From Shinella lacus (GTDB taxonomy: Bacteria; Pseudomonadota; Alphaproteobacteria; Rhizobiales; Rhizobiaceae), in NCBI RefSeq assembly GCF_010994755.1, contig NZ_WHSB02000003.1:248001-312000 (forward strand): 64,000 nucleotides of DNA, written 5' to 3'. Positions 1 through 64,000 of this stretch are shown here, one piece after another (position 1 is the stretch's first letter; every line of letters begins with the position of its first letter). The notes beneath the pieces were generated by a model, which had not been told where the DNA came from, did no database searches, and was given only the letters and a program-made list of their open reading frames with translations. Position numbers and translations under genes: made by a program.

Positions 1-359
1 AGCGCGGAATCGAAATGCGCCGCAAGCTCTTCCGCCGGCACCTTTTCCTTGAGGTCGATGAGATGGGCGGCGAGCGCGCCGACCCAGATATTGTCGAGTG
101 TCAGGACGTCGATGTCGCCGGACTTGCCGGCGAGAAGCTGCTGGTAGAGCGGCAGCGCCTCACCCCAGTTCGCCGGCATCTTGTTGATCTTGACCGTGTT
201 GCCGGTCTCCTTCGCCCAGGCCTCGGAGGCCGATTGGCAAAGTTCCAGTTCGGCGCCGGCCGAGCTGCAGAAGATCGATACTTCCGCTGCGCCCGCAGAG
301 CCGCCCCACAGGACGGCGCCAGCCAGCGCCGTCGTCCTCAGAAATCCATCCCAATGCAC
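1..359 (-). CDS. ABC sugar-binding protein, 5' part (runs off window)
   Basis: This is the N-terminal part (119 codons) of a periplasmic solute-binding protein; the rest lies left of the window. A GTG start at 359 follows GGAGGAGAACACA, a strong ribosome site. The first ~25 residues form a Sec signal peptide (hydrophobic LAGAVLWGGSAGA, cleavage near AGAA). The mature part has a short CSSAGAELELC stretch, then EAWAKETGNTVKI and a DIDVLTLDNIW motif, typical of family-1 carbohydrate-binding proteins of the maltose/trehalose (ThuE) kind. The sugar specificity is inferred only. A TetR-type palindrome lies 43 bp upstream of the start. Confidence 0.8.
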   Translation of the reverse strand, partial: MHWDGFLRTTALAGAVLWGGSAGAAEVSIFCSSAGAELELCQSASEAWAKETGNTVKINKMPANWGEALPLYQQLLAGKSGDIDVLTLDNIWVGALAAHLIDLKEKVPAEELAAHFDSA

Positions 360-401
360 TGTGTTCTCCTCCCACACCGCGTTAAGTTCGCAAAATTACT
401 A

Positions 402-417
402 TACCGTCTGGTCGGTA
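402..417. promoter_or_regulatory. TetR-type operator upstream of the sugar-binding protein gene
   Basis: TACCGTCTGGTCGGTA is a 16-bp imperfect palindrome with TACCG/CGGTA arms, in the leader of the solute-binding gene that starts at 359. Read on the other strand (TACCGACCAGACGGTA) it matches the palindrome in front of the TetR gene at 5472-6104 at 13 of 16 positions. The same repressor may therefore bind both, which is inference. Confidence 0.5.
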
Positions 418-463
418 AAGTAAAGTGGACGAAATTGCCCTGTGGAAAGTCGTTTCGGTGCGG

Positions 464-1639
464 CTATGCGGCGTCGTCCAGCCGGTTCTTCAGGCTCATG
501 CCGACCATCACCATGCGGGCGGCATCTTCGGCTGCGCGGGCGAGCAGCTTCGGCGCCGAGGAAATCGCGTCCTCCAGCGAGCAGGGCCGGCTGAGGATGG
601 AGGCAAAGGCATCGATGCCGTGTTCGAAGTTGAGGCGCACGCCCTTGCCGATGGTGCCGGCGAGCGCGATGACGGGCACGCCGGCGCGTTTGGCGCGCTG
701 CGCCACTTCGGCCGGCACCTTGCCGAAGGGCGTCTGGCCGTCGAGGCTGCCTTCCGCGGTGATGACGAGATCGGCCTTAGCGATGAACCGGTCGAGCTCC
801 AGATATTGCATGACGATGTCGTAGCGCGGATGCAGCCTGCCGCCGACGAGGCCGAGCACTGCGGCACCAAGCCCGCCGGAGGCGCCGGCGCCGGGTGCGG
901 CGCCGACATCGATGCCCGTCGTGCGCCGGATGGCGGCGGCATAGGTCTCCATGGCGGCGGCGAGGACCTCCACCTGTGCCGGCGTGGCGCCCTTCTGCGG
1001 CCCGAAGATGCGCGCGACGCCGCACTCACCCAGCAGCACATTGTGCCAGTTGACGGCGGCATCGATGCGCACGCGGTCAAGCCGCGGATCGCGACCGCTG
1101 ATATCGATGGCGGCGAGGCGGGCGAGCGCAGCACCGCCGCGGGGCAGGAGGTCGCCCTCTTCATCGAGAAGCCGGATGCCGAGCGCTTCCGCCATGCCGG
1201 CGCCGCCATCGTTGATGCCGCTGTCTCCGCAGCCGAGCAGGATGCGGCGTGCACCCTTGTCGAGTGCGGCGCGCACCAGTTCGCCGACGCCGTAGCTCGT
1301 CGTCAGGCACGGATTACGCCGGCCGCGCGGCACGAGGCTGAGGCCTGCGGCGGCCGCCATCTCGATGACGGCGGTTGGCTCGCCGCAACCGCCGAGGAAA
1401 CCGAAATGCGCCTCGACCGGGTCATTGATCGGGCCGGTCACCGTCAGGTGATGAAGGGTGCCGCCGGTCGCCTTGACGAGCGCCCTCGTAAAACCCTCTC
1501 CGCCATCGACCATCGGCGCCTTCAAGACGGTGGCGCCGGGGAAGGCGCGCTTGACGCCGCTTTCGATGCAATCCGCTGCCTGATCGGCCGAGAGGCTCTC
1601 CTTGAAACCGGAGGGGGCGACGAGAACCGTGAAAGACAT
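464..1639 (-). CDS. glxK: glycerate kinase (GlxK/GarK family)
   Basis: This 391-residue enzyme should phosphorylate D-glycerate with ATP, feeding glyoxylate/tartronate or serine-cycle carbon into glycolysis; it is cytosolic. The N-terminus VAPSGFKESLSADQAAD and the following PMVDGGEGF are signatures of the GlxK/GarK (PF02595) kinases, not of the MOFRL-type glycerate kinases. Other family blocks are GINDGGAGMAEALG and the C-terminal TAEGSLDGQTPFGK. The ATG at 1639 is chosen because AAAGGAA precedes it and homologues begin at MSF; an upstream in-frame start would add 20 non-conserved residues. It lies upstream of the sugar-binding gene on the same strand, but the 104-bp gap with an operator suggests separate control. 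Confidence 0.9.
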   Translation of the reverse strand: MSFTVLVAPSGFKESLSADQAADCIESGVKRAFPGATVLKAPMVDGGEGFTRALVKATGGTLHHLTVTGPINDPVEAHFGFLGGCGEPTAVIEMAAAAGLSLVPRGRRNPCLTTSYGVGELVRAALDKGARRILLGCGDSGINDGGAGMAEALGIRLLDEEGDLLPRGGAALARLAAIDISGRDPRLDRVRIDAAVNWHNVLLGECGVARIFGPQKGATPAQVEVLAAAMETYAAAIRRTTGIDVGAAPGAGASGGLGAAVLGLVGGRLHPRYDIVMQYLELDRFIAKADLVITAEGSLDGQTPFGKVPAEVAQRAKRAGVPVIALAGTIGKGVRLNFEHGIDAFASILSRPCSLEDAISSAPKLLARAAEDAARMVMVGMSLKNRLDDAA

Positions 1640-1738
1640 GGGGACGTTCCTTTTACTATGACAATCATGTGACAGGGGAGGAACGGGATGGTTCGGCATC
1701 TATTCCGGCAGAATGAAAATAAATTTAGTCGGCTAAAT

Positions 1739-1765
1739 AAAAAGACCGCACATGGCGGCCTTTTT
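1739..1765 (-). terminator. Rho-independent terminator of the SLC13 permease gene
   Basis: On the minus strand an AAAAAGGCCGC arm, a 5-nt loop and a GCGGTCTTTTT arm form a stable hairpin followed by A/T-rich sequence. It sits 19 bp after the permease stop codon. The T-rich flanks on both sides could make it bidirectional. Confidence 0.75.
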
Positions 1766-1783
1766 ATTTTTCATGTGCGTGGT

Positions 1784-3262
1784 TCAGTGCAGTGGCAGGC
1801 CTTGCAGTGGCCAGACGAGCGTGGCGAAGACGATGAGCAGCACCACGAAGGGCACGACCAGCACCATGGCGAGCCGTAACAGGTCGGCCTGACCGAAGGG
1901 TGGCGGGTCCATCGCGCCGAACAGCGCCACCGGCTTGGCGGAGACCATCAGCGTCTGGCAGAAGCCGCTCGCCAGCGTCACGACCATCACCAGATTGAGC
2001 GGATCGACGCCGAGGGCGGCGAGCGGCAGGGCAAGGGCGGGAATCAGCACGGTTGCCCGCGCCGTGCGCGAGGTGATGACGAGGTGGGAGAGGGTCGCGA
2101 CGATGGCGGCAAACCCGATGACGAGCGCGGGCCAGGCCGCGATGCTGCTGCCGGCGAGACCGACCACCCGCTCGGCCAGCACCTGCGCCGTGCCGGTCGC
2201 CAGCAGCGCCTCGCCGATGACGAGCGTGCCGGCGAGGAACAGCAGCAGGTTCCATTCGACGCCCTTGAGGGCAGCCTTCAGCGGCAGGCCGGAGACCCGC
2301 TCGGTCGCCAGCAGCAGGGCGGCGGCGATGCCGATGAGCGGCATGCCGATGCCGTGCAGGGGCTGGGCGGCGAAGAGCAGGATCATCGCGCCGGTGATGG
2401 CGAGCACGGTCCATTGCTGGCGTGTCAGCGGGGTGGGAGTCTCGTCGGAGCTGCGCGCTGCGATCGCCATCGTCCGTTCCTCACGGGTGAGGAAAAGCCT
2501 TAGCAGCACGGCGCAGGCAAAGAGCGAGCACAGCAGCGAGAAGGGGCCGGCAAGCGCGATCCAACCGAGGAAATCCGGGCTTTGGCCGCGCAGGCGCTCC
2601 ATCATGCCGGCCGCGACGAGATGGGCGCCCGCACCGATCAGCGAGGCGCCGGCCGAAAGCAGGATGACGGAGGGAAAGAGCAGTGCTAGAGCACGGCTGA
2701 CCCGCGCATTACCGATCGCCGCCGCAAGGCCGAGATAGACCGGCGCCAGCATGGCGGCGCGCGCGGAGGTCGAGGGGATGATGAAGGCGGTGGCGAAGAT
2801 CAGGAGCGTCAGCGCCCAGAACAGGCCCTGCACGGTGGCGAGCCGGGCAAGCAGCCGGCGAATGATCTGCTCGATCACGCCGACCTGCCGAAGCACACCG
2901 GCCACGACGAAGGCCGCCAGCATCAGCCAGACGATATCGTTGCCGAGCGAGCGGTAGAGCACATCCTCGTTGATCGCGCCGACGACCGGCAGGAGTGCCG
3001 CACCCGCCAGCGCCACGGGCGTATCCGGCAGGTCGAGGATGGTCCAGGCGGTGATCGTCGCCACGAAGACGGCGAGCGTCAGCCGCATGTTCAGGGTGAG
3101 GCCGTCGATCGCGAGGAAGATCAGCATGGCGCTGAAGGCGAGCACGATCGCCGCGACGATCTGTTTGACGCGGGCGAGCGGCATGCTCGGCTCCAGCGTC
3201 GGAGACGGTTCCCCACGCCGATCGGCGTGGGGTCCGGGAGGGGCGATTGCATAAAGGGCCAC
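1784..3262 (-). CDS. SLC13/DASS-family anion permease
   Basis: This integral membrane protein of 492 residues is a probable Na+-coupled or proton-coupled transporter of dicarboxylate, sulfate or a related anion. About a dozen hydrophobic segments are visible; the repeated TSARA motifs (residues near 165 and 400, in IPSTSARAAM and ITSRTARATV) match the two substrate/ion hairpins of the DASS fold. The GTG at 3262 is taken as start because AAAGGAGGG lies five bases upstream; an internal ATG at 3184 has no comparable site. Only 33 bp separate it from the Ser-Asn repeat gene with no obvious terminator, so read-through from that gene is possible. The substrate cannot be told from sequence. Confidence 0.8.
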   Translation of the reverse strand: MALYAIAPPGPHADRRGEPSPTLEPSMPLARVKQIVAAIVLAFSAMLIFLAIDGLTLNMRLTLAVFVATITAWTILDLPDTPVALAGAALLPVVGAINEDVLYRSLGNDIVWLMLAAFVVAGVLRQVGVIEQIIRRLLARLATVQGLFWALTLLIFATAFIIPSTSARAAMLAPVYLGLAAAIGNARVSRALALLFPSVILLSAGASLIGAGAHLVAAGMMERLRGQSPDFLGWIALAGPFSLLCSLFACAVLLRLFLTREERTMAIAARSSDETPTPLTRQQWTVLAITGAMILLFAAQPLHGIGMPLIGIAAALLLATERVSGLPLKAALKGVEWNLLLFLAGTLVIGEALLATGTAQVLAERVVGLAGSSIAAWPALVIGFAAIVATLSHLVITSRTARATVLIPALALPLAALGVDPLNLVMVVTLASGFCQTLMVSAKPVALFGAMDPPPFGQADLLRLAMVLVVPFVVLLIVFATLVWPLQGLPLH

Positions 3263-3295
3263 GATCGCCCTCCTTTCGGTCTTTCAGGCTGCGGC

Positions 3296-3667
3296 TCAAT
3301 CGTCGTCGGACGACGAGTTCGACGAACCGTTCGAATTCGAGTTGCTGTTCGAATTGGAATTGCTGTTGGAATTCGAGTTTGAGTTTGAGTTTGAGTTCGA
3401 GTTCGAGTTCGAATTGGAGTTGGAGTTGGAATTCGAATTCGAGTTGCGGTTCGAGTTGGAATTCGACGAGCTGTTGGAATTGCGGTTCGAACTCCAGCTG
3501 CCGCGACGGTCGTCGTCGCGGTCGCGGCCATAGCGCGCCTGGCTCGCCTTGCTGGTGCGCGTCATCTTCTGCAGGAAGCGGTAAACCGGGTCGTCGGCGA
3601 CGGCGGGCGCGGGGGCTGCGGCGCCGACCACCAGGAATGCGCTCAGGATTGCGATGACCTTCTTCAT
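3296..3667 (-). CDS. secreted Ser-Asn dipeptide-repeat protein
   Basis: This is a 123-residue protein of unknown function. Residues 1-24 are a clear Sec signal peptide (MKKVIAILSAFLVVG... ending AVADD). A charged stretch follows (ARYGRDRDDDRRGSW, about 44-58), then about 59 residues of nearly pure Ser-Asn dipeptides and an acidic SSDDD tail. Such a tract should be disordered, hydrophilic and extracytoplasmic. The ATG at 3667 follows AAAGGAG; an upstream in-frame start would lie before the signal peptide and is not credible. An ECF-type promoter lies 43 bp upstream, shared in pattern with the subtilase gene, so it may be a substrate or partner of that protease (inference). Confidence 0.8.
   Translation of the reverse strand: MKKVIAILSAFLVVGAAAPAPAVADDPVYRFLQKMTRTSKASQARYGRDRDDDRRGSWSSNRNSNSSSNSNSNRNSNSNSNSNSNSNSNSNSNSNSNSNSNSNSNSNSNSNSNGSSNSSSDDD
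3317..3493 (-). repeat. hexanucleotide tract encoding (Ser-Asn)n
   Basis: About 177 bp of imperfect 6-bp units, each AAY followed by TCN or AGC, encode the Ser-Asn tract. The serine codons vary (TCG, TCA, TCC, AGC), so the tract is old or selected at the protein level rather than a fresh slippage expansion, although the TCA-rich middle looks more uniform. Low-complexity ORFs on the opposite strand here are artefacts. Confidence 0.9.
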
Positions 3668-3709
3668 GGTGTTTCTCCTTTGAGTGACAGCCTCGTTGGC
3701 TGCGAGGGA

Positions 3710-3736
3710 GAAACGGCGGCGGACAATTCTTATTCC
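3710..3736 (-). promoter_or_regulatory. ECF-type promoter of the Ser-Asn protein gene
   Basis: On the minus strand GGAAT, exactly 16 bases, then CGTTTC, with the extended -35 form GGGAATAAG. Transcription would start about 35-40 bp before the ATG at 3667. The same GGAAT-N16-CGT layout occurs at 4592-4618, 6984-7010 and 7521-7547. Confidence 0.65.
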
Positions 3737-3845
3737 CGATAAAACGGAAATAATTTCAATATGATAGTCTGTATCTTCGGCGCATGCGGCATCGCCGCCG
3801 CTACGGGGCGCAGCGACGGCCAAGGCGATTTATCCGGCTCAAAAT

Positions 3846-4562
3846 CTACCGCTGGGCGCGGGCGAACTTGCGATACCAGCCGTCGGCGGCGAGCGTCTTG
3901 CGCAGGATCGTCTTGCGCACGGCGCCCTCCGGCGGGCTTTCTGCACGAATGTCCGCGTCGAGATCCGAGGCATCGCGGCGGAAGGGGATGACCTGGACGA
4001 TCGGCGTGCCGCGTTCCAGCATATGCAGGCCGTCCTCGCCGATGGCGAAGAAGGGGAAGTGGATTTCCGACTGGTAGGTATCGGTGTCGACCACGCCGGC
4101 GACGATCTCGAAGACGCCGTTCGGCCGGTTGAGCGGCGGCACGAACAGGCAGCTCCAGCCGGGCGGCGTGCGGATGGTCCAGTAATTGTGGAACTTGCAG
4201 GGCGGCAGCGGCTCGCGCGGATTGCCGGCGACCTGGTGGCTGGCATGGTTGCTGACCAGCGTGCGGTCGAAATCCCAGCCGCAATCGACCGTCTTGCCGC
4301 CGTCGGAGATTTCCATGCGCACGCTCGCCGCGAGCCCGATCACCCAGCCGGCGGCCATGGCGTCGAGGAAAGGCATGCAGCGCTTCACGGTGATGCCGCT
4401 GTTGGTGGGCGAGACCTGCGTCTCGTCGATCGCGGGCAGTTTGCGGAACCAGTCGGGCAGCGCCGTCTTGGCACGCACGGGGGCGGGGATCACGCCCTCG
4501 TCCTCCTTGCGGCAGAGAAAGGTCAACCGGGGCTGCGGTTTCTTCAGAAGGGCCAGTGCCAT
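3846..4562 (-). CDS. DUF6065-like protein of unknown function
   Basis: This is a 238-residue cytosolic protein without signal peptide or membrane segment. From memory it resembles the DUF6065 family: an N-terminal PRLTFLCRKEDEGVIPAP block, then LPDWFRKLPA, TIRTPPGWSCLF and VIPFRR. The function is unknown; the Trp/Pro-rich motifs suggest a small beta-fold. The ATG at 4562 follows GAGGAGAACAGCG. Its promoter has the same GGAAT-N16-CGTTCT pattern as the nearby ECF-linked genes, so it is probably transcribed by the sigma factor at 6957-7499. Confidence 0.7.
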   Translation of the reverse strand: MALALLKKPQPRLTFLCRKEDEGVIPAPVRAKTALPDWFRKLPAIDETQVSPTNSGITVKRCMPFLDAMAAGWVIGLAASVRMEISDGGKTVDCGWDFDRTLVSNHASHQVAGNPREPLPPCKFHNYWTIRTPPGWSCLFVPPLNRPNGVFEIVAGVVDTDTYQSEIHFPFFAIGEDGLHMLERGTPIVQVIPFRRDASDLDADIRAESPPEGAVRKTILRKTLAADGWYRKFARAQR

Positions 4563-4591
4563 CGCTGTTCTCCTCATCAATCGATGGAAGA

Positions 4592-4618
4592 AGAACGGCG
4601 ACGGACGAAGCCTATTCC
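4592..4618 (-). promoter_or_regulatory. ECF-type promoter of the DUF6065-like gene
   Basis: On the minus strand GGAAT, 16 bases, CGTTCT, with CGGGAATA at the -35 side. It lies 29 bp before the ATG at 4562. Its spacing equals that of the three sister sites. Confidence 0.65.
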
Positions 4619-4647
4619 CGGCGGTGCGAAAAATTTTCGACCGGGCG

Positions 4648-4941
4648 TCAGGTGACCCGGTAGAGTTGGACCGGCCGCTTCGGCGCGCGCTTGATGATGC
4701 CCTTGGCCTCAAGGTCGAGCTGCACGGCCTTCATCCACCAGCCCGCCTTCTGCCGCTCGGGGAAATCCGTCTCCGAGAGGTGCGGCAGCAGAGCCTCCTG
4801 CGCCTGGGCGACCGTCATGCCCGGCGCCGTGTCCGGCAGGGCGGCAAGCAGCGCCGCGCGCATCGCCATGTATTTCGTGCGGTCGAGCCGTTCGGTGCGG
4901 CCGGGCGTGTTGATGTTTTCGACTTCAATCTTGTCAGACAT
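4648..4941 (-). CDS. small conserved-looking protein (DUF6958-like)
   Basis: A 97-residue soluble protein beginning MSDKIEVENINTPG, followed by KYMAMRAALLAALP and a C-terminal basic block IKRAPKRPVQLYRV. The helix-rich centre and basic C-terminal wing resemble a small winged-helix domain, and I recall similar sequences filed as DUF6958, but no function is assigned. Start at 4941 follows GGGGGGACGATCG. It overlaps the upstream GFA-like gene by 8 bp, so it is translationally coupled and the third gene of the TetR operon. Confidence 0.65.
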   Translation of the reverse strand: MSDKIEVENINTPGRTERLDRTKYMAMRAALLAALPDTAPGMTVAQAQEALLPHLSETDFPERQKAGWWMKAVQLDLEAKGIIKRAPKRPVQLYRVT

Positions 4942-5470
4942 CGATCGTCCCCCCGACAGCGATTTTCGGATTGCGGAAGCCCATGGCGATCCAGGCCGCC
5001 AGGAGCTTTCCATAGAAGGCGACCGTGTGGGTCTTGAGGTTGGGCATGTCGGCCGGCAGGCCGGACCGGTCGGCGAGGTCGCTCGTCATGGTGCGCAGCT
5101 CCACCTTCGGTCTCTGGGCTTCCGGCCAGAGGTGCAGGTAGAGGCTCAGCCAGTGCGCGCCCTTCATCTCCAGGAACATGGGCGTGTTGCAGCAGGTGGC
5201 GACAACGCGGCGCGAGCCGGCGGTGGGGGAGAGGCGGAATTCCTTGAGGTTTTCCGCGCCCGACAGGATGCGGACCCGATCCTTGCGGTATTCCGCGGCC
5301 GGTGTCGCGTGATAGGCGGTCAGCGTGTTCTTCGCGCCGGGAAGGGTTGCAAGCCTACCGGCGGCGGCCCGGCAACTGTTGCACAGGCATTCGGAAACCA
5401 GGATCGGGCTTCCCTGCACTTCAAGGCGCGTCTGGCCGCAGGCGCAGCCGATATGGGTTGTTCTGCGCAT
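4934..5470 (-). CDS. GFA/CENP-V-like zinc protein (DUF6151-like)
   Basis: 178 residues. The N-terminus HIGCACGQTRLEV followed by ECLCNSCRAA gives the CxC and CxxC zinc ligands typical of the glutathione-dependent formaldehyde-activating-enzyme fold, and a later CC pair near ATCCNTPMF completes the set. The C-terminal part has a SDLADRSGLPADMPN block seen in DUF6151 proteins (recalled, not searched). The actual reaction is unknown. The ATG at 5470 sits 9 bases after GGAGG at the end of the TetR gene; an ATG nine bases upstream has no spacer from that site. It overlaps the downstream small gene, giving a TetR / GFA-like / small-protein operon. Confidence 0.75.
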   Translation of the reverse strand: MRRTTHIGCACGQTRLEVQGSPILVSECLCNSCRAAAGRLATLPGAKNTLTAYHATPAAEYRKDRVRILSGAENLKEFRLSPTAGSRRVVATCCNTPMFLEMKGAHWLSLYLHLWPEAQRPKVELRTMTSDLADRSGLPADMPNLKTHTVAFYGKLLAAWIAMGFRNPKIAVGGTIDV

Positions 5471-5471
5471 C

Positions 5472-6104
5472 TCAGTCATCCTCCGTGACGTTGAACAGGT
5501 ATCGAATGTATCGTTCCAGATGGTCGAGGCTTTCGCGGGCGAGCGCGGGGTCGTTGGCCGCCTTCGCCAGGATGAAGCCGCCCTGGAGAACGGCCTGCGT
5601 GTGGCGCGCCAGGCTCTCGGCCGTCCAGCCGGTCGTCGTGATGCCGCGCTTGCGCCGCGCCATCTCGATATCGGCCTCCAGCGTTGCCGTGTGACCGAAC
5701 ATGCTGCGCCCGCAGGCATCGCGAATATCGGGCGAGCTCACAAAAACCTCCTGCGCCATCGTGCCGACGAGGCAGGTGAATTCCTGCAATTCGCCCGCGA
5801 TGATCGCCTTGCGGAAGGCGACATAGGCGAGCACCCGCGCCAACGGCTCGCTCGGGCCGTGATAGGGCGCAGCGGCGAAATAGGCCGACGTCGTCTCGCC
5901 CCAGAACTCCGCGGCGGCCACCCCGAGAGCCTCCTTGCTCCCGAAGTGATGGAAGAAGGCGCCCTTGGTAACATCAGCGGCCTTGCACAGGTCTTCGATG
6001 GTGGTTGCCGCGAACCCCTTTTCGCGAATGATGTCGCGTGCGGCCTCCAGGAGGCGGATCCGCGCATTGCCGCGTTCGGGCGATTGTTTGGTCGGTCTGG
6101 ACAT
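5472..6104 (-). CDS. TetR/AcrR-family repressor
   Basis: 210 residues. Residues about 15-60 form the TetR helix-turn-helix (LLEAARDIIREKGFAATT, then DVTKGAFFHHFGSKEAL). The C-terminal ligand domain is alpha-helical with WGE and a Trp-Thr-Ala-Glu segment; the ligand is unknown. A palindrome lies 9 bp upstream of the start, consistent with autorepression of the three-gene operon, and a related palindrome lies in front of the sugar-binding gene at the left end of the window. Confidence 0.9.
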   Translation of the reverse strand: MSRPTKQSPERGNARIRLLEAARDIIREKGFAATTIEDLCKAADVTKGAFFHHFGSKEALGVAAAEFWGETTSAYFAAAPYHGPSEPLARVLAYVAFRKAIIAGELQEFTCLVGTMAQEVFVSSPDIRDACGRSMFGHTATLEADIEMARRKRGITTTGWTAESLARHTQAVLQGGFILAKAANDPALARESLDHLERYIRYLFNVTEDD

Positions 6105-6112
6105 GCGGAAAA

Positions 6113-6132
6113 CATACCATACGGTCGGTATG
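6113..6132. promoter_or_regulatory. operator of the TetR operon
   Basis: CATACCATACGGTCGGTATG has perfect 6-bp arms (CATACC/GGTATG) around an 8-bp centre. It lies immediately upstream of the TetR start, in the expected autoregulatory position. The inner half GGTCGGTA is shared with 402-417. Confidence 0.65.
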
Positions 6133-6188
6133 AGTCAAGCATGAATTGATATCAACATATTTGCATCTTTCTACCGAACGCAAACGGC

Positions 6189-6220
6189 GCTGAACCGGCC
6201 TCGAAGGAAGCCGGTTCAGC
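6189..6220 (-). terminator. hairpin downstream of the anti-sigma gene
   Basis: Perfect 11-bp arms GCTGAACCGGC / GCCGGTTCAGC with a 10-nt loop, 15 bp after the anti-sigma stop. There is no good T-run, so it is either a terminator with a weak tail or a 3' stabilising hairpin. Confidence 0.55.
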
Positions 6221-6234
6221 ACGTTGTATCGAGT

Positions 6235-6960
6235 TTAGGGTGCGAGCGCCTTGAGTTCCTCTTCGGCGGAAAGCGGGGCGCCGGCCTGGATCGAGGTGAG
6301 ATAGGCGTCGATCGTCTCCTGCGAGGAGGCGGGCACGTAGCCTTCGGCCTGCGGGGTCGTCAGCGCCAACCGCGTCGCCCAGGCGCCGTTCTGGCGGCAA
6401 GCGACGGTCAGCGTGCTGCTCGCCTGCCGCTTCAGCTCGTATTCGCGGCAGAGTTCGCCGCGCTCGTCGCGGAAGGAGGCGACGACATGCAGCACGGCGC
6501 CCGAAAGCGTCACGTCCCGGCCGGACGCCTCGCGATCAAGGGCGGCGGCAATCTCGGTGCTGGCATCCGTCGCGGACGGCCCCATGCGGCCGAGCGTGAA
6601 ACCGATGACACCTGTCACCACCGCCACGAGACTGGCCGCAACCGGCATGAGCCAGCGCCGCGCCATCGGCTGCGCCGCCTGTTGCGGTTTCGGGCGGAAG
6701 GAAACGATATTGTCCCGAGGTGCCTGCGCGTCCGCCGCCATCTTGCGCACCGAGGCCAGCAGCGCCTCGGGCACCGGCTCGTCGATCAGCGGCTTCAGCG
6801 CGTCGCCCACCAGCCGGCGGCTGTCGAGGAAGACGGCGAGCCGTTCGGCCAGCGTCTCGTCGGTTGCAAGCGCCTCTTCCAGCGCGAGGCTTCGTGCCTC
6901 GTCCAGCTCGCCATCGGCGAAGGCCATCAATGTCTCGTCGTCGAAATCGTCTTTGTTCAT
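6235..6960 (-). CDS. membrane anti-sigma factor
   Basis: 241 residues. The N-terminal ~75 residues hold an anti-sigma-domain-like helix set (TLMAFADGELDEA). One transmembrane segment lies at about 103-124 (WLMPVAASLVAVVTGVIGFTLG), followed by an extracytoplasmic domain with two cysteines (ELCREYEL and VACRQNG) that could form a disulfide. The ATG overlaps the sigma stop by 4 bp, the usual coupled sigma/anti-sigma arrangement. It should hold the ECF sigma factor inactive at the inner membrane until an envelope signal arrives. A second promoter for this gene seems to lie inside the sigma coding sequence. Confidence 0.85.
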   Translation of the reverse strand: MNKDDFDDETLMAFADGELDEARSLALEEALATDETLAERLAVFLDSRRLVGDALKPLIDEPVPEALLASVRKMAADAQAPRDNIVSFRPKPQQAAQPMARRWLMPVAASLVAVVTGVIGFTLGRMGPSATDASTEIAAALDREASGRDVTLSGAVLHVVASFRDERGELCREYELKRQASSTLTVACRQNGAWATRLALTTPQAEGYVPASSQETIDAYLTSIQAGAPLSAEEELKALAP

Positions 6961-7499
6961 GAAACGCCGCCTTTCGTATCGGGCGAACGTCTCTCGCCAA
7001 AACTTATTCCCGTCAGCTCCATCAGATTTTTTCGCGCGCGGGCGAGACGGCTCATCACGGTGCCGATCGGGATGGCGAGAACCTCGGCCGCATCGCGGTA
7101 GCTGAACTCCTCGACGCAGACCAGCACCAGCACTTCGCGCTGTTCGTCCGGCAGCTTCTGCAGGGCGATGGTCACTTCGGCGAGATCCATGCGGGCATGG
7201 GCGGCGGCCTCGCCGGAGGGCACGGAGACGTCGCGCGCCTCGTCGATGTCGTCATGCGGGCCGGCGGTCTTCAGCCGGCGCAGGTGGTCGATCCACAGGT
7301 TGCGCAGGATGCGGAACATCCAAGCGTCGAAGCGGCTCTCCGGCGCAAAACTGTCGGCGGCAAGGATGGCGCGCTCGCAGGCTGCCTGCACCAGATCGTC
7401 GGCGAGCTCCCGCGACCGGCAGAGCGAGATCGCGAAGCGTCTGAGGTTCGGCAGGAAGGCCACCAGCCGTTCCGGCACCGTCGGCATGTCATTCGTCAT
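6957..7499 (-). CDS. ECF-family RNA polymerase sigma factor
   Basis: 180 residues. Region 2 is visible as CRSRELADDLVQAACERA with FDAWMFRILRNLWIDHLRR, and region 4 as LQKLPDEQREVLVLVCVEEFSYRDAAEVLAIPIGTVMSRL (given here in two overlapping parts of the domain). The start at 7499 (MTND) is preferred; an in-frame ATG at 7520 is possible, but its bases coincide with the -35 region of the divergent promoter. The gene is divergent from a secreted subtilase and coupled to its anti-sigma partner. Four GGAAT-N16-CGT sites nearby are its probable targets. Confidence 0.9.
   Translation of the reverse strand: MTNDMPTVPERLVAFLPNLRRFAISLCRSRELADDLVQAACERAILAADSFAPESRFDAWMFRILRNLWIDHLRRLKTAGPHDDIDEARDVSVPSGEAAAHARMDLAEVTIALQKLPDEQREVLVLVCVEEFSYRDAAEVLAIPIGTVMSRLARARKNLMELTGISFGERRSPDTKGGVS
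6984..7010 (-). promoter_or_regulatory. ECF-type promoter inside the sigma gene, before the anti-sigma gene
   Basis: On the minus strand GGAAT, 16 bases, CGTTCG, with CGGGAATAAG at the -35 side. It overlaps the last codons of the sigma gene and lies 24 bp before the anti-sigma ATG. If active it would let the sigma factor raise its own inhibitor without raising itself, but it is in coding sequence and could be chance. Confidence 0.45.
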
Positions 7500-7520
7500 G
7501 CGATTTCTTTGGCACGCCAT

Positions 7521-7547
7521 GGAATAAGCTGTCGAGTCAAACGTATG
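7521..7547 (+). promoter_or_regulatory. ECF-type promoter of the subtilase gene
   Basis: GGAATAAG at the -35, 16 bases between GGAAT and CGTATG. It lies in the 99-bp divergent space (7500-7598) between the sigma gene and the subtilase gene, 51 bp before the ATG at 7599. Confidence 0.65.
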
Positions 7548-7598
7548 TCAGGATACCAGTCACCGATCCGGCCCACCCATCCGCCACGGAGAACGACC

Positions 7599-8987
7599 AT
7601 GCCGAGCCGCCTTGCAGCCCTCTCCGGACGCCTCTCCCTCCTCGCGGCCCTGACTCTGGCCGGCACGGTGGCGCTGCCTGCGCCGGAGGGCGGCTTTGCG
7701 CCCGGCGTCCCCTTGGCGCTCGCCGACGACGATGATGATGGCGGGGACGACGATGGTGGCGGCAGCAGCCGCGGCGGTCGCGGCGGCGAGTGGCAGCCGA
7801 AAGCGCGGGGCGACCTGCGCTCGCTGTTCCGCTGGCCATCGCGCGACGTGCGGCGTGCGCCCGTGCGCCGTGCCGTGGTGGCGGTGCCGGACCAGACGCC
7901 GAACGAGATCGTCGCGACCGGCCTTGACGACGATGCCATTGCCGGCCTGGCGCAGGACGGTTTCGTCGTGGACGACCGGGTCGAGATCGCGCTCATCGGC
8001 GGCGAAATGGTACGCCTCATCGTCCCGCAGGGCATGACGCTCGATGCGGCCCGCGCCGCCGTCTCGGCCCGCAGCGCTTCGGCGACGGTGGATTTCAACC
8101 ACTTCTATCAGCCGCAGGCCGGGGAAAACGCTGCCTGCGTGCGGGAAGGCTGCGCGCTGGTGCGCCATATGGTGGGGTGGCCGACCGGAGAGGCGGGAAG
8201 CGGTGTGGCCTGCCTCAAGCCGCAGCGCATCGGCCTCATCGATACGGCGATCAATGCCAAGCACACGGTTCTCGCCAATGCTCGGCTGGAGGTTCTCGAC
8301 CTCGGCGGCGGGGAGGGCGCGCCCTCGGGCGAACAGCACGGCACGGCCGTGGCGGCGCTGCTGGTCGGCGCGCCGGGCAGCCGCGTGCCGGGCCTGCTGC
8401 CGGGCGCGGAATTGATCGCCGTCGATGCCTTCCAGCGTTTCCGCAAATCCACCGACATCGCCAATGTCTACGACCTCGTGCGCGCGCTCGACCTGTTGAT
8501 CAAGCGTGACATCAAGGTCGTCAACCTGAGCCTGACGGGGCCGGAAAACCTGATCCTGAAGCGCGCCGTCGAGGCCGCCGCCGACCGGGGAACGATCCTC
8601 GTCGCGGCCGCCGGCAATGATGGACCGAATGCCAAGCCGGTCTACCCCGCCGCCTACGAGGACGTGATCGCGGTGACGGCGGTGGACACGGCGCGCAATC
8701 CCTATCGCCGGGCCGTGCGTGGGGACCATATCGATATCGCTGCTCCCGGCGTCGGTGTGTGGACCGCGGCGTCGATTTCCGGCGCGCGGCAGAAGAGCGG
8801 CACGTCCTTCGCTGCCCCCTTCGTGACGGCCGCCGTCTCCATTCTGCTTGCCGAAAAACCCGGCCTCTCGCCGCAGGAGGTCGAGGCCGAGCTAATGAAA
8901 TCCGCCGAGGATATCGGCAAGCCCGGCAAGGACGCCATCTACGGCTGGGGGCTGCTCAATGCGCGCACACTTTGCGGCAGCGGCTGA
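7599..8987 (+). CDS. secreted S8 subtilisin-like serine protease
   Basis: 462 residues. A signal peptide (residues 1 to about 42, ending PLALADD) precedes an acidic Gly/Asp-rich linker and a ~120-residue prodomain-like part (PNEIVATGLDDDAIAGL). The peptidase domain starts near 205 and carries the full triad: Asp215 in IGLIDTAIN, His247 in EQHGTAVAAL, Ser403 in GTSFAAPF, with oxyanion Asn340 in AAAGND. The ATG at 7599 follows CACGGAGAACGACC; in-frame upstream sequence belongs to the opposite-strand sigma gene. It is divergent from an ECF sigma/anti-sigma pair, so an envelope stress or secretion role is likely. The likeliest neighbour substrate is the Ser-Asn protein (speculative). Confidence 0.9.
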   Translation: MPSRLAALSGRLSLLAALTLAGTVALPAPEGGFAPGVPLALADDDDDGGDDDGGGSSRGGRGGEWQPKARGDLRSLFRWPSRDVRRAPVRRAVVAVPDQTPNEIVATGLDDDAIAGLAQDGFVVDDRVEIALIGGEMVRLIVPQGMTLDAARAAVSARSASATVDFNHFYQPQAGENAACVREGCALVRHMVGWPTGEAGSGVACLKPQRIGLIDTAINAKHTVLANARLEVLDLGGGEGAPSGEQHGTAVAALLVGAPGSRVPGLLPGAELIAVDAFQRFRKSTDIANVYDLVRALDLLIKRDIKVVNLSLTGPENLILKRAVEAAADRGTILVAAAGNDGPNAKPVYPAAYEDVIAVTAVDTARNPYRRAVRGDHIDIAAPGVGVWTAASISGARQKSGTSFAAPFVTAAVSILLAEKPGLSPQEVEAELMKSAEDIGKPGKDAIYGWGLLNARTLCGSG

Positions 8988-8990
8988 AAT

Positions 8991-9857
8991 TCAGGCTTCC
9001 TTGTTCCCGCCGCGCTGCACCACCACGCTCAGCAGGGCGAGCAGGCCCGATCCCACCATCAGGAAGAACGAGACGGCGTTCAGCACCGGCGTCGAGCCGA
9101 CCTTCACCATGCGGTCGTACATGGTGATGGTGAGCGGCGCGTCAGAGCCGACCAGCATCAGCGTCGTGTTGAAATTCTCGAAGGAGACGAGGAAGGCGAC
9201 GACGAAGGCGGAAAACAGCGCGGGCATCAGGTAGGGCAGCGTCACCGTCATCAGCACGCGCAGCCGCGTGGCACCGAGATTGAGTGCGGCCTCTTCCAGC
9301 GCTATGTCGAATTTCCGGAGCCGCGCGCCGATCACCAGCGAGGTGATGGTCGTGAGGAACGAGAACTGGCCGAGGATGACGAGGAAGATGCCAGGGCGCA
9401 GGAAGTCCCATTCGATGCCGAAAGTTTCTTCGAGGCCGTTGGCGATCATGCTGGCGAAGACGAGGATCGAGATGCCGAGGATGACACCGGGAATGACCAG
9501 CGGCACGATCATCATGATGTAGAAGATGTTCTTGCCGGGGAACTGCTTGCGCTCGAACAGGAAGGCGTTGCAGGTGCCGGCGGCGACCGCGAGCGCGGAG
9601 ACGGCGACGCCGATGATCAGCGAATTCTGCAAGCCGCGCAGCAGGCGCCGGTCATGGAACATGCCGATCTTCGGCTCGGTGCTGCTGAAGAACCAGTCGA
9701 GCGTAAAACCGTTCCAGGGCAGAGCGGGGAACATCGAATCGTTGAAGGCGAACATGCCGGCGGCAAAGAGCGGTGCCGCCAGATAGACGAGGAACGCCAG
9801 CATATAGAAGCGATAGACCCACCGGAGGAAGGACGATTGGGGAGCCGCGACGTTCAT
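8991..9857 (-). CDS. ABC permease, PotC-like
   Basis: 288 residues with six or so membrane spans. The binding-protein-dependent EAA loop is visible as EEAALNLGATRLRVLMTVTLP. Start at 9857 (MNVAAPQ) has AAGGA just upstream inside the preceding gene's end; the two genes are two bases apart. It is the last gene of a four-gene polyamine/opine-type uptake operon (binding protein, ATPase, two permeases). It ends 3 bp from the convergent subtilase gene. Confidence 0.85.
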   Translation of the reverse strand: MNVAAPQSSFLRWVYRFYMLAFLVYLAAPLFAAGMFAFNDSMFPALPWNGFTLDWFFSSTEPKIGMFHDRRLLRGLQNSLIIGVAVSALAVAAGTCNAFLFERKQFPGKNIFYIMMIVPLVIPGVILGISILVFASMIANGLEETFGIEWDFLRPGIFLVILGQFSFLTTITSLVIGARLRKFDIALEEAALNLGATRLRVLMTVTLPYLMPALFSAFVVAFLVSFENFNTTLMLVGSDAPLTITMYDRMVKVGSTPVLNAVSFFLMVGSGLLALLSVVVQRGGNKEA

Positions 9858-9859
9858 GC

Positions 9860-10729
9860 TCAGTCCTTTGCGACGGTGGAGGCGAGGTTCTGGCCGGTCA
9901 GCCGCAGGCCGAGCCAGACGACGAACGAGGTGAAGACGAGCAGCAGCACGCCGAAGGTCGCGCCGGACTCCCAGTTGTACCGCGTCACGAACTGCTCGTA
10001 GATCTGCTCGGTGAACCACATGCTGTTCTTGCCGCCGAGCAGGATCGGCGTGAGATAACTGCCGGCCGTCAACATGAAGACGATGATGCAGCCGGCGACG
10101 ATGCCCGGCATGGCATAGGGCACGACGATGCGGCGGAAGACCGTGAGCCGGCTGCCGCCGAGATTGTAGCCGGCCTCGATCAGCGAATTGTCCATGCCGT
10201 CGAGCGTCGAGACGAGCGGCACGATCATGAACAGCACGACCGTGTAGACGAGGCCCATCACCACCGTGGCGTCGTTATAGAGAAATTCCACCGGGCCGCT
10301 GATCAGGCCGATCTTCTGCAGGAAGGACGAGACGAGGCCGGTTTCGCGCAGGATGACGATCCAGCCGAAGGCGCGCACGAGGTCGCTCACCCAGAGCGGG
10401 ATGAGGCACATCAGGAAGAGCGCGGCGCGCGAGCGGCGCTGCGCGATCTTGGCGATGTAATAGGCGACGGGAAAGCCGATGATGAGCGCCATCACCGTGA
10501 CGAGGATCGACATCCAGGCGGTGCGCAGCAGCGTGTTCCAGTAGATCGGCTCGCTGACGAAGGCGGCGTAGTTGGCGAGCCCGAAGGTGTATTCGCCCGG
10601 CCCTACTTTTTCCCGCAGCGAAATATAGCCGATGCCGAGCTGCGGCAGGATGATCAGCAGCACGATCCACAGCGCGAAGGGGGCGAAGAGCAGGATGAAG
10701 GAGAGTTTTCCGATGTCCGTGCGTGGCAT
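9860..10729 (-). CDS. ABC permease, PotB-like
   Basis: 289 residues starting MPRTDIGKL. It has an N-terminal hydrophobic anchor (FILLFAPFALWIVLLIILP) and further spans, with the EAA loop IEAGYNLGGSRLTVFRRIVVP. Start at 10729 is five bases after the ATPase stop; a longer in-frame reading upstream is only the shadow of the ATPase gene. It forms the heterodimeric channel with the permease at 8991-9857. Confidence 0.88.
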   Translation of the reverse strand: MPRTDIGKLSFILLFAPFALWIVLLIILPQLGIGYISLREKVGPGEYTFGLANYAAFVSEPIYWNTLLRTAWMSILVTVMALIIGFPVAYYIAKIAQRRSRAALFLMCLIPLWVSDLVRAFGWIVILRETGLVSSFLQKIGLISGPVEFLYNDATVVMGLVYTVVLFMIVPLVSTLDGMDNSLIEAGYNLGGSRLTVFRRIVVPYAMPGIVAGCIIVFMLTAGSYLTPILLGGKNSMWFTEQIYEQFVTRYNWESGATFGVLLLVFTSFVVWLGLRLTGQNLASTVAKD

Positions 10730-10734
10730 CGCCG

Positions 10735-11808
10735 TTACCTCGACACGCTGAAGCAGCGGCCGTGGCCGTGGCTCCAGCCGATATCGACGGCCGCACCCGG
10801 CACGATGCGGCCGGTGCCGTCCATCACGGCCTGGCCGACCTCGACGAGGTTGCCGCCCTGGCTGCGCACGAGGATGCGGCTGCTGGCGCCATTGAAGAGC
10901 AGGCTTTCGACGGTGCCCGCCAGCCGGTTCTCGCTGCCCGCACCGACCGAAAGCACTTCGGGCCGCACGAACAGCTCGACCGCGCTGCCGGCCGCAATCC
11001 GGTCGTCGCCCGCCTGCGCGATCGCCTCGCCGCCGCCGTCGAGCGCCACGCGCACCTTGCCGTCCGAAACGGAAAGCGCGCGGCCCGGCCAGCGGTTGCT
11101 GTCGCCGACGAAGCCGGCGACGAACCCAGTCTTCGGATCGTTGTAGAGCTCCTGCGGCGAGCCGATCTGCTCGAACTGGCCGGCATTCATCACCGCCACA
11201 TTGTCCGACATCAGCAGGGCTTCCGACTGGTCGTGGGTAATATAGAGGAAGGTCGTCTCGAACTGGTGCTGCAACTGCTTGAGCTCGATCTTCATGCGCT
11301 CGCGCAGCTTGAGGTCCAGCGCGCCGAGCGGTTCGTCGAGCAGCAGCACGTCCGGTTCGAGCACCATGCAGCGGGCAATCGCGATGCGCTGCTTCTGGCC
11401 GCCGGAAAGCTGGGCGACCTGCTTTTCCTGCGTGCCGGGCAGGCCAACGCGGTCGAGCACGGCGGCCACCTTGCGGCTGATATCGGCCTTGTTCTCGCCG
11501 CGGCAGCGCAGGCCATAGGCGATGTTCTCGCCGACATTCATCATCGGGAAGAGGGCGAGATGCTGGAAGACCATCTTGACGGGGCGCTTGTTCGGCGGCG
11601 TCGAGAGCACGGATTTGCCCTTGATGCGAATGTCGCCGCTCGTCGGCTCCTCGAAGCCGGCGATCATGCGCATCAGCGTGGTCTTGCCGCAGCCCGATGG
11701 CCCGAGAATGGAGAAGAACGAACCGCGCGGAACGTTGAAGGACACGCTGTTGACGGCGGTATAGGCCCCGAAGCGCTTGCTCAGGCTTTCGCATTGAAGG
11801 TCGTGCAT
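10735..11808 (-). CDS. ABC transporter ATPase, PotA-like
   Basis: 357 residues. Walker A GPSGCGKTT, signature LSGGQKQRIAIAR, Walker B VLLLDEPLGALD and switch His in YITHDQSEAL are intact. After about residue 240 a TOBE-like beta domain follows (VELFVRPEVLSVG), as in PotA/UgpC-type ATPases. It energises the two permeases encoded downstream. A long hairpin separates it from the binding-protein gene. Confidence 0.92.
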   Translation of the reverse strand: MHDLQCESLSKRFGAYTAVNSVSFNVPRGSFFSILGPSGCGKTTLMRMIAGFEEPTSGDIRIKGKSVLSTPPNKRPVKMVFQHLALFPMMNVGENIAYGLRCRGENKADISRKVAAVLDRVGLPGTQEKQVAQLSGGQKQRIAIARCMVLEPDVLLLDEPLGALDLKLRERMKIELKQLQHQFETTFLYITHDQSEALLMSDNVAVMNAGQFEQIGSPQELYNDPKTGFVAGFVGDSNRWPGRALSVSDGKVRVALDGGGEAIAQAGDDRIAAGSAVELFVRPEVLSVGAGSENRLAGTVESLLFNGASSRILVRSQGGNLVEVGQAVMDGTGRIVPGAAVDIGWSHGHGRCFSVSR

Positions 11809-11846
11809 GGAGTGCTCGCAAATCAGAGCCGCAGGGCGGCTTATTC

Positions 11847-11890
11847 TGACGCCAGCCGGCCGAGGGAAGGCCCCCGACCGGCTGGCGTCA
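11847..11890 (-). repeat. intercistronic hairpin between binding-protein and ATPase genes
   Basis: Perfect 13-bp arms TGACGCCAGCCGG and CCGGCTGGCGTCA flank an 18-nt GC-rich loop, without a T-run. It probably protects the binding-protein mRNA or attenuates read-through, so that more binding protein than ATPase is made. Confidence 0.7.
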
Positions 11891-11904
11891 AGTCCTGGGA
11901 CGGA

Positions 11905-12981
11905 TCAGTTAGACGTGGCGGCCTTGATGCGCTCGAGCGCCTTGCCTTCCATGTCTTCAAGCCCTGCCGGGATGTTGGCGAAGAATTTCAGGTTCGCCAG
12001 ATCCTTTTCGTCGAAGGCGGCCTGCACGGCGGCCTTCTTGTCGTCCGGCAGCAGGTCGATGCCGTTGCTGACGGCCGCGATCGCACCGGTCGAATCCGAC
12101 ATCAGCTTGACTATCTCGGGCTTCATGACGAAGTTGATCCACTTGTAGGCGGCGTCGTCAGCTTCGCCCTTGCGCGGGATGACGAAAGTGTCGATCCAGG
12201 CGAGCGCACCGGTTTCCGGCGGCACGTAGACCAGGTTCTTGTTCTGGCCGTAGAGCTTGAAGGCCGTCGAATCCCAGGCTTCCGAGACGACGACTTCGCC
12301 GGAGAGCAAGAGCGTCGACAGGTCGTCGCCGCCGTTCCAGTAGGTCTTGACGTTGTCCTTGCAGGAAATCAGCTTTTCCGTGACCTCGTCGAGCATCGTC
12401 TGGTAGGCCGCCTTGTCGCCGTAGAGCGCGAAGGGGTCCTTGCCGAGCGCGAAGGCCGTGCCGAGCAGGATGGTACGGCGCAGGCGCATGGAGGTGCGGC
12501 CCTTGTATTCCGGGTTGCAGAGGTCGCCCCAGCCCTTGACGTCCGGCGCCTTGGAAACGTCTGCGACGATGCCCGAGGTGCCCCACTGGTGCGGCACGGC
12601 ATAGAGCGCGCCGTCGATCGTCGCATTGGCCTTCACACCTTCGAGAAGGTTCGGCGCGAGCGAGGCCGTGTCGATCTTCGACAGGTCGAGCGGCTTGTAG
12701 ATGTTGTATTCCTGCTGGGCTGCGAAGATGCGGTCATGGCTCGGCTGGGCGAGGTCGTAGCCGGCACCGCCGGTGGCGCGGAGCTTGGCGACCATTTCCT
12801 CGTTGTTGGAGAGCGTCACCTCGACGGTGATGTCGGGGTTCGCTTCCTCGAAAAGCTTGATGACGTTGTCTGGCGCGTAACCGCCCCAGGTGAGCAGGCG
12901 CAGGGTTTCGGCCTGGGCTGCGGTGCTTGCGACGAGCAGGGCAAGCGCCGTCGTCGCGGCGAGCGCGAATTTGGTTTTCAT
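11905..12981 (-). CDS. periplasmic PotD-like substrate-binding protein
   Basis: 358 residues with a signal peptide (LALLVASTAAQAE). The mature start TLRLLTWGGYAPDNVIKLFE and the FVMKPEIVKLMSDSTG region belong to the polyamine/opine-binding PotD/PotF group. Start at 12981 follows GAGGAGAACAGC; an earlier in-frame ATG at 13056 has no site. Two direct repeats, each with a CCATTAT core, lie about 150 bp upstream and match sites at the divergent MocR gene, so the transporter probably takes up the compound degraded by the enzymes at 13-19 kb. The actual substrate is unknown. Confidence 0.88.
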   Translation of the reverse strand: MKTKFALAATTALALLVASTAAQAETLRLLTWGGYAPDNVIKLFEEANPDITVEVTLSNNEEMVAKLRATGGAGYDLAQPSHDRIFAAQQEYNIYKPLDLSKIDTASLAPNLLEGVKANATIDGALYAVPHQWGTSGIVADVSKAPDVKGWGDLCNPEYKGRTSMRLRRTILLGTAFALGKDPFALYGDKAAYQTMLDEVTEKLISCKDNVKTYWNGGDDLSTLLLSGEVVVSEAWDSTAFKLYGQNKNLVYVPPETGALAWIDTFVIPRKGEADDAAYKWINFVMKPEIVKLMSDSTGAIAAVSNGIDLLPDDKKAAVQAAFDEKDLANLKFFANIPAGLEDMEGKALERIKAATSN

Positions 12982-13125
12982 GCTGTTCTCCTCTTCCATT
13001 TGGCTGTTGAAAGTCGCCGTTTTTCCGGCGTTCTTTTCTGCTGAGGACCATCTCACTCCCGACGATGGTGCTCGATTCCCGATTTTTTAGCCGTTGGCAT
13101 CAAAGAGTGAGATTGGCTTCCCCGA

Positions 13126-13160
13126 AAGGTCCATTATCTCCTTGCCGTAAGACCATTATG
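13126..13160. promoter_or_regulatory. paired direct repeats upstream of the PotD-like gene (MocR-type operator)
   Basis: AAGGTCCATTATCTC and TAAGACCATTATGAC lie in the same orientation with their CCATTAT cores 21 bp apart (13131 and 13152), which is two helical turns. The same arrangement is found at 15866-15900. MocR-family dimers are known to bind paired direct repeats. Confidence 0.55.
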
Positions 13161-13164
13161 ACGT

Positions 13165-14652
13165 TCAGTTTATCTTCGCCGCTAAGCTCTTGGTCCGCGT
13201 GTAGCTCTTGAGCGCCGCAAAGCCCTTTTCGCGGCCGAAACCCGACAGCTTGTTGCCGCCGAAAGGCACCTCGATGCCGCCGGCAAAATATTCGTTGATG
13301 AAGATCTGGCCGGCGTCGATGTCGCGCGCCATGCGGTGGGCGCGGCCGAAATCGCGGGTGTAGATGCCGGCGACGAGGCCGAAATCGGTGCCGTTGGCGA
13401 TGGCGACCGCTTCTTCTTCTCCGTCCACGACCTGCACGGACAGCACCGGCCCGAAAATCTCTTCCTGGATCACCGGGTCGTCCGCCTTGACGGCATCGAG
13501 AATGGTCGCCTCGAAGAACCAGCCCGTGCCGCTCTCCTGATCCAACGCGCGACGGCCACCGGCGGCGACCGTTATGCCGCGCTCGCGTGCCCCGTCCACA
13601 TAACCGGCGACCTTGTCGAGATGGGCGGCGGAGCTCAGTGCCCCGACCTGTGGTCGGCGCAGGCCATGGCCGATTTTCAGGGCGCCGGCACGTGCTGCGA
13701 TGCGCTCCACCAATTCCGCATGCACGCCACGCTCGACGACGAGGCGGGAGCCGGCTGAGCAGATCTGCCCGGCATTCTCGTAGATCGCGCCGAGCACGCC
13801 TTCGACGGCGGCATCGAGGTCCGCATCGGCCATGACGATGACCGGCGACTTGCCGCCGAGTTCCAGCACGACGCTGGTGACGTTGGCGGCCGCCGATTGC
13901 ATCACCCGGATGCCCGTCGGCACGGAACCGGTGAAGGTGACGTGCCGGACATCCGGGTGCGACACCAGCGGTCCGCCAGCTTCAGCGCCGGTGCCGGTAA
14001 CGACGTTGCACACGCCGGCGGGAAGGCCGGCGCGGTGGAGGATGTCTGCGAGCATCAGCGCCGTCAGCGGCGTCTGTTCCGCCGGCTTGGCGACCACGGT
14101 GCAGCCGGCGGCAAGCGCCGGTGCGATGCTGCGGGCCGCCGTCGACAGCGGATAGTTCCATGGGATGATATGGCCGGTGACGCCCACGGGCTCCTCGATG
14201 GAATAGCCGATATAGTCGGTGCCGAGCGGGAAGGTGTCGCCCTGTATCTTGTCGGCCGCGCCCGCGTAATATTCGAAGCAGCGCGCCGCACCCGCGACGT
14301 CGCCTTCCGCTTCCTGCAAGGCCTTGCCACTGTCTAGGCTTTCCACCACGGCAAGCCGCGCGGCTTCCGCCCGGATGATCTGCGCGGCGCGGAACAGGAT
14401 CGCACCCCGGGCGCCGGCCTTGGTGCGTCCCCAGTCGCGCTGCGCCTTGCGGGCGGCAGCGACGGCGCGGTCCACGTCGCTCTCATCACCGGCGGCGAAG
14501 GCATGGAAGGCGCGGGCGGAGCCGGGGTCGAAGGTCTCCATCGTGCGGTTGCCGGAGGCGGCCACGAAGGCGCCGTCGATGAAATGGCCGTCGGGCAGGC
14601 CGGTGAGCGTGCCGGTCGAAAAATACTCGCTGACGAGGGTTTCGGTGCTCAT
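13165..14652 (-). CDS. NAD(P)-dependent aldehyde dehydrogenase
   Basis: 495 residues, full length for the family. Catalytic Cys298 (NAGQICSAG), general base Glu264 (LELGGKSP), Asn166 (PWNYPLS) and cofactor-binding Lys189 (VAKPAEQ) are all present, as is the TGSVPTG Rossmann turn. It should oxidise an aldehyde, perhaps the product of the GMC dehydrogenase at 17444-19060, to an acid. It follows the enolase-superfamily gene by one base, so the two form an operon divergent from the MocR regulator. Confidence 0.92.
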   Translation of the reverse strand: MSTETLVSEYFSTGTLTGLPDGHFIDGAFVAASGNRTMETFDPGSARAFHAFAAGDESDVDRAVAAARKAQRDWGRTKAGARGAILFRAAQIIRAEAARLAVVESLDSGKALQEAEGDVAGAARCFEYYAGAADKIQGDTFPLGTDYIGYSIEEPVGVTGHIIPWNYPLSTAARSIAPALAAGCTVVAKPAEQTPLTALMLADILHRAGLPAGVCNVVTGTGAEAGGPLVSHPDVRHVTFTGSVPTGIRVMQSAAANVTSVVLELGGKSPVIVMADADLDAAVEGVLGAIYENAGQICSAGSRLVVERGVHAELVERIAARAGALKIGHGLRRPQVGALSSAAHLDKVAGYVDGARERGITVAAGGRRALDQESGTGWFFEATILDAVKADDPVIQEEIFGPVLSVQVVDGEEEAVAIANGTDFGLVAGIYTRDFGRAHRMARDIDAGQIFINEYFAGGIEVPFGGNKLSGFGREKGFAALKSYTRTKSLAAKIN

Positions 14653-14653
14653 G

Positions 14654-15757
14654 TCAGTTCGCCTCGCTTGCCTGGTAGCTCGACTTGGCGAGCCATTCCG
14701 GATCGATTTCCACGCCCCAACCGGGTTCGTCCGTCACGGTCGCCTTGCCGTCGACGATGTCATAGGGCGACTTGCGGAACAGGCCGTCCTGCCAGGGGTA
14801 ATAATCCTCGCCCTCGATCGAGAATTCGAGATATTTGCCGGCATTCGGGATGGCGCGCAGCAGGTGCATGGTGAAGAGCGTCACCATGGAGAGGTTGGCG
14901 GCATGCGGCGTCACCGGAATTCCGGCGACTTCGGCCATGCGCACGACCCGCAGCGTGCGGCTGATGCCGCCGAGATAACAGATGTCGGGCTGCACGACAT
15001 CGACGGCCTTCATCTCGATCATGCGGCGCCAGGTCGGCAGGTCGCAATCCTGCTCGCCGCCCGTCACGTCCATGTCGAGCGCCTCGGCCACTTCCTTCGT
15101 CTGTTCGAGTTCCCAATAGGGGCATGGTTCCTCGTAATGCACGAGGCCGTTGTCCTGCATGATCTTCCCGACCTCGATGGCGCGGGCCGGCGAGTAACAG
15201 GAATTGGCGTCGGCCAGCAGGGCGGCACCTTCGCCGACGGCCCTGGCGATCGTCGGGATGATCTCTTCCGTGCGGCCCGGCCATTCGTCCTGGTTGCGCC
15301 CGCACTCCGCGCCGACGCGGAACTTGAAGGCATCAAACCCGTATTCGCCCCGCAGTCGCCTGAAGCGCTCGGCCTCGTCGGCTGGCGTGATGTCGCGCTT
15401 CATCGAGGAGGCATAGGCGCGCAGCGGACCGGCGGAACCGCCGAGGAGCGCCGCCACAGGCTTGCCGGCATGCTTGCCGCGCAGGTCCCAGATCGCGGTG
15501 TCGAGGCCGCACATGGCACGGTAGAGATAGGAGCCCGGAAACTTGTGCTCGCGCTCGAAGATGCGGTCGAGATGGTCGTCCAGGTCGACGATCTCGGCGC
15601 CGATCGTATAGGGCGCGACCTGGCGGTGCAGCACTTCGGAGGTGATGTCGGAATTGTAGGTCGAAACCTGGCCCCAGCCGGTCGCACCGGTCTCGTCGGT
15701 CACCCGGACGAAGCCGACATACCGGTTGCAGAAGGTCTCGATGCGCTTGATCTTCAT
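14654..15757 (-). CDS. enolase-superfamily (mandelate racemase subgroup) enzyme
   Basis: 367 residues. The capping domain ends near 110. The barrel carries Lys145-Phe-Arg147 on the second strand, metal ligands Asp183 (LADANS), Glu209 (HYEEP) and Glu235 (TGGEQ), and the Asp258/His285 dyad (VQPDIC, TPHAANLS) of the mandelate racemase subgroup. Such enzymes abstract an alpha proton from a carboxylate and act as acid-sugar dehydratases, racemases or epimerases. Next to an aldehyde dehydrogenase and a GMC oxidase, an acid made by oxidation of an alcohol is a likely substrate. The exact reaction is unknown. Confidence 0.88.
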   Translation of the reverse strand: MKIKRIETFCNRYVGFVRVTDETGATGWGQVSTYNSDITSEVLHRQVAPYTIGAEIVDLDDHLDRIFEREHKFPGSYLYRAMCGLDTAIWDLRGKHAGKPVAALLGGSAGPLRAYASSMKRDITPADEAERFRRLRGEYGFDAFKFRVGAECGRNQDEWPGRTEEIIPTIARAVGEGAALLADANSCYSPARAIEVGKIMQDNGLVHYEEPCPYWELEQTKEVAEALDMDVTGGEQDCDLPTWRRMIEMKAVDVVQPDICYLGGISRTLRVVRMAEVAGIPVTPHAANLSMVTLFTMHLLRAIPNAGKYLEFSIEGEDYYPWQDGLFRKSPYDIVDGKATVTDEPGWGVEIDPEWLAKSSYQASEAN

Positions 15758-15865
15758 GACGCTCTAACTTGTCTCTGGGCCAATCCGGCTGGCGGATGGC
15801 GTAATGTGGATGGGCACTTGACGCCGCGAATTGGTATGACAATCATCGCAAAGTCTTTGAGCGGT

Positions 15866-15900
15866 AAGGTCCACTTTGCATTATGTAGCGGACCATTATT
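15866..15900. promoter_or_regulatory. paired direct repeats in the enolase/MocR divergent region
   Basis: AAGGTCCACTTTGCA and GCGGACCATTATTGC lie in direct orientation with their cores at 15871 and 15892, 21 bp apart, as at 13126-13160. A GCAAAGT / ACTTTGC inverted pair (15849-15855 and 15873-15879) overlaps the first repeat. This is the expected place for MocR control of both divergent genes. Confidence 0.6.
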
Positions 15901-15929
15901 GCGGGCGGACGACAGGTCGGGAGTGGGGA

Positions 15930-17447
15930 ATGGTGAAGTATCCGGGCGGCGCGCTGCTGCCCACGTTGCATTTCGACCGCACGTCCCGCACGCCGATCAG
16001 CGCGCAGCTCTGTTCGGCGCTGCGCGAGATGATCCTGTCGGGCGAGCTGCCGCCGGGCGAACGCCTGCCCTCCAGCCGGACGCTGGCGAAGGACCACGCG
16101 GTCTCGCGCACCACGGCGATCAGCGTCTACGAGCAACTGGCCGCCGAAGGGCTGATCCGTTCCAGCATCGGCGCCGGGGCCTATGTCGCCGAGACGCTGC
16201 GCGACGGCCGGCCCGTCGCGCCGCCGGAAAGCAGACCGGACGAGATCCGCAGCCCGCCGCGCCTCGCGCAATTGAGCGCCGATGCCTCGGAACACTATTT
16301 CCCCCGTCTGGCGCATCCGGAAAACCCGCGGCCCTTCATCACCGGCATTCCGGCCTTCGACGAGTTTCCGATGGCGCTCTGGGCAAGCATGGTCACGCGC
16401 TACTGGCGCCAGCCGCGCAACCTGCTGCTGGGTTACCCGCCGCCGGAAGGGCTGATGGAACTGCGCCGGGCCGTGGCGATGCATCTGCGCGCCAATCGCG
16501 GCATTACCTGCGAGCCCGAACAGGTCTTCATCTTCAACGGCGCGCAGGATGCCTTCAATCGCATCGGCAACACGCTGCTCGACCCCGGCGACACGGTCTG
16601 GATCGAGAATCCCGGCGCGATCGGCGCACGCAACAGCCTGATTTCCTCGGGCGCCAAGCTCGTGCCGCTCAGCATCGACGAGGAGGGCATCAACGTGGCC
16701 GAGGGGCTGGAGGTCGCGCCGGATTTCCGCCTCGCCTTCGTGACGCCCGCCCACCAGCATCCGCTCGGCGTGACGATGAGCCTCCAGCGTCGCTTCGAGC
16801 TGTTGCGCGCGGCGGAACGCGCGGGGGCCTGGATCATCGAGGACGATTATGTCGGAGAATTCCACTATGCCGGCCATCCGCCGCCGACGCTGAAGAGCGT
16901 CGATACGTCCGGCCGCGTCATCTATGTCGGCAGTTTTTCGAAGACTCTGTTCGCCGCCCTTCGCCTCGGCTACGTGGTGGCGCCGCCCGAGCTGGTCGAT
17001 ATATTCTACCGGATCGCCGGGGCGACGTTGCAGGGCTCGGCCGCCAGCCTGCAATCGGTCGTCGCGAATTTCATCGAGTGCGGGCATTTTTCCAGCCACA
17101 TCCGGCGCATGCGCCGGGTCTATGCCGAACGGCTTCAGGCGCTGCTCGATGGTGCTGAAAAACACCTTGGCGGCATGCTGGAGGTCGCACCGACGGAAAC
17201 GGGTTTCCATACGGTCGGGCGCCTCGCGCCGGATTTCGACGAACTCGCCGTCGCCCGCCGCGCCGCCGAGCGCAACGTGCTCGTCTCGCCGATCAGCCGC
17301 TTTGCGATCACCCCGGTCAGCCAGCGCGGCCTGATCCTCGGCTTCAGCTCAGCCCCGCCGCGCATGATCGCAAGTGCTGCGGAAACCCTCGCGCTTACCC
17401 TCAAGGAGATGCGCAAGGAACAGGCGAAGGGCCGCCTGACCGCCTAG
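15930..17447 (+). CDS. MocR/PdxR-type regulator (GntR HTH + aminotransferase domain)
   Basis: 505 residues. The N-terminal ~75 residues are a GntR winged helix (LREMILSGELPPGERLPSSR, then VSRTTAISVYEQLAAEG). From about 120 a fold-type I aminotransferase domain follows, with the PLP lysine near residue 338 (GSFSKTLFA) and aspartate in IEDDY. It is divergent from the enolase/aldehyde dehydrogenase operon and converges with the GMC oxidoreductase gene by a 4-bp overlap. Start at 15930 is chosen for GGGAGTGGGGA just upstream and because GntR homology begins soon after. A PLP-reactive amine may be the effector. Confidence 0.88.
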   Translation: MVKYPGGALLPTLHFDRTSRTPISAQLCSALREMILSGELPPGERLPSSRTLAKDHAVSRTTAISVYEQLAAEGLIRSSIGAGAYVAETLRDGRPVAPPESRPDEIRSPPRLAQLSADASEHYFPRLAHPENPRPFITGIPAFDEFPMALWASMVTRYWRQPRNLLLGYPPPEGLMELRRAVAMHLRANRGITCEPEQVFIFNGAQDAFNRIGNTLLDPGDTVWIENPGAIGARNSLISSGAKLVPLSIDEEGINVAEGLEVAPDFRLAFVTPAHQHPLGVTMSLQRRFELLRAAERAGAWIIEDDYVGEFHYAGHPPPTLKSVDTSGRVIYVGSFSKTLFAALRLGYVVAPPELVDIFYRIAGATLQGSAASLQSVVANFIECGHFSSHIRRMRRVYAERLQALLDGAEKHLGGMLEVAPTETGFHTVGRLAPDFDELAVARRAAERNVLVSPISRFAITPVSQRGLILGFSSAPPRMIASAAETLALTLKEMRKEQAKGRLTA

Positions 17448-19060
17448 CGGGCGGCTGCCAGGATGAGGTCTGCGCCCTTTTCGCCGACCATGATCGTCGG
17501 TGCATTGATGTTGCCGGCGGTAATGCGCGGGAAGATCGAGGCATCGACGACACGCAGCCCATCGACACCATGCACCCGCAGACGCGGGTCGACCACCGAT
17601 GTCGCCGGCTCCGGCCCCATGGCGCAGGTGCCGCAGGGATGGAACACCGAGCCGGAGCGCTGGCGGATGTCCGCGACAAGATCCTCGTCGCTGGTGATGT
17701 CGGCGCCGGGCTTGATCTCGTGCTTGATAATCTCGCGCATCGGCCCGGTTCCAGCCAGCCGCCGCAGGAAATGCGCGGCTTCCAGCAGTTCCTGCACGTC
17801 CTCGTCCGTCGAGAGATAGTTCGGCCGGATTTCCGGTGCTGCGAAGGGATCGGCGGAGCGGATAGCGAGTGCGCCGCGGCTGGTCGGGTGGCAATTGGAG
17901 ACGCCGACGAGAAAGCCGGAGAACGGGTCCGGGCTCATCAGCGCGCGCCGGCCGGGGATCGCCCGCGTATAGCTGACGGGCGAGAAATAGAGCTGCATGT
18001 TCGGCCGCGTGCGTTCCGGGCTGGTGCGGAAGAAGCCGCCGCCCTGGTTGACGCTGAGCGACAGGGGGCCGCTCCTCGTCAGCACGTAACGCAGCCCCAC
18101 CGCCAGCCGGCCCCACCACGGCCGCAGCACGTCATTCAGCGTCGGCCGCTGGCTCGCATAGAGATGGTCGAAGCCAATATGGTCCTGAAGGTTGCGCCCC
18201 ACCTGGTCCGCCGCATGCACGACCTCGATGCCGTGGCGCTTGAGCATCGCCGGCTCGCCGATGCCGGAAAGCTGGAGGATCTGCGGCGTGTTGACGGCGC
18301 CGGCGGAGAGGATCACCTCGCGGCGCGCACGGATCTGGCGGATTTCGTTGCCCCGCCGGTATTCGACGCCCTTCGCGCGGCGACCCTCGAACAGCACATG
18401 CGTGACATGCGCGGCCTTGATCACATGCAGGTTCTCCCGGTCGCAGGCGGGCGCCAGATAGGCCGTCGCGGTCGAGCAACGAAAACCGTTGCGCGTGGTG
18501 ATCTGGTAGATGCCGATGCCTTCCTGCGTCGCGCCGTTGAAATCCGGATTGCGCGCCAGCCCGGCCTCGATGCCGCCGGCGAGGTAGTTTTCACAAAGCG
18601 GATGCACGACCTTTTCGATGTTGGTGACCGTCACCGGTCCGCCCGCGCCGCGCCAGGAATCGGCACCGGCGACATTGTCTTCCATGCGCTTGAAGACGGG
18701 CAGCACGTCGTCATAGCCCCAGCCCGGATTGCCGAGCGCCCGCCATCCGTCAAAATCCTGCGCCTGGCCGCGAATGAAGACCATGGCATTGATCGAGCTA
18801 GACCCGCCGAGCACCTTTCCGCGCGGCCAGTAGCTCTGCCGGTCGGCGATGCCGGGTACCGGTTCGGTCAGGTACTTCCAGTTCAATGTGTTGTGGTAGA
18901 AGGCCTTGCCGTAGCCGATCGGCATGCGCACCCAGAAATTCAGATCGCTGCCGCCGGCCTCCAGCAGGGCCACGCGGTATTTGCCGTTTTCCGAAAGCCG
19001 GTTCGCCAGCACGCAGCCCGCCGATCCCGCGCCGACGATCACGTAGTCGAAGTCTTCCAT
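17444..19060 (-). CDS. GMC-family FAD oxidoreductase (choline dehydrogenase-like)
   Basis: 538 residues. The FAD-binding start [18 protein letters not shown], the [18 protein letters not shown] signature, the second GMC block ([15 protein letters not shown]) and the active-site His in [10 protein letters not shown] are intact. It should oxidise a primary alcohol to an aldehyde, using FAD and passing electrons to the respiratory chain or oxygen. No signal peptide, so cytosolic or membrane-peripheral. Position beside the aldehyde dehydrogenase and the MocR regulator suggests alcohol to aldehyde to acid in one route; the BetA label would be unsafe. Confidence 0.88.
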
Positions 19061-19183
19061 GTCCCTGCCAGGTCTCCCGCCATGCGATGTCCAAGCCTAT
19101 TGCTATATCGGAATTGGCCTTTGCGTCAGCGTCCATTGCGAAAGGTTCAGGATACCAGTCCGGGCGCGCCAGGAAGCTTTTCT

Positions 19184-19198
19184 TGACATATAATGTCA
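19184..19198. promoter_or_regulatory. palindrome/-10-like element in the GMC/fusion divergent region
   Basis: TGACATATAATGTCA has perfect 6-bp arms (TGACAT/ATGTCA) and contains a perfect TATAAT; TTGACA overlaps its left edge. It lies 65 bp before the fusion gene and 124 bp before the GMC gene. It may be an operator over a promoter, but which gene it serves cannot be told. The remainder of 19061-19262 shows nothing else clear. Confidence 0.4.
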
Positions 19199-19262
19199 TG
19201 TTAAATTAAGCGCGTGCCGAGACGGTCGCGGACGGCCGTTCCATGTTCAAGGCGTTCTGGCG

Positions 19263-21845
19263 ATGTCGCTGTCCTTCATTCCCGAATTTACGGCGCGGGG
19301 CGACCGGCCGGCCCTCGTTTTTCCCGGTCATCGCATCGTTACCTATGCGGAACTCGCCCGGCGCATTTCGCGCCGCGCCGCTCTGTTCGGCAACGGCCGC
19401 CGGCTCGTGGCGATCGAGGCGGGCACCTGCGAACACGCCATCGTCTCCTATCTTGCAGCCCTTGCCGCCGGCCATGCCGTGGCCCTGCTGCCGCCCGGCC
19501 AGCCGGCGCTCACCGAGCGTTTCTGCGAGGATTTCCGGCCCGAAACCGTTTGCCGCTTCGTCGGTGAGCGCTGGCGCACGGATGCGGACATCCACCTCGC
19601 ACCCGAACCGCTCCACCCGGACCTCGCCCTGCTGCTCTCGACCTCGGGCTCCACGGGCGTCAGCAAGAGCGTCCGGCTCTCCGCCAACGCTTTGGAAGCA
19701 AACGCCCGGTCGATCGCCAGCTATCTGGAGCTTTCCGAGGCCGACCGGGGCCTGCTGCTGCTGCCGCTGCATTACTCCTACGGGCTCTCGGTCCTGAACT
19801 CCCATCTCGCCGTCGGCGCCAGCCTGTTCGTGCCGCGCCATTCGGTGCTGGAGGATGGTTTTGCCGAAGACCTCGCGGCGCACGGCGTCACCAATATTGC
19901 CGGCGTGCCCTTCAGCTACGACCTCTTCGAGCGCATAGGGCTGCGGGCGCACGCCCTGCCGGCGCTGCGCTTCATGACCGTCGCGGGCGGGCGGCTCTCC
20001 CCCGATCTCGTCACCCGCTATCGTCGGCACATGGAAGACCGCGGCGGTCGGTTCTTCGTCATGTACGGCCAGACGGAAGCGACCGCCCGCATCGCCTACA
20101 TGCCGCCTGAGCGCCTTGCCGGGCAGGAGGATTGCATCGGCGTCGCCATCCCGGGCGGCCGGCTCTCGCTGATCGGCGAAGATGGCGCGGAGATCGTCGG
20201 GGCGGGCGTTTCCGGCGAGCTGGTCTATTCCGGCCCGAACGTCATGATGGGCTACGCGACCGGCCGGGACGATCTTTCGCGCGGTGCGGATATGGACGAC
20301 CTCAGGACCGGCGATCTTGCCGAGCGCACCCACGACGGCGTCTTTCGCATCGTCGGGCGCCTCAAGCGGCTGTCGAAGATCGCCGGCCTTCGCATCGCCC
20401 ATGACGCGATCGAACAGGCACTCGCGCGCGATGGCCTGGACGTCGTCGTCACCGGCACGGACAGCCGGCTCACCGCCTTCTTTACCGGCACAGCGCGGGA
20501 GGAGGAGGTTCGGGCGAAGCTCGCGGCGGCAAGCGGGCTGACGCTGCTGCATGTGGCGACCCGGCGCATCCCCGCATTGCCGCGCACGGCCAACGGCAAG
20601 CTCGATTATGCCGCACTCGCCGCCCTGCCGCCGCATGAGGACCCCGCATCCGGCGGCGTGCGCGAAGCCTTCCGGCGCGCCTTCTTCCCGAAAGCCATCA
20701 CCGGCACGGACAGTTTCACCACCCTCGGCGGCGATTCGCTGCGCTTCGTCGAACTTTCGATCGGGCTGGAGCGCGCGCTGGGCGCCCTGCCGGAGGGCTG
20801 GGAGCGAATGACGGTCGAAGCGCTGGCCGCCCGCGAGCCGCAGAAGGCCGCCATGCCGCGCGTCGGCATCGATATTCCACTCCGCGTCGCCGCCATCCTG
20901 CTGGTGGTGCTGCACCATGAGATGCTCTGGCCGATCCCCGGCGGGTCGGCGCTGATGCTGGTTCTGGTCGGCGTTTCCCTGGCGCGCTTCCAGCCCGGCA
21001 ATTTTGCGATTGGCGACTGGAAGGCGATGCTCAGGCCGCTGATGACGGTGCTGGTGCCCTATGCCGGCGTTCTGGCCGGCTATGCGGCGGCCTGGGGACA
21101 GGTGCCCTGGGCCTCGGTGTTCCTCGTCGGCAATTTCGGCTTCGCCGACCCGGAAAGCCACACGATGCTGCCCTATCTCTACTGGTTCGTGGAACTGTTC
21201 ACGCAGATCCTGCTGATCTTCACCGGGCTCGCCTTCCTGCCGCGGGCGCGCGCCGCCGTGGCGCAAAATCCGTTCGCGGCGGGGCTTTGCGCGCTGGCCA
21301 TCGCGCTTGCCGCACGTTTCATCGCACCGTTCTTCGTCGATATCGGCAACCGGCAGATTTTTACGCTCTACTGGAACCTGTATCTCGTCGCACTCGGCTG
21401 GTGCGCCTTCCACGCGCCGGGGCCGCGCAGCAAGGCCTTGCTCGTCGGGCTGGCGGCGGTGCTGTTCTTCATCCTCGGTTTCGTCGATGGCGTGTGGATC
21501 GGCACGGCGATCAAGTATCTCATCGTCTTTGCCGGCTTCGTCGCGCTCGTCTATGTGCCGGCGGTGCCCATGCCGCGCTGGCTGTTCCTCCAGCTGATGC
21601 CGGTGGCGGCAGCCAGCTACCACATCTACCTGTTCCACCGGCTGGTGCCCGACGTGATGATGGTGCCGCTGCACGGCACCGGCATCGCGCCCGCTCTCTT
21701 CCACATCACGGCGATTGCCGGCGGGCTGGCGCTCGGCATGGCGGTCTGGTTCGTCCAGCGCACCGCCATCCGCCGGCTTGCGGCATGGCGCTTTGAGGCG
21801 CCGTCGGCCTCCATCCTGACGGCGGTCAGGTCGCCGCGGCCATGA
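19263..21845 (+). CDS. adenylation - carrier protein - membrane acyltransferase fusion
   Basis: 860 residues in three parts. Residues 1-455 are an ANL adenylation domain: LSTSGSTGVSKSV (about 125-137), YGQTEA (268-273), DLRTGD (346-351), and the core lysine K447 in PRTANGKLDY. Residues about 464-525 are a carrier-protein domain with the phosphopantetheine serine S492 in LGGDSLRF. From about 533 a polytopic region starts RVAAILLVVLHHE, the entry motif of acyltransferase-3 proteins, with about ten spans and a late SYHIYLFHR helix. The plain reading is that one protein activates a carboxylic acid, tethers it, and passes it to a membrane acyltransferase for O-acylation of a surface or lipid-linked acceptor, like DltA-DltC-DltB in one chain. 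The weak ribosome site (AAGGCG) leaves the start slightly uncertain. It converges with the NadE-like gene by 20 bp. Confidence 0.82.
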   Translation: MSLSFIPEFTARGDRPALVFPGHRIVTYAELARRISRRAALFGNGRRLVAIEAGTCEHAIVSYLAALAAGHAVALLPPGQPALTERFCEDFRPETVCRFVGERWRTDADIHLAPEPLHPDLALLLSTSGSTGVSKSVRLSANALEANARSIASYLELSEADRGLLLLPLHYSYGLSVLNSHLAVGASLFVPRHSVLEDGFAEDLAAHGVTNIAGVPFSYDLFERIGLRAHALPALRFMTVAGGRLSPDLVTRYRRHMEDRGGRFFVMYGQTEATARIAYMPPERLAGQEDCIGVAIPGGRLSLIGEDGAEIVGAGVSGELVYSGPNVMMGYATGRDDLSRGADMDDLRTGDLAERTHDGVFRIVGRLKRLSKIAGLRIAHDAIEQALARDGLDVVVTGTDSRLTAFFTGTAREEEVRAKLAAASGLTLLHVATRRIPALPRTANGKLDYAALAALPPHEDPASGGVREAFRRAFFPKAITGTDSFTTLGGDSLRFVELSIGLERALGALPEGWERMTVEALAAREPQKAAMPRVGIDIPLRVAAILLVVLHHEMLWPIPGGSALMLVLVGVSLARFQPGNFAIGDWKAMLRPLMTVLVPYAGVLAGYAAAWGQVPWASVFLVGNFGFADPESHTMLPYLYWFVELFTQILLIFTGLAFLPRARAAVAQNPFAAGLCALAIALAARFIAPFFVDIGNRQIFTLYWNLYLVALGWCAFHAPGPRSKALLVGLAAVLFFILGFVDGVWIGTAIKYLIVFAGFVALVYVPAVPMPRWLFLQLMPVAAASYHIYLFHRLVPDVMMVPLHGTGIAPALFHITAIAGGLALGMAVWFVQRTAIRRLAAWRFEAPSASILTAVRSPRP

Positions 21846-22800
21846 CGAGCGGGGCTGCGTGCAGGTAGCGGGCAACCTTGCGCTTGGCGGCGATATCCGC
21901 CCAGACCAGCTCGACCTCGGCTTCCTTGAGGCCCGTTGCCGCGGCGATCTCTGATGGCGGCAGGGCGTTTTCCACGCCGTAGAGGCAGACGTCCATCTTG
22001 TCGTAGGGCAGCGCGAAGTAGAACTCTTCCTGCGTCTGCGGCAGCGAATAGGTGTCGGTCGTCGGCGGGCGGGAGAGGATTTCGGCCGGCACGCCGAGAT
22101 GGGCGGCGAGCTGGTAGACCTGTGATTTGTAGAGATGGGCGATCGGCTTGATATCGGCCGCGCCGTCGCCGTTCTTGACGAAGAAACCCTGGTCGTATTC
22201 CAGCCGGTTCGGCGTGCCGAGCACGGCGAAGTTCAGCCGGTCGGCGTGGTAATATTCGAGCTGCTTGCGGGTACGCTGCTTCATGTTCGTCGCCGCGACG
22301 ATGCCGAGATACGCGCTTGCCGAAAGTCGCACCTTGCGCATCTCGCCCTCCGGCGAGCGCACGACGAGCGAGGAGATATTGTAGCCGCCCGTCGTCATCG
22401 TGCTGTCGAAGACGATCTTGGAGGCCCAGCCGGTTCCATATTCCGGCACGGCCTCGCGGATGAAGGCGTCGCGCCGCTCATAGCAGCCCATGGCGGCGAG
22501 CGACGGGCCGATATCCTCCAGAATGCTGTCGATGCCGAATGTTTCCGCCACGCTGCGCCCCAGCCGCAGGCTTTCCGGGTCGGAATCGTTTTCCGGCATG
22601 AAGAGGGCGAAGACGTTTTTCGCGCCGAGTGCGCGCACGGCAAGGGCCGCGCAGAGGCTGGAATCGATGCCGCCGGAAAGGCCGAGCACCAGTCCGCGTT
22701 TGCGTAAGTCGAGGCGCAGCCGCTCGCGCATCCAGCCGGTGATGCGCTCCACCTCGGCGGCGGGATCAAGCACGAGCGGGGCGAAGGAGGGGACGGTCAT
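21826..22800 (-). CDS. NadE-like NH3-dependent amide synthetase
   Basis: 324 residues. The ATP pyrophosphatase loop LGLSGGIDSSLCAALA, the NRLEYDQGFFVKNGDGAADIKPIAHLYK block and SRPPTTD match NAD+ synthetase. There is no glutaminase (nitrilase-like) domain, so it would use free ammonia. It is the last gene of an operon with an AsnB amidotransferase, a carrier protein and an acyl ligase (its ATG overlaps the ligase stop by 4 bp). It may therefore be a pathway amide synthetase rather than the housekeeping NadE, though NAD synthesis cannot be excluded. Confidence 0.8.
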   Translation of the reverse strand: MTVPSFAPLVLDPAAEVERITGWMRERLRLDLRKRGLVLGLSGGIDSSLCAALAVRALGAKNVFALFMPENDSDPESLRLGRSVAETFGIDSILEDIGPSLAAMGCYERRDAFIREAVPEYGTGWASKIVFDSTMTTGGYNISSLVVRSPEGEMRKVRLSASAYLGIVAATNMKQRTRKQLEYYHADRLNFAVLGTPNRLEYDQGFFVKNGDGAADIKPIAHLYKSQVYQLAAHLGVPAEILSRPPTTDTYSLPQTQEEFYFALPYDKMDVCLYGVENALPPSEIAAATGLKEAEVELVWADIAAKRKVARYLHAAPLVMAAAT

Positions 22801-24308
22801 GCGGTCGATCCTGTCGTGTTGGCGGCGAGCCGGCGGCTTGCCTTGCCGGTGTCGGTTCTGGGCAGGGTGTCGCGGAATTCGACGGTCTTCGGGACCATGT
22901 GGTCTTCGAGGTTCTGGGCGCAGAAGCGCAGGACTTCGCGCTCGGTGAGCGCCGCATCGGAGGCGACGATGATCGCCTTCACGGCCTGCCCGAGCACCTC
23001 GTGCGGAACGCCGACGACCAGTGCCTCGGCGATGCCGGGCATGCGGCACAGCACGTCCTCCACCGCCTGCGGCGCGACCTTCTCGCCGCGTGACTTGATG
23101 ATGTCGTCCGTGCGCGCGACGAAGGTGAGGTAGCCGTCAGCATCCGCGGTGAAGAGGTCGCCGGTGTGGAGGCGCAGCGCGCCGGTCCGCGGATCCGGCC
23201 GGAGCGCGCGGCGGGTCGCGGCCTCGTTCTGCCAGTAGCCGCGCATGACATGCGGCCCGCTGATCACCAGCTCGCCAACGGTCCCGGGCGCCACCGGCTC
23301 GGCCGCTGCGTCGACGACTTCGGCGCGTGTGCCCGGTATGGCGATGCCGACCGATCCGCGCCGGGCGTCGATTTCCGCCGGCGGCAGGAAGGTGGCGCGG
23401 GTACATTCGGTCTGGCCGTACATGCAATAGAGCGAGACGTGCGGCAGCAAGGCCCGCAGCCCGTCGAGATGGGCGAGCGGCAGCGGGGCCGCGGCGCTCG
23501 TCACGTAGTGCAGGCTGGCGAAGAGGGAGGGATCGAGATCGCGGGCCTGCAGCATCATCGCGGCCATCGCCGGCACGAGCGGAAAGCCGGTGACGCGTTC
23601 GTCGCGGATGCGCTCGAAAATGGCTTGCGGAAAGGCAAAGGATTTTTCGATGACCAGCGTCGCACCGGTGAGCATGGCGGTGACGAGCTGGTTGAGCCCG
23701 TAGCCGAACGACATCGGCAGCACGACGACGATGGTGTCGGAGGCATCGTTTTCGAGATAGGCGGTGATGGAGCGGGCCGCGGCGTCGATGTTGTCGTGGG
23801 CGAGCATCACGCCCTTGGGTTCGCCGGTCGAGCCGGAGGTGTAGATCAGCGCGGCGAGATCGGTATCCGGCAAATTTTCGGAGGCGAACGGGAGGGCCTC
23901 AACCCCAGCATCGAAACTGCCGGCGTCGCCAGTTACGAGGCGGGGCAGGGAGGCAAGTTCGGCAACCTCCTTGACGCGTGCTTCGAGCCGGCCTTCCACG
24001 ATCGCCAGTGTAGGGCGGCAATCGCGTGCGATCTGCGAAAGCCGCACAGTCTTGGTCGCCGGATTGACCGGGCAGATGACCGCACCGGCAATCCAGGTCG
24101 CGAAGACGGCCACGGCGGCCTGCCAGCCGTTGTCGAGCAGGATGAGCACGCGGTCGCCCCGCCCGACGCCTCGGCTGCGCAGCGTCGTCGCCATGCGGCT
24201 CGCAAGATCGAGGAACCGGTCGTAGCTAAGGCGCATGTCCCCCGCGACGATTGCCGTCTTGGCGCCGTCCCGGCTGGTACTGTCCTCAAGATATTGCTCG
24301 ATCCGCAT
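22797..24308 (-). CDS. AMP-forming acyl ligase
   Basis: 503 residues, a standalone ANL enzyme: LIYTSGSTGEPKGVML (about 165-180), YGQTEC, LHTGDLF, RTDDIIKSRGEKVAPQAVE and the C-terminal PRTDTGKASRR with the catalytic lysine. It likely activates a carboxylic acid and loads it onto the small carrier protein encoded 14 bp upstream. Ligases of this type with a free carrier protein and an AsnB amidotransferase also occur in exosortase-A (XrtA) linked sets, but no exosortase is seen here. Confidence 0.88.
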   Translation of the reverse strand: MRIEQYLEDSTSRDGAKTAIVAGDMRLSYDRFLDLASRMATTLRSRGVGRGDRVLILLDNGWQAAVAVFATWIAGAVICPVNPATKTVRLSQIARDCRPTLAIVEGRLEARVKEVAELASLPRLVTGDAGSFDAGVEALPFASENLPDTDLAALIYTSGSTGEPKGVMLAHDNIDAAARSITAYLENDASDTIVVVLPMSFGYGLNQLVTAMLTGATLVIEKSFAFPQAIFERIRDERVTGFPLVPAMAAMMLQARDLDPSLFASLHYVTSAAAPLPLAHLDGLRALLPHVSLYCMYGQTECTRATFLPPAEIDARRGSVGIAIPGTRAEVVDAAAEPVAPGTVGELVISGPHVMRGYWQNEAATRRALRPDPRTGALRLHTGDLFTADADGYLTFVARTDDIIKSRGEKVAPQAVEDVLCRMPGIAEALVVGVPHEVLGQAVKAIIVASDAALTEREVLRFCAQNLEDHMVPKTVEFRDTLPRTDTGKASRRLAANTTGSTA

Positions 24309-24322
24309 GGCCGTTTCCGCCG

Positions 24323-24577
24323 TCAGGCCGCCTGTTTGCGGGCGATGAAGCCGGCTATGCGTTCGATCGTGTCGAGATTGGCCGGCACGATATCGGCATC
24401 GGCGACTGTGATGGCAAACCGCTCCTCCAGGAAGCCGACGAGTTCGAGGATGCCGGTCGAATCGATCAGGTCGTTGTCGATCAGCGACAGGTCGGCGGGC
24501 AGCGGATGGCTGGTGTCGCCGAACAGGAAATTATCCACGATGAAGGTGCGGATGGCGTCTCTGGTCTCGTCGGACAT
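24323..24577 (-). CDS. acyl carrier protein
   Basis: 84 residues, acidic and helical. The phosphopantetheine attachment serine is Ser40 in LIDSTGILEL, an ACP/PCP helix-II motif with Ser-Thr instead of the common Ser-Leu/Met. Only 2 bp separate it from the asparagine-synthase gene upstream. It is probably a dedicated carrier for the ligase at 22797-24308, not the fatty-acid ACP. Confidence 0.88.
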   Translation of the reverse strand: MSDETRDAIRTFIVDNFLFGDTSHPLPADLSLIDNDLIDSTGILELVGFLEERFAITVADADIVPANLDTIERIAGFIARKQAA

Positions 24578-24579
24578 TT

Positions 24580-26535
24580 TTAGTGTTTCCCGATCTCTGA
24601 TAGAGGTTGGTGTGAGTGCGCCTTGCCGGCGACGCGCAGCAGTTCCGTCGACAGGATGCCGATGAAGGCCACGTTGTCGCGGAACCCGCTCACCTGGCCT
24701 TTCACGACTTTTTCCTTGAGCTTGCCGACCGCCTGAACGTTGAACAGCCCGCTTTCCGCCAGCCGTTCCGGCGACAGGACGGCGTCGAGATAGGCGGGCG
24801 TCTCGGGGCTCGCGAAAACCTCGCTGTCCGGCGCCCGGTAGGGCTGTTTCGGGCGCTCGATGATGGCGGCCGGCACGAGGCCGCGCGCAGCCTGCTTGAG
24901 GATGTGCTTTTCCTTGAGGCCGTTGAGCTTGGCATCCGGCGAAAGTTTTGCGGCAAAATCGACGACCCGGTGGTCGAGGAAGGGAAAGCGGCCCTCCACC
25001 GCATTCGCCATCATCACCCGGTCACCCTGGCTGGAGAGGATATAGCCGGGCAGCAGGAAGGCCGTTTCGAGATATTGCGCCTGGTGCAGCGGATGCCAGC
25101 GGCGGAAATCGGCCGGCAGCTGCGCCGCAAGGTCGGCCGCGGCATCGTAGTCGCCGATTTCCTGCCGCAGGTCGGCAGAGAAGAACAGCTTTGCCGCGGC
25201 CGTCGAGCGGAAGCGCGGGCGATGGGAATAGAGCGGATCGTCGAGCGCCTCGGCGCCGAAGGCGAAGAAGCGCGCGAGATATTCGGGCGACTGCTGCTTG
25301 AGGCCCGGCAGATAGGGGTAGAGCCGCTGGAAAAGGCGGGGCCGCCGGGTGGAACCCGGCTGCCGCCCGCAGAAACGCCGCACCCGCGCCTCGCGGAAAA
25401 GATCGTAGCCGGCAAAGATCTCGTCCGCGCCCTCGCCGGTGAGCACCACCTTCATGCCCTGTTCGCGCACCCGCGCCGAGAGCAGCGAGAGCGGAACGGG
25501 GGCAGTGCGCAGGATCGGGCACTGGATGTGGCGCATGACATCCGGCAGATGCCGGGCGATCACCGCCGTGGTGCATTCCACGCTGTCCGACGCCACGCCG
25601 AGTGCCGCCGCCATTGTCCGCTGCCAGCCGCTTTCGTCATGCTCCGCACTGCGGAAGGTCAGCGAGAACGTCTTGAGCCCGCGCGCCACCTTCGGCGCGG
25701 CGAGGGCGGCGATCAGCGAGGAATCGAGGCCACCGGAGAGATAGGCGCCAACCGGCACATCGGCGCGCAGGCGGATGCGGGTCGCATCGTCGAGCAGTGC
25801 CCGCAACGCCTCCACCGTGCCATCCCCGCTGCCAGCGAGCGGAGCATCGTTGCGATCGGGATAGGAAAGCTGCCACCACGGCCGGATCGTGCGCCGGCCA
25901 TGCTCAACGATCATCACATGGCCGGGCGGCAGTTCGTGGATGTTGCGGTAGGCGGTGCGCGGCGGGATCGGGCACCAGAGCGTGAAGATCTGGTCGAGCG
26001 CAATCGGATCGATATCGGCCGTTATGCCGGGAAGCGCCAACAGCGCGTGGATCTCGGAGGCGAAGAACAGGGTGCCGTCATGCTCCGTATAGAACAGCGG
26101 GCGCACGCCCATGCGGTCGCGGGCGAGCAGCAGCGTGCGGGTTCGCGCGTCATGCAGCGCGAAGGCGAAGTCGCCGTTGAAATCGGCAAGGCAAGCGGCG
26201 CCCTTTTCGGCATAGGCGGCGAGTAGCACCTCGGTATCCGAAGTCGTGCGGAAAAGATGGCCGCGCGCTTTCAGGTCGTCACGCAGCTCGACATAGTTGA
26301 AGATCTCGCCGTTGAAGGAGACGGCGAGCGTGTCGTCCTCGTTCACCATAGGCTGGGCGCCATCGATGAGGCCGACGATGGAAAGCCGGGTATGGGCAAG
26401 GCCGGTGTCGCCGCGGATCAGGGTGCCTTCGGCGTCCGGCCCACGGTGCCGCAACGCCGCCACCATGCGGCCGAGGCAATCCGCTGCCCGCTCGGGCGCG
26501 ATGTTTCCTCCATGATATCCGGCGATCCCGCACAT
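24580..26535 (-). CDS. asparagine synthase-like amidotransferase (AsnB type)
   Basis: 651 residues. MCGIAGYHG places the glutaminase nucleophile Cys2 after the initiator Met; RHRGPDAEG and SFNGEIFNY complete the glutamine site. The synthetase half has the PP-loop LSGGLDSSLIAALA and EGADEIFAGYD. Start at 26535 must be this ATG to expose Cys2; a longer in-frame reading is spurious. In this operon it more likely amidates a pathway carboxylate, perhaps carrier-bound, than makes cellular asparagine. Confidence 0.9.
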   Translation of the reverse strand: MCGIAGYHGGNIAPERAADCLGRMVAALRHRGPDAEGTLIRGDTGLAHTRLSIVGLIDGAQPMVNEDDTLAVSFNGEIFNYVELRDDLKARGHLFRTTSDTEVLLAAYAEKGAACLADFNGDFAFALHDARTRTLLLARDRMGVRPLFYTEHDGTLFFASEIHALLALPGITADIDPIALDQIFTLWCPIPPRTAYRNIHELPPGHVMIVEHGRRTIRPWWQLSYPDRNDAPLAGSGDGTVEALRALLDDATRIRLRADVPVGAYLSGGLDSSLIAALAAPKVARGLKTFSLTFRSAEHDESGWQRTMAAALGVASDSVECTTAVIARHLPDVMRHIQCPILRTAPVPLSLLSARVREQGMKVVLTGEGADEIFAGYDLFREARVRRFCGRQPGSTRRPRLFQRLYPYLPGLKQQSPEYLARFFAFGAEALDDPLYSHRPRFRSTAAAKLFFSADLRQEIGDYDAAADLAAQLPADFRRWHPLHQAQYLETAFLLPGYILSSQGDRVMMANAVEGRFPFLDHRVVDFAAKLSPDAKLNGLKEKHILKQAARGLVPAAIIERPKQPYRAPDSEVFASPETPAYLDAVLSPERLAESGLFNVQAVGKLKEKVVKGQVSGFRDNVAFIGILSTELLRVAGKAHSHQPLSEIGKH

Positions 26536-26540
26536 GGCCG

Positions 26541-27650
26541 CTACCCGAAACGATCGCCGATGAGGCGCGTCCAGCCTTCGCCGGCAAGGCCGTTGAGAAA
26601 GGCCCGGCCGTTCGTCATGGCGGCGAGGAGATCGGGATTGCGGGAATGCACGATGGTCGAGGAGGCATGCAGGAAGGCGCATTTCTTGCCCATCATCGCC
26701 TGCAGCAACGTGGGCTGTGTACGGCCGCGAATGGCGCAAAGGCCGCGCGCGTGGGCATTTCGCATCAGGCAGTCGATGACGATCGCTTCCTGCCCCGGCT
26801 CCGCCATGACCTGCACCGTGCGGCCGATCCCGCCGGTTTTGCCATAGTAGAGATAGAGGCCGATCGCCTTGCCGGTGCGGGTCTTCACGACATGCTGCAC
26901 CCGCTCGCCGTGCAGCGCCTTGCGCGCGACATGCCGGAGCATGGTTTCCATCACCGGCTGGTCCCAGACGGGGTGCAAAGCATATTGGCGCACGAACTGT
27001 CGGCACAGGCTCGCGAATTCCTCGTCCGTCGCCGGCGCATCGACAAGCGCGTCCGCCTTGCCGGCAAGCGGCGTGTAATGGGACCAGGCCTGCTTTTCCC
27101 CGCGCCGGCAGACAATGGCGTCGGCGCCCCTTGCCAAGGGGCCGAGCAGCCGCAGAGCCGACAGGCGACCGGCGGCGGCTTCCAACGCAAAGGAGGCGGG
27201 CCTCAGGATGCGCAGCCATTCGAGGCTGTAGGGCGCGAGAATGGTCGCGCGCATGGAGCGCCACATGTCGGTGGAGACGTCGTTCGACGTTTCGGTGAAG
27301 GAAAGATCCTGCGGGCCGGAGAGCACGTCGCGCAACAGGCGCGCGCCGGCGAAGGGATCGCTGTCGCGGTCGTCGCAGGCGAAGGTGCCGCAATTGGCGG
27401 CCCGAACCCGGCGCCCCTCGAATTCCATCTCGACCGGCAGCACGCCGATAAAGCCGGAGATGCTGCCATCGGCGCGCACATGGACGCGCGAGCGGATATC
27501 CGGCTCGCCGGCGGTAAAATCGAGGAAGAGCGAACGGAGATAGGCCTTCAGGTCTTCGCTTGCCGGCTCGCCGGTCTTGCGCAGCAGGCGCTGGAACAGA
27601 TCCGCGACCGCACCGACATCCCCGACCTCAAATGAACGTACGCTCGACAT
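26541..27650 (-). CDS. GNAT-like acyltransferase, first gene of the amidotransferase operon
   Basis: 369 residues. The N-terminus MSSVRSFEVGDVGAVADLFQ and the following GFIGVLPVEMEFEGRRVRAA are GNAT-like strands; the C-terminal half (KAIGLYLYYGK, AIVIDCLMRNAHARGLCAIRG) looks like a second, degenerate GNAT repeat, as in FemAB-like double-GNAT proteins. The acyl donor is unknown; it could use the carrier protein two genes downstream. The start at 27650 is chosen over 27677 because the latter has no ribosome site; both are tentative. Five bp separate it from the AsnB-type gene. Confidence 0.7.
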   Translation of the reverse strand: MSSVRSFEVGDVGAVADLFQRLLRKTGEPASEDLKAYLRSLFLDFTAGEPDIRSRVHVRADGSISGFIGVLPVEMEFEGRRVRAANCGTFACDDRDSDPFAGARLLRDVLSGPQDLSFTETSNDVSTDMWRSMRATILAPYSLEWLRILRPASFALEAAAGRLSALRLLGPLARGADAIVCRRGEKQAWSHYTPLAGKADALVDAPATDEEFASLCRQFVRQYALHPVWDQPVMETMLRHVARKALHGERVQHVVKTRTGKAIGLYLYYGKTGGIGRTVQVMAEPGQEAIVIDCLMRNAHARGLCAIRGRTQPTLLQAMMGKKCAFLHASSTIVHSRNPDLLAAMTNGRAFLNGLAGEGWTRLIGDRFG

Positions 27651-27849
27651 CGCGACCCACGTAGAACCTTTTCCCATTGCGGTGTCGGCGGACAAAACCG
27701 CCTCGATCTGCTTACGCGAGGAGCGTGAACAAACGGTCAAGACGCAACCTTGCGACTGCGGCATAACGTCAGGGCGCCAGGGACCGGCAGCCTGTCGGGT
27801 CGTCGGGTCAGAACATTTCGCACTAGAAGTTTGTAACTTGCATTTTTGA

Positions 27850-27877
27850 TATAATAACGTATATGTATGTTACATAT
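27850..27877 (+). promoter_or_regulatory. -10 element and operator upstream of the FGGY kinase operon
   Basis: TATAAT at 27850-27855 is followed by ATATGTA-TGT-TACATAT (27861-27877), a 17-bp palindrome with perfect 7-bp arms that would overlap the transcription start. This is a good repressor site for the DeoR protein encoded by the second gene of the operon. No convincing -35 is seen. The AT-rich stretch is the only clear signal in the 283-bp divergent space 27651-27933. Confidence 0.55.
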
Positions 27878-27933
27878 GGCGTTGGACGACGAAGCCGTTT
27901 TCCCGTGCGCAACCCGTGGCTATGGAGACGATC

Positions 27934-29469
27934 ATGGCGCTGCTTCTGGGCATCGATAACGGCCTGACGGTCACCAAGGCCGTCATCTTCGAAGAGGACG
28001 GCACGCCGATCGCGGTGGCGCGCCGGCGCGTCCCGCAATCCTTCCCCGCGCCGCGCCATGTCGAGCGCGATATGGACGGGCTATGGACGGCGACAGCGGA
28101 GGCGATTCGCAAGGCGATCGACAAAAGCGGGCGGCCGGCTAGCGATATCAAGGCCGTCGCGGCGACGGCTCATGGCGACGGCCTCTACCTGCTCGACCGT
28201 GAAAAGCGGCCGCTCGGCCCCGGCATCCTTTCGCTCGACAGCCGCGCCGGCGCGATCGTCGAGGCCTGGGAAAAGGACGGCGTCGCGAAACGGGCGCTGG
28301 AACTGACCGGCCAGACCGCGCATGCTTCCGCACCCTCGGCGTTGCTGGCGCATATAAAGCAACATGAGCCGGAGCGTTACCGCGCCATCGGCCATGTTTT
28401 CAGCTGCAAGGACTGGCTGCGCTTCTGCCTCACGGACGTCGTCGGCACGGACCTGACCGAGGCGAGCACGAGTTTTCCGGATGTGCGCACGCAGGCCTAT
28501 GACCTCGCCGCGCTGGAGGTCTTTGGCCTCGGCGACCTCTGGCCAGCCTTGGCGCCGGTCTCGCGGCCGGATGAGATCGTCGGCACGGTGACGCGGGCCG
28601 CGGCGGAAGCGACGGGCCTTGTCGAGGGCACGCCGGTGGCTGCGGGCCTGCATGACGTGACGGCTTCCGCACTCGGCATCGGCGGCCATGCGCCGGGCGC
28701 GCTTGCGGTCGTTGCCGGCACCTATTCTATCAATGAGCTCGTCACCGAAACGCCGATGGTCGATCCGCGCTGGTTCTGCCGCAACGGCATTCGCAAGGGC
28801 TGGTGGAATTCCATGGCGATCTCGCCCGCCTCCACGGCCAACTACGACTGGTTCCTCGACAATTTCTGCCGCGACCTCTCGGAAAAGGCCGAGCGCGAAG
28901 GAACCGACATTCACACCCTGTTGCGGCCGGAGCTTGAGCGCGCGCTGGAAAAGCCGTCGGATATCCTCTTCCATCCTTTCCTCTTCGGCTCGCCTTTCGG
29001 CAGCGGAGCGAGTGCCGGCTTCTTCGGCGTGCACGGCTGGCATGAGCGCGGCGATTTGCTGAAGGCCGTGCTGGAAGGCATCGTTTTCAACCACAAGCTC
29101 CACATTGAGGAGCTGCTCTCAGCGGTTCCGGTGAAGCGCATGCGCATCAGCGGCGGCGGCGCGAGAAGCACGGTTCTGGCGCAGATGTTTGCCGATGCGA
29201 CCGGGCTCGTCGTGGACGTTTCTTCCGCAGACGAGGCCGCTGCCTGGGGTGCAGCACTTGTGGCCGGTGCCGCCGTTGGCCTCTATCCGAGCCCGGAGGA
29301 GGGGGCAGCCGCAACGACCCGCATCCTGCGCTCGCATGAGCCGGATCCGGTGCGGGGCGCTGAACTTGCCGAACGGTACAATCTCTATAGACAGCTTGCG
29401 GATGCGATGGCGCCCCAGTGGCGGGCCATCGAGGATCTCGCAAAACGGTCGGGGGAGGCCCGGGGATGA
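27934..29469 (+). CDS. FGGY-family carbohydrate kinase
   Basis: 511 residues. The N-terminal phosphate loop LLLGIDNGLTVTKAVIF, ATAHGDGLYLL, LDSRAGAIVEAW and the C-terminal ISGGGARSTVLAQMFAD adenosine block define the FGGY fold of glycerol/xylulose/erythritol kinases. It likely phosphorylates a sugar, ketose or alditol. The ATG at 27934 follows GGAG; an in-frame ATG at 27916 lacks a site. First gene of a four-gene operon in which every junction is a 4-bp overlap. Confidence 0.85.
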   Translation: MALLLGIDNGLTVTKAVIFEEDGTPIAVARRRVPQSFPAPRHVERDMDGLWTATAEAIRKAIDKSGRPASDIKAVAATAHGDGLYLLDREKRPLGPGILSLDSRAGAIVEAWEKDGVAKRALELTGQTAHASAPSALLAHIKQHEPERYRAIGHVFSCKDWLRFCLTDVVGTDLTEASTSFPDVRTQAYDLAALEVFGLGDLWPALAPVSRPDEIVGTVTRAAAEATGLVEGTPVAAGLHDVTASALGIGGHAPGALAVVAGTYSINELVTETPMVDPRWFCRNGIRKGWWNSMAISPASTANYDWFLDNFCRDLSEKAEREGTDIHTLLRPELERALEKPSDILFHPFLFGSPFGSGASAGFFGVHGWHERGDLLKAVLEGIVFNHKLHIEELLSAVPVKRMRISGGGARSTVLAQMFADATGLVVDVSSADEAAAWGAALVAGAAVGLYPSPEEGAAATTRILRSHEPDPVRGAELAERYNLYRQLADAMAPQWRAIEDLAKRSGEARG

Positions 29470-30242
29470 AGGCGGACACACGGCGCGAAGAGATTGCCGA
29501 TTACATCATGCGGGCCGGCCAGGCGCGCATGGAGGACCTCGTCGAACATTTCGGCGTCTCGCGCATGACCATCCACCGGCATATCGATGCGCTCGCCCAG
29601 CAGGGCGTCCTGCGCAAGCTGCATGGCATGGTCACCGTCCAGCCCTCCGGCCTTTACGAAAGCACCTTCCGCTACCGCGAGACGATCGGCAAGGCGGAGA
29701 AGGAAGCGCTCGCGCGCGCCGCCATGAGCTATGTCGAGGCGGGGCAGGCGGTGATGCTCGACGATTCCTCGACGGCCTGCGCGCTCGCCGATCTGCTGCC
29801 GGAAGCCCATCCGCTCACCGTCATCACCAACAGCTACGTCTCGGCCGGCAAGCTGATCGATGCGGACGAGGTGGAACTGATCAGCCTCGGCGGCAAATAT
29901 CACCGCAATTACAATGCCTATATCGGCATCACCTGCGAAAAGGCCGTGGCGAGTCTTCGGGCCAACGTCCTGTTCTGTTCGGCGTCCGCCATCGACGGCG
30001 TGACGGCCTTCATCCAGGACGCGCAGGTCACCAAGGTCAAGCAGGCGATGATGGCGTCTTCCAGCCGCAAGATCCTGCTCGTCGATTCCTCGAAATTCGG
30101 CAAGGTCGCGCTCAACGTTCTGGGCGACCTCACCGCCTTCGACGTCGTGCTGACGACGGACCGTGTTGGCGAGGACGACCGGGCGCGGCTCAAGCGGGCC
30201 GGCGTCAATCTTGAAATCGTGAAAGTGGGCAAGAGTACATGA
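29466..30242 (+). CDS. DeoR-family transcriptional regulator
   Basis: 258 residues. N-terminal winged helix (RREEIADYIMRAGQARMEDLVEHFGVSRMTIHRHIDAL), then a DeoRC sugar-phosphate sensor domain with VMLDDSSTACALAD, ITNSYVSAGKL and ISLGGKYHRNYNAYIG. It probably represses its own operon through the palindrome at 27861-27877 and responds to a phosphorylated intermediate made by the kinase. Its place as second gene, between kinase and dehydrogenase, is unusual but gives tight feedback. Confidence 0.9.
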   Translation: MKADTRREEIADYIMRAGQARMEDLVEHFGVSRMTIHRHIDALAQQGVLRKLHGMVTVQPSGLYESTFRYRETIGKAEKEALARAAMSYVEAGQAVMLDDSSTACALADLLPEAHPLTVITNSYVSAGKLIDADEVELISLGGKYHRNYNAYIGITCEKAVASLRANVLFCSASAIDGVTAFIQDAQVTKVKQAMMASSSRKILLVDSSKFGKVALNVLGDLTAFDVVLTTDRVGEDDRARLKRAGVNLEIVKVGKST

Positions 30243-31963
30243 ATGCGACGGCAGCAGGCGCCTTTCCCGGCGGCATGGGCGAACGAATGGCGGCGATGGC
30301 CGCGCGTGTCGAGATCGATGTGCTGATCGTCGGCGCGGGCGTGAACGGGGCGGGCCTCTTCCGCGACCTGACGGCCCAGGGGCTCGATTGCCTGCTCGTC
30401 GAGAAGAACGACTATGCCGCCGGCACGAGCGCCGCCCCCTCCCGCCTCATCCATGGCGGCCTCAAATATCTCGAAACCGGTGAATTCCGCCTCGTCGCGC
30501 AATCGACGCTGGAGCGCAACCTGCTGCTCGCCAATGCGCCGCATTACGTTAAGCCGCTGCCCACGCTGATCCCGATCTTCTCCTGGACGAAGGGCATCGG
30601 CGCCGCCTTGCGCACCCTCTTCGGCTCGAAGAGCGCGCCGCGCAGCCGTGGCGCCCTGCTGATCAAGATCGGCCTGATGCTCTACGATTTTTATGGCGCC
30701 CGCCACCGCGTCATGCCCAAACACTCGACCGCCGGCCGCGCCGCCTCGCTCCGCGATCTGCCGGCGCTTACGCCAGATATCGTGGCGACGGGCACCTATT
30801 ACGACGCGACCGTTACCCATCCAGAGCGCCTGATCCTAGAGCTCGTGCGCGACGGCCTTGCCGACAGCCCACGCTCCGCGGCGCTCAACCATGTCCGGCT
30901 GGAGCGCGCGGCGGATGGCGCGCTGATGGTGCACAGCCTCACAGGCGAGGCGGTCGCGAGCGTGCGGCCGAAAATCGTCGTCAACGCAGCCGGTCCGTGG
31001 ATCGACGAGGTCAACGCCATCCTCGGCGAGCCCTCGCGCATGATCGGCGGCACCAAGGGCTCGCATATCCTGCTCGACCATCCCGATCTCCTGAAGGAGT
31101 TGAAGGGGCGGATGATCTATTTCGAGGCGGATGACGGGCGCATTTGCCTGGTGTTCGAATATCTCGGCCGCGCGCTTGCCGGTTCCACCGACATCAAGGC
31201 CGCCAATCCGGATACGGTGCGCTGCGAGGCCGACGAGGTCGACTACCTGCTCGAAAGCCTGCGCAAGCTCCTGCCAAAACTGCGTTTTACCCGCGACCAG
31301 ATCGTCTATGTATACAGCGGCATCCGCCCGCTGCCGGCCTCGGACGCCAAGGACCCCGGTCTCATCACGCGTGACCATGCCACGCCGATCCTCGAACCCG
31401 CCAAAGGGCGCCCCTATCCGGTCTATTCGCTGGTCGGCGGCAAGTGGACGACCTTTCGCGGTTATGCGGAAGAGGTTGCCGACATGCTGCTCACGCGCCT
31501 GTCCAGAACGCGCAAGGTTTCCACCCGCGACCTCGCCATCGGCGGCGGACGGAACTATCCGAAGACCGATGCCGAGCGGCATTCTTGGGTCGCGAAGCCT
31601 TCGCTCGAAAGCGGCCTTCCAGAAGCCCGCATAGGCGAGTTGCTCGCGCATTATGGCACGGGTGCAAGCGCGGTTGCCGTCCATATCGCCGCGTTCGCCG
31701 GTGACGCACCACTTCCCGATGCACCGGACTACAGCACCGGCGAAGTGGACTACGTGCTGCGCACTGAACAGGTCGGCTCGCTTTCCGACCTCGTCTTCCG
31801 CCGCACGACGCTCGCCGTGACTGGCAGGCTGACGGCACGGCTGGTGGAAGCTTTGGCGGGGCAGACGGCGGAAACCTTCGGTTGGGACGTGGCCCGCCGC
31901 AACGAAGAAATCGCAGCCGTTCGCGAGCGGTTGAAGACGTTCCATGGAGTTGACCTGAAATGA
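30239..31963 (+). CDS. GlpD-like FAD-dependent polyol-phosphate dehydrogenase
   Basis: 574 residues. The dinucleotide loop DVLIVGAGVNGAGLFRDL (about 27-44), SRLIHGGLKYLETGEF, the FAD-site GPWIDEV and a late GGKWTTFRGYAEEV are those of aerobic glycerol-3-phosphate dehydrogenases and the related EryB. It should oxidise the kinase product at the membrane surface and pass electrons to ubiquinone. It is longer at the N-terminus than GlpD by ~20 residues; a start at the internal MAAMAARVEI is possible. Confidence 0.85.
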   Translation: MNATAAGAFPGGMGERMAAMAARVEIDVLIVGAGVNGAGLFRDLTAQGLDCLLVEKNDYAAGTSAAPSRLIHGGLKYLETGEFRLVAQSTLERNLLLANAPHYVKPLPTLIPIFSWTKGIGAALRTLFGSKSAPRSRGALLIKIGLMLYDFYGARHRVMPKHSTAGRAASLRDLPALTPDIVATGTYYDATVTHPERLILELVRDGLADSPRSAALNHVRLERAADGALMVHSLTGEAVASVRPKIVVNAAGPWIDEVNAILGEPSRMIGGTKGSHILLDHPDLLKELKGRMIYFEADDGRICLVFEYLGRALAGSTDIKAANPDTVRCEADEVDYLLESLRKLLPKLRFTRDQIVYVYSGIRPLPASDAKDPGLITRDHATPILEPAKGRPYPVYSLVGGKWTTFRGYAEEVADMLLTRLSRTRKVSTRDLAIGGGRNYPKTDAERHSWVAKPSLESGLPEARIGELLAHYGTGASAVAVHIAAFAGDAPLPDAPDYSTGEVDYVLRTEQVGSLSDLVFRRTTLAVTGRLTARLVEALAGQTAETFGWDVARRNEEIAAVRERLKTFHGVDLK

Positions 31964-32958
31964 CCCGCAAGAGCTACGACGAGAAGATGGCGCGCATCCG
32001 CGCCGGCGCCTATCGGGCGGGCGATTTCATTCTCGTGGATGCCAAGGACGCCGACATTTCCGGTGGTATCCTGACGACGGGCCAGCGGCGTGGGCCGGAG
32101 GGCGCGATTGCCGGCAACCGCACGCGGGAGGAATTTCTGGCGGAAATGGAGACGCTCGTCGCGGAAAAGGCTGTCGATGTCATGCTCGCCTCGGCGGGCA
32201 ATATCGAGCGGCTCGTCGAGCGCGGCGTTTTCGAGGGCAGTTCCGTCACGCCGGCCTTCCGCGCCAACGAGACGACCGACGTCTGGCTCAACATCCGCGG
32301 CAGCCGCTACCGCGAAACGCCGGCGCAGCCCTATCGCGGCGCCGATCTGTCCCGGGCGCGAGCCGATCTCTGCCTGTTCTCCATGACCTTCAACAATGAT
32401 GCCGCCGCAGATGTCGCCATGCTGGAGGCTTACCGCACCTTCCGGGCGGATGCGCGCACTGCCGGCAAGCGGCACTTCCTTGAAGTGTTCAACCCGAATG
32501 CCAATACCGGCTTCGGCGTGACAGAGACCGGCGCCTTCGTCAGCGACTGCATCGTGCGGGCGTTGGCAAGCCTGACGCGCGCCGAACGGCCGGAATTCCT
32601 GAAAATCGTCTATAATGGTCGCCGGGCGCTCGAAGAGTTGGTCGCGCATGACGACACGGTCGTCGTCGGCGTGATGGGCGGGGCGAGCGGCACGCACCGC
32701 GATGCGCTGGAAATGGTTGCCCGCGCGCAGGCGAGCGGTGCGCGTCTCGCCATCTTCGGGCGCAAGATCAACCTGGCGGAACACCAGCTGTCGCTGACAA
32801 AATGGATGCGGGCGGTTGCCGATGGCGATGCGAAGCCGGACGAGGCAGTGCGGGGCTATCACGGCGACTTGCAGCGCCTGGGTCTCCGGCCGGACCGCGA
32901 ACTCGGTGTCGACAACACGATCACCGATGCGGCCCTGCGGGAAGACGGAAACCTTTAA
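31960..32958 (+). CDS. unrecognised protein, possibly TIM-barrel aldolase-like
   Basis: 332 residues, soluble. I do not recognise a named family. Visible features are FILVDAKDADISGGI at the start, several beta-alpha-like segments (DVMLASAGNIERLVERGVF, LCLFSMTFNNDAA, KRHFLEVFNPNA, TVVVGVMGGASGTHRDAL, GARLAIFGRKINLAE) and conserved-looking lysines in KIVYNG and FGRKINLAEH. The periodicity resembles a class-I aldolase barrel. As last gene of a kinase / dehydrogenase operon, it would suitably cleave or isomerise the phosphorylated ketose. Function is inference from context. Confidence 0.6.
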   Translation: MTRKSYDEKMARIRAGAYRAGDFILVDAKDADISGGILTTGQRRGPEGAIAGNRTREEFLAEMETLVAEKAVDVMLASAGNIERLVERGVFEGSSVTPAFRANETTDVWLNIRGSRYRETPAQPYRGADLSRARADLCLFSMTFNNDAAADVAMLEAYRTFRADARTAGKRHFLEVFNPNANTGFGVTETGAFVSDCIVRALASLTRAERPEFLKIVYNGRRALEELVAHDDTVVVGVMGGASGTHRDALEMVARAQASGARLAIFGRKINLAEHQLSLTKWMRAVADGDAKPDEAVRGYHGDLQRLGLRPDRELGVDNTITDAALREDGNL

Positions 32959-33161
32959 GCGGAGGCGGTCGGCGTTCCGGCCGCTTTGCCGGCCGTGGCT
33001 ACGGGCGGCGGGACGATGCCGGCTGCCTGTTCGCAGACGTCGACATGCCGCGCGAGGGCCTGGTTCGACAGCACGGCGCTGATGGTGGTGATATCGCGCC
33101 CCTGATATTTGGGCATCTGCTGGACGGTCTTCAGTCTCTCCAGAAGTGCGAAACGGCTCAT
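32955..33161 (-). CDS. small protein of unknown function
   Basis: 68 residues beginning MSRFALLERLKTVQQMPKYQG and ending in an Ala/Pro/Thr-rich tail. A strong site, GCAGGAGATATC, precedes the ATG, and the stop overlaps the convergent gene's end by 4 bp. The N-terminal half (QGRDITTISAVLSNQALARHVDVC) looks structured. No family recognised; it lies between the sugar operon and minE and may be its own transcript. Confidence 0.5.
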   Translation of the reverse strand: MSRFALLERLKTVQQMPKYQGRDITTISAVLSNQALARHVDVCEQAAGIVPPPVATAGKAAGTPTASA

Positions 33162-33253
33162 GATATCTCCTGCTCTGAATGGTGTGTGGTGGTCGGTGGA
33201 AGCCCTTTGAAGTGCTGGATCGGTAAGAGGTGACCAGAAGGGTGGGGCGGCCG

Positions 33254-33517
33254 TCAGGCCGCCTTCTTGCCCGCGTCGAACGGGATTTCGATGTCGACGG
33301 CAAGCGTCGAGACCTGGGCGCCGCGTTCCATCTTGATGGTGACTTTCTCGTCGTCGACCTGCATGTGCTTCGAAATCGCCTTCAGGATTTCGTCGCGCAG
33401 TTTGTTGATCAGGTCCACGTCGCCGGTCGAGGCGCGCTCATGGGCGAGCAGCACCTGCAGCCGCTCGCGCGCGGCTGGCGCCGATTGGGGGCGGGAAAAG
33501 AAACGGAACAGATTCAT
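33254..33517 (-). CDS. minE: cell-division topological specificity factor MinE
   Basis: 87 residues, usual length. Starts MNLFRFF, the amphipathic membrane-targeting segment, then [13 protein letters not shown], the MinD-binding helix/beta region, and the C-terminal dimer domain [10 protein letters not shown]...VTIKMERG. It displaces MinC and stimulates MinD ATPase to drive pole-to-pole oscillation. The start overlaps the minD stop by 4 bp. Confidence 0.95.
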
Positions 33518-34329
33518 GCCGCTTTCCTTCCGAAGATCTTGCCGAGGAAGCTGCGCTTGTCGCCCGGAATGGTGACCGGCAAGTTTTCGCCTTTCAGCCT
33601 GCGCACTGCCTCGAAATAGGCAAGGGCCGGGGCACAACGGTTGTCGGCGAGGGTGACCGGGGCGCCGACATTGGAGGCGCGCAGCACATCCGTGCTTTCC
33701 GGGATGATGCCGAGCAGCGGGATGGAGAGGATTTCCAGCACGTCGTCGACCTTCAGCATGTCGCCGCGCTCGGCGCGGGCGGCGTCGTAGCGGGTCAGGA
33801 GCAGGTGTTTTTCCATGCGCTCGCCGTTTTCGGCCTTCAGCGTCTTGGAATCGAGCAGGCCGATGATGCGATCGGAATCGCGCACCGACGAGACTTCGGG
33901 ATTGGTCACGACGATCGCCACATCCGCATGGCGCATGGCGAGCGTGGCGCCGCGTTCGATGCCGGCGGGGCTGTCGCAGATCACCCAGTCGAAGGCGTTC
34001 TTCAGGGCGGCGATGACCTTCTCGACGCCTTCCGGCGTCAGGTTGTCCTTGTCGCGGGTCTGGGACGCGGGCAGCAGGTAGAGCGTCTCGACGCGCTTGT
34101 CGCGGATCAGCGCCTGGGTCAGCTTGGCTTCGCCCTGAATGACGTTGACGAGGTCATAGACCACGCGGCGTTCGGCACCCATGACGAGGTCGAGATTGCG
34201 CAGGCCGACGTCGAAATCCACGACCACGACCTTGTCGCCACCTTGCGCCAGCGCGGCGCCGAGGGCCGCGGTCGACGTCGTCTTGCCGACGCCGCCCTTG
34301 CCCGATGTAACCACGATTACCTTGCCCAT
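33514..34329 (-). CDS. minD: septum-site determining ATPase MinD
   Basis: 271 residues. The deviant Walker [16 protein letters not shown] at residues 9-23 carries the signature lysine, and [17 protein letters not shown] follows. The C-terminal [12 protein letters not shown] is the membrane-targeting amphipathic helix. It binds the membrane with ATP and recruits MinC and MinE. Second gene of minCDE. Confidence 0.97.
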
Positions 34330-34362
34330 TGACCTCTCCAGTTATGTGAACACGTTTTCGGT

Positions 34363-35127
34363 TCAGCCGAGTGTTGCCGCCTTGATCGTCTCGCCTTCCA
34401 GCCAGATCTGTACCGCCTTGCCGCGCAGCTCCGGTTCCATGTCGTCGGCCGTCTTGTAGAAGCCGTCGATGGCGATCAGCTCCGCTTCGAGCTTGCGGCA
34501 GAAGATGCGCGCCGTGCCGTTGCCCGTCGTGCCGGCCATCACCCGGCCGCGCAGCGGGCCATAGATGTGGACCGAGCCGCCGGCGACGACTTCCGCGCCG
34601 GATGCGACCGAGCCGATGATGGTGACATCGCCTTCGGGGAAGAAGACGGACTGCCCCGAGCGCACGGGCCGGGTCACGACGATCGACGGCGTCGCCATCG
34701 GCATGGCCTGGGCCGGCGCCGCGCTGATCGGGGCTGCCACGGCAGCCTTTGCCATCGGTTCGGACGTCTCTGCCTTGTCGGTGGCGTCCGTAGCCGGGGC
34801 CTCTATATCCGCCGTCGGGCGCCCGTCGGTCATTGCGGGCGGCATGTCGGCGCCGAGCATTGAGGAGCGTGCGCCCTCGATGCCCATGACCCGCACATTG
34901 CGGGCATTGAGCTGGCTGACGAGTTCGCGAAGCTCAGCGCGGTCGATCTCCAGCCCCTCGACATCGAGCACCACCGGGCGGCGCAGGAAGAAGCCGGCGG
35001 AACGGGCAGCCAGGTCGTCGAGTCGCACCAGCCAGTCCTCGAAGGGAAGCTCCGGGGTCAAGGCGAGTGCGAGGAAGGAGCGCCCCTTGAGGCGGATCGG
35101 CCGTGGTTGAGTTAACACGTCAGTCAT
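34363..35127 (-). CDS. minC: septum-site determining protein MinC
   Basis: 254 residues. N-terminal FtsZ-inhibiting domain (IRLKGRSFLALALTPELP), an Ala/Pro-rich linker of about 60 residues (roughly 90-150), and the C-terminal beta-helix with VFFPEGDVTIIGSVASGAEVVAGGSVHIYG. Start at 35127 is set by MTDVLTQPRP and homology; an upstream in-frame ATG would overlap the CtrA site. Thirty-three bp separate it from minD. Confidence 0.95.
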   Translation of the reverse strand: MTDVLTQPRPIRLKGRSFLALALTPELPFEDWLVRLDDLAARSAGFFLRRPVVLDVEGLEIDRAELRELVSQLNARNVRVMGIEGARSSMLGADMPPAMTDGRPTADIEAPATDATDKAETSEPMAKAAVAAPISAAPAQAMPMATPSIVVTRPVRSGQSVFFPEGDVTIIGSVASGAEVVAGGSVHIYGPLRGRVMAGTTGNGTARIFCRKLEAELIAIDGFYKTADDMEPELRGKAVQIWLEGETIKAATLG

Positions 35128-35168
35128 CTTGGTTAATTTTCGGTTGCTTTGGTGTAGCCGTGAAATGG

Positions 35169-35183
35169 TTAACAAACCATTAA
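35169..35183. promoter_or_regulatory. CtrA box upstream of minC
   Basis: TTAACAAACCATTAA is a perfect TTAA-N7-TTAA CtrA site, 42 bp before the minC ATG. It overlaps a hairpin AATGGTT-AACA-AACCATT (35165-35182). CtrA control of min genes is established for Sinorhizobium meliloti. Confidence 0.75.
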
Positions 35184-35366
35184 TTCGCAGGTCTAACTGG
35201 CGCGAGGCATGACGATGCGACCGTCCGTGCGGGATGGACAGCGCGGAAGTCGGTGGCTTCAGCTAATCTTTTGAAAATAAGATATTTTTTGCTTCGGATT
35301 TTTTGTCCGTAGCGCGCTCGAAACAGGCCGTCCGGCAGGGCGCAATGTCGCGATTCGAGCGGCGGC

Positions 35367-35396
35367 AGGGATGGCGGCACCGGGGCCGCCATCCCT
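35367..35396 (-). terminator. hairpin after the epimerase gene
   Basis: Perfect 12-bp arms AGGGATGGCGGC / GCCGCCATCCCT with a 6-nt loop, 48 bp after the stop at 35444 on the minus strand. There is no T-run, so it may be a factor-dependent terminator or a stabilising 3' end. Confidence 0.55.
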
Positions 35397-35443
35397 GTGA
35401 TTCTCTCGCCGCTGACAGGCCTCAACCCTTGGCGGCGGAGCGG

Positions 35444-36292
35444 TCAGATGAGGCCGTATTGCTGCGCCTTGTTGCGCAGGAAGGGCAGGCCGTTGCCCAT
35501 GACCTCCTCCATGTCGCGCGCGACGGGGCGCCAGACGGCGAGGCCGTAGGCCACTTCCGCCGGCATGTTGATGAAGCTTTCCATGGCAAGCCCGCCCTTG
35601 AAGCCGATGGCGGCGAGCGCCGCGTAGATCTCGTCCCAGGGGATGTTGCCATAGCCCGGCGTGCCGCGGTCGCTTTCGGAGAGGTGGATGTATTTCAGGT
35701 GGTCGCGGGCGATGATGATGCCGTTGGCCGCACCCTTTTCCTCGATGTTCATATGGTAGGTGTCGAGATGGACGAAGACATTGTCCGCGCCGACGCGCTC
35801 CACCATGTCGACGGCCTGCTGCGCCGAGTTGATCAGGTGGTTCTCGTAGCGGTTCACCGCCTCGACGCCGAGCTCGATTCCGTATTGCTTGGCGTGTTTC
35901 GCGGCCGCCTGGAGCACGCGCGCGATATTGTCGTATTCGGCCTGCGTCGGCGGCACGCCGGTGCGCTCGCCGATGCCGCCGAAGATGACGCCGGACAGCG
36001 CCTCGGCGCTCATTTCCGCGGTCTTCTCGATGGCGACCTTGAGGTGCTCGATCGCCGCATCCGGGCGGACGGAGGCCCAGGCGCGCTCCGGCAGGCCGAG
36101 CGAGCAGACGGCGCGCAGCTTGTTCTTTTGCAGGAGGTCGCGGGTGTGCTTGGTGTCGACCGCGGGTGCGTTGAGCAGCGCGATCTCGATGAAATCCATC
36201 TTGTAGTGCACTGCGCCGGCAATCGCCTTTTCGGCGCCCGCGCGATCCCAGTTCATGGTCCACATGCTGGTATGAACGCCGAAACCTTCCAT
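35444..36292 (-). CDS. D-psicose/D-tagatose 3-epimerase-like sugar isomerase
   Basis: 282 residues, a xylose-isomerase-like TIM barrel. Four metal/catalytic positions can be assigned by comparison with Agrobacterium psicose epimerase: Glu in GVEAVNRYENH, Asp in HLDTYHMNIEE, His in LKYIHLSESD and Glu in LAMESFINMP. It should interconvert ketoses at C3 in the cytosol. EryC-type tetrulose-phosphate isomerases share the fold, so the substrate may be smaller than a hexose. Start at 36292 follows AGGAGAGACGACC. Last gene of a ribose-type ABC operon. Confidence 0.88.
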   Translation of the reverse strand: MEGFGVHTSMWTMNWDRAGAEKAIAGAVHYKMDFIEIALLNAPAVDTKHTRDLLQKNKLRAVCSLGLPERAWASVRPDAAIEHLKVAIEKTAEMSAEALSGVIFGGIGERTGVPPTQAEYDNIARVLQAAAKHAKQYGIELGVEAVNRYENHLINSAQQAVDMVERVGADNVFVHLDTYHMNIEEKGAANGIIIARDHLKYIHLSESDRGTPGYGNIPWDEIYAALAAIGFKGGLAMESFINMPAEVAYGLAVWRPVARDMEEVMGNGLPFLRNKAQQYGLI

Positions 36293-36303
36293 GGTCGTCT
36301 CTC

Positions 36304-37290
36304 CTATTTTGTAAGCTTGATGAACTTGGCCGAGGCCCAGCGCAGCACCATCACCACGATGAGCAGGATGCCCCAGACGGCGGTCGCCAGATGCTGGTTG
36401 GCGCCGAGCAGGTTCAGCCCCGAGGACAGGAGCTGCAGCACGACCAACGCCACGAAGACGGGAAGCACCCGGCCGAAACCGCCGAACGGATTGATGCCGC
36501 CGAGGAAGCAGGCGAGCACGGTGATCAAGAGGTAGGATTCGCCGTGGCCGATGCGCACCGAATTGAACCGCGCCAGCATAATGATGCCGGCAACCGCCGC
36601 GATTGCGCCCGAGAGCATGTAGACTAGCACCAGCACCTTTCGGGTGTTGATGCCGGAATAGCGGGCGGATTCGATGTTGGAGCCGATCATGTAGGTGGAG
36701 AAGCCGAGCTTGCTGCGCGACAGCAGGACATGGCACGCCAGCACGCAGGCGATCAGGATGAGCAGCGGCACGGGAATGCCGAGAAGGCTGCCGTGGCCAA
36801 TCGGCGCGATGAAGCCGGGAAAGCCGGAAATGTCACCGCCGCGCGTGAGAAATTCTCCCAGGCCGCGGAGAAAAATCATCATCGAGAGCGAGACGAGGAT
36901 GGGGTGGGCGCGGGTAAACGCGATCACGAGGCCCATGACGAGGCCGCTTGCGGCCCCCACGCCGAGCGCCAGGAGCGAGCCGAGCAGGAAGGCGCCGGGG
37001 CCGGCGTCGGCGCCGCCATTGGCCTGCAACACCCAGGCGAGCGTCAGGCCGGCCATGTTGGCGGTGAAGGTGATCGCGAGGTTGAGGCCGCCCGTCAGGA
37101 TCGGCAGCAGCATGGCGAGCGTCAGGATGCCGAGCTCGGGAAGCTGGAAGGCGACCGAGCCGAAGGTCGCGGCGGTGAAGAATTGCGGCGAGGCGAGGCC
37201 GAAGACGATGAGCACGGCGGCAAGTGCTGCAAACGGGCCGGCCATGTCGGCACCGAAGATCGCGTTGAAGCGGGTGGCAAGCGCGTTCAT
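36304..37290 (-). CDS. ribose-type ABC permease (RbsC family) 2
   Basis: 328 residues, about 8-10 spans, with the family's LGGINPFGGFGRV loop and the FTRAHPILVSLSMMIFLRGL segment. Its ATG overlaps the stop of the other permease gene by 4 bp, so two different permeases probably form a heterodimer. Confidence 0.88.
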   Translation of the reverse strand: MNALATRFNAIFGADMAGPFAALAAVLIVFGLASPQFFTAATFGSVAFQLPELGILTLAMLLPILTGGLNLAITFTANMAGLTLAWVLQANGGADAGPGAFLLGSLLALGVGAASGLVMGLVIAFTRAHPILVSLSMMIFLRGLGEFLTRGGDISGFPGFIAPIGHGSLLGIPVPLLILIACVLACHVLLSRSKLGFSTYMIGSNIESARYSGINTRKVLVLVYMLSGAIAAVAGIIMLARFNSVRIGHGESYLLITVLACFLGGINPFGGFGRVLPVFVALVVLQLLSSGLNLLGANQHLATAVWGILLIVVMVLRWASAKFIKLTK

Positions 37291-38288
37291 CGGTCGTCTC
37301 CCTTTCTGGTGCGCATCGGCAGCAGGTTTTCCAGGCGGGCGCTCGACAGCGTAATGGCGACGAGGATGATGGCGCCGACGATCATCTTGAAGGCGAAGGG
37401 CGAGACGCCCATCAGGTTGAGGCCGTTCTGGGTAATCGAGACCAGCAGCACGCCGAGCACGCAGCCGAGCACCGTGCCCTTGCCGCCGCCAAGCCGCGCG
37501 CCGCCGAGCACGACGGCGGCGAGCACGTCGAGTTCGCGGCCATAGAGCGCGTTGGGCACGACCTCCTGCGCGTAATGCGCCTGCATGAGCCCGGCAATGC
37601 CCGCCATCATGCCGAGCCAGCCGAAGGCGATGAACTGCATGGCGCCGATATTGATGCCGAAGCGGCGCGCGCCCTCCGGATTGTCGCCGAAGGCGTAGAG
37701 CTGGCGGCCGGTCGTCGTGCGGGTGATGAAGAGCCAGGTAACGGCGACGCAGACGGCCATGACGACGACGGGCAGCGTGATTTCCGCCCAGCTGCCATCC
37801 GCCATCTCGCGCTCGTAGACGATGACGCGTGTCGTCAGCCAGTCCGGCAGGTTGTAGATCGACACGCCGCGCGTGAAGAACATCAGCAGGCCGAAATAGA
37901 CGTTGAAGGTCGCGATCGTGGCGACGATCGAGATGATGCGGAAGCGGAGGATGAGGAAGGCGTTGATGAGCCCGAGCCCGATGCCGGCGCTTCCCGCGAT
38001 GAGAAGGCCGGAGACCCAGCCGCCCCCGCCGATGCGCTCCAGCAGGAGCGCCGTCACATATTGCACGACGGACGCGGCGACGGCGAAGGAGATGTCGATG
38101 CCGCCGGCGATGAGCACCACGAGCAGGCCGACGGCGAAGATGATGTTGACGGCGCTGATGTTGAGCAGGTCGAAGGCATTGCCGAGGGTGAAGAAACGCT
38201 CGGTCGCGAAGGACAGCACGATACTGATCGCGATGATGACGGCGAAAAGCACGGCTTCGGTGGTGTGGGCGGCGACGAGTTTACGCAT
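37287..38288 (-). CDS. ribose-type ABC permease (RbsC family) 1
   Basis: 333 residues with a GGIDISFAVAASVVQYVTALL segment typical of RbsC-like permeases and a VLGGARLGGGKGTVLGCVLG loop. It overlaps the ATPase gene's end by 8 bp. It imports a monosaccharide or alditol together with the neighbouring permease. Confidence 0.9.
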   Translation of the reverse strand: MRKLVAAHTTEAVLFAVIIAISIVLSFATERFFTLGNAFDLLNISAVNIIFAVGLLVVLIAGGIDISFAVAASVVQYVTALLLERIGGGGWVSGLLIAGSAGIGLGLINAFLILRFRIISIVATIATFNVYFGLLMFFTRGVSIYNLPDWLTTRVIVYEREMADGSWAEITLPVVVMAVCVAVTWLFITRTTTGRQLYAFGDNPEGARRFGINIGAMQFIAFGWLGMMAGIAGLMQAHYAQEVVPNALYGRELDVLAAVVLGGARLGGGKGTVLGCVLGVLLVSITQNGLNLMGVSPFAFKMIVGAIILVAITLSSARLENLLPMRTRKGDDR

Positions 38289-39795
38289 AGACGGCCGCCT
38301 CGATGTCCTTGAGCGTCGTCGCGCGCGGATCGTGCCAGCCGGCCATGCGGCCCTTTTCCATGTGGAGGACCCGGTCGGCGTTGAAATAGACCTCCGGCAC
38401 TTCGTCCGAGATCAGGATGATCGCGAGCCCGGCTTCGGCGAGCCGCGCGACGATCTCGAAAATCCCGGCGCGCGCGCCGACATCGACGCCGACCGTCGGC
38501 GAATCGAGGATCAGCACCTTCGGATCGGTCGCAAGCCATTTGGCGATCGCCACGCGCTGCTGGTTGCCGCCCGATAGCGTCGAGATCGCATCTTCCTGCT
38601 GGCCGATCTTGACGCCGAGATCGGCGATCCAGCGCGAAACGAGCGCGCGCTTCTTGGTTGGCGAAATCAGCCTGCCGCTGAGAATGCGGTTGAGCGAGGC
38701 CATGACGAGGTTGTCGGCGATCGACTGCGGCTGGTTGAGGCCGAGGGCCAGGCGATCCTCCGAGAGATAGGCGACGCCCGCGGCGATCGCCTGCCGGTTG
38801 GAGGCAAAACGCACCGCCTTGCCCTCCAGCGTGATCGTGCCGGCGGCCGGCTGGCGCATGCCGAAGAGCGTCAGAGCAAGCTCGGTGCGGCCCGAGCCGA
38901 GAAGGCCGGTAATGCCGAGCGTTTCGCCGCGGCGCAGCTCGAAGGAAATGTCGCGGAATTCGCCCGGCCGGGAGAGGCCCTGCACGGACAGCACGACGGG
39001 GTTTCGGGAAATGTCATGGGCGCGCACGGACTGGTCGAAGGTGCGGCCCGTCATCAGTTCGGTGATCCGCGATTGCGTCATGCCCTCGACCGGATAGACG
39101 CCGACCAGCGCGCCATCCCGCAGCACGGTGAGGCGCGAGGAGATTTCCAGCACTTCCGCAAGGCGGTGGCTGACGAAGACGACGGCGACGCCGGAGGCCG
39201 AAAGCGTGTGTACGATGGCGAGCAGGTGATCGGTTTCCGACTGGGTCAGCGACGCCGTCGGCTCGTCCATGAAGACGATGCGCGCCTCGCCGACCAACGC
39301 GCGGGCGATCGCCACGATCTGGCGCTGCGCGATGGCAAAATCCTTGAGCGGCCGGTCGACGTCGAGCGTTACGCCGAGCCGGGCGAGCGCATCCTCGGCT
39401 ATTTTACGGATCGCCGGATAACGGACGAAGCGCGGGCGCGCGCCGGAGAGCGTCTGGAAGGCGATGTTTTCCGCGACGGTCATTTCGGGAAACAGCGCGA
39501 GGTCCTGCCAGATCACCTGGATGCCGAGCGATTGCGCGATACCCGGCGTCATCGACGAAACGGCCGCGCCGTCGAACACGATCTCGGCGCCGGCCGCCGG
39601 CCGGTAGACGCCGGTAATGACCTTGATCAGCGTGCTCTTGCCAGAGCCGTTCTCGCCGGCGAGGCAATGGACTTCGCCCGGCATGACCTCGAAGGAGACG
39701 TTCTTCAGCGCCCGAACCCCGCCGAAGGTCATGTTGATGTTGCGAAGCGAAAGGATCGGTCGGGCGTCTTCGCCTGGGGCCGTTGTCATGTCCAT
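38281..39795 (-). CDS. ribose-type ABC ATPase with two nucleotide-binding domains
   Basis: 504 residues, the duplicated RbsA/XylG layout. The first domain has Walker A AGENGSGKSTL and Walker B IVFMDEPTASLT; the second a degenerate loop (TGLLGSGRTELALTLFG) plus signature LSGGNQQRVAIAKWL. ATG at 39795 or 39789 are both possible. Separated from the binding-protein gene by a strong hairpin. Confidence 0.92.
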   Translation of the reverse strand: MDMTTAPGEDARPILSLRNINMTFGGVRALKNVSFEVMPGEVHCLAGENGSGKSTLIKVITGVYRPAAGAEIVFDGAAVSSMTPGIAQSLGIQVIWQDLALFPEMTVAENIAFQTLSGARPRFVRYPAIRKIAEDALARLGVTLDVDRPLKDFAIAQRQIVAIARALVGEARIVFMDEPTASLTQSETDHLLAIVHTLSASGVAVVFVSHRLAEVLEISSRLTVLRDGALVGVYPVEGMTQSRITELMTGRTFDQSVRAHDISRNPVVLSVQGLSRPGEFRDISFELRRGETLGITGLLGSGRTELALTLFGMRQPAAGTITLEGKAVRFASNRQAIAAGVAYLSEDRLALGLNQPQSIADNLVMASLNRILSGRLISPTKKRALVSRWIADLGVKIGQQEDAISTLSGGNQQRVAIAKWLATDPKVLILDSPTVGVDVGARAGIFEIVARLAEAGLAIILISDEVPEVYFNADRVLHMEKGRMAGWHDPRATTLKDIEAAVYA

Positions 39796-39852
39796 GCCTG
39801 CTGCCTGTTCCGTCGAGCACCGTCAGGGGCGGAAGCCGCGCTTTTGCCGAGT

Positions 39853-39881
39853 GTCGGGCCGGCAGGAATAACCGGCCCGAC
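39853..39881 (-). repeat. intercistronic hairpin between binding-protein and ATPase genes
   Basis: Perfect 10-bp arms GTCGGGCCGG / CCGGCCCGAC with a 9-nt loop, placed as at 11847-11890 and 52347-52374. It likely stabilises the abundant binding-protein message. Confidence 0.7.
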
Positions 39882-39902
39882 GCCCCGGGAGGGAGCCTCT
39901 TG

Positions 39903-40886
39903 TCAGAGGCCCATGGCGGCCAGGTCGTCGACCGTGTCCTTATTGATGGGCAGAAGCTGGTCGACGATGATGTCGTTGCCGACCGGCTTGATCACGCCGA
40001 GGCCCGGAATGTCGTCGCCTTCCTTGACGCTTTCGCCCTTGATGAGGCGGTCGGCAAGCGTGACGAAGACCTCGCCGGCCTGTTTCGGATTCCACATGAA
40101 GCCGCCGGAAATGGCGTCCGACTTGATGAGCTTCTGGCCCTGGCCGGGCGAGAACGGGCCGAGCACGAAGATCTCGCCGGTCTTGCGGCGTTCCTCGACA
40201 GCGCGGCCGGCGCCGATCGGGCCCTGGCTACCGAAGGCGAGGAAGCCCTTGAGGTTCGGGTGCGCCGCGATCAGGTCGAGTGCGGTGGAACGGCTCTTGT
40301 CGACGTCTTCGGCCACGCCGTAGCGCTCGCCGACCAGCGTCATCTCGGGATAGTTGGCCTTGATATAGGCGATGGCCGCATCCGCCCAGGCATTGTGCAG
40401 CGGCACGGTCAGCGAGCCGACGAAGACGGCATATTCGCCCTTGCCGCCCGTCTTTTCGGCGAGCAGCTTGCCATGGGCCTCGCCGAAGCCGGTGGACGAG
40501 GCAAGCTCGAAGTTCCAGTCGGCGCCCTTCTGCGAGGGCGATTCATGGGTGATGACCTTGATGCCGGCGGCCTGCGCCTTGGTGAGCACGGGCTCCAGCA
40601 CCTTGGCGTCGTTCGGCACCACGCCGATGACTTTGACTCCCTGGGCGATCAGGTCCTCGATGGCGCGCACCTGGAGCGCCGGGTCGGCGCTGGTCGGGCC
40701 GACCATGAAGGCGTCGACGCCGAGTTTCTGGCCCTGTTCCTTGATGCCGGCCTCCATCGCGTTGAACCACGGAATGCCGCCGATCTTGACGACGACGCCG
40801 ATTTTCGGCGTGTCCTGCGCGAGCGCGGCCACCGCGCCGGCAAGCGAGAGCGATGCGGCAAAAGCCGCCACGATAAGCTTCCTCAT
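39903..40886 (-). CDS. ribose-type periplasmic sugar-binding protein
   Basis: 327 residues. Signal peptide to about residue 23 (FAASLSLAGAVAALAQD), then the peripla-BP-4 pattern: KIGVVVKIGGIPWFNAMEAG, a VRAIEDLIAQGVKVIGVVPND block and ITHESPSQKGADWNFE. Start at ATG 40886 follows GAGGAGGAGTGGAC. First gene of the operon, divergent from a LacI repressor gene. Confidence 0.92.
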   Translation of the reverse strand: MRKLIVAAFAASLSLAGAVAALAQDTPKIGVVVKIGGIPWFNAMEAGIKEQGQKLGVDAFMVGPTSADPALQVRAIEDLIAQGVKVIGVVPNDAKVLEPVLTKAQAAGIKVITHESPSQKGADWNFELASSTGFGEAHGKLLAEKTGGKGEYAVFVGSLTVPLHNAWADAAIAYIKANYPEMTLVGERYGVAEDVDKSRSTALDLIAAHPNLKGFLAFGSQGPIGAGRAVEERRKTGEIFVLGPFSPGQGQKLIKSDAISGGFMWNPKQAGEVFVTLADRLIKGESVKEGDDIPGLGVIKPVGNDIIVDQLLPINKDTVDDLAAMGL

Positions 40887-41015
40887 GTCCACTCCTCCTC
40901 AATGGTCGCGTCTGCGAACGAATACGACCGGCCGGCTTTGCGGCAGGTTGTTTCTGGTTTCTCCACGGCGAGGGAACTCCCTTGCCTCCCGTCCCGCCTC
41001 CTCCGGCGAACCATC

Positions 41016-41057
41016 TTGCACAATCGATCTTTCTTTTTTGCACAATCGATGGTGCAA
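41016..41057. promoter_or_regulatory. LacI-type operator region between the ABC operon and its repressor
   Basis: TTGCACAATCGATGGTGCAA (41038-41057) is a palindrome with TTGCAC/GTGCAA arms around a CG-centred core, the LacI-family layout. A second copy of the left 13 bp (TTGCACAATCGAT) starts 22 bp upstream at 41016. It lies 130 bp from the binding-protein start and 74 bp from the lacI-type start. Confidence 0.7.
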
Positions 41058-41130
41058 TGAATATCCGTCAGGCTAGGACTTTCGTCAAGGGGGATTTGTT
41101 CCTAAGGGAATGAGGATAGAAGAGGCAGAC

Positions 41131-42189
41131 ATGACAGACACCGGAAAGAAGAAGGCGACGATCTACGATCTCTCGGTTCTCTCGGGCAGCTCACCTTCCA
41201 CCGTCAGCGCGGTTCTCAACGGAAGCTGGCGAAAGCGGCGCATCAAGGAGGCGACCGCGACGCTCATCCAAGGGCTTGCCGTCGACCACGGCTATACCGC
41301 GAACCTTCAGGCGCGCGGCCTCCGCTCCTCCCGCTCCGGCCTCGTCGGCCTGCTTCTGCCGGTCTATGACAACCGCTATTTCTCCTCGATGGCGCAGTCC
41401 TTCGAGGCGGAGGTGAGGAGCCGCGGCCAGTGCCCGGTCGTGGTCAGCGCCTGCCGCGATCCGGAAGAAGAGCGTCAGGTGGTCGAGACGCTGATCTCCT
41501 ATTCGATCGACGAACTGTTCATCGCCGGCGCGACCGATCCGGACGGCGTGCACGACGTCTGCGAGAAGGCGGGGCTGCGCCACGTCAACATCGACCTGCC
41601 CGGCACCAAGGCGCCGTCCGTCATCAGCGATAACTACGGTGGCGCGCGCATGCTGACGCAGGCGATCATCGAGCGGGCACTGGCGGACGGCCCGGTGCCG
41701 CCGGAGGAGATCTACCTGTTCGGCGGCCGCGACGACCATGCCAGCCGCGAGCGTATCCGCGGTTTTCGCGACGTGAAGCGCGCGATGCTGGGCGGCGATC
41801 CCGATGCCTGCATCCGGCCGACCGGCTATTCACCTGGCATGACGGCGCGCGCCTTCGAGGCGTTCTATGCCGATCACGGCAAGCTGCCGCGCGGCTTCTT
41901 CGTCAATTCCTCGATCAACCTGGAAGGCCTGATGCGTTTTCTCGCGCAGCACCCGCACGAGACCTTCGCCGATATCGTCGTCGGTTGCTACGACTACGAT
42001 CCGTTCGGGTCTTTCCTGCCGTTCCCGGTCTTCATGATCCGGCAGGACAGCGAGGCGATGATCACCAAGGGGTTTGAAATCCTCGGCACCAGCCGCGCGC
42101 CGGCGGTCACCCATCTGGTGCCGCCGATGCTCGTGCCGCCGCGCACCGCGCTGACCGGCCCGCTCGATGCCCTCAAGGACATCGAGTAG
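41131..42189 (+). CDS. LacI-family repressor
   Basis: 352 residues. N-terminal LacI helix-turn-helix (ATIYDLSVLSGSSPSTVSAVLNG) with a hinge helix (NLQARGLRSSRSGLVGLLLP) and a periplasmic-binding-like sensor. Start at 41131 follows GAGGCAGAC; the in-frame ATG at 41110 would add seven residues. Being divergent from the ribose-type ABC operon with a palindrome between, it most likely represses that operon until the sugar is present. Confidence 0.9.
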   Translation: MTDTGKKKATIYDLSVLSGSSPSTVSAVLNGSWRKRRIKEATATLIQGLAVDHGYTANLQARGLRSSRSGLVGLLLPVYDNRYFSSMAQSFEAEVRSRGQCPVVVSACRDPEEERQVVETLISYSIDELFIAGATDPDGVHDVCEKAGLRHVNIDLPGTKAPSVISDNYGGARMLTQAIIERALADGPVPPEEIYLFGGRDDHASRERIRGFRDVKRAMLGGDPDACIRPTGYSPGMTARAFEAFYADHGKLPRGFFVNSSINLEGLMRFLAQHPHETFADIVVGCYDYDPFGSFLPFPVFMIRQDSEAMITKGFEILGTSRAPAVTHLVPPMLVPPRTALTGPLDALKDIE

Positions 42190-42229
42190 GCGAGCCGGCC
42201 TCGGATTTCGAGATGATCTCGACTTGCGG

Positions 42230-45200
42230 CTACACCCCGCCACCCTGCGGCAGCGCGTTGAGCTGCGCCGAGGTCATCGCGGCAAGCTGGCCGGGCGTAA
42301 AGGCGCTCGCCTGTTCGGTGCCTAGTCCGGCGAGCGTTGCCGTGCTCAATCCCGAAATGGCGTTCGAGCTCAGCGCGAGGATGTGCTCGGGCGTGAAGGA
42401 ACCGAGGTCGTCCGCACCCAAGGCCGCCGCCTGCGTTGCCGTCAGCGCGCCGACCTGCGCGGTCGAGAGCGCGCCGATCTGCTGGGCGCTCAAGGCCGAC
42501 ATCTGCCCGTAGGTGAGAGCGGCAACCTGCCCGGTCGAAAGGGCGGTGATCGCATCGCTGGAAAGCGAGCCGATGGCCGCCGTGGACAGGCCCTTGATCG
42601 CGGCTGCGCTGATGGCGGACAGCTCGGCGGTCGAGATGGTCTGCATCTGCGCGGTGGTGAGGCCGCCGATACCCGGCACGGCGAGCGCACCGATCTGGGC
42701 GAGCGAGAAGGCCTCGACCTGGTCCGTGCTGAGCGCTGCGACCTGGGCGCTGCTGAGACCGCCGACCTGGGCCGTCGTCAGCGCCGCGATCTCGGCTTCG
42801 GTGAGCGTCGCGAGATAGCTCGCCGGCACCCCCTTGATGGCATCGGCGCCGATCGCCGCCAGCTTGGCCGGCGTGAAAGTGTCGAGCGCCTGTGTCGACA
42901 GGCCCGCAAGCGCAGCCGAGCCGAGCCATCCGATCTGGCCGGCGGACAGCGCCTCGACCTGTTCCAGGCTCATTCCGGCGGCCTGCGGCCCGGTGAGGCC
43001 GGCGATCCCGCCGGCGCTCAGCGCAGCAACCTGCCCCGGGGTCAGCGCCACGATGTCTTCCACGTCGAGGGCTGCCACCTGCTTGGAGCCGAGGGCCGCG
43101 AGCTGCTGGTTGGTGAGCGCGCTCACCTGGCTGGAGCTGAGAGCCGCGACCTGGGCCGTGGTGAGCCCGCCGATGCCGGTTGCACTCAGCGCCGCGATCT
43201 GGCTGGCCGAGAAGCCGGCGAGCACGGCCGGCGACAGGCCGGTGATGGCGGAGGCGCCGATCGCCGCCATGTCGGCGGTCGAAAACAGCGCGATATCGCC
43301 CGCATCCAGCGCCGCGATCTGCCGCGAGCTGAGAGCTGCAACCTGCGCGCTGGTCAACGCCTCGACCTGATCGGAGGTCAGCGCCGCCATCTGGTCGCTC
43401 GACAGGCCCGATATGCCCGTGGGGCTGAAAGCGGCGATCTGGCCGGTGGTGAGCGAGGCGAGCATGGCCGTCGTCAGGCCGGCAATGGCGCGCGAATTGA
43501 TCGCGGCGAGGTCGCCCGGCGAGAACAGCTCCAGATCGTCCGCGCCGAAGGCGGCGATCTGCGTCGAGCTCAGCGCGGCGATCTGCGTGCTGGTCAGTGC
43601 CTCGGCCTGAAGGGTCGAGAGGGCCGCGATCTGGGTGGTGCTGAGCGCGGCGATGCCGGCGGTGCTGAGCGCGGCGATCTGCGCCGGTGACAGGACGGAA
43701 AGGTCGTTCGTTCCGAGCGCGCCCACCTGCGTGAAGCCGAAGGCGGCGAGCTGCGCCGTCGTCAATGCCTCAAGCTGGAAGGTGTTGAGCGCGTCGATCT
43801 GCACGCTGGTGAGGCCGGCGGCATTCAGCGCGGCGATCTGGCCGGTGGCGAGGGCGGCGATCGTCGCTGTCGACAGGCCCGCGACCGCGCTGGAGGAGAT
43901 GGCGGCGATCTCGCCGGCCGTGAAGGTCTCCATCCGGTCCGGCGCGAAGGCGGCGATCTGCGTGGAGCTCAACGCGGCGACCTGGGCGCTGGTCAGCGCC
44001 TCGGCCTGGAGGGTCGAGAGCGTGGCGATCTGGGTCGAGGTCAGGCCGGCGATACCGGCGGGGCTGAGTGCCGCGATCTGCGTCGGCGACAGGGCGGCGA
44101 TGTCTTCCGTGTCGAGTGCCGCGATCTGCTTGGAGCCGAGGGCGGCGAGCTGCGCCGTGGTGAGCGCGCCGATCTGCTCGCTGGTGAGGGCCGTGATCTG
44201 GCTGCTCGTCATGCCGGAAAGGCCGGCCGGGCCAAGCGCGGCGATCTGGCCCGTCGTCAGGGACGCGAGCATGGCCGTCGACAGGCCTGCCATGGCGCCC
44301 GAGCTGATGGCGGCCATGTCCGCGACGGAGAACGTGTCGAGGTCGTCCATGCCGAGCGCTGCGATCTGGCGCGAGGTGAGGGCTGCGACCTGCGTGCTGG
44401 TGAGGGCTTCGGCCTGGGCGGTGCTGAGCGCTGCGATCTGCTCGGTCGACATGCCGGCAATGGCAGCGGTGCTGAGTGCCGCAAGCTGGGCGGTGGACAG
44501 GGCTGCGATATATTCCGTGCCGAGCGATGCGATCTGGCGTGCGTCGAGCGCCTTGACCTGCGCGGGTGTCAGCGCATCGAGCTGCTGGCTGGTGAAGGCG
44601 GCGATCTGGCGCGGCGCCATGCCGCCGATGGCGGCCGTGCTGAGCGCCGCGACCTGCGCCGTGGAAAGGCCGGCGATCGTTTCGCTCGAAAGCCCCGTGA
44701 TGGCGCCGGCACCGATGGCGGCGATCTCGCGGGTGGAGAAGGTGGCGATCTCGTCCGTCGCGAAGGCCGCAAGCTGGACGGCGCTCATCGCGCCGATCTG
44801 CGTGCTGGTCAGCGCCTCGGCCTGGGCGACGTTAAGAGCTGCGACCTGCCTCGCGGCCATGCCGCTGATGCCGGCCGCACTCAATGCTGCGACCTGGGCG
44901 GCCGAAAGCGAGGCGATCGTGTCGGTGGAGAGGCCAGAAATTGCCGACGAGCCGATGGCGGCAATGTCCTGCGTCGAGAAGGTGGCGATGTCGTCCGGAC
45001 CGAAGGCGGCGAGCTGGGTGGCGCTCAGCGCGGCGATCTGGGCGCTGCCCAGCGCCTGTGCCTGCGCCGTGTTCAGTGCTTCGAGCTGCTGCACGCTCAT
45101 CGCGCCGATGGCGGCGGTGCTGAGCGCCGCGATCTGCGCCGTCGTCAGCGAGGCGATCATCGCCGCCGACAGGCCCTTGATGGCGTTGGAGCTGATTGCC

Positions 45201-48200
45201 GCGATCTCCTTCGTGGTGAAGGTCGCGATGTCGTCGGTGCCGAGTTCCTTGATCTGCTCGGAGGTCAGCGTGCCGATCTGCGCGCTGTTGAGCGCTTCGG
45301 CCTGGGCGGTGGTGAGCACGGCAAGCTGCTGGGAGTTGAAGCCCGCAATGCTGCCGGCATTGAGCGCGCCGATCTGCGCCGTCGAGAGCACCGCCACCTT
45401 GTCCGTTCCCAGCGCCGCGATCTGCGACGAGTTGAGGGCCGCCATCTGCTTGGTGGTGAAGTTGGCGATCTGCGCCGTGTTGAGCGCGGCGATCTGGCTG
45501 GACGTCAGGCCGGAAACGCCGAGCGCGCTCAGCGCCCCGAGCTGTGCCGAAGAAAGCGCGGCGAGGTCTGTGCTGCTCAGCGCCGCGACCTGTCCGCTAT
45601 TGAGGGCAGCGATATGCGCGGTCGTCAGCGCCGCGATCTGGCCGGAAGACAGCGCGGCCACCTGATCGGAGGCCAGACCGCTGATGGCGCCGGCGTTCAG
45701 GAATTCGATCTGCGCGGGGGAAAGCGCCGTGATGTCCTCCGCAAGCGCCTTCACCTGGGCTGCCGTCAAAGCCTTCACCTGGCCGCTGGAAAGCTGGCTG
45801 ACCTGCTGCGAGGTGAGAGCCTCGACCTGGCCGGTCGTCATGCCGGCGACCGCGTTGGTGCTCAAGGCGGCGAGCTGGCTTGCCGAAAGGGCTGCGACGG
45901 TCAGCGTGCTGAGGCCGGCGATGGCGCGGTAGCTGAGCGCCGCGATCTGGGCGGTGGACAGCGCTTGGATGTCTTCCGCTTCGAGGGCTGCGACCTGCGC
46001 GGAGCCGAGGCCGGCGATCTGCGCGGTCGAGAACGCCGCGATCTGCGAAGACGACAGGGCTTCGATCTGCGACGCCGTCATGCCGGACAGCGCGTTGCGA
46101 TCGAGCGCCGCGATCTGCGCGGTCGACAGTCCGGCGACCAGGCTCGCCTCCAGGCCGGCAATGGCCTTGGTACTGATCGCCGCGATATCCGCGGTGGAGA
46201 AGGTCGCGATGTCGGCGGAATCGAGTGCGGCGAGCTGCGTGGAGCTGAGCGCCTTGACCTGAAGCGCCGTCAACGCCTCGACCTGCGCGGTGCTCAGCGC
46301 ATCGAGCTGTGCCGTGGTAAGGCCGGTGATGACGGCGGTGCTGAGCGAGGCGATCTGCAGCGTGCTGAGCGCCGCGAAGAAGTCGTCGCCCATGCTGGCG
46401 ATCTGGCCCGGCGCGAGGCCGGCGATCTGGGTCGGCGACAGCGCGGCGATCTGGGCACTCGTCAGTTCCCCGAAGGCGGCCGAGTTGATGCCCTGCATGG
46501 CCTTGGTGTTGATCGCCGCCATGTCGGCGGTGGAGAAGGTCGCGATGCCGTCCGCACCGAGTGCCGTGATCTGCTTGGCGCTCAGCACGCGCACCTGCGT
46601 CGGCGTGAAGGCCTCGATCTGGTCGGGCGAAAGCGCTGCGAGCTGCGTGGCCGTGAGGCTGGCGATGACGGCGGTGCCGAGGGCGGCGATCTGTTCCGTC
46701 GTCAGCCCGGCGATGGCGTCGCTCTTGAGGCCGGTGATGGCCTTGCTGTTGATCGCGGCGAACTGGGCGGGCGTCAGCGCGGCCAGCGCATCGCTGTCGA
46801 GGGCGGAGAGCTGCGAGGCATTGAGCGCGCTGATTTGGCCCGGCGACAGTGCCTGGACCTGCTCGATGGTGAGGGCGCGCGACTGCGCCACCGTGAGGCC
46901 GGTGAGCGCGCCGCTGTTCATCGCGGCGATCTGGTCGGTTGTCAGCTCCGCCAGCGCATCCGTGCTGATGCCCGAAATCCCGCGATTGGTGAGCGCCGCC
47001 ATGTCGGCGGTGGAGAAGGTGGCAAGCGCCTCCGGCGTCAGCGCCGCGAGCTGGAGGGCGTTGAGCGCCCGGACCTGGGTCGGCGACAGTGCTTCGACCT
47101 GGTCGGTATCAAAGGCAGCGAGTTGCGCCGGCTTGAGGGCTGCGATCTGCGCGGTGGTGAGGGCCGCGATCTGGGCGGTGGTGAGGTTGGCGAGCGCGTC
47201 GCTGCCAAGGCCGCTCAGCGCATTGTTCTGGATCGCGGCGATGTCGGCGGCCGAGAACTCTTCCAGCGCATCGAGCGTGAACGCGCCAAGCTGGAGCGCG
47301 CTCAGCGCCTTGACCTGCGAGGGCGTCAGGGCTGCGGCCTGGGAGAAGCTGAGCTCCGCGATCTGCTGGGTGGTGAGGCCGGGAATGGCCTTGGCGCTGA
47401 TGGCGGCGATATGGGCGGGCGACAGGCCGGCAATGGTGGCGGTGCTGAGGCCCGCGATGGCGCTTGCCGAAAGGGCGGCGATATCCGCCGTCGAGAAGGT
47501 CGCGATGTCGATGTCGTCGAGCGCGGAGAGCTGCGCGGCGGTAAGCGCCTTAACCTGGGTTGGCGAGAGGGCTTCGACCTGCTCGGTTGCGAAGGCATCG
47601 ATCTGGTCGGTGGTGAGGCCGGAAATGGCCTTGCTATTGATGGCGGCGATCTGTGTGGTGGTGAACGAGGTCACGCCCTCCGCGCCGAATGCCGCGATCT
47701 GCTTTCCGTCGAGCGTATTGATCTGGGCGCCGGTCAGTGCCGCGATCTGGTCTGCCCTGAGGCCGGCGATCGCGGCGGAGCCGAGACCCTTGATCGCCTT
47801 GTCGTTGATGGCGGCGATGGCGCCGCTCGACAGCGCCGCGACGTCGTCGGAGGAGAGGGCGGCGATCTGCGTGGCGTTCATCGCGCGCACCTGCGCCGGC
47901 GACAGGACCTCGACCTGTTCGGTGGTGAAGGCTGCGACCTGCGCGGCCGTCAGGGCTTGGATGACGGTCGGGTTCAGCGCTGCGACCTGCTCGGTCGTGA
48001 GCCCGGCGATCGCCGCGGTGGTGATGCCCGAGAGCGCCCGGTTGGAGATCGCGGCAATATCCTGCACCGAGAAGGTGGCAAGGCCGTCCGCGCCCATGGC
48101 GCCGAGCTGCAAGGCGTTGAAGGCGCGGACCTGTGCGGGCGAGAACGCCTCGATCTGGTCGACGTCCAGAGCGTTGATCTGCGTGGAGGTGAGGCCGGTG

Positions 48201-48886
48201 ACCGCGCTGGTGCTCAGCGCCGGGATCTGCGTGCTGGAGAAGGCGGCGACGGCCGCCGTGCTGAGCGCCGCGATCTGTGCGGGCTTGAGGAGGGCGACCT
48301 GCGCGGTGGTGAGTTCGCGGATCTGGTCGGGCGTCAGCGCGCTTGCCTGCGCCGTCGTCAGGCCGGCAAGTGCCAGCGGGCTCAGCGCGCCGATCTGCGC
48401 GTCGGAAAGGGCGGCGATGGTGGCGGCGCTCAGGCCCTGCACGGCCTTGTAGCTGATCGCGGCCATGTCCTCGGTCGAGAAGGTCTTGATGTCGTCCGGG
48501 CCAAGCGCCTGGAGCTGGGCGGCGCTCAGCATGCGCACCTGCGCGGCCGTCAGCGCCTCCGCCTGGTCCTCCGTGAGCGCGCCCATCTGCCGCGTGGTGA
48601 GCGCGCCGATCTGCGACGGCGTCAGGCTTTCCACGTCGGCCTTGCTCAGCATGCCGAGCTGGTCGAGCGTCAGGCCGATGATCGCGCTCTGCGAAATGGC
48701 GCTGAGCTGGCGAGAGCTGAGGACATCAATGTCCTCGTTCTCCAGCGCGGCGATCTGTGCGGAGGAAAAGGCGCCGAGCTGGCCCGTCGAGAGCGATGCC
48801 ACGTCCTCCGTCGACCAGCCCTTGATCGTCGTTGCCGAGAGCTGCTTGATCTGGGCGATGCTGTAGGAGGAAACGGTCGACGGCAT
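42230..48886 (-). CDS. giant octapeptide-repeat protein (2218 residues)
   Basis: Nearly the whole protein is tandem eight-residue units of the form [L/F/I]-[S/T]-x-x-[Q/D/A]-[I/V/L]-x-[A/G], for example LSTAQIAA and LTPAQVKA; about 275 units fit in the length. No signal peptide, no membrane span, no cysteine seen, few aromatic or basic residues, and no RTX nonapeptides. The first residues are MPSTVSSYSIAQIKQLSA and the end is LPQGGGV. Ser/Thr-x-x-Gln/Asp is a helix N-capping pattern, so each unit may be a cap plus a short helix in a long solenoid. Start at 48886 follows AGGAATTTGCTC. Function unknown; adhesin, surface or intracellular scaffold are all possible. Confidence 0.85.
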   Translation of the reverse strand: MPSTVSSYSIAQIKQLSATTIKGWSTEDVASLSTGQLGAFSSAQIAALENEDIDVLSSRQLSAISQSAIIGLTLDQLGMLSKADVESLTPSQIGALTTRQMGALTEDQAEALTAAQVRMLSAAQLQALGPDDIKTFSTEDMAAISYKAVQGLSAATIAALSDAQIGALSPLALAGLTTAQASALTPDQIRELTTAQVALLKPAQIAALSTAAVAAFSSTQIPALSTSAVTGLTSTQINALDVDQIEAFSPAQVRAFNALQLGAMGADGLATFSVQDIAAISNRALSGITTAAIAGLTTEQVAALNPTVIQALTAAQVAAFTTEQVEVLSPAQVRAMNATQIAALSSDDVAALSSGAIAAINDKAIKGLGSAAIAGLRADQIAALTGAQINTLDGKQIAAFGAEGVTSFTTTQIAAINSKAISGLTTDQIDAFATEQVEALSPTQVKALTAAQLSALDDIDIATFSTADIAALSASAIAGLSTATIAGLSPAHIAAISAKAIPGLTTQQIAELSFSQAAALTPSQVKALSALQLGAFTLDALEEFSAADIAAIQNNALSGLGSDALANLTTAQIAALTTAQIAALKPAQLAAFDTDQVEALSPTQVRALNALQLAALTPEALATFSTADMAALTNRGISGISTDALAELTTDQIAAMNSGALTGLTVAQSRALTIEQVQALSPGQISALNASQLSALDSDALAALTPAQFAAINSKAITGLKSDAIAGLTTEQIAALGTAVIASLTATQLAALSPDQIEAFTPTQVRVLSAKQITALGADGIATFSTADMAAINTKAMQGINSAAFGELTSAQIAALSPTQIAGLAPGQIASMGDDFFAALSTLQIASLSTAVITGLTTAQLDALSTAQVEALTALQVKALSSTQLAALDSADIATFSTADIAAISTKAIAGLEASLVAGLSTAQIAALDRNALSGMTASQIEALSSSQIAAFSTAQIAGLGSAQVAALEAEDIQALSTAQIAALSYRAIAGLSTLTVAALSASQLAALSTNAVAGMTTGQVEALTSQQVSQLSSGQVKALTAAQVKALAEDITALSPAQIEFLNAGAISGLASDQVAALSSGQIAALTTAHIAALNSGQVAALSSTDLAALSSAQLGALSALGVSGLTSSQIAALNTAQIANFTTKQMAALNSSQIAALGTDKVAVLSTAQIGALNAGSIAGFNSQQLAVLTTAQAEALNSAQIGTLTSEQIKELGTDDIATFTTKEIAAISSNAIKGLSAAMIASLTTAQIAALSTAAIGAMSVQQLEALNTAQAQALGSAQIAALSATQLAAFGPDDIATFSTQDIAAIGSSAISGLSTDTIASLSAAQVAALSAAGISGMAARQVAALNVAQAEALTSTQIGAMSAVQLAAFATDEIATFSTREIAAIGAGAITGLSSETIAGLSTAQVAALSTAAIGGMAPRQIAAFTSQQLDALTPAQVKALDARQIASLGTEYIAALSTAQLAALSTAAIAGMSTEQIAALSTAQAEALTSTQVAALTSRQIAALGMDDLDTFSVADMAAISSGAMAGLSTAMLASLTTGQIAALGPAGLSGMTSSQITALTSEQIGALTTAQLAALGSKQIAALDTEDIAALSPTQIAALSPAGIAGLTSTQIATLSTLQAEALTSAQVAALSSTQIAAFAPDRMETFTAGEIAAISSSAVAGLSTATIAALATGQIAALNAAGLTSVQIDALNTFQLEALTTAQLAAFGFTQVGALGTNDLSVLSPAQIAALSTAGIAALSTTQIAALSTLQAEALTSTQIAALSSTQIAAFGADDLELFSPGDLAAINSRAIAGLTTAMLASLTTGQIAAFSPTGISGLSSDQMAALTSDQVEALTSAQVAALSSRQIAALDAGDIALFSTADMAAIGASAITGLSPAVLAGFSASQIAALSATGIGGLTTAQVAALSSSQVSALTNQQLAALGSKQVAALDVEDIVALTPGQVAALSAGGIAGLTGPQAAGMSLEQVEALSAGQIGWLGSAALAGLSTQALDTFTPAKLAAIGADAIKGVPASYLATLTEAEIAALTTAQVGGLSSAQVAALSTDQVEAFSLAQIGALAVPGIGGLTTAQMQTISTAELSAISAAAIKGLSTAAIGSLSSDAITALSTGQVAALTYGQMSALSAQQIGALSTAQVGALTATQAAALGADDLGSFTPEHILALSSNAISGLSTATLAGLGTEQASAFTPGQLAAMTSAQLNALPQGGGV
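42270..48870 (-). repeat. 24-bp tandem repeat array with ~240-bp higher-order period
   Basis: The DNA repeats every 24 bp. A marked segment (codons for a TFSTADxAAIS-like stretch) recurs at steps of mostly 240 bp (10 units), with some of 168 bp (7) and 336 bp (14): for example the TGGAGAAGGT string at plus positions 46195, 46531 and 47011, with variants at 46771 and 47251. This points to growth by duplication of a ~80-residue block. Long opposite-strand ORFs here are artefacts of the repeat. Confidence 0.85.
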
Positions 48887-49090
48887 GAGCAAATTCCTGG
48901 AAAAATGAAGACGAAAGAACTGTAAATCCGCGTTCTGGCAGATTGCCTGATACAGCGAGGAGCTTGCCTGAGCCTGAAGTTCGGAATCGTCGCCGCAGGC
49001 GCCTTGGGGCACCGCGTTTAAGCCCCGCAAAGGACGCTCCGCCGTGGGCTGGCGGATCAAGGAAATCAGCAGTGTGAGCGTGGTCGTTCA

Positions 49091-49115
49091 GCGAGCCGGG
49101 ACGGCCCCGGCTCGC
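49091..49115 (-). terminator. hairpin downstream of the hut-like operon
   Basis: Perfect 10-bp arms GCGAGCCGGG / CCCGGCTCGC with a 5-nt loop, 8 bp after the lyase stop on the minus strand. No T-run follows. The rest of 48887-49122 shows no further gene and must hold the promoter of the repeat-protein gene. Confidence 0.6.
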
Positions 49116-49122
49116 GGCCGAA

Positions 49123-50610
49123 TCAGGCTTCGGTGCTGTGCAGGAGCGCGCGCAGGACGGCGACCATGCCGTTCAGCGGCCGGTCGTCGCGATAGACCGG
49201 GACGGCATCGCGAATCCGCGCGTAGAGCGCGGCGGTGCCGGCAGCCTTGCCGCTGGCGTTCGGCTGCATGTCATAGGCCTGGGCGGCGCTCATGACCTCG
49301 ATCGCCAGCACGGCTTCGAGATTGGCGATGATCGCCAATGCCTTGTCCGCCGCGGGCGTCGCGTGGGTGAGGATGTCTTCCTGCAAGGCCGAGGTGATGC
49401 CGCCATCGAGGCTTGCCGGCGCCGCAAGCCGCCGGTTTTCCGCGACGAGGCTTGCTGCCGTGTACTGGATGATCATGAAGCCGGAGGCGACCCCGCTGCC
49501 TTCCGCGAGGAAGGCGGGCAGGCCGCTCACCAGCGGATTGACGAGCCGGTCGATGCGGCGCTCGGAAATGGCCGCCAGTTCCGCCGCGGCAATGGCAAGA
49601 CCGTCCATTGCGAGCCCGAGGGCGGCGCCGATGGCATGGGCCTGCGAATGCACCTCAGGTGCCTCCGGCGAGCCGGTGACGACCGGGTTGTCGGTAACGC
49701 TTCCAAGCTCCCGGTTCACGACTTCGGCGATCTGAGCCACGCTGTCGCGAACCGCGCCATGCACCTGCGGCACACCGCGAAGGCTGAGCGGATCCTGCGT
49801 GCGCGAGCCCGCCGATTGCGCGAGCAGCGGGCTGCCGGCAAGCAGGCGGCGCAGGTTTTCCCCGACGGTCTGGAGCCCCGGCGAGGTGCGCAGCGCCAGC
49901 GGTGCCGCGGCAAACGGGTCCGCCTGCGCGCCGAGGTTTTCGTAGCTCATCGCAGCCGCCGCATCCGCCCAATCGAGCAGGTGCGTCGTGCGGGCGAGGG
50001 CGAGGCTGGCGAGGCCGGTGGCACAGGGCGTGCCGTTGACGAGGCTGAGGCCTTCCTTGGCTCCCAGCACCAGGGCCGAGCGGTTGAGCCTGTCCAGCGC
50101 CTGCCGTCCGGAGATCGTCTCGCCCTTGTGGCGGGCCTCGCCTTCGCCGATCAGCACGAGGCCGATGGCGGCGGCGTGGGTGAGGTAGCCGACCGAACCC
50201 TTCGAAGGAATGATCGGCAGGATATCGCCATTGAGCAGCGCCAGCAGCGTCTCGACCGTCTCGACGCGCACGCCGGAATAGCCATGTGCAAAATTGGCGA
50301 TCTGGGCGGCCATCACGGCGCGGGTCTCTTCGCGGCCAAGCGGTTCGCCGACGCCACAGGCGTGGCTGAACAGGATGTTGCGCGACAGTGCCTGCTGCTG
50401 GGGTATGTCGACGATCACGTCGCAGAGCGCGCCGACGCCGGTGTTGATGCCGTAGCCGCGCACGCGCTTTTCGACGAGCGCATCGACCACGGCGCGTGCG
50501 GCTGCGATGCGCTGCCATGTGTTGTCCGACAGGGAGAGCGCCGCGCCCTTGGCGACTGCGGCGATCTCCTGCCAGGTCAGCGGACGATCGAGGACGATCG
50601 TATCAGGCAT
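49123..50610 (-). CDS. hutH2: HAL/PAL-family lyase lacking the MIO tripeptide (HutH2-like)
   Basis: 495 residues, the length and order of histidine ammonia-lyases. The conserved Tyr loop (VRGYGINTGVGAL, near 53) and the NGTPCATG, QDPLSLRGVPQVHG and EVHSQAHAIG blocks are present. However, where histidases read GSVGASGDLAPLAH, this protein reads GSVGYLTHAA, so the Ala-Ser-Gly that cyclises to the MIO electrophile is absent. MIO-less members can still eliminate a better leaving group such as trimethylamine, as in ergothionase. Start at 50610 follows GGAGAAGTTCAGC. It overlaps the ATPase gene by 8 bp, in the order of the S. meliloti hutXWV-hutH2 operon. Confidence 0.8.
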   Translation of the reverse strand: MPDTIVLDRPLTWQEIAAVAKGAALSLSDNTWQRIAAARAVVDALVEKRVRGYGINTGVGALCDVIVDIPQQQALSRNILFSHACGVGEPLGREETRAVMAAQIANFAHGYSGVRVETVETLLALLNGDILPIIPSKGSVGYLTHAAAIGLVLIGEGEARHKGETISGRQALDRLNRSALVLGAKEGLSLVNGTPCATGLASLALARTTHLLDWADAAAAMSYENLGAQADPFAAAPLALRTSPGLQTVGENLRRLLAGSPLLAQSAGSRTQDPLSLRGVPQVHGAVRDSVAQIAEVVNRELGSVTDNPVVTGSPEAPEVHSQAHAIGAALGLAMDGLAIAAAELAAISERRIDRLVNPLVSGLPAFLAEGSGVASGFMIIQYTAASLVAENRRLAAPASLDGGITSALQEDILTHATPAADKALAIIANLEAVLAIEVMSAAQAYDMQPNASGKAAGTAALYARIRDAVPVYRDDRPLNGMVAVLRALLHSTEA

Positions 50611-51433
50611 GCTGAACTTCTCCTGCGCCGGCGCGGCGCTGCACGAAGCGGGCGACATAGTCGTTCGCCGGGCTGTTCAAGATTTCACTCGGCGTGCCGA
50701 CCTGTACCAGCTTGCCGTCCTTCAGGATCGCGATCTGCGCGCCGATGCGCAAGGCCTCGTCGAGATCGTGCGTGATGAAGACGATGGTCTTGTGCAGGTT
50801 CTTTTCGAGCTGGAGAAGCTGGTCCTGCATGTCGGCGCGGATCAGCGGGTCAAGCGCGGAAAACGCCTCGTCCATCAGGATGACGTCGGTATCGGCCGCC
50901 AGCGCCCGGGCAAGCCCGACGCGCTGTTTCATGCCGCCGGAAAGCTGGTGCGGGAACTTGTTCTCATAGCCCGCAAGGCCGACCGTCTCGATCCACTTCA
51001 TGCCGATGGGCGCGGCATCCGCCTTGGTCAACCCGCGCACGCGCTGGCCGTAGACGACGTTCTGCAAGACCGTGCGGTGCGGCATCAGCCCGAAATTCTG
51101 GAACACCATGCTGACGCGGCGGTTGCGGAAGTCGCGCAGTTCCTTCGCCTTGAGGTCCAGCACATTGCTGCCGTCGACGAGAATCTCGCCGCTGGTCGGC
51201 TCGATCAGGCGGTTGATGTGGCGCACCAGCGTCGACTTGCCGGAGCCCGAAAGCCCCATGATGACGAAGACGCGGCCGCCGGGAATGTCGAGGCTGACAT
51301 TGTCGAGGCCGACGCTGCACCCGGTCTTGGCGAGGATGGCGCCCTTGTCGGCACCGTCCTTGGTCATCGCCAGCGCGGCCTTCCAGTTGCCGCCGAAGAT
51401 CTTGGAAACGTTGCGGATTGCGATGTCAGTCAT
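50603..51433 (-). CDS. hutV: betaine/histidine ABC transporter ATPase (HutV/ProV-like)
   Basis: 276 residues. Walker A MGLSGSGKSTL, signature LSGGMKQRVGLARAL, Walker B VILMDEAFSALD and HDLDEAL switch region; VFQNFGLMPHRTV is typical of quaternary-amine (ProV/OpuAA) ATPases. It lacks the C-terminal CBS domains of osmo-regulated ProV/OpuA, in line with a catabolic rather than osmotic role. Start at 51433 overlaps the permease stop by 8 bp. Confidence 0.88.
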   Translation of the reverse strand: MTDIAIRNVSKIFGGNWKAALAMTKDGADKGAILAKTGCSVGLDNVSLDIPGGRVFVIMGLSGSGKSTLVRHINRLIEPTSGEILVDGSNVLDLKAKELRDFRNRRVSMVFQNFGLMPHRTVLQNVVYGQRVRGLTKADAAPIGMKWIETVGLAGYENKFPHQLSGGMKQRVGLARALAADTDVILMDEAFSALDPLIRADMQDQLLQLEKNLHKTIVFITHDLDEALRIGAQIAILKDGKLVQVGTPSEILNSPANDYVARFVQRRAGAGEVQHA

Positions 51434-52283
51434 TGCCGCGTTCCTTCCGGCTGGATTGGCCAAAACCCTGCGTGATGCGATCCAGCACGATCGCGAGGAT
51501 GACGATGCCGAGGCCGGCCTCCAGCCCCTTGCCGACGTCGAGCGTCTGGATGCCGTTCAGCACCTGTTCGCCAAGCCCGCGCGCGCCGATCATCGAGGCG
51601 ACGACGACCATCGAGAGCGCCATCATGATCGTCTGGTTGAGGCCGGCCATGATGGTGGGGGTGGCGAGCGGAAGCTCGACGCCGAAGAGGATCTGCGGCG
51701 GGCTGCCGCCGAAGGCGGTCGCGGCCTCCACCACTTCGCTGTCCACCTGGCGGATGCCGAGATCGGTCAAGCGGATGAGCGGCGGCACGGCATAGATGAT
51801 GGTGGCGAGCACCGCCGGCACCTTGCCGAGGCCGAAGAGCATGATCGCCGGAATGAGGTAGACGAAGCTCGGCATGGTCTGCATGACATCGAGCACCGGC
51901 AGCGTGATGCGCCGCATCAGTTCGCTTTTTGCCAGCCAGATGCCCATGGGAACGCCGATGGCGACGGAGATGAGGCTGGCGATCAGCATCAGCGCCAGCG
52001 TCTGCATCGTCAGGTCCCAGAGGCCGAGCGCGCCGACGGCAAACAGCATGACCGCAACGGTGACGACGAGCGAGATCTTCTTCGACGCGAACCAGGCGAG
52101 CGCCAGGAAGACGATGAAGACGGCCCACCAGGGCAGACCGCGCAGGATCCATTCGACGAAAAGGATCGCCTGGAGAAGCGTCTGCGAGATCGCCTTGAAG
52201 ACGAACCCGTAATTCACCACCAGCGACTGCACGAAGTCGTTGATCGGGCCTCGAATGGAAATATGGAAAGCTTCAGGAAACAT
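51426..52283 (-). CDS. hutW: betaine/histidine ABC permease (HutW/ProW-like)
   Basis: 285 residues with an N-terminal periplasmic-side helix (PINDFVQSLVVNYG) and six or so spans. The permease loop reads VEAATAFGGSPPQILFGVELPLATP, matching ProW/OpuAB. It pairs with the ATPase encoded next. Confidence 0.9.
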   Translation of the reverse strand: MFPEAFHISIRGPINDFVQSLVVNYGFVFKAISQTLLQAILFVEWILRGLPWWAVFIVFLALAWFASKKISLVVTVAVMLFAVGALGLWDLTMQTLALMLIASLISVAIGVPMGIWLAKSELMRRITLPVLDVMQTMPSFVYLIPAIMLFGLGKVPAVLATIIYAVPPLIRLTDLGIRQVDSEVVEAATAFGGSPPQILFGVELPLATPTIMAGLNQTIMMALSMVVVASMIGARGLGEQVLNGIQTLDVGKGLEAGLGIVILAIVLDRITQGFGQSSRKERGND

Positions 52284-52346
52284 CGATGAAATCCTCGCGC
52301 GCGCCGACCGCCGTCCCGGTGGTCAGCCCCTGTCCTGACGGGAAAA

Positions 52347-52374
52347 GGCTGCGCGCCGAAAGAGACGCGCAGCC
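52347..52374 (-). repeat. intercistronic hairpin between binding-protein and permease genes
   Basis: Perfect 9-bp arms GGCTGCGCG / CGCGCAGCC around a 10-nt loop, 7 bp after the binding-protein stop. Third example in this window of a hairpin straight after a leading binding-protein gene. Confidence 0.65.
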
Positions 52375-52380
52375 CTGCGA

Positions 52381-53415
52381 TTACTTGACGGCAGCTTCGA
52401 TGCGCGCCTTGGCGTCGGCCGAAACCCAGCCGCCCCAGACGTCGGCCTTGGTCTGGAGGAAGTTCTTGGCGGCCGCGACCGCATCGACCTTCTGGTCCGT
52501 CATGTAGGCGAGGCTGGCATTGACGTCTTCCAGCGGGAAGGTCGCCTTTTCGAGGATTTCCATGATGTCCGGCGCTTCGCCCGCAAAGGTGCTGTTGACG
52601 CCGTAGGCGACTTCAACGGAGGGGAAGGCGCAGCCGGCGTCGCGCTTGCCGTCGGCGGTGGTCAGTTCCTTCCAGCAGGCGTCGTTGTAGGCGGGCTCTT
52701 CGAGCTGGATGAGCTTGTACTTGCCCATGATCGCCGTCGGGCTCCAGTAGTAGAACAGCATCGGCTCGCCCTGGAGATAGGCGGCGGCAATGGCGGCGTC
52801 GAGCGCGGTGCCGGTGCCCGGGCGGAAGTTCACGTAGGTTTCGCCGAGCTTGTAGGCTTCGAGCTTGGCGGTGTTGACGCCCTCGCAGGTCCAGCCCGAC
52901 GGGCAATTCAGGAAGCGGCCCTTGGTGGGCTCTTCCGGGTCGAGGAACAGTTCGACGATCTTCGGGTCGGAGAGCTGCTCGACGCTCTTCAAGTCCGGCG
53001 CCTTGGCCTCGATGCCCTTTTCGGCATCGCCCTTCACCAGATATTCCGGCACGAACCAGCCTTCGGCGGCGCCCACGAAGGTCTTGCCGACCGACTTCAC
53101 CTGGCCGGCGGCGGCCGCCTTGTTCCAGACGTCGGAACGGCCGATCCACTCTTCGGCGAAGATCTGCACGTCGTTGTTGGCGGTCGCCTGTTCGAGCGTC
53201 ACGGAATTGCCGGGGATCGAATCGACCTTGCAGTCGTAACCCTTAGACAGGATTTCCTTCATGACTTCGGTGATGAAGGCGCCGCTTTCCCAGTCGATGC
53301 CCGCGAAGGTGACGGTCTTGCCGTCGCTGCAATAGGAGGCCTGAGCCGTGCCGGCGGAGCCGGCAATGAGGGCTGCGGCGGCGAGAAGCGAATATTTCAG
53401 TTTGGAATTCAGCAT
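52381..53415 (-). CDS. hutX: betaine/histidine-binding protein (HutX/ProX-like, OpuAC domain)
   Basis: 344 residues. Signal peptide to about 26 (LLAAAALIAGSAGTAQA), then an OpuAC-type binding domain with VTFAGIDWESGAFITEVMKEIL and EEWIGRSDVWN. Several tryptophans and the YYWSPTAIMGKY loop could form the aromatic cage for a quaternary amine. Start at 53415 follows AAAGGGGAAC. The S. meliloti homologue takes up histidine, proline and betaines and is induced by histidine. Confidence 0.88.
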   Translation of the reverse strand: MLNSKLKYSLLAAAALIAGSAGTAQASYCSDGKTVTFAGIDWESGAFITEVMKEILSKGYDCKVDSIPGNSVTLEQATANNDVQIFAEEWIGRSDVWNKAAAAGQVKSVGKTFVGAAEGWFVPEYLVKGDAEKGIEAKAPDLKSVEQLSDPKIVELFLDPEEPTKGRFLNCPSGWTCEGVNTAKLEAYKLGETYVNFRPGTGTALDAAIAAAYLQGEPMLFYYWSPTAIMGKYKLIQLEEPAYNDACWKELTTADGKRDAGCAFPSVEVAYGVNSTFAGEAPDIMEILEKATFPLEDVNASLAYMTDQKVDAVAAAKNFLQTKADVWGGWVSADAKARIEAAVK

Positions 53416-53536
53416 TTCAGTTCCCCTTTTTGATGATGGTAACGATGAAAACCAGATTTTTCAGGCGGCCACCGGTGTGGCCTCAGGTCATGCGCAGCCT
53501 CCGCGACCTCAGGCCGCCTGTTCATTAAGTTCACTA

Positions 53537-53552
53537 TACAACTTGTCTTGTA
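53537..53552. promoter_or_regulatory. candidate HutC-type operator, transporter side
   Basis: TACAACTTGTCTTGTA has TACAA/TTGTA arms around six bases, resembling the TTGTA...TACAA sites of HutC-group GntR repressors. It lies 122 bp before the binding-protein gene. Confidence 0.45.
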
Positions 53553-53764
53553 ATGAATGTCATATCGCCCTGCAAGGCGCATCTTCGTCCGCGACATTGG
53601 ATGTCGCATTAAGTGCTGGCGGTGGATTGGTGCATTTATGGCCCGGCCGGCGTACAAGTCCTGTTTTTCGGGCGGTCCGGCCTATTTTCCAGGCTTTTCG
53701 GGGCATCTTGACGCGGAGAAAACCCGTCGCGCAAAGCCCATTGGAATCCATCAATAAAAGGCTA

Positions 53765-53782
53765 AAGTTGTATATGTAACTT
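53765..53782. promoter_or_regulatory. candidate HutC-type operator, regulator side
   Basis: AAGTTGTATATGTAACTT has AAGTT/AACTT arms around GTATATGT and carries the TTGTATA half-site. It lies 108 bp before the regulator gene. Confidence 0.45.
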
Positions 53783-53889
53783 GATGGAGGATAGTAGACA
53801 AGTGGATGGCGCTGGATGAAAACTGTGCTTACTTTATCCGGCATATTTTGTAAGCAGGTACTGAGGTTTGAACGCGGGGAGCCACGGCA

Positions 53890-54630
53890 ATGCTGAATGA
53901 AGACGCCGGACTGCTGGCGAAGGATGCGGGCGAGCGCGGCGCGCCGATCTACGAGCGCATGAAGACGCAGATCCGGGCGAAGATCGAAACCGGCGAATGG
54001 CCGGTCAATCACCGCATTCCCTCGGAGAACGAGTTGGTGGACATGCTGGGCGTCAGCCGCATGACGGCGAACCGGGCGCTGCGCGAACTCGCCAACGAGG
54101 GCGTCATCACCCGCGTGCAGGGCAAGGGCTCGTTCGTGGCGCCGAAGAAGCGCAGCGCACCGGCGCTCGGCGTGCGCAACATCGCCGATGAAATCCTGGA
54201 GCGCGGCTCGGTCCATCGCATCGAGCTCATCCTCGCCCAGAGCGAGACCTGCGGCCACGAACTGGCGGCGGCGCTGGAACTCGATGTCGGCGCGCAGTCC
54301 TTCCACTCCGTCATCGTGCACAATGAGGACGACGTGCCGATCCAGTTGGAAGACCGCTTCGTCAATCCCGCCATCGCGCCGGATTATCTGGAGCAGGATT
54401 TTTCCCACACCACGCCGAACGCCTTTTTGACGAGCATCGCGCCGATCGCCAAGACCGAGCAGTTCATCGAGGCGGTGCTGCCGCAGCCCTGGGAGTGCAA
54501 GGTGCTGGCGATTGCCCGCTCTGAGCCTTGCATCCTGATCCGCCGCCGCACCTGGTCGCAGGACCGCGTGGTGACGACGGTGCGCCTGCTCTATCCCGGT
54601 TCGCGCTACCGCCTCCAGAGCAATTTCTGA
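53890..54630 (+). CDS. hutC: GntR/HutC-family repressor
   Basis: 246 residues. GntR winged helix (IYERMKTQIRAKIETGEW, RIPSENELVDMLGVSRMTANRALRE) and a UTRA ligand domain with EDRFVNP and a YPGSRYRL end, the HutC signature. HutC proteins sense urocanate; if the divergent lyase makes thiourocanate or urocanate from a betaine, the same effector logic holds. It ends 3 bp from the convergent hexosaminidase gene. Confidence 0.85.
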   Translation: MLNEDAGLLAKDAGERGAPIYERMKTQIRAKIETGEWPVNHRIPSENELVDMLGVSRMTANRALRELANEGVITRVQGKGSFVAPKKRSAPALGVRNIADEILERGSVHRIELILAQSETCGHELAAALELDVGAQSFHSVIVHNEDDVPIQLEDRFVNPAIAPDYLEQDFSHTTPNAFLTSIAPIAKTEQFIEAVLPQPWECKVLAIARSEPCILIRRRTWSQDRVVTTVRLLYPGSRYRLQSNF

Positions 54631-54633
54631 CGC

Positions 54634-56616
54634 TTATGAATAGAGCGCCGGCATGAGGCCGGCAGAGGCCCGGAAGCGTTCCCAGGATTTGTGCTCCGGC
54701 TGCGTCCAGCCGGTTTCGGCGATGGCCGAAAGGCGCGGGAAAACGAGGCGGTCGAAGACCGCGCGGTCCAGCATGGGTTCGGACCATATGCACGCCTGCA
54801 CGCCCCGCAGCTTCTCCTTCTGCGCAGCACTCCAGCCGGCGATGGGATCGAAGGCATAGGTCGCTTCCGGCGTCGAGGCGCCGGCCCAGCTTGCGCCCGG
54901 CTCGTCCCAGTCGGGGCTGTGCGCCATGTCGAGGTAATAGGCCTGGCCGGGGCAGACGACCATGCTGTAACCCTCGCCGGCAAGGGCCGCCGAAACCGCC
55001 ACGTCCCGCCAGCCGCAGAGATAGGTGGCCTCCTTGTCGATGACATTGCCATGCGCGGCCTCCTGCCAGCCGCCGGTGATGCAGCCCTCGGCGGCGAGGA
55101 ATTTTTGCACACGCTCCAGGAACAGCGCCTGGAGCGCGGCCGCCCCGGACCCCTCGATGGCATCGGCGCCGTGGGTGTTGGTGATCACGTTGAGCCTTTT
55201 GGCATGGGCCTCGGCCATGGCGTCGCCGCCGATCGCGCGCAGTTTTGCCAGCGCCTCCGGCGAGCCGGACCAGGCGCCGATCGGCACCTCGTCGGCGCCG
55301 ATGTGGATCGTGCGGAAAGGGAACAACTCGATGAGTTCCCTGAGAATGGTTTCCATCACCTCGTAGGTTTTTTCGCGCGCCGGGTTGAGGCAATTGTCCG
55401 GAAAACCCTGAACGGAGAAATAGCTGCCCTTTTCCTGCGGGTCGCGCAGGTCCGGAATGGCCTGCTGCAGGGCGTGGCAATGGCCGGGGACGTCGATCTC
55501 CGGCACGATCTCGATACCGATCTCCCGTCCATAAGCGACGATCTCGCGGATGGCGGCCTTGGTGTAATAACCGCCGCTGCGCTCCGGCCCGGTGCCGAGC
55601 AAAGGCGGGATCGCAAGACCGTGGCCGCGCCAGGCGCCGACTTCGGTGAGCGCCGTATAGGCATCGATCTCGACGCGCCAGGCTTCGTCGTCCGAGAGGT
55701 GCCAGTGGAAACGGTTGAGCTTGTTCCAGGCGAGGATGGCGAGCAGCCGCTTGATCTCGGCTTCGCCGTAGAACTGGCGGGCAACGTCGAGATGCAGCCC
55801 GCGCCAGCCCATGGCGGGTACGTCGGCAATCCGCCCTTCGGCGGGGAAACTATAGGTCTGCGGAAAATGCCGCGCGCCGCGCAAGACCTGGCCGAGCGTC
55901 ACGAGGCCGTAGAACAGGCCGGTCTCGGTGGAGGCCGCAATCGTGACCGAGCCGGGGGAGAACGTGACCTCGTAGGCTTCCGCGGCAAAGCCGTCCCTGC
56001 GGTGGAGATGTACCGGCATACCGCCTTCCTCGGCGGGCCGCACGATGCCCTCGACGGCGAAGAGCGCCTCGACCAGCCGGGTGAAGGCTGTGGCCGCCGC
56101 CGTGGCCTTTGCGCCGTCTGTGACAAGCGTCAGCCCCGGCGGCACGGCATTACGGCCGGAGACCGCGACATGGTTGGGCCAGGGGATGACCGAGACCGGT
56201 ACCGGCGCGTTCGCGGGGACCGGAAAGGGTTCCACGCCGCGCTTCGGCGCTGCATTGCCGCCCATGCGCTGCGTTGGCGAGGTGGTGAGTGCCAGCGTGC
56301 TGCCGTCGTCGAAGGCGAGATAGGCGCCGCGCGCGCCATCCGTCCAATGCTGGAGGGCGAAGCCCAGACCCTTGATGGTGATGGTCCAGGTGGCGCCGGG
56401 CTCCAGCACGAAGCCCTCCGGCGGCAGGAGTTCCGTGAAGGTGGAGAGCGTCCTGCCGACCGTGCCGCCCTCGGCGACGGCCGTGGCATCGACCTGGCAG
56501 GAGCCGCTGAAACACAGCCGGAAGCCGCGGATCGCACCTGTGCCGAGGTTTTTGAGGCTCAGGCTGTAGGCCTGCTCCGCAGGAAGCCACAGGGTCTCGA
56601 AGTCGAGTGTCGGCAT
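54634..56616 (-). CDS. beta-N-acetylhexosaminidase (GH20)
   Basis: 660 residues. An N-terminal beta-rich part (to about 135), a GH20 alpha/beta domain, then the barrel with GWRGLHLDVARQFY, FHWHLSDDEAWRVEI and the catalytic Asp-Glu pair in IHIGADEVP; WSEPMLD near the end closes the site. It removes terminal GlcNAc/GalNAc from chitooligosaccharides or glycans. No signal peptide is seen, so it likely acts on imported oligosaccharides. The next gene upstream is a GNAT enzyme 8 bp away. Confidence 0.92.
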   Translation of the reverse strand: MPTLDFETLWLPAEQAYSLSLKNLGTGAIRGFRLCFSGSCQVDATAVAEGGTVGRTLSTFTELLPPEGFVLEPGATWTITIKGLGFALQHWTDGARGAYLAFDDGSTLALTTSPTQRMGGNAAPKRGVEPFPVPANAPVPVSVIPWPNHVAVSGRNAVPPGLTLVTDGAKATAAATAFTRLVEALFAVEGIVRPAEEGGMPVHLHRRDGFAAEAYEVTFSPGSVTIAASTETGLFYGLVTLGQVLRGARHFPQTYSFPAEGRIADVPAMGWRGLHLDVARQFYGEAEIKRLLAILAWNKLNRFHWHLSDDEAWRVEIDAYTALTEVGAWRGHGLAIPPLLGTGPERSGGYYTKAAIREIVAYGREIGIEIVPEIDVPGHCHALQQAIPDLRDPQEKGSYFSVQGFPDNCLNPAREKTYEVMETILRELIELFPFRTIHIGADEVPIGAWSGSPEALAKLRAIGGDAMAEAHAKRLNVITNTHGADAIEGSGAAALQALFLERVQKFLAAEGCITGGWQEAAHGNVIDKEATYLCGWRDVAVSAALAGEGYSMVVCPGQAYYLDMAHSPDWDEPGASWAGASTPEATYAFDPIAGWSAAQKEKLRGVQACIWSEPMLDRAVFDRLVFPRLSAIAETGWTQPEHKSWERFRASAGLMPALYS

Positions 56617-56624
56617 GGGGTTTC

Positions 56625-57095
56625 CTAGACGTCGAGCATGCCGGCGTAGACGCCGGGCGCGGAATTGGGGATGGCGGTGGCGCCGACCGTCTTCTCATAG
56701 AAGGCCGAGGGGCCGACATCGCCGATGATGGCATAGCCGTAGCCCATGGTCTTGAGGTCGAAGAGGCTTGCGAGCAGCAGCGCATGGCCGATGCCGAGGC
56801 CGCGCGCCGCCTCGTCGACGCCGGTCGGCCCGAAGAAGCCGCGGGCGATCGATTCATGGCAGGCGAAGCCGACGAGTTTTTTCGCCCGCGTCGCGATGAA
56901 GCAGGTGGGCGGCTGGCGCGTCAGCGCGACCGCGACCTCGCTCGACCAGCCCGTTTCGAACGTTTCCGCCACCCATTCGGTGACGAGCCGGGCTTCGGGT
57001 GCCAGCGGCCGGCGGATCGTCACGCCCGCTTCCGCCACGCGCGCATCGAGCGCCGGATCGGGTTTCAGCAGCGAGAGATTGACGAGATAATCCAC
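56625..57095 (-). CDS. GNAT-family N-acetyltransferase
   Basis: 156 residues from a GTG at 57095 that follows TGAGGAGGCCATC; the longer in-frame ATG at 57161 has no site. The acetyl-CoA loop is DEAARGLGIGHALLLAS, preceded by VGFACHESIARGFFGP and followed by YGYAIIGDVGPSAFYEK. The substrate is unknown; pairing with a hexosaminidase may suggest an amino-sugar, but such pairs are not diagnostic. Confidence 0.8.
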   Translation of the reverse strand: MDYLVNLSLLKPDPALDARVAEAGVTIRRPLAPEARLVTEWVAETFETGWSSEVAVALTRQPPTCFIATRAKKLVGFACHESIARGFFGPTGVDEAARGLGIGHALLLASLFDLKTMGYGYAIIGDVGPSAFYEKTVGATAIPNSAPGVYAGMLDV

Positions 57096-57348
57096 GATGG
57101 CCTCCTCAGGTTCGACAGGGCGCGTGCCCGTCCTCCTTGCGGAATCTGGTAGTAAATCCACTCGATTTAATCAAACGGCCATTTGGAGAGGCGAGGGAGC
57201 GGCAGCGGGCCTGCCGCAAAAAGATTGCGCCGGGCGGCCCTTATGGCGCCAACAATAACTCCATCAGGCGGGTCGCTTGGAAAACCATATCTATAAAATC
57301 TATGTAATATCTAGATTATTGTCCTCATTGGCTTGCCAGGAGGATACC

Positions 57349-57936
57349 ATGCCCAAGACCGAATCCAACCCCATTACGCTCGGAACCCGCGCACCGGACT
57401 TCATCCTGCCGGATGCGGACGGCAATCTGTTCACTCTTGCCGAATTCAAGGACAGCCCCGCGCTGCTCGTCGCCTTCATCTCGAACCGCTGCCCCTTCGT
57501 GGTGCTGATCCGCGAGGCGCTCGCCGAATTTGCCCGCGAGCATGCCGGCCAGGGCCTCGCCGTCGTGGCGATCAACAGCAATGACGGCGCGGCGCATCCC
57601 GAGGAAACGCTGGAGCGCGTCGGCGCCGAGGTGAAGACCTACGGCTACGGCTTCCCCTACCTCAAGGATGCCTCGCAGGGCGTCGCCAAGGCCTATGGTG
57701 CGGCCTGCACGCCGGATTTCTTCCTCTATGACCGCGAGCGCAAGCTCGCCTATCACGGCCAGTTCGACGATGCCCGCCCGGGCAATGGCAAGGACGTGAC
57801 GGGTGCCGACCTGCGCGCGGCCGTCGCTGCCGTGCTGAAGGGCGAGGCCGCCGGCTCGGCCCAGACCCCGTCGATCGGCTGCAACATCAAGTGGACCGCC
57901 GGCAACGAACCCTCCTGGTTCTCCGCCGCCGCCTGA
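57349..57936 (+). CDS. redoxin (AhpC/TSA-like) protein
   Basis: 195 residues with a thioredoxin fold: GTRAPDFILPDADGNLFTL, then SNRCPFV with a single Cys where resolving pairs would be CxxC, and a later cysteine in AACTPDFFLYD. The C-terminal extension has PSIGCNIKW, a conserved tail of this redoxin group. It is probably a thiol peroxidase or electron carrier. Start at 57349 follows CCAGGAGGATACC. A hairpin separates it from the flavoprotein operon. Confidence 0.8.
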   Translation: MPKTESNPITLGTRAPDFILPDADGNLFTLAEFKDSPALLVAFISNRCPFVVLIREALAEFAREHAGQGLAVVAINSNDGAAHPEETLERVGAEVKTYGYGFPYLKDASQGVAKAYGAACTPDFFLYDRERKLAYHGQFDDARPGNGKDVTGADLRAAVAAVLKGEAAGSAQTPSIGCNIKWTAGNEPSWFSAAA

Positions 57937-57948
57937 ACAGGCATGCCC

Positions 57949-57970
57949 TGCCGGCCCGCGAGGGCCGGCA
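57949..57970 (+). terminator. hairpin after the redoxin gene
   Basis: Perfect 9-bp arms TGCCGGCCC / GGGCCGGCA with a 4-nt loop, 12 bp after the stop codon, followed by ccgtcttctc. A weak terminator is likely. Confidence 0.55.
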
Positions 57971-58000
57971 CCGTCTTCTCACCCCAAAAACCGGACCATC

Positions 58001-59629
58001 ATGGCATCGCGTCGCAAGGAACAGCCCACGCAGGACGGGCGCCGCATCGAAACGGACGTGCTCGTCGTCGGCGGCGGGCCATCTGCCGCCTGGGCGGCGC
58101 TGTCGGCGGCCGAGGCCGGCGCGCGCGTCGTGCTGGCCGACAAGGGCTATCACGGCACGAGCGGTGCGACGGCCCCCTCCAACACCGGCACCTGGTGCGT
58201 TCCGCCGGGCGAGGGCCGCGCGGCGTCCGTCGAGCAGCGCTTCAAGCGCACCGCGGGCCTTGCCGATCGCCGCTGGATGCTGCGCTCCGCCGACCGGGCC
58301 TATGAGAACCTGCAGAAACTCGTCGAATGGGGTTATCCGTTCCCGACCGAGGAGGACGGCAGTCTCTACATTGCCAACCTTCGCGGGCCGGATTACATGC
58401 GCTTCATGCGCCAGCGCGTGCAGAAGGCCGGCGTCACCATTCTCGACCACCATCCGATCCTGGAGCTGCTCGGCGACGAAAATTATGTCGGCGGGGCCGC
58501 GGGATTGGCACGCCGCAACGGCGCGAGCTTCGAGGTTTCCGCGGGCGCGGTCGTGCTCGCGACGGGCGGCTGCGCCTTCTTCGAGCGCATCCTCGGCGGC
58601 ACCGGCCTGACCGGCGACGGCTATCTCTTCGCCGCGGAAGCGGGCGCCGCCCTGTCCGGCATGGAATTCACCGGCAAATACACGCTCGCCCCGCATGGCT
58701 CGTCGCTCAACAAGGGCCTGCCCTTCCGCTGGGCGACCTTCTACCGCGCCGACGGCGAGGTGCTGCGCGATGCCAAGGGCGAGCCCGTGACGAACGGCAT
58801 CGGCGGCGGCGAGCGGCGGGTGGCGGAAGCCATGCTGTCCGGCCCGGTCTTTGCCCGGCTCGATCTCGCCGAGCCCGCCATGCAGGATTGGCTGCGGCGC
58901 GGCCAGCCGAACTGTTTCCAGCCCTATGAGCGCATGGGCATCAACCCGTTCGAAGAACTCTTCCGCATCGACCTCAAATATGAGGGTACGGTGCGCGGCA
59001 CCGGCGGCATCCGCATCGTCACATCCGATTGCGGCACCGGCATTTTCGGCCTCTATGCCGCCGGTGATGCGGCCAGCCGCGAAAACGTGACCGGCGGCAT
59101 TTCAGGCGGCGGTGCCATCAATGCCTCCTGGGCCATCTCCAGCGGCTGGTGGGCCGGCCATGGCGCAGCACACCACGCCCGCCGCCGGCAGGGCCGCGAC
59201 AGCACGCGATTGCAGCCGCTCGGCACGACGGGCCTGCGCGGCAGCGCCGAGCGCGAGGACGTCGACCTCGCCGCCGCGGCCCGCACCGCGCACGACCAGA
59301 TCGCCCCGCTCGACAAGAGCTATTGGCGCACGGCGGAGACGCTGGAGGCAAGCCGCAGCACGCTCGAAGACCTCTGGTCAAGACTGAACCGGGCTCCGCC
59401 TGCCGCCGGCATCGAACGCCTGCGCTCCCGCGAAGTCGCCTCGGTCACCGCCAGCGCCCGCTGGACCGTCGCCGCAGCCTCGCTGCGCACCGAAAGCCGC
59501 GGCGTGCACCGTCGCCACGATTTCCCCGCCGAGAGCGACGCCCAGGCCAACCGCATCATCGTCTCCGGCCTCGACCGGGTAACGGCGGTGCGCGAAGACC
59601 TTGCCCTCGAAACCGCGCTGGAGGGCTGA
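58001..59629 (+). CDS. FAD-dependent oxidoreductase (fumarate reductase/AprA-like flavoprotein)
   Basis: 542 residues. ETDVLVVGGGPSAAWAALSAAEAG is the FAD dinucleotide loop and LFAAEAGAALSGMEFTGKYT the second flavin block; GLYAAGDAASRENVTGGISGGGAI matches the FAD-ribityl motif of the succinate/fumarate and APS reductase flavoprotein family. The next gene encodes a 2[4Fe-4S] ferredoxin, as in AprA-AprB. With a sulfonate-type ABC transporter downstream, reduction or oxidation of a sulfur compound is likely, but the substrate is not known. Confidence 0.82.
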   Translation: MASRRKEQPTQDGRRIETDVLVVGGGPSAAWAALSAAEAGARVVLADKGYHGTSGATAPSNTGTWCVPPGEGRAASVEQRFKRTAGLADRRWMLRSADRAYENLQKLVEWGYPFPTEEDGSLYIANLRGPDYMRFMRQRVQKAGVTILDHHPILELLGDENYVGGAAGLARRNGASFEVSAGAVVLATGGCAFFERILGGTGLTGDGYLFAAEAGAALSGMEFTGKYTLAPHGSSLNKGLPFRWATFYRADGEVLRDAKGEPVTNGIGGGERRVAEAMLSGPVFARLDLAEPAMQDWLRRGQPNCFQPYERMGINPFEELFRIDLKYEGTVRGTGGIRIVTSDCGTGIFGLYAAGDAASRENVTGGISGGGAINASWAISSGWWAGHGAAHHARRRQGRDSTRLQPLGTTGLRGSAEREDVDLAAAARTAHDQIAPLDKSYWRTAETLEASRSTLEDLWSRLNRAPPAAGIERLRSREVASVTASARWTVAAASLRTESRGVHRRHDFPAESDAQANRIIVSGLDRVTAVREDLALETALEG

Positions 59630-59632
59630 GCG

Positions 59633-59962
59633 ATGATCGAAGTCATCTCCGTCGATCGCTGCATCCGCTGCGATATCTGCGAACGCATCTGTCCGGCTTT
59701 CGTTTTCGACCGCGACGAGACGGGCCTGCCCGTCATCGCCCGCCAGGACGACTGCCAGACCTGCTTCCTCTGCGAAATCTACTGCCCGACCGATGCCCTC
59801 TACGTCGCCGAACATGCGGATGGCCCGATCGGCATCACCGAGCCCGACGTCCTCGAACGCGACCTCTTCGGCGCCTATGCCCGCTCCCTTGGCTGGAGCC
59901 GCGGGCGCGCCGGAGGCGCACAGAACGACCCGACCCGCCACATCCGCGTGGCGCAGGTCTGA
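59633..59962 (+). CDS. 2[4Fe-4S] ferredoxin
   Basis: 109 residues. Two cluster motifs are complete: CIRCDICERICP (about residues 9-20) and CQTCFLCEIYCP (about 43-54). The C-terminal 45 residues are an extension beyond the ferredoxin fold, as in AprB-like subunits. Three bp after the flavoprotein gene; probably its electron-transfer subunit. Confidence 0.9.
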   Translation: MIEVISVDRCIRCDICERICPAFVFDRDETGLPVIARQDDCQTCFLCEIYCPTDALYVAEHADGPIGITEPDVLERDLFGAYARSLGWSRGRAGGAQNDPTRHIRVAQV

Positions 59963-59978
59963 GAAGGAGACTTTGACC

Positions 59979-60815
59979 ATGGAACGCATCGCCGTCAGCG
60001 CCGTCCGAAAATCCTTCAACCTGAAGCCCGGCCAGACCGTGACTGTCGATGGCGTCACCTCGAACCGCATCGCGGTGCTGGATGGCGTCGACCTCACCAT
60101 CAACAGCGGCGAGTTCATCACGCTGGTCGGCCCCTCCGGCAGCGGCAAGTCGGTGCTGCTCGACGTGATCGCCGGGCTGACCGAGGCGACCTCCGGCATC
60201 GCCCGCATCGACGGCATCGAAGTTTCCAAGCCGCATGCCCGCACGGCTTACGTCTTCCAGCAATATGCGCTGTTCCCGTGGCGCACGGCCTTGCAGAATG
60301 TCGAATATGCGCTGGAGGTGCGCGGCGTCGCCGCCGCGGAGCGGCGTGAGAAGGCGCTGCATTTCCTGCATCTCTTCGGCCTCCAGGGCTTTGAAGACCG
60401 GTTCCCCTCGCAGCTTTCCGGTGGCATGCAGCAGCGCGTGGCGATTGCGCGCGCACTCTCCACCGATCCGCAGGTGCTCTTGATGGACGAGCCCTTCGCC
60501 GCGCTCGACGCCCAGACGCGCGACATCCTGCAAAGCGAGCTTTTGCGCATCTGGGAGCAGATCAAGACGACCGTCGTCTTCGTCACCCACTCGATCGACG
60601 AGGCGATCTATCTCGCCGATCGCGTCGTGGTGATGACGGCGCGCCCGGCGAGCGTCAAGGAGATCGTCGATATCGACCTGCCGCGCCCGCGCGATCTCGA
60701 TATCCGCAACAGCCCGGACTTCAACGCCTATCGCGGCCGCGTCTGGGAAAGCCTGCGCGACGAAGTCGGCAAGGCCCAGCGCGACTGGGCCGTTGCTTCC
60801 ACCTACGCCAACTGA
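59979..60815 (+). CDS. sulfonate/nitrate-type ABC ATPase (SsuB/TauB-like)
   Basis: 278 residues. Walker A GPSGSGKSVLLD, signature LSGGMQQRVAIARAL, Walker B VLLMDEPFAALD and VTHSIDEAIYLADRVVVM are typical of SsuB/TauB/NrtD ATPases. The Walker A ends Lys-Ser-Val rather than Lys-Ser-Thr. Start at 59979 follows GAAGGAGACTTTGACC. Confidence 0.9.
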   Translation: MERIAVSAVRKSFNLKPGQTVTVDGVTSNRIAVLDGVDLTINSGEFITLVGPSGSGKSVLLDVIAGLTEATSGIARIDGIEVSKPHARTAYVFQQYALFPWRTALQNVEYALEVRGVAAAERREKALHFLHLFGLQGFEDRFPSQLSGGMQQRVAIARALSTDPQVLLMDEPFAALDAQTRDILQSELLRIWEQIKTTVVFVTHSIDEAIYLADRVVVMTARPASVKEIVDIDLPRPRDLDIRNSPDFNAYRGRVWESLRDEVGKAQRDWAVASTYAN

Positions 60816-60826
60816 GGGAGGATCGG

Positions 60827-61690
60827 ATGAGCCTGATCGTCGACCGCAATCCGCCGCTTCGCAACACCTTTTCGCTGCGCCGCAAGCGCGCGCTGCCGAA
60901 GGCGCCGACGGCGCTCGGCGAAACCTTCTCCACCATCACGCTCGGCCTGCCGGCGCTGATCGCCTTCGCGCTGCTGTGGGAGATCGCGCCGCGCGCCGGC
61001 TGGATCAATTCGCTGTTCTTCCCGCCGCTGAGCCAGGTGCTCTCGGTGCTCTGGGAGATGATCATCTCCGGCCAGCTCGCCGACCATATCGGCATCAGCC
61101 TGCAACGGGCGGCGATCGGCTTTGCACTGGCCGTCGTCGTCGCCGTGCCGCTCGGCTTCCTGATGGGGCGTTATACGCTGTTCGAGAAAGCGTCGGACTT
61201 CCTCGTCCAGACGCTGCGCAACACCTCGCAATTCGCGCTGCTGCCGGTCTTCATCCTGCTGCTCGGTATCGGCGAGGCCTCGAAGATCGCCATCACCTTC
61301 TACGCCGCCGTGTTCTTCCTGCTGATCAACACGATCGTCGGCGTGAAGTCCGTCGATCCGCTGCTCGTCAAGGCGGCGCGCTCCATGGGCACGTCGGACT
61401 GGGACCTCTTCAAGAAGGTTATCTTCCCATCCGCCATCCCCTCGATCGTCGCGGGCGCCCGGCTTGGCGTAAAAACCTCGCTCTTCTCGGTCATCGCCGC
61501 CGAGATGCTCGCAGCCCAGTCCGGCATCGGCTACCTCATCCAGCACTCCTCGCTGATGCTCGAAACCGACCGCATGTATGCCGGCATCCTGACGCTGACG
61601 ATCATCGGCCTCCTGCTCAACTACCTGCTCGTCGCCGGCGAACGGCGCGCCACGCATTGGCGCGGCAGCGGCGAAAGCGGCCCGAACTGA
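60827..61690 (+). CDS. sulfonate/nitrate-type ABC permease (SsuC/TauC-like)
   Basis: 287 residues, six spans, with the family loop ARSMGTSDWDLFKKVIFPSAIPSIVAGARLG and a late AAQSGIGYLIQ. It forms the channel for the binding protein encoded next. Eleven bp after the ATPase gene. Confidence 0.9.
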   Translation: MSLIVDRNPPLRNTFSLRRKRALPKAPTALGETFSTITLGLPALIAFALLWEIAPRAGWINSLFFPPLSQVLSVLWEMIISGQLADHIGISLQRAAIGFALAVVVAVPLGFLMGRYTLFEKASDFLVQTLRNTSQFALLPVFILLLGIGEASKIAITFYAAVFFLLINTIVGVKSVDPLLVKAARSMGTSDWDLFKKVIFPSAIPSIVAGARLGVKTSLFSVIAAEMLAAQSGIGYLIQHSSLMLETDRMYAGILTLTIIGLLLNYLLVAGERRATHWRGSGESGPN

Positions 61691-61742
61691 GCCCTTTGAA
61701 ACGCACCCATCCTTGACCCATCGATCTCGAAAGGATCACTCC

Positions 61743-62768
61743 ATGGCCCTTCATCCGCTTCGCCGCACCCTTCTGAAACTGGCGCTCGCGCTTTCCATCC
61801 TGCCGGTCGCAGGCCTTGCCCCCGCTGTCGCCGACGAGGCGAAGCCGGAGGTCATCCGCATCGGCTCCACCGCGCCGGGCCACCTGAAATTCATCCTCTA
61901 TCGCAACAAGAAGCTCCTGGAGAACGAGTTCGCCAAGGACGGCATCAAGATCGAGCTGACCACCTTCGACGGCGGCTCGGCCGCAACCGTGGCGCTTGGC
62001 TCCGGCGCCATCGACTTCACTTACATCGGCAACAACCCGTCGCTGCGCCTGGCCGCCACCGGCGCGGACGTGAAGCTCATCGGTCTTTCCAGCTGGAACC
62101 GCTCGAACGAGACGCAGATCGTCGTCAAGCCGGATTCGCCGATCCAGAAGATCGAGGACCTGAAGGGCAAGAAGGTCGCCTATCTCTCGGGCACGGTGCG
62201 CCATTCGACCTTCGCCAAGGCGCTGAAGGCAGCCGGCCTTTCGCTCACCGACGTCGAGAGCCTGAACCTCGGCATTGAAAGCTCCGGCCCGGCGCTGGTG
62301 CGCGGCGATGTCGATGCCATCGTCGAGAGCACCGGCCCCGTCCAGACGCTCGTCGAAAAGGGCGTCGCGCGCGTGATCTTCGATGCCGGCGTGTCGGGAA
62401 AGCCGGAATGGGCCGTGCCGCATCTCATCAGCGTCAACGGTGACTTCGCCCGCAAGTACCCCGATATCGTGACGCGCCTGCTGGCCGTCGACATCGCAAC
62501 TGACCGCTGGGCCGACGCCAACCCGGAAGAGACGATCGCGATCTTCGTCAAGGAGACCGGCAGCAGCGACAAGGCCGTGCGCGCGACCTATCCGGACGGC
62601 AAGTTCTTCCAGAATCCGGAAATCAGCGAAGAGGCTGTGCGGGCGCTTCAGGGCGAGGAAACCTTCATGGCGGATGCCGAGCTCCTGAAGGGCAAGGTCG
62701 ACTACACGACCTGGATCGACCGCTCGTTCTACGACGCGGCGCTCAAGAGGGTTGCCGCCAGCAACTGA
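61743..62768 (+). CDS. sulfonate/nitrate-type binding protein (SsuA/TauA-like)
   Basis: 341 residues. Signal peptide to about 32 (LALALSILPVAGLAPAVADE), then an NMT1/SsuA-like domain: VIRIGSTAPGHLKFILYRNKKLLE, GSAATVALGSGAIDFTYIGNNPSL and IEDLKGKKVAYLSGTVRHS. Start at 61743 follows GAAAGGATCACTCC. Unlike the three other ABC operons here, the binding-protein gene is last. Confidence 0.88.
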   Translation: MALHPLRRTLLKLALALSILPVAGLAPAVADEAKPEVIRIGSTAPGHLKFILYRNKKLLENEFAKDGIKIELTTFDGGSAATVALGSGAIDFTYIGNNPSLRLAATGADVKLIGLSSWNRSNETQIVVKPDSPIQKIEDLKGKKVAYLSGTVRHSTFAKALKAAGLSLTDVESLNLGIESSGPALVRGDVDAIVESTGPVQTLVEKGVARVIFDAGVSGKPEWAVPHLISVNGDFARKYPDIVTRLLAVDIATDRWADANPEETIAIFVKETGSSDKAVRATYPDGKFFQNPEISEEAVRALQGEETFMADAELLKGKVDYTTWIDRSFYDAALKRVAASN

Positions 62769-62780
62769 TAGCGTAGGTTT

Positions 62781-62814
62781 GGGCGTCGGCGTGTTCGCGC
62801 CGGCGCCCCTTTTT
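62781..62814 (+). terminator. Rho-independent terminator of the sulfonate-type operon
   Basis: GGGCGTCGGCG, a 6-nt loop and CGCCGGCGCCC pair over 11 bp with one G-T, followed directly by CTTTTT. Thirteen bp after the binding-protein stop. Confidence 0.85.
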
Positions 62815-62824
62815 GTTGATTGTG

Positions 62825-64000
62825 ATGTCCTCCATTCCCGCTTCGCCGATACCGCTCCACCGCACCCGCATCGTCCCGGCCGTTGTCGCCGTGGCCTTCT
62901 TCATGCAGATGCTCGACAGCACGATCATCGCGACGTCGCTGCCGGCGATGGCGCATGCCTTTTCCACGGATGTGGTGACGCTGAACATCGGCTTCACGGC
63001 CTATCTGCTGGCGATGGCGGTGTTCATTCCGCCCGCCGGCTGGCTCGCCGATCGGTTTGGCGCCCGCGCGGTGTTCCTTTCCGCCATCGTGCTCTTCACG
63101 CTGTCCTCCGTCGCCTGCGGCTTTTCCGGCTCGCTTGCGGAATTCACCGCGGCGCGGCTTTTCCAGGGGGCATCCGCCGCGCTGATGACGCCGGTCGGGC
63201 GCCAGCTCGTGCTGCGCGGCGCGCCGAAGGCGGAACTGGTGCGGGCGATCGCCACCATCACCTGGCCGGCTTTGATTGCCCCCGTCATTGGCCCGCTGAT
63301 CGGCGCCTGGATCACCACCCATGCGGGCTGGGAGTGGAATTTCTTCATCAACCTGCCGCTTGGCCTTCTCGGCGTCGTGCTCGTCGCCTTCTTCGTGCCG
63401 CATGCGCCGGGCGAGGGGCCGCGCCCCTTCGATCTGCCGGGCTTTCTCCTGACCAGCGGCGCGCTGGCGCTGACGCTGGCGGGGCTGGAGCTCTCCAGCG
63501 CCTCGACGGGCGGCGCGGGTGCGCTGGCGATCCTCGCCGCCGGCGTTGTCGCAGGCACGCTTGCCATCCGCCATCTCAAGCGAGCGCCGCATGCCCTGCT
63601 CGACATGGCCGTGCTGAAGGTGCCGACTTTCGCCTTCGCGACGCTTTCGGCCGGCACGGCCGGGCGGCTGGCGGTCAATGCAACACCATTCTTGCTGCCC
63701 TTGCTGTTCCAGGTCGGCCTTGGCTACGACGCGGTGGAGACGGGCTCGCTCGTGCTGGTCTATTTCCTCGGCAACCTCCTGATGAAGAGCGTTACGACCC
63801 CCGCACTCCGCCTCTTCGGCTTCCGCTCGCTGCTCGTCGTCAACGGCCTGGTCGCGGCGCTGACCATCGGCGCCTTCGCTTTCGTCGACGGCGGGACGCC
63901 GCGCCTCCTGCTCTTCGGCCTGCTGATCGCCTGCGGCCTGTCGCGCTCGATGCAGTTCACCGCGCTGACGACCATCGCTTTTGCCGATGTGACACCGGCA
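62825..64000 (+). CDS. DHA2-type MFS drug exporter, 5' part (runs off window)
   Basis: First 392 codons. The first helix AVVAVAFFMQMLDSTIIATSLP carries the LDxTIxxxALP-like motif C of 14-TM DHA2 exporters; GWLADRFGARAVF is motif A and LFQGASAALMTPVGRQLVL follows. About ten spans are visible. The start at 62825 has no strong ribosome site and lies 11 bp after the terminator. Probable efflux of a drug or metabolite by proton antiport. Confidence 0.85.
   Translation, partial: MSSIPASPIPLHRTRIVPAVVAVAFFMQMLDSTIIATSLPAMAHAFSTDVVTLNIGFTAYLLAMAVFIPPAGWLADRFGARAVFLSAIVLFTLSSVACGFSGSLAEFTAARLFQGASAALMTPVGRQLVLRGAPKAELVRAIATITWPALIAPVIGPLIGAWITTHAGWEWNFFINLPLGLLGVVLVAFFVPHAPGEGPRPFDLPGFLLTSGALALTLAGLELSSASTGGAGALAILAAGVVAGTLAIRHLKRAPHALLDMAVLKVPTFAFATLSAGTAGRLAVNATPFLLPLLFQVGLGYDAVETGSLVLVYFLGNLLMKSVTTPALRLFGFRSLLVVNGLVAALTIGAFAFVDGGTPRLLLFGLLIACGLSRSMQFTALTTIAFADVTPA

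Follow-up and report, generated by a model that had tools for sequence, protein, structure and literature searches.

The window analysed here, a stretch of 64,000 nucleotides from Shinella lacus (contig NZ_WHSB02000003.1, positions 248,001 to 312,000), encodes a protein that resembles histidine ammonia-lyase (HAL, HutH) and lacks the MIO-forming Ala-Ser-Gly tripeptide. This raises the question of which reaction such a lyase performs, and on which substrate. The earlier note on this locus had proposed that the enzyme is related to ergothionase and opens ergothioneine, hercynine or a similar histidine betaine, and that the label 'histidase' would be wrong. Hercynine is histidine betaine, the trimethyl form of histidine. 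Judged by residues and gene context, the window lyase is probably a MIO-independent trimethylamine-lyase that converts hercynine to urocanate and trimethylamine and feeds the Hut pathway. The features of the locus are listed below.

49123..50610, minus strand: HutH-like lyase without MIO, hutH2 type, proposed hercynine trimethylamine-lyase (PF00221 aromatic amino acid lyase profile, 504 bits, above the cut-off of 27.3)
50176..50199, minus strand: GSVGYLTH, residues 138-145 of the lyase, former MIO site with three residues deleted (alignment)
49777..49797, minus strand: QDPLSLR, Leu at the position of HAL Tyr280, Gln and Arg kept (alignment)
49633..49647, minus strand: SQAHA in place of GGNFH of HutH, HAL Phe329 to Ala (alignment)
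50603..51463, minus strand: ABC ATP-binding protein, ProV/HutV type (TIGR01186, 344.3 bits against a cut-off of 326.6)
51426..52283, minus strand: ABC permease, ProW/HutW type (PF00528)
52381..53415, minus strand: OpuAC/ProX-type periplasmic binding protein, HutX type (PF04069, 202.9 bits)
53527..53544, no strand: palindrome AAGTT-N8-AACTT, candidate regulator site on the hutX side (pattern search)
53765..53782, no strand: palindrome AAGTT-N8-AACTT, candidate regulator site on the hutC side (pattern search)
53890..54630, plus strand: divergent HutC-type regulator, GntR and UTRA domains (TIGR02018, 292.7 bits against a cut-off of 220)

The lyase open reading frame (P0001) encodes 495 amino acids between an ATG at 50610, with AGGAG 5' of it, and a stop at 49123; an alternative start at 50658 would give 511 amino acids. 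Both NCBIfam cut-offs for HutH are missed (448 against 539.15 for TIGR01225 and 470.6 against 524 for NF006871), which bears out the doubt about the histidase label. At the former cofactor site the protein reads GSVG-Y-LTHAAAIG, equivalent to GSVGASGDLAPLAH of HutH. This is an exact deletion of three residues, and a 60-row alignment places a Tyr and a three-residue gap where HutH has Ala-Ser-Gly, so that the tripeptide taken as the mark of HutH membership is missing. Two other ASG triplets occur in the window lyase; the one at residue 452 is not conserved among 27 relatives, and at residue 375 no amino acid reaches a majority in the alignment consensus, so a MIO tripeptide elsewhere in the protein is unlikely. 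The alignment covers both T. denticola ergothionase and HutH, the comparison that the earlier note had suggested. Chance and sequencing error were ruled out as sources of the deletion because it is shared by 99 distinct homologues and is also found in S. meliloti, Burkholderia pyrrocinia and Rhizobium etli plasmid records.

We assessed how the deletion is linked to other active-site positions among 154 distinct PF00221 homologues from the collected relatives' loci, after ten more had been dropped with an unmatched second motif. All 99 sequences with the three-residue deletion had Leu at the position of HAL Tyr280, as did all ten homologues of other MIO-less types, and the 45 with ASG all had Tyr there. 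Five of the ten dropped sequences are present in the 60-row alignment and obey the same rule. Among the rows of that alignment, which are less than 80% identical, the 31 of the deletion clade carried both the three-residue deletion and Leu for Tyr280 without exception (31/31 each). Y53, H83, Q277, R283 and E414 were kept in 31/31 of them and N195 in 29/31; position 329 was Ala in 26, Pro in four, Thr in one and Phe in none. The numbering and the functional roles of these eight positions follow HAL. On this basis the imidazole- and carboxylate-binding residues of HutH are retained in the window lyase by alignment, and Y53 represents the Tyr loop that the earlier note had correctly described as kept. 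Judged by these alignments, the MIO-less lyase is a conserved family. Its distribution is patchy: with the own genome counted, a lyase at E 1e-120 or better was found in 17 of 101 near relatives (6/81 genera), and one at E 1e-100 or better in 8 of 289 genomes across the class (4/224 genera).

An AlphaFold model of the window lyase was built from 27 own and fetched sequences (mean pLDDT 88.7, pTM 0.90; residues 403-409 poor). When Foldseek was run with this predicted model, HAL came first with a TM of 0.91 and ergothionase sixteenth with 0.90, in keeping with the relationship to ergothionase suggested previously. The solved-structure list includes the P. putida HAL mutants F329A, Y280F and D145A. 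Among solved chains, histidases come closest to P0001 (4.4e-81), and ergothionase ranks far below them (4.7e-47). The window lyase thus shares with HutH the predicted fold, 35% identity to P. putida HAL, the imidazole/carboxylate pocket residues and, in many relatives, the hut context; unlike HutH, it has no Ala-Ser-Gly, has Leu for Tyr280 and Ala for Phe329, and scores under the HutH cut-offs. With T. denticola ergothionase (PDB 6s7j/6s7q) it shares the HAL fold, the lack of a MIO tripeptide, Leu at the Tyr280 position and the kept Tyr53, His83 and Glu414 positions. However, ergothionase has one residue deleted at the MIO site rather than three, has Ser for Asn195, is only 27% identical, falls in a separate clade and acts on ergothioneine.

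In the tree, the 31 deletion rows formed one group with support of 100/100, apart from T. denticola ergothionase. The latter lies outside the deletion group, as do two rows resembling P0002, a further lyase of the Shinella lacus genome, and three other MIO-less rows; the branch that unites P0002 with ergothionase is supported at 97/94 and carries a long-branch warning. The starred branches of the tree force two changes of MIO state. We tentatively favour two independent losses of MIO with a convergent change of Tyr to Leu; 'twice' is tentative because a single clade of all MIO-less rows was only weakly rejected, at a p-AU of 0.043 and with long branches present. An additional MIO-less PF00221 group with the motif GSIGAGDL was observed in one genus of the family (L113, L114, L115, L117 and L127), and its two aligned members, L113 and L117, have Arg at the position of HAL His83.

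The window operon runs hutX (OpuAC), hutW, hutV, lyase, with hutC divergent. The profile matches agree with the OpuAC-type transporter and HutC regulator that had been recognised beside the lyase. The ends of hutW and hutV overlap, and the end of hutV overlaps the start of the lyase gene by 8 bp; the ATG of the HutV-type gene is probably near 51433. The best NCBIfam matches of the HutW-type permease are choline and glycine betaine permeases, under their cut-offs, and the ProX match of the HutX-type protein is also under its cut-off. The nearest solved chains of the latter (7yle and 1r9l) are glycine betaine/proline-type binding proteins. The HutC-type regulator scores below the PRK14999 cut-off (265.2 against 424). 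Two AAGTT-N8-AACTT palindromes occur in the hutX-hutC intergenic region, against 0.00 expected by shuffling. The pattern is found three times in the 7.04-Mb genome, two of them in this region, and a reversed control pattern is also found three times, so only the pairing within one intergenic region supports these candidate sites. The palindrome was noted near hutX in all 12 of the loci L021-L032, and in 30 of 166 loci overall. A HutC-type operator pattern was absent from the intergenic region of the window and present before hutI on another contig. No hut enzyme gene was found among the scanned neighbours of the window operon, the hut cluster being on another contig, which counts against the hercynine reading. 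The scanned neighbours of the lyase held no thiourocanate-pathway gene, the context by which membership of ergothionase was judged. Directly downstream of the lyase, at 42230-49060 on the minus strand, lies a 2276-aa open reading frame of degenerate repeats (AQIAALSTAQI-like).

We then characterized the gene context of the relatives, using the best 80 of 101 loci in named genomes. Contexts were counted by blastp to reference proteins with identity thresholds, and some loci end at contig ends; because many loci come from close relatives, the counts that follow are not independent events. HutC was found in 66 of these 80 loci, HutW and HutV in 51 each and HutX in 50. An OpuCC-type binding protein was present in four loci, all of them without HutW and HutV, which gives a betaine-type ABC transporter in 55 loci. 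Among the other Hut proteins we counted HutF in 46, HutD in 45, HutI and HutU in 24 each, HutG in 22 and HutH in 21; at least one of HutI, HutU, HutG, HutH and HutF occurred in 48 loci, and HutI, HutG, HutH and HutU occurred together in 20. The gene directly 3' of the lyase was hutI in 23 loci, hutU in two (25 for either) and hutD in 18, and 37 had no gene of the reference set there. Outside the window's class, L158 has the order hutX-hutW-hutV-lyase-hutI-hutG and also holds hutH, hutU, hutD and hutC, and L159 the order hutU, BCCT transporter, lyase, hutI, hutG.

Three features of these contexts count against hercynine as the substrate. Ten of the best 80 of 101 loci have neither HutC nor any of HutI, HutU, HutG, HutH and HutF (among them, L094 has HutD and L097 has HutW and HutV), and no betaine-type ABC transporter was seen in 25 of the 80. 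Thirdly, in one sub-clade the ABC transporter is of the polar-amino-acid (SBP_bac_3) rather than the betaine type. The lyase relatives of L162, L163, L164 and L200 adjoin an SBP_bac_3 or, in L200 as annotated, an octopine-type ABC transporter, and these lyases may take a different substrate. A divergent sub-clade of about 50% identity (L160 and L161) had no recognised hut gene nearby; the L160 lyase has a LysR regulator and a MacB-type efflux system as neighbours, and L161 has a similar large ABC protein nearby. A lyase fusion considered for L095 was rejected, as its long open frame matches PF00221 alone and overlaps hutF in another frame; L012 has a similar frame. A search for DUF1989 as a pointer to trimethylamine use gave a single match, a 291-aa open frame, and was uninformative.

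The same arrangement occurs in S. meliloti, where hutC and hutF are followed in the annotation by three ABC genes (two labelled proline/glycine betaine) and a 'histidine ammonia-lyase' with GSVGYLTH and QDPLSLR. The hutXWV-hutH2 operon of S. meliloti was reportedly described by Boncompagni in 2000, with its last gene taken for a histidase. It resembles the window operon in gene order and in the GSVGYLTH deletion, and on the S. meliloti side hutC and hutF are both adjacent; its last gene is annotated as a histidase, whereas the window counterpart is read here as a probable hercynine lyase. In the Burkholderia and Rhizobium etli records, too, the protein with the deletion is labelled a histidase. 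We take SMc00669-SMc00674 to be the hutXWV operon compared here and its lyase gene to be hutH2, and the S. meliloti hut transporter operon is presumably induced by histidine. PA5093 is presumably a second lyase-family gene. One source calls PA5093 hutG (PMC12772324), and another states that Vibrio natriegens HutH cleaves ergothioneine (PMC13276445). A 2017 paper, citing Boncompagni 2000 among others, gives SMc00669-SMc00674 as an operon for histidine and proline uptake (PMC5596199). The histidine uptake reported there also counts against the hercynine reading. Among the matches listed in the open-access literature, a scope that leaves most subscription papers outside, no description of a hercynine lyase was recognised.

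The Shinella lacus genome holds three PF00221 genes: the window lyase, P0002 and P0003. P0003 is a canonical HutH with GSVGASGDLAPLAH; its gene belongs to a hutU-hutG-hutH-hutI cluster outside the contig of the window, and the protein clears both HutH cut-offs (726.1 for TIGR01225 and 736.1 for NF006871). P0002 also lacks the MIO tripeptide, and T. denticola ergothionase (E = 4.5e-54) ranks first among its solved relatives. Its locus, an ergothionase-like lyase cluster, is as follows.

L101, genome G000, contig C33:188500-208000: P0002 locus, lyase at 9112-10650

The neighbours of P0002 are a second urocanase homologue, an S-Me-THD-family protein, an M20 peptidase, an amidohydrolase and a LysR regulator. 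Ergothioneine degradation is a multi-step pathway, and this neighbour set fits it; L101 is probably an ergothioneine degradation cluster. The window lyase is probably not the ergothionase of this genome, because P0002, amid ergothioneine-type degradation genes, fits better.

To these we added a census of 36 lyase-carrying genomes. It took in the 23 genomes, other than the own one, that matched among the near relatives and across the class, plus the genomes behind 13 of the 80 named loci; two pairs probably represent one genome each. Urocanase was found in 36/36, and a HutH-scoring match (598 bits or more) in 34/36; GSVGASGDL was present in all 30 of the HutH-type loci inspected for it, the 28 newly fetched ones together with L133 and L142. 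No HutH-scoring match was found in Pseudogemmobacter humi G565 and the MAG G570, in the assemblies as given and with completeness not stated, and both genomes count against the hercynine reading. The hut operon of G565 (L084) holds the MIO-less lyase, and its other PF00221 match scores as ergothionase-like; the G565 lyase might serve as a histidase, or the pathway there may be hercynine-only. An ergothionase-like match, by score alone, was found in 16 of the 36 genomes (one in two pieces and one with an internal stop), each with at least two urocanases. The other 20 had one urocanase in 18 cases and two in G569 and G573. The simplest reading is that ergothionase-like enzymes bring their own urocanase and that the window-type lyase usually does not, since its product would be urocanate. 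G567 has three urocanases, one of them directly 3' of the lyase, which counts against the hercynine reading.

These results bear on what else the window lyase could be. A role as a second ergothionase, or as a lyase acting on some other histidine betaine that carries sulfur (ergothioneine sulfonate, for example), appears unlikely. Ergothionase is the known MIO-less relative (PMC13405746), the predicted model has a TM of 0.90 to it, and ergothionase activity is reported from Agrobacterium radiobacter, with Agrobacterium genomes among the carriers of the window-type lyase. Yet P0002 is the better candidate in the same genome, near desulfurase- and hydrolase-family genes, the relatives of the window lyase often stand beside plain hut genes, and the window lyase and ergothionase fall in different clades. 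Of the substrates named earlier, ergothioneine is thus disfavoured by the presence of P0002, and hercynine is favoured by the hut-gene context of the relatives.

We also regard as rather unlikely a slow MIO-free histidase, or a lyase for N-alpha-mono- or dimethyl histidine. The histidine-pocket residues are kept, and of the two genomes in 36 without a HutH-scoring match, one has the lyase inside a hut operon; but Tyr280 and Phe329 are lost as well, a separate HutH-scoring gene is kept in 34/36 genomes, and without MIO ammonia leaves poorly. It seems very unlikely that the window lyase is a non-catalytic paralogue modulating HutH by assembling with it, even though HAL active sites are formed jointly by subunits and hutH shares the locus with the lyase in 21 of the best 80 of 101 loci. 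The substrate-pocket residues are kept across the whole clade, and in Shinella lacus the window lyase and hutH are on different contigs, with the lyase having its own transporter and regulator.

The reading as a hercynine lyase draws these strands together. A missing MIO calls for a leaving group better than ammonia, the recurrence of betaine transporters from unrelated families suggests a quaternary amine, the retained HutH pocket residues suggest an unmodified imidazole, and the hut neighbours suggest urocanate as the product; hercynine is favoured as the substrate because it fits all four. The missed HutH cut-offs, the TM to ergothionase and the adjacent betaine-type transporter are best explained by a trimethylamine-eliminating lyase that acts on a histidine betaine, and the ordinary hut genes beside the relatives favour hercynine over ergothioneine. 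From residues and context we infer that trimethylamine is eliminated from an imidazole betaine; the substrate, products, chemistry, inducer and co-transcription are likewise predicted. Hercynine would be imported by the betaine-type ABC transporter hutX-W-V, whose overlapping genes lie upstream of the lyase, and the lyase would hold its imidazole and carboxylate with the same residues as HutH. The beta-proton would be abstracted, probably by Tyr53, and trimethylamine would depart; MIO would be dispensable, since quaternary amines leave readily. The urocanate formed would enter the ordinary HutU-HutI-HutF-HutG pathway of the cell and would probably lift HutC repression. The window lyase would in this way join a known kind, the MIO-less HAL-fold trimethylamine-lyases with ergothionase as prototype.

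We lean, by a narrow balance, towards a wider proposal: a widespread and unrecognised hercynine branch of Hut, in which proteobacterial hutH2 would be a hercynine trimethylamine-lyase, the HutXWV 'histidine transporter' would be its importer, and MIO-free elimination would have arisen twice with the same Tyr280-to-Leu change. If true, the histidase label of a gene found in many soil- and plant-associated bacteria is wrong, and it would become clear why hut operons should, oddly, join a betaine transporter to a second 'histidase'. The family would offer a second example, beside ergothionase, of a MIO-free HAL fold, possibly with a convergent active-site change. It would also give bacteria a simple route from hercynine, a fungal and actinobacterial metabolite, to glutamate and trimethylamine.
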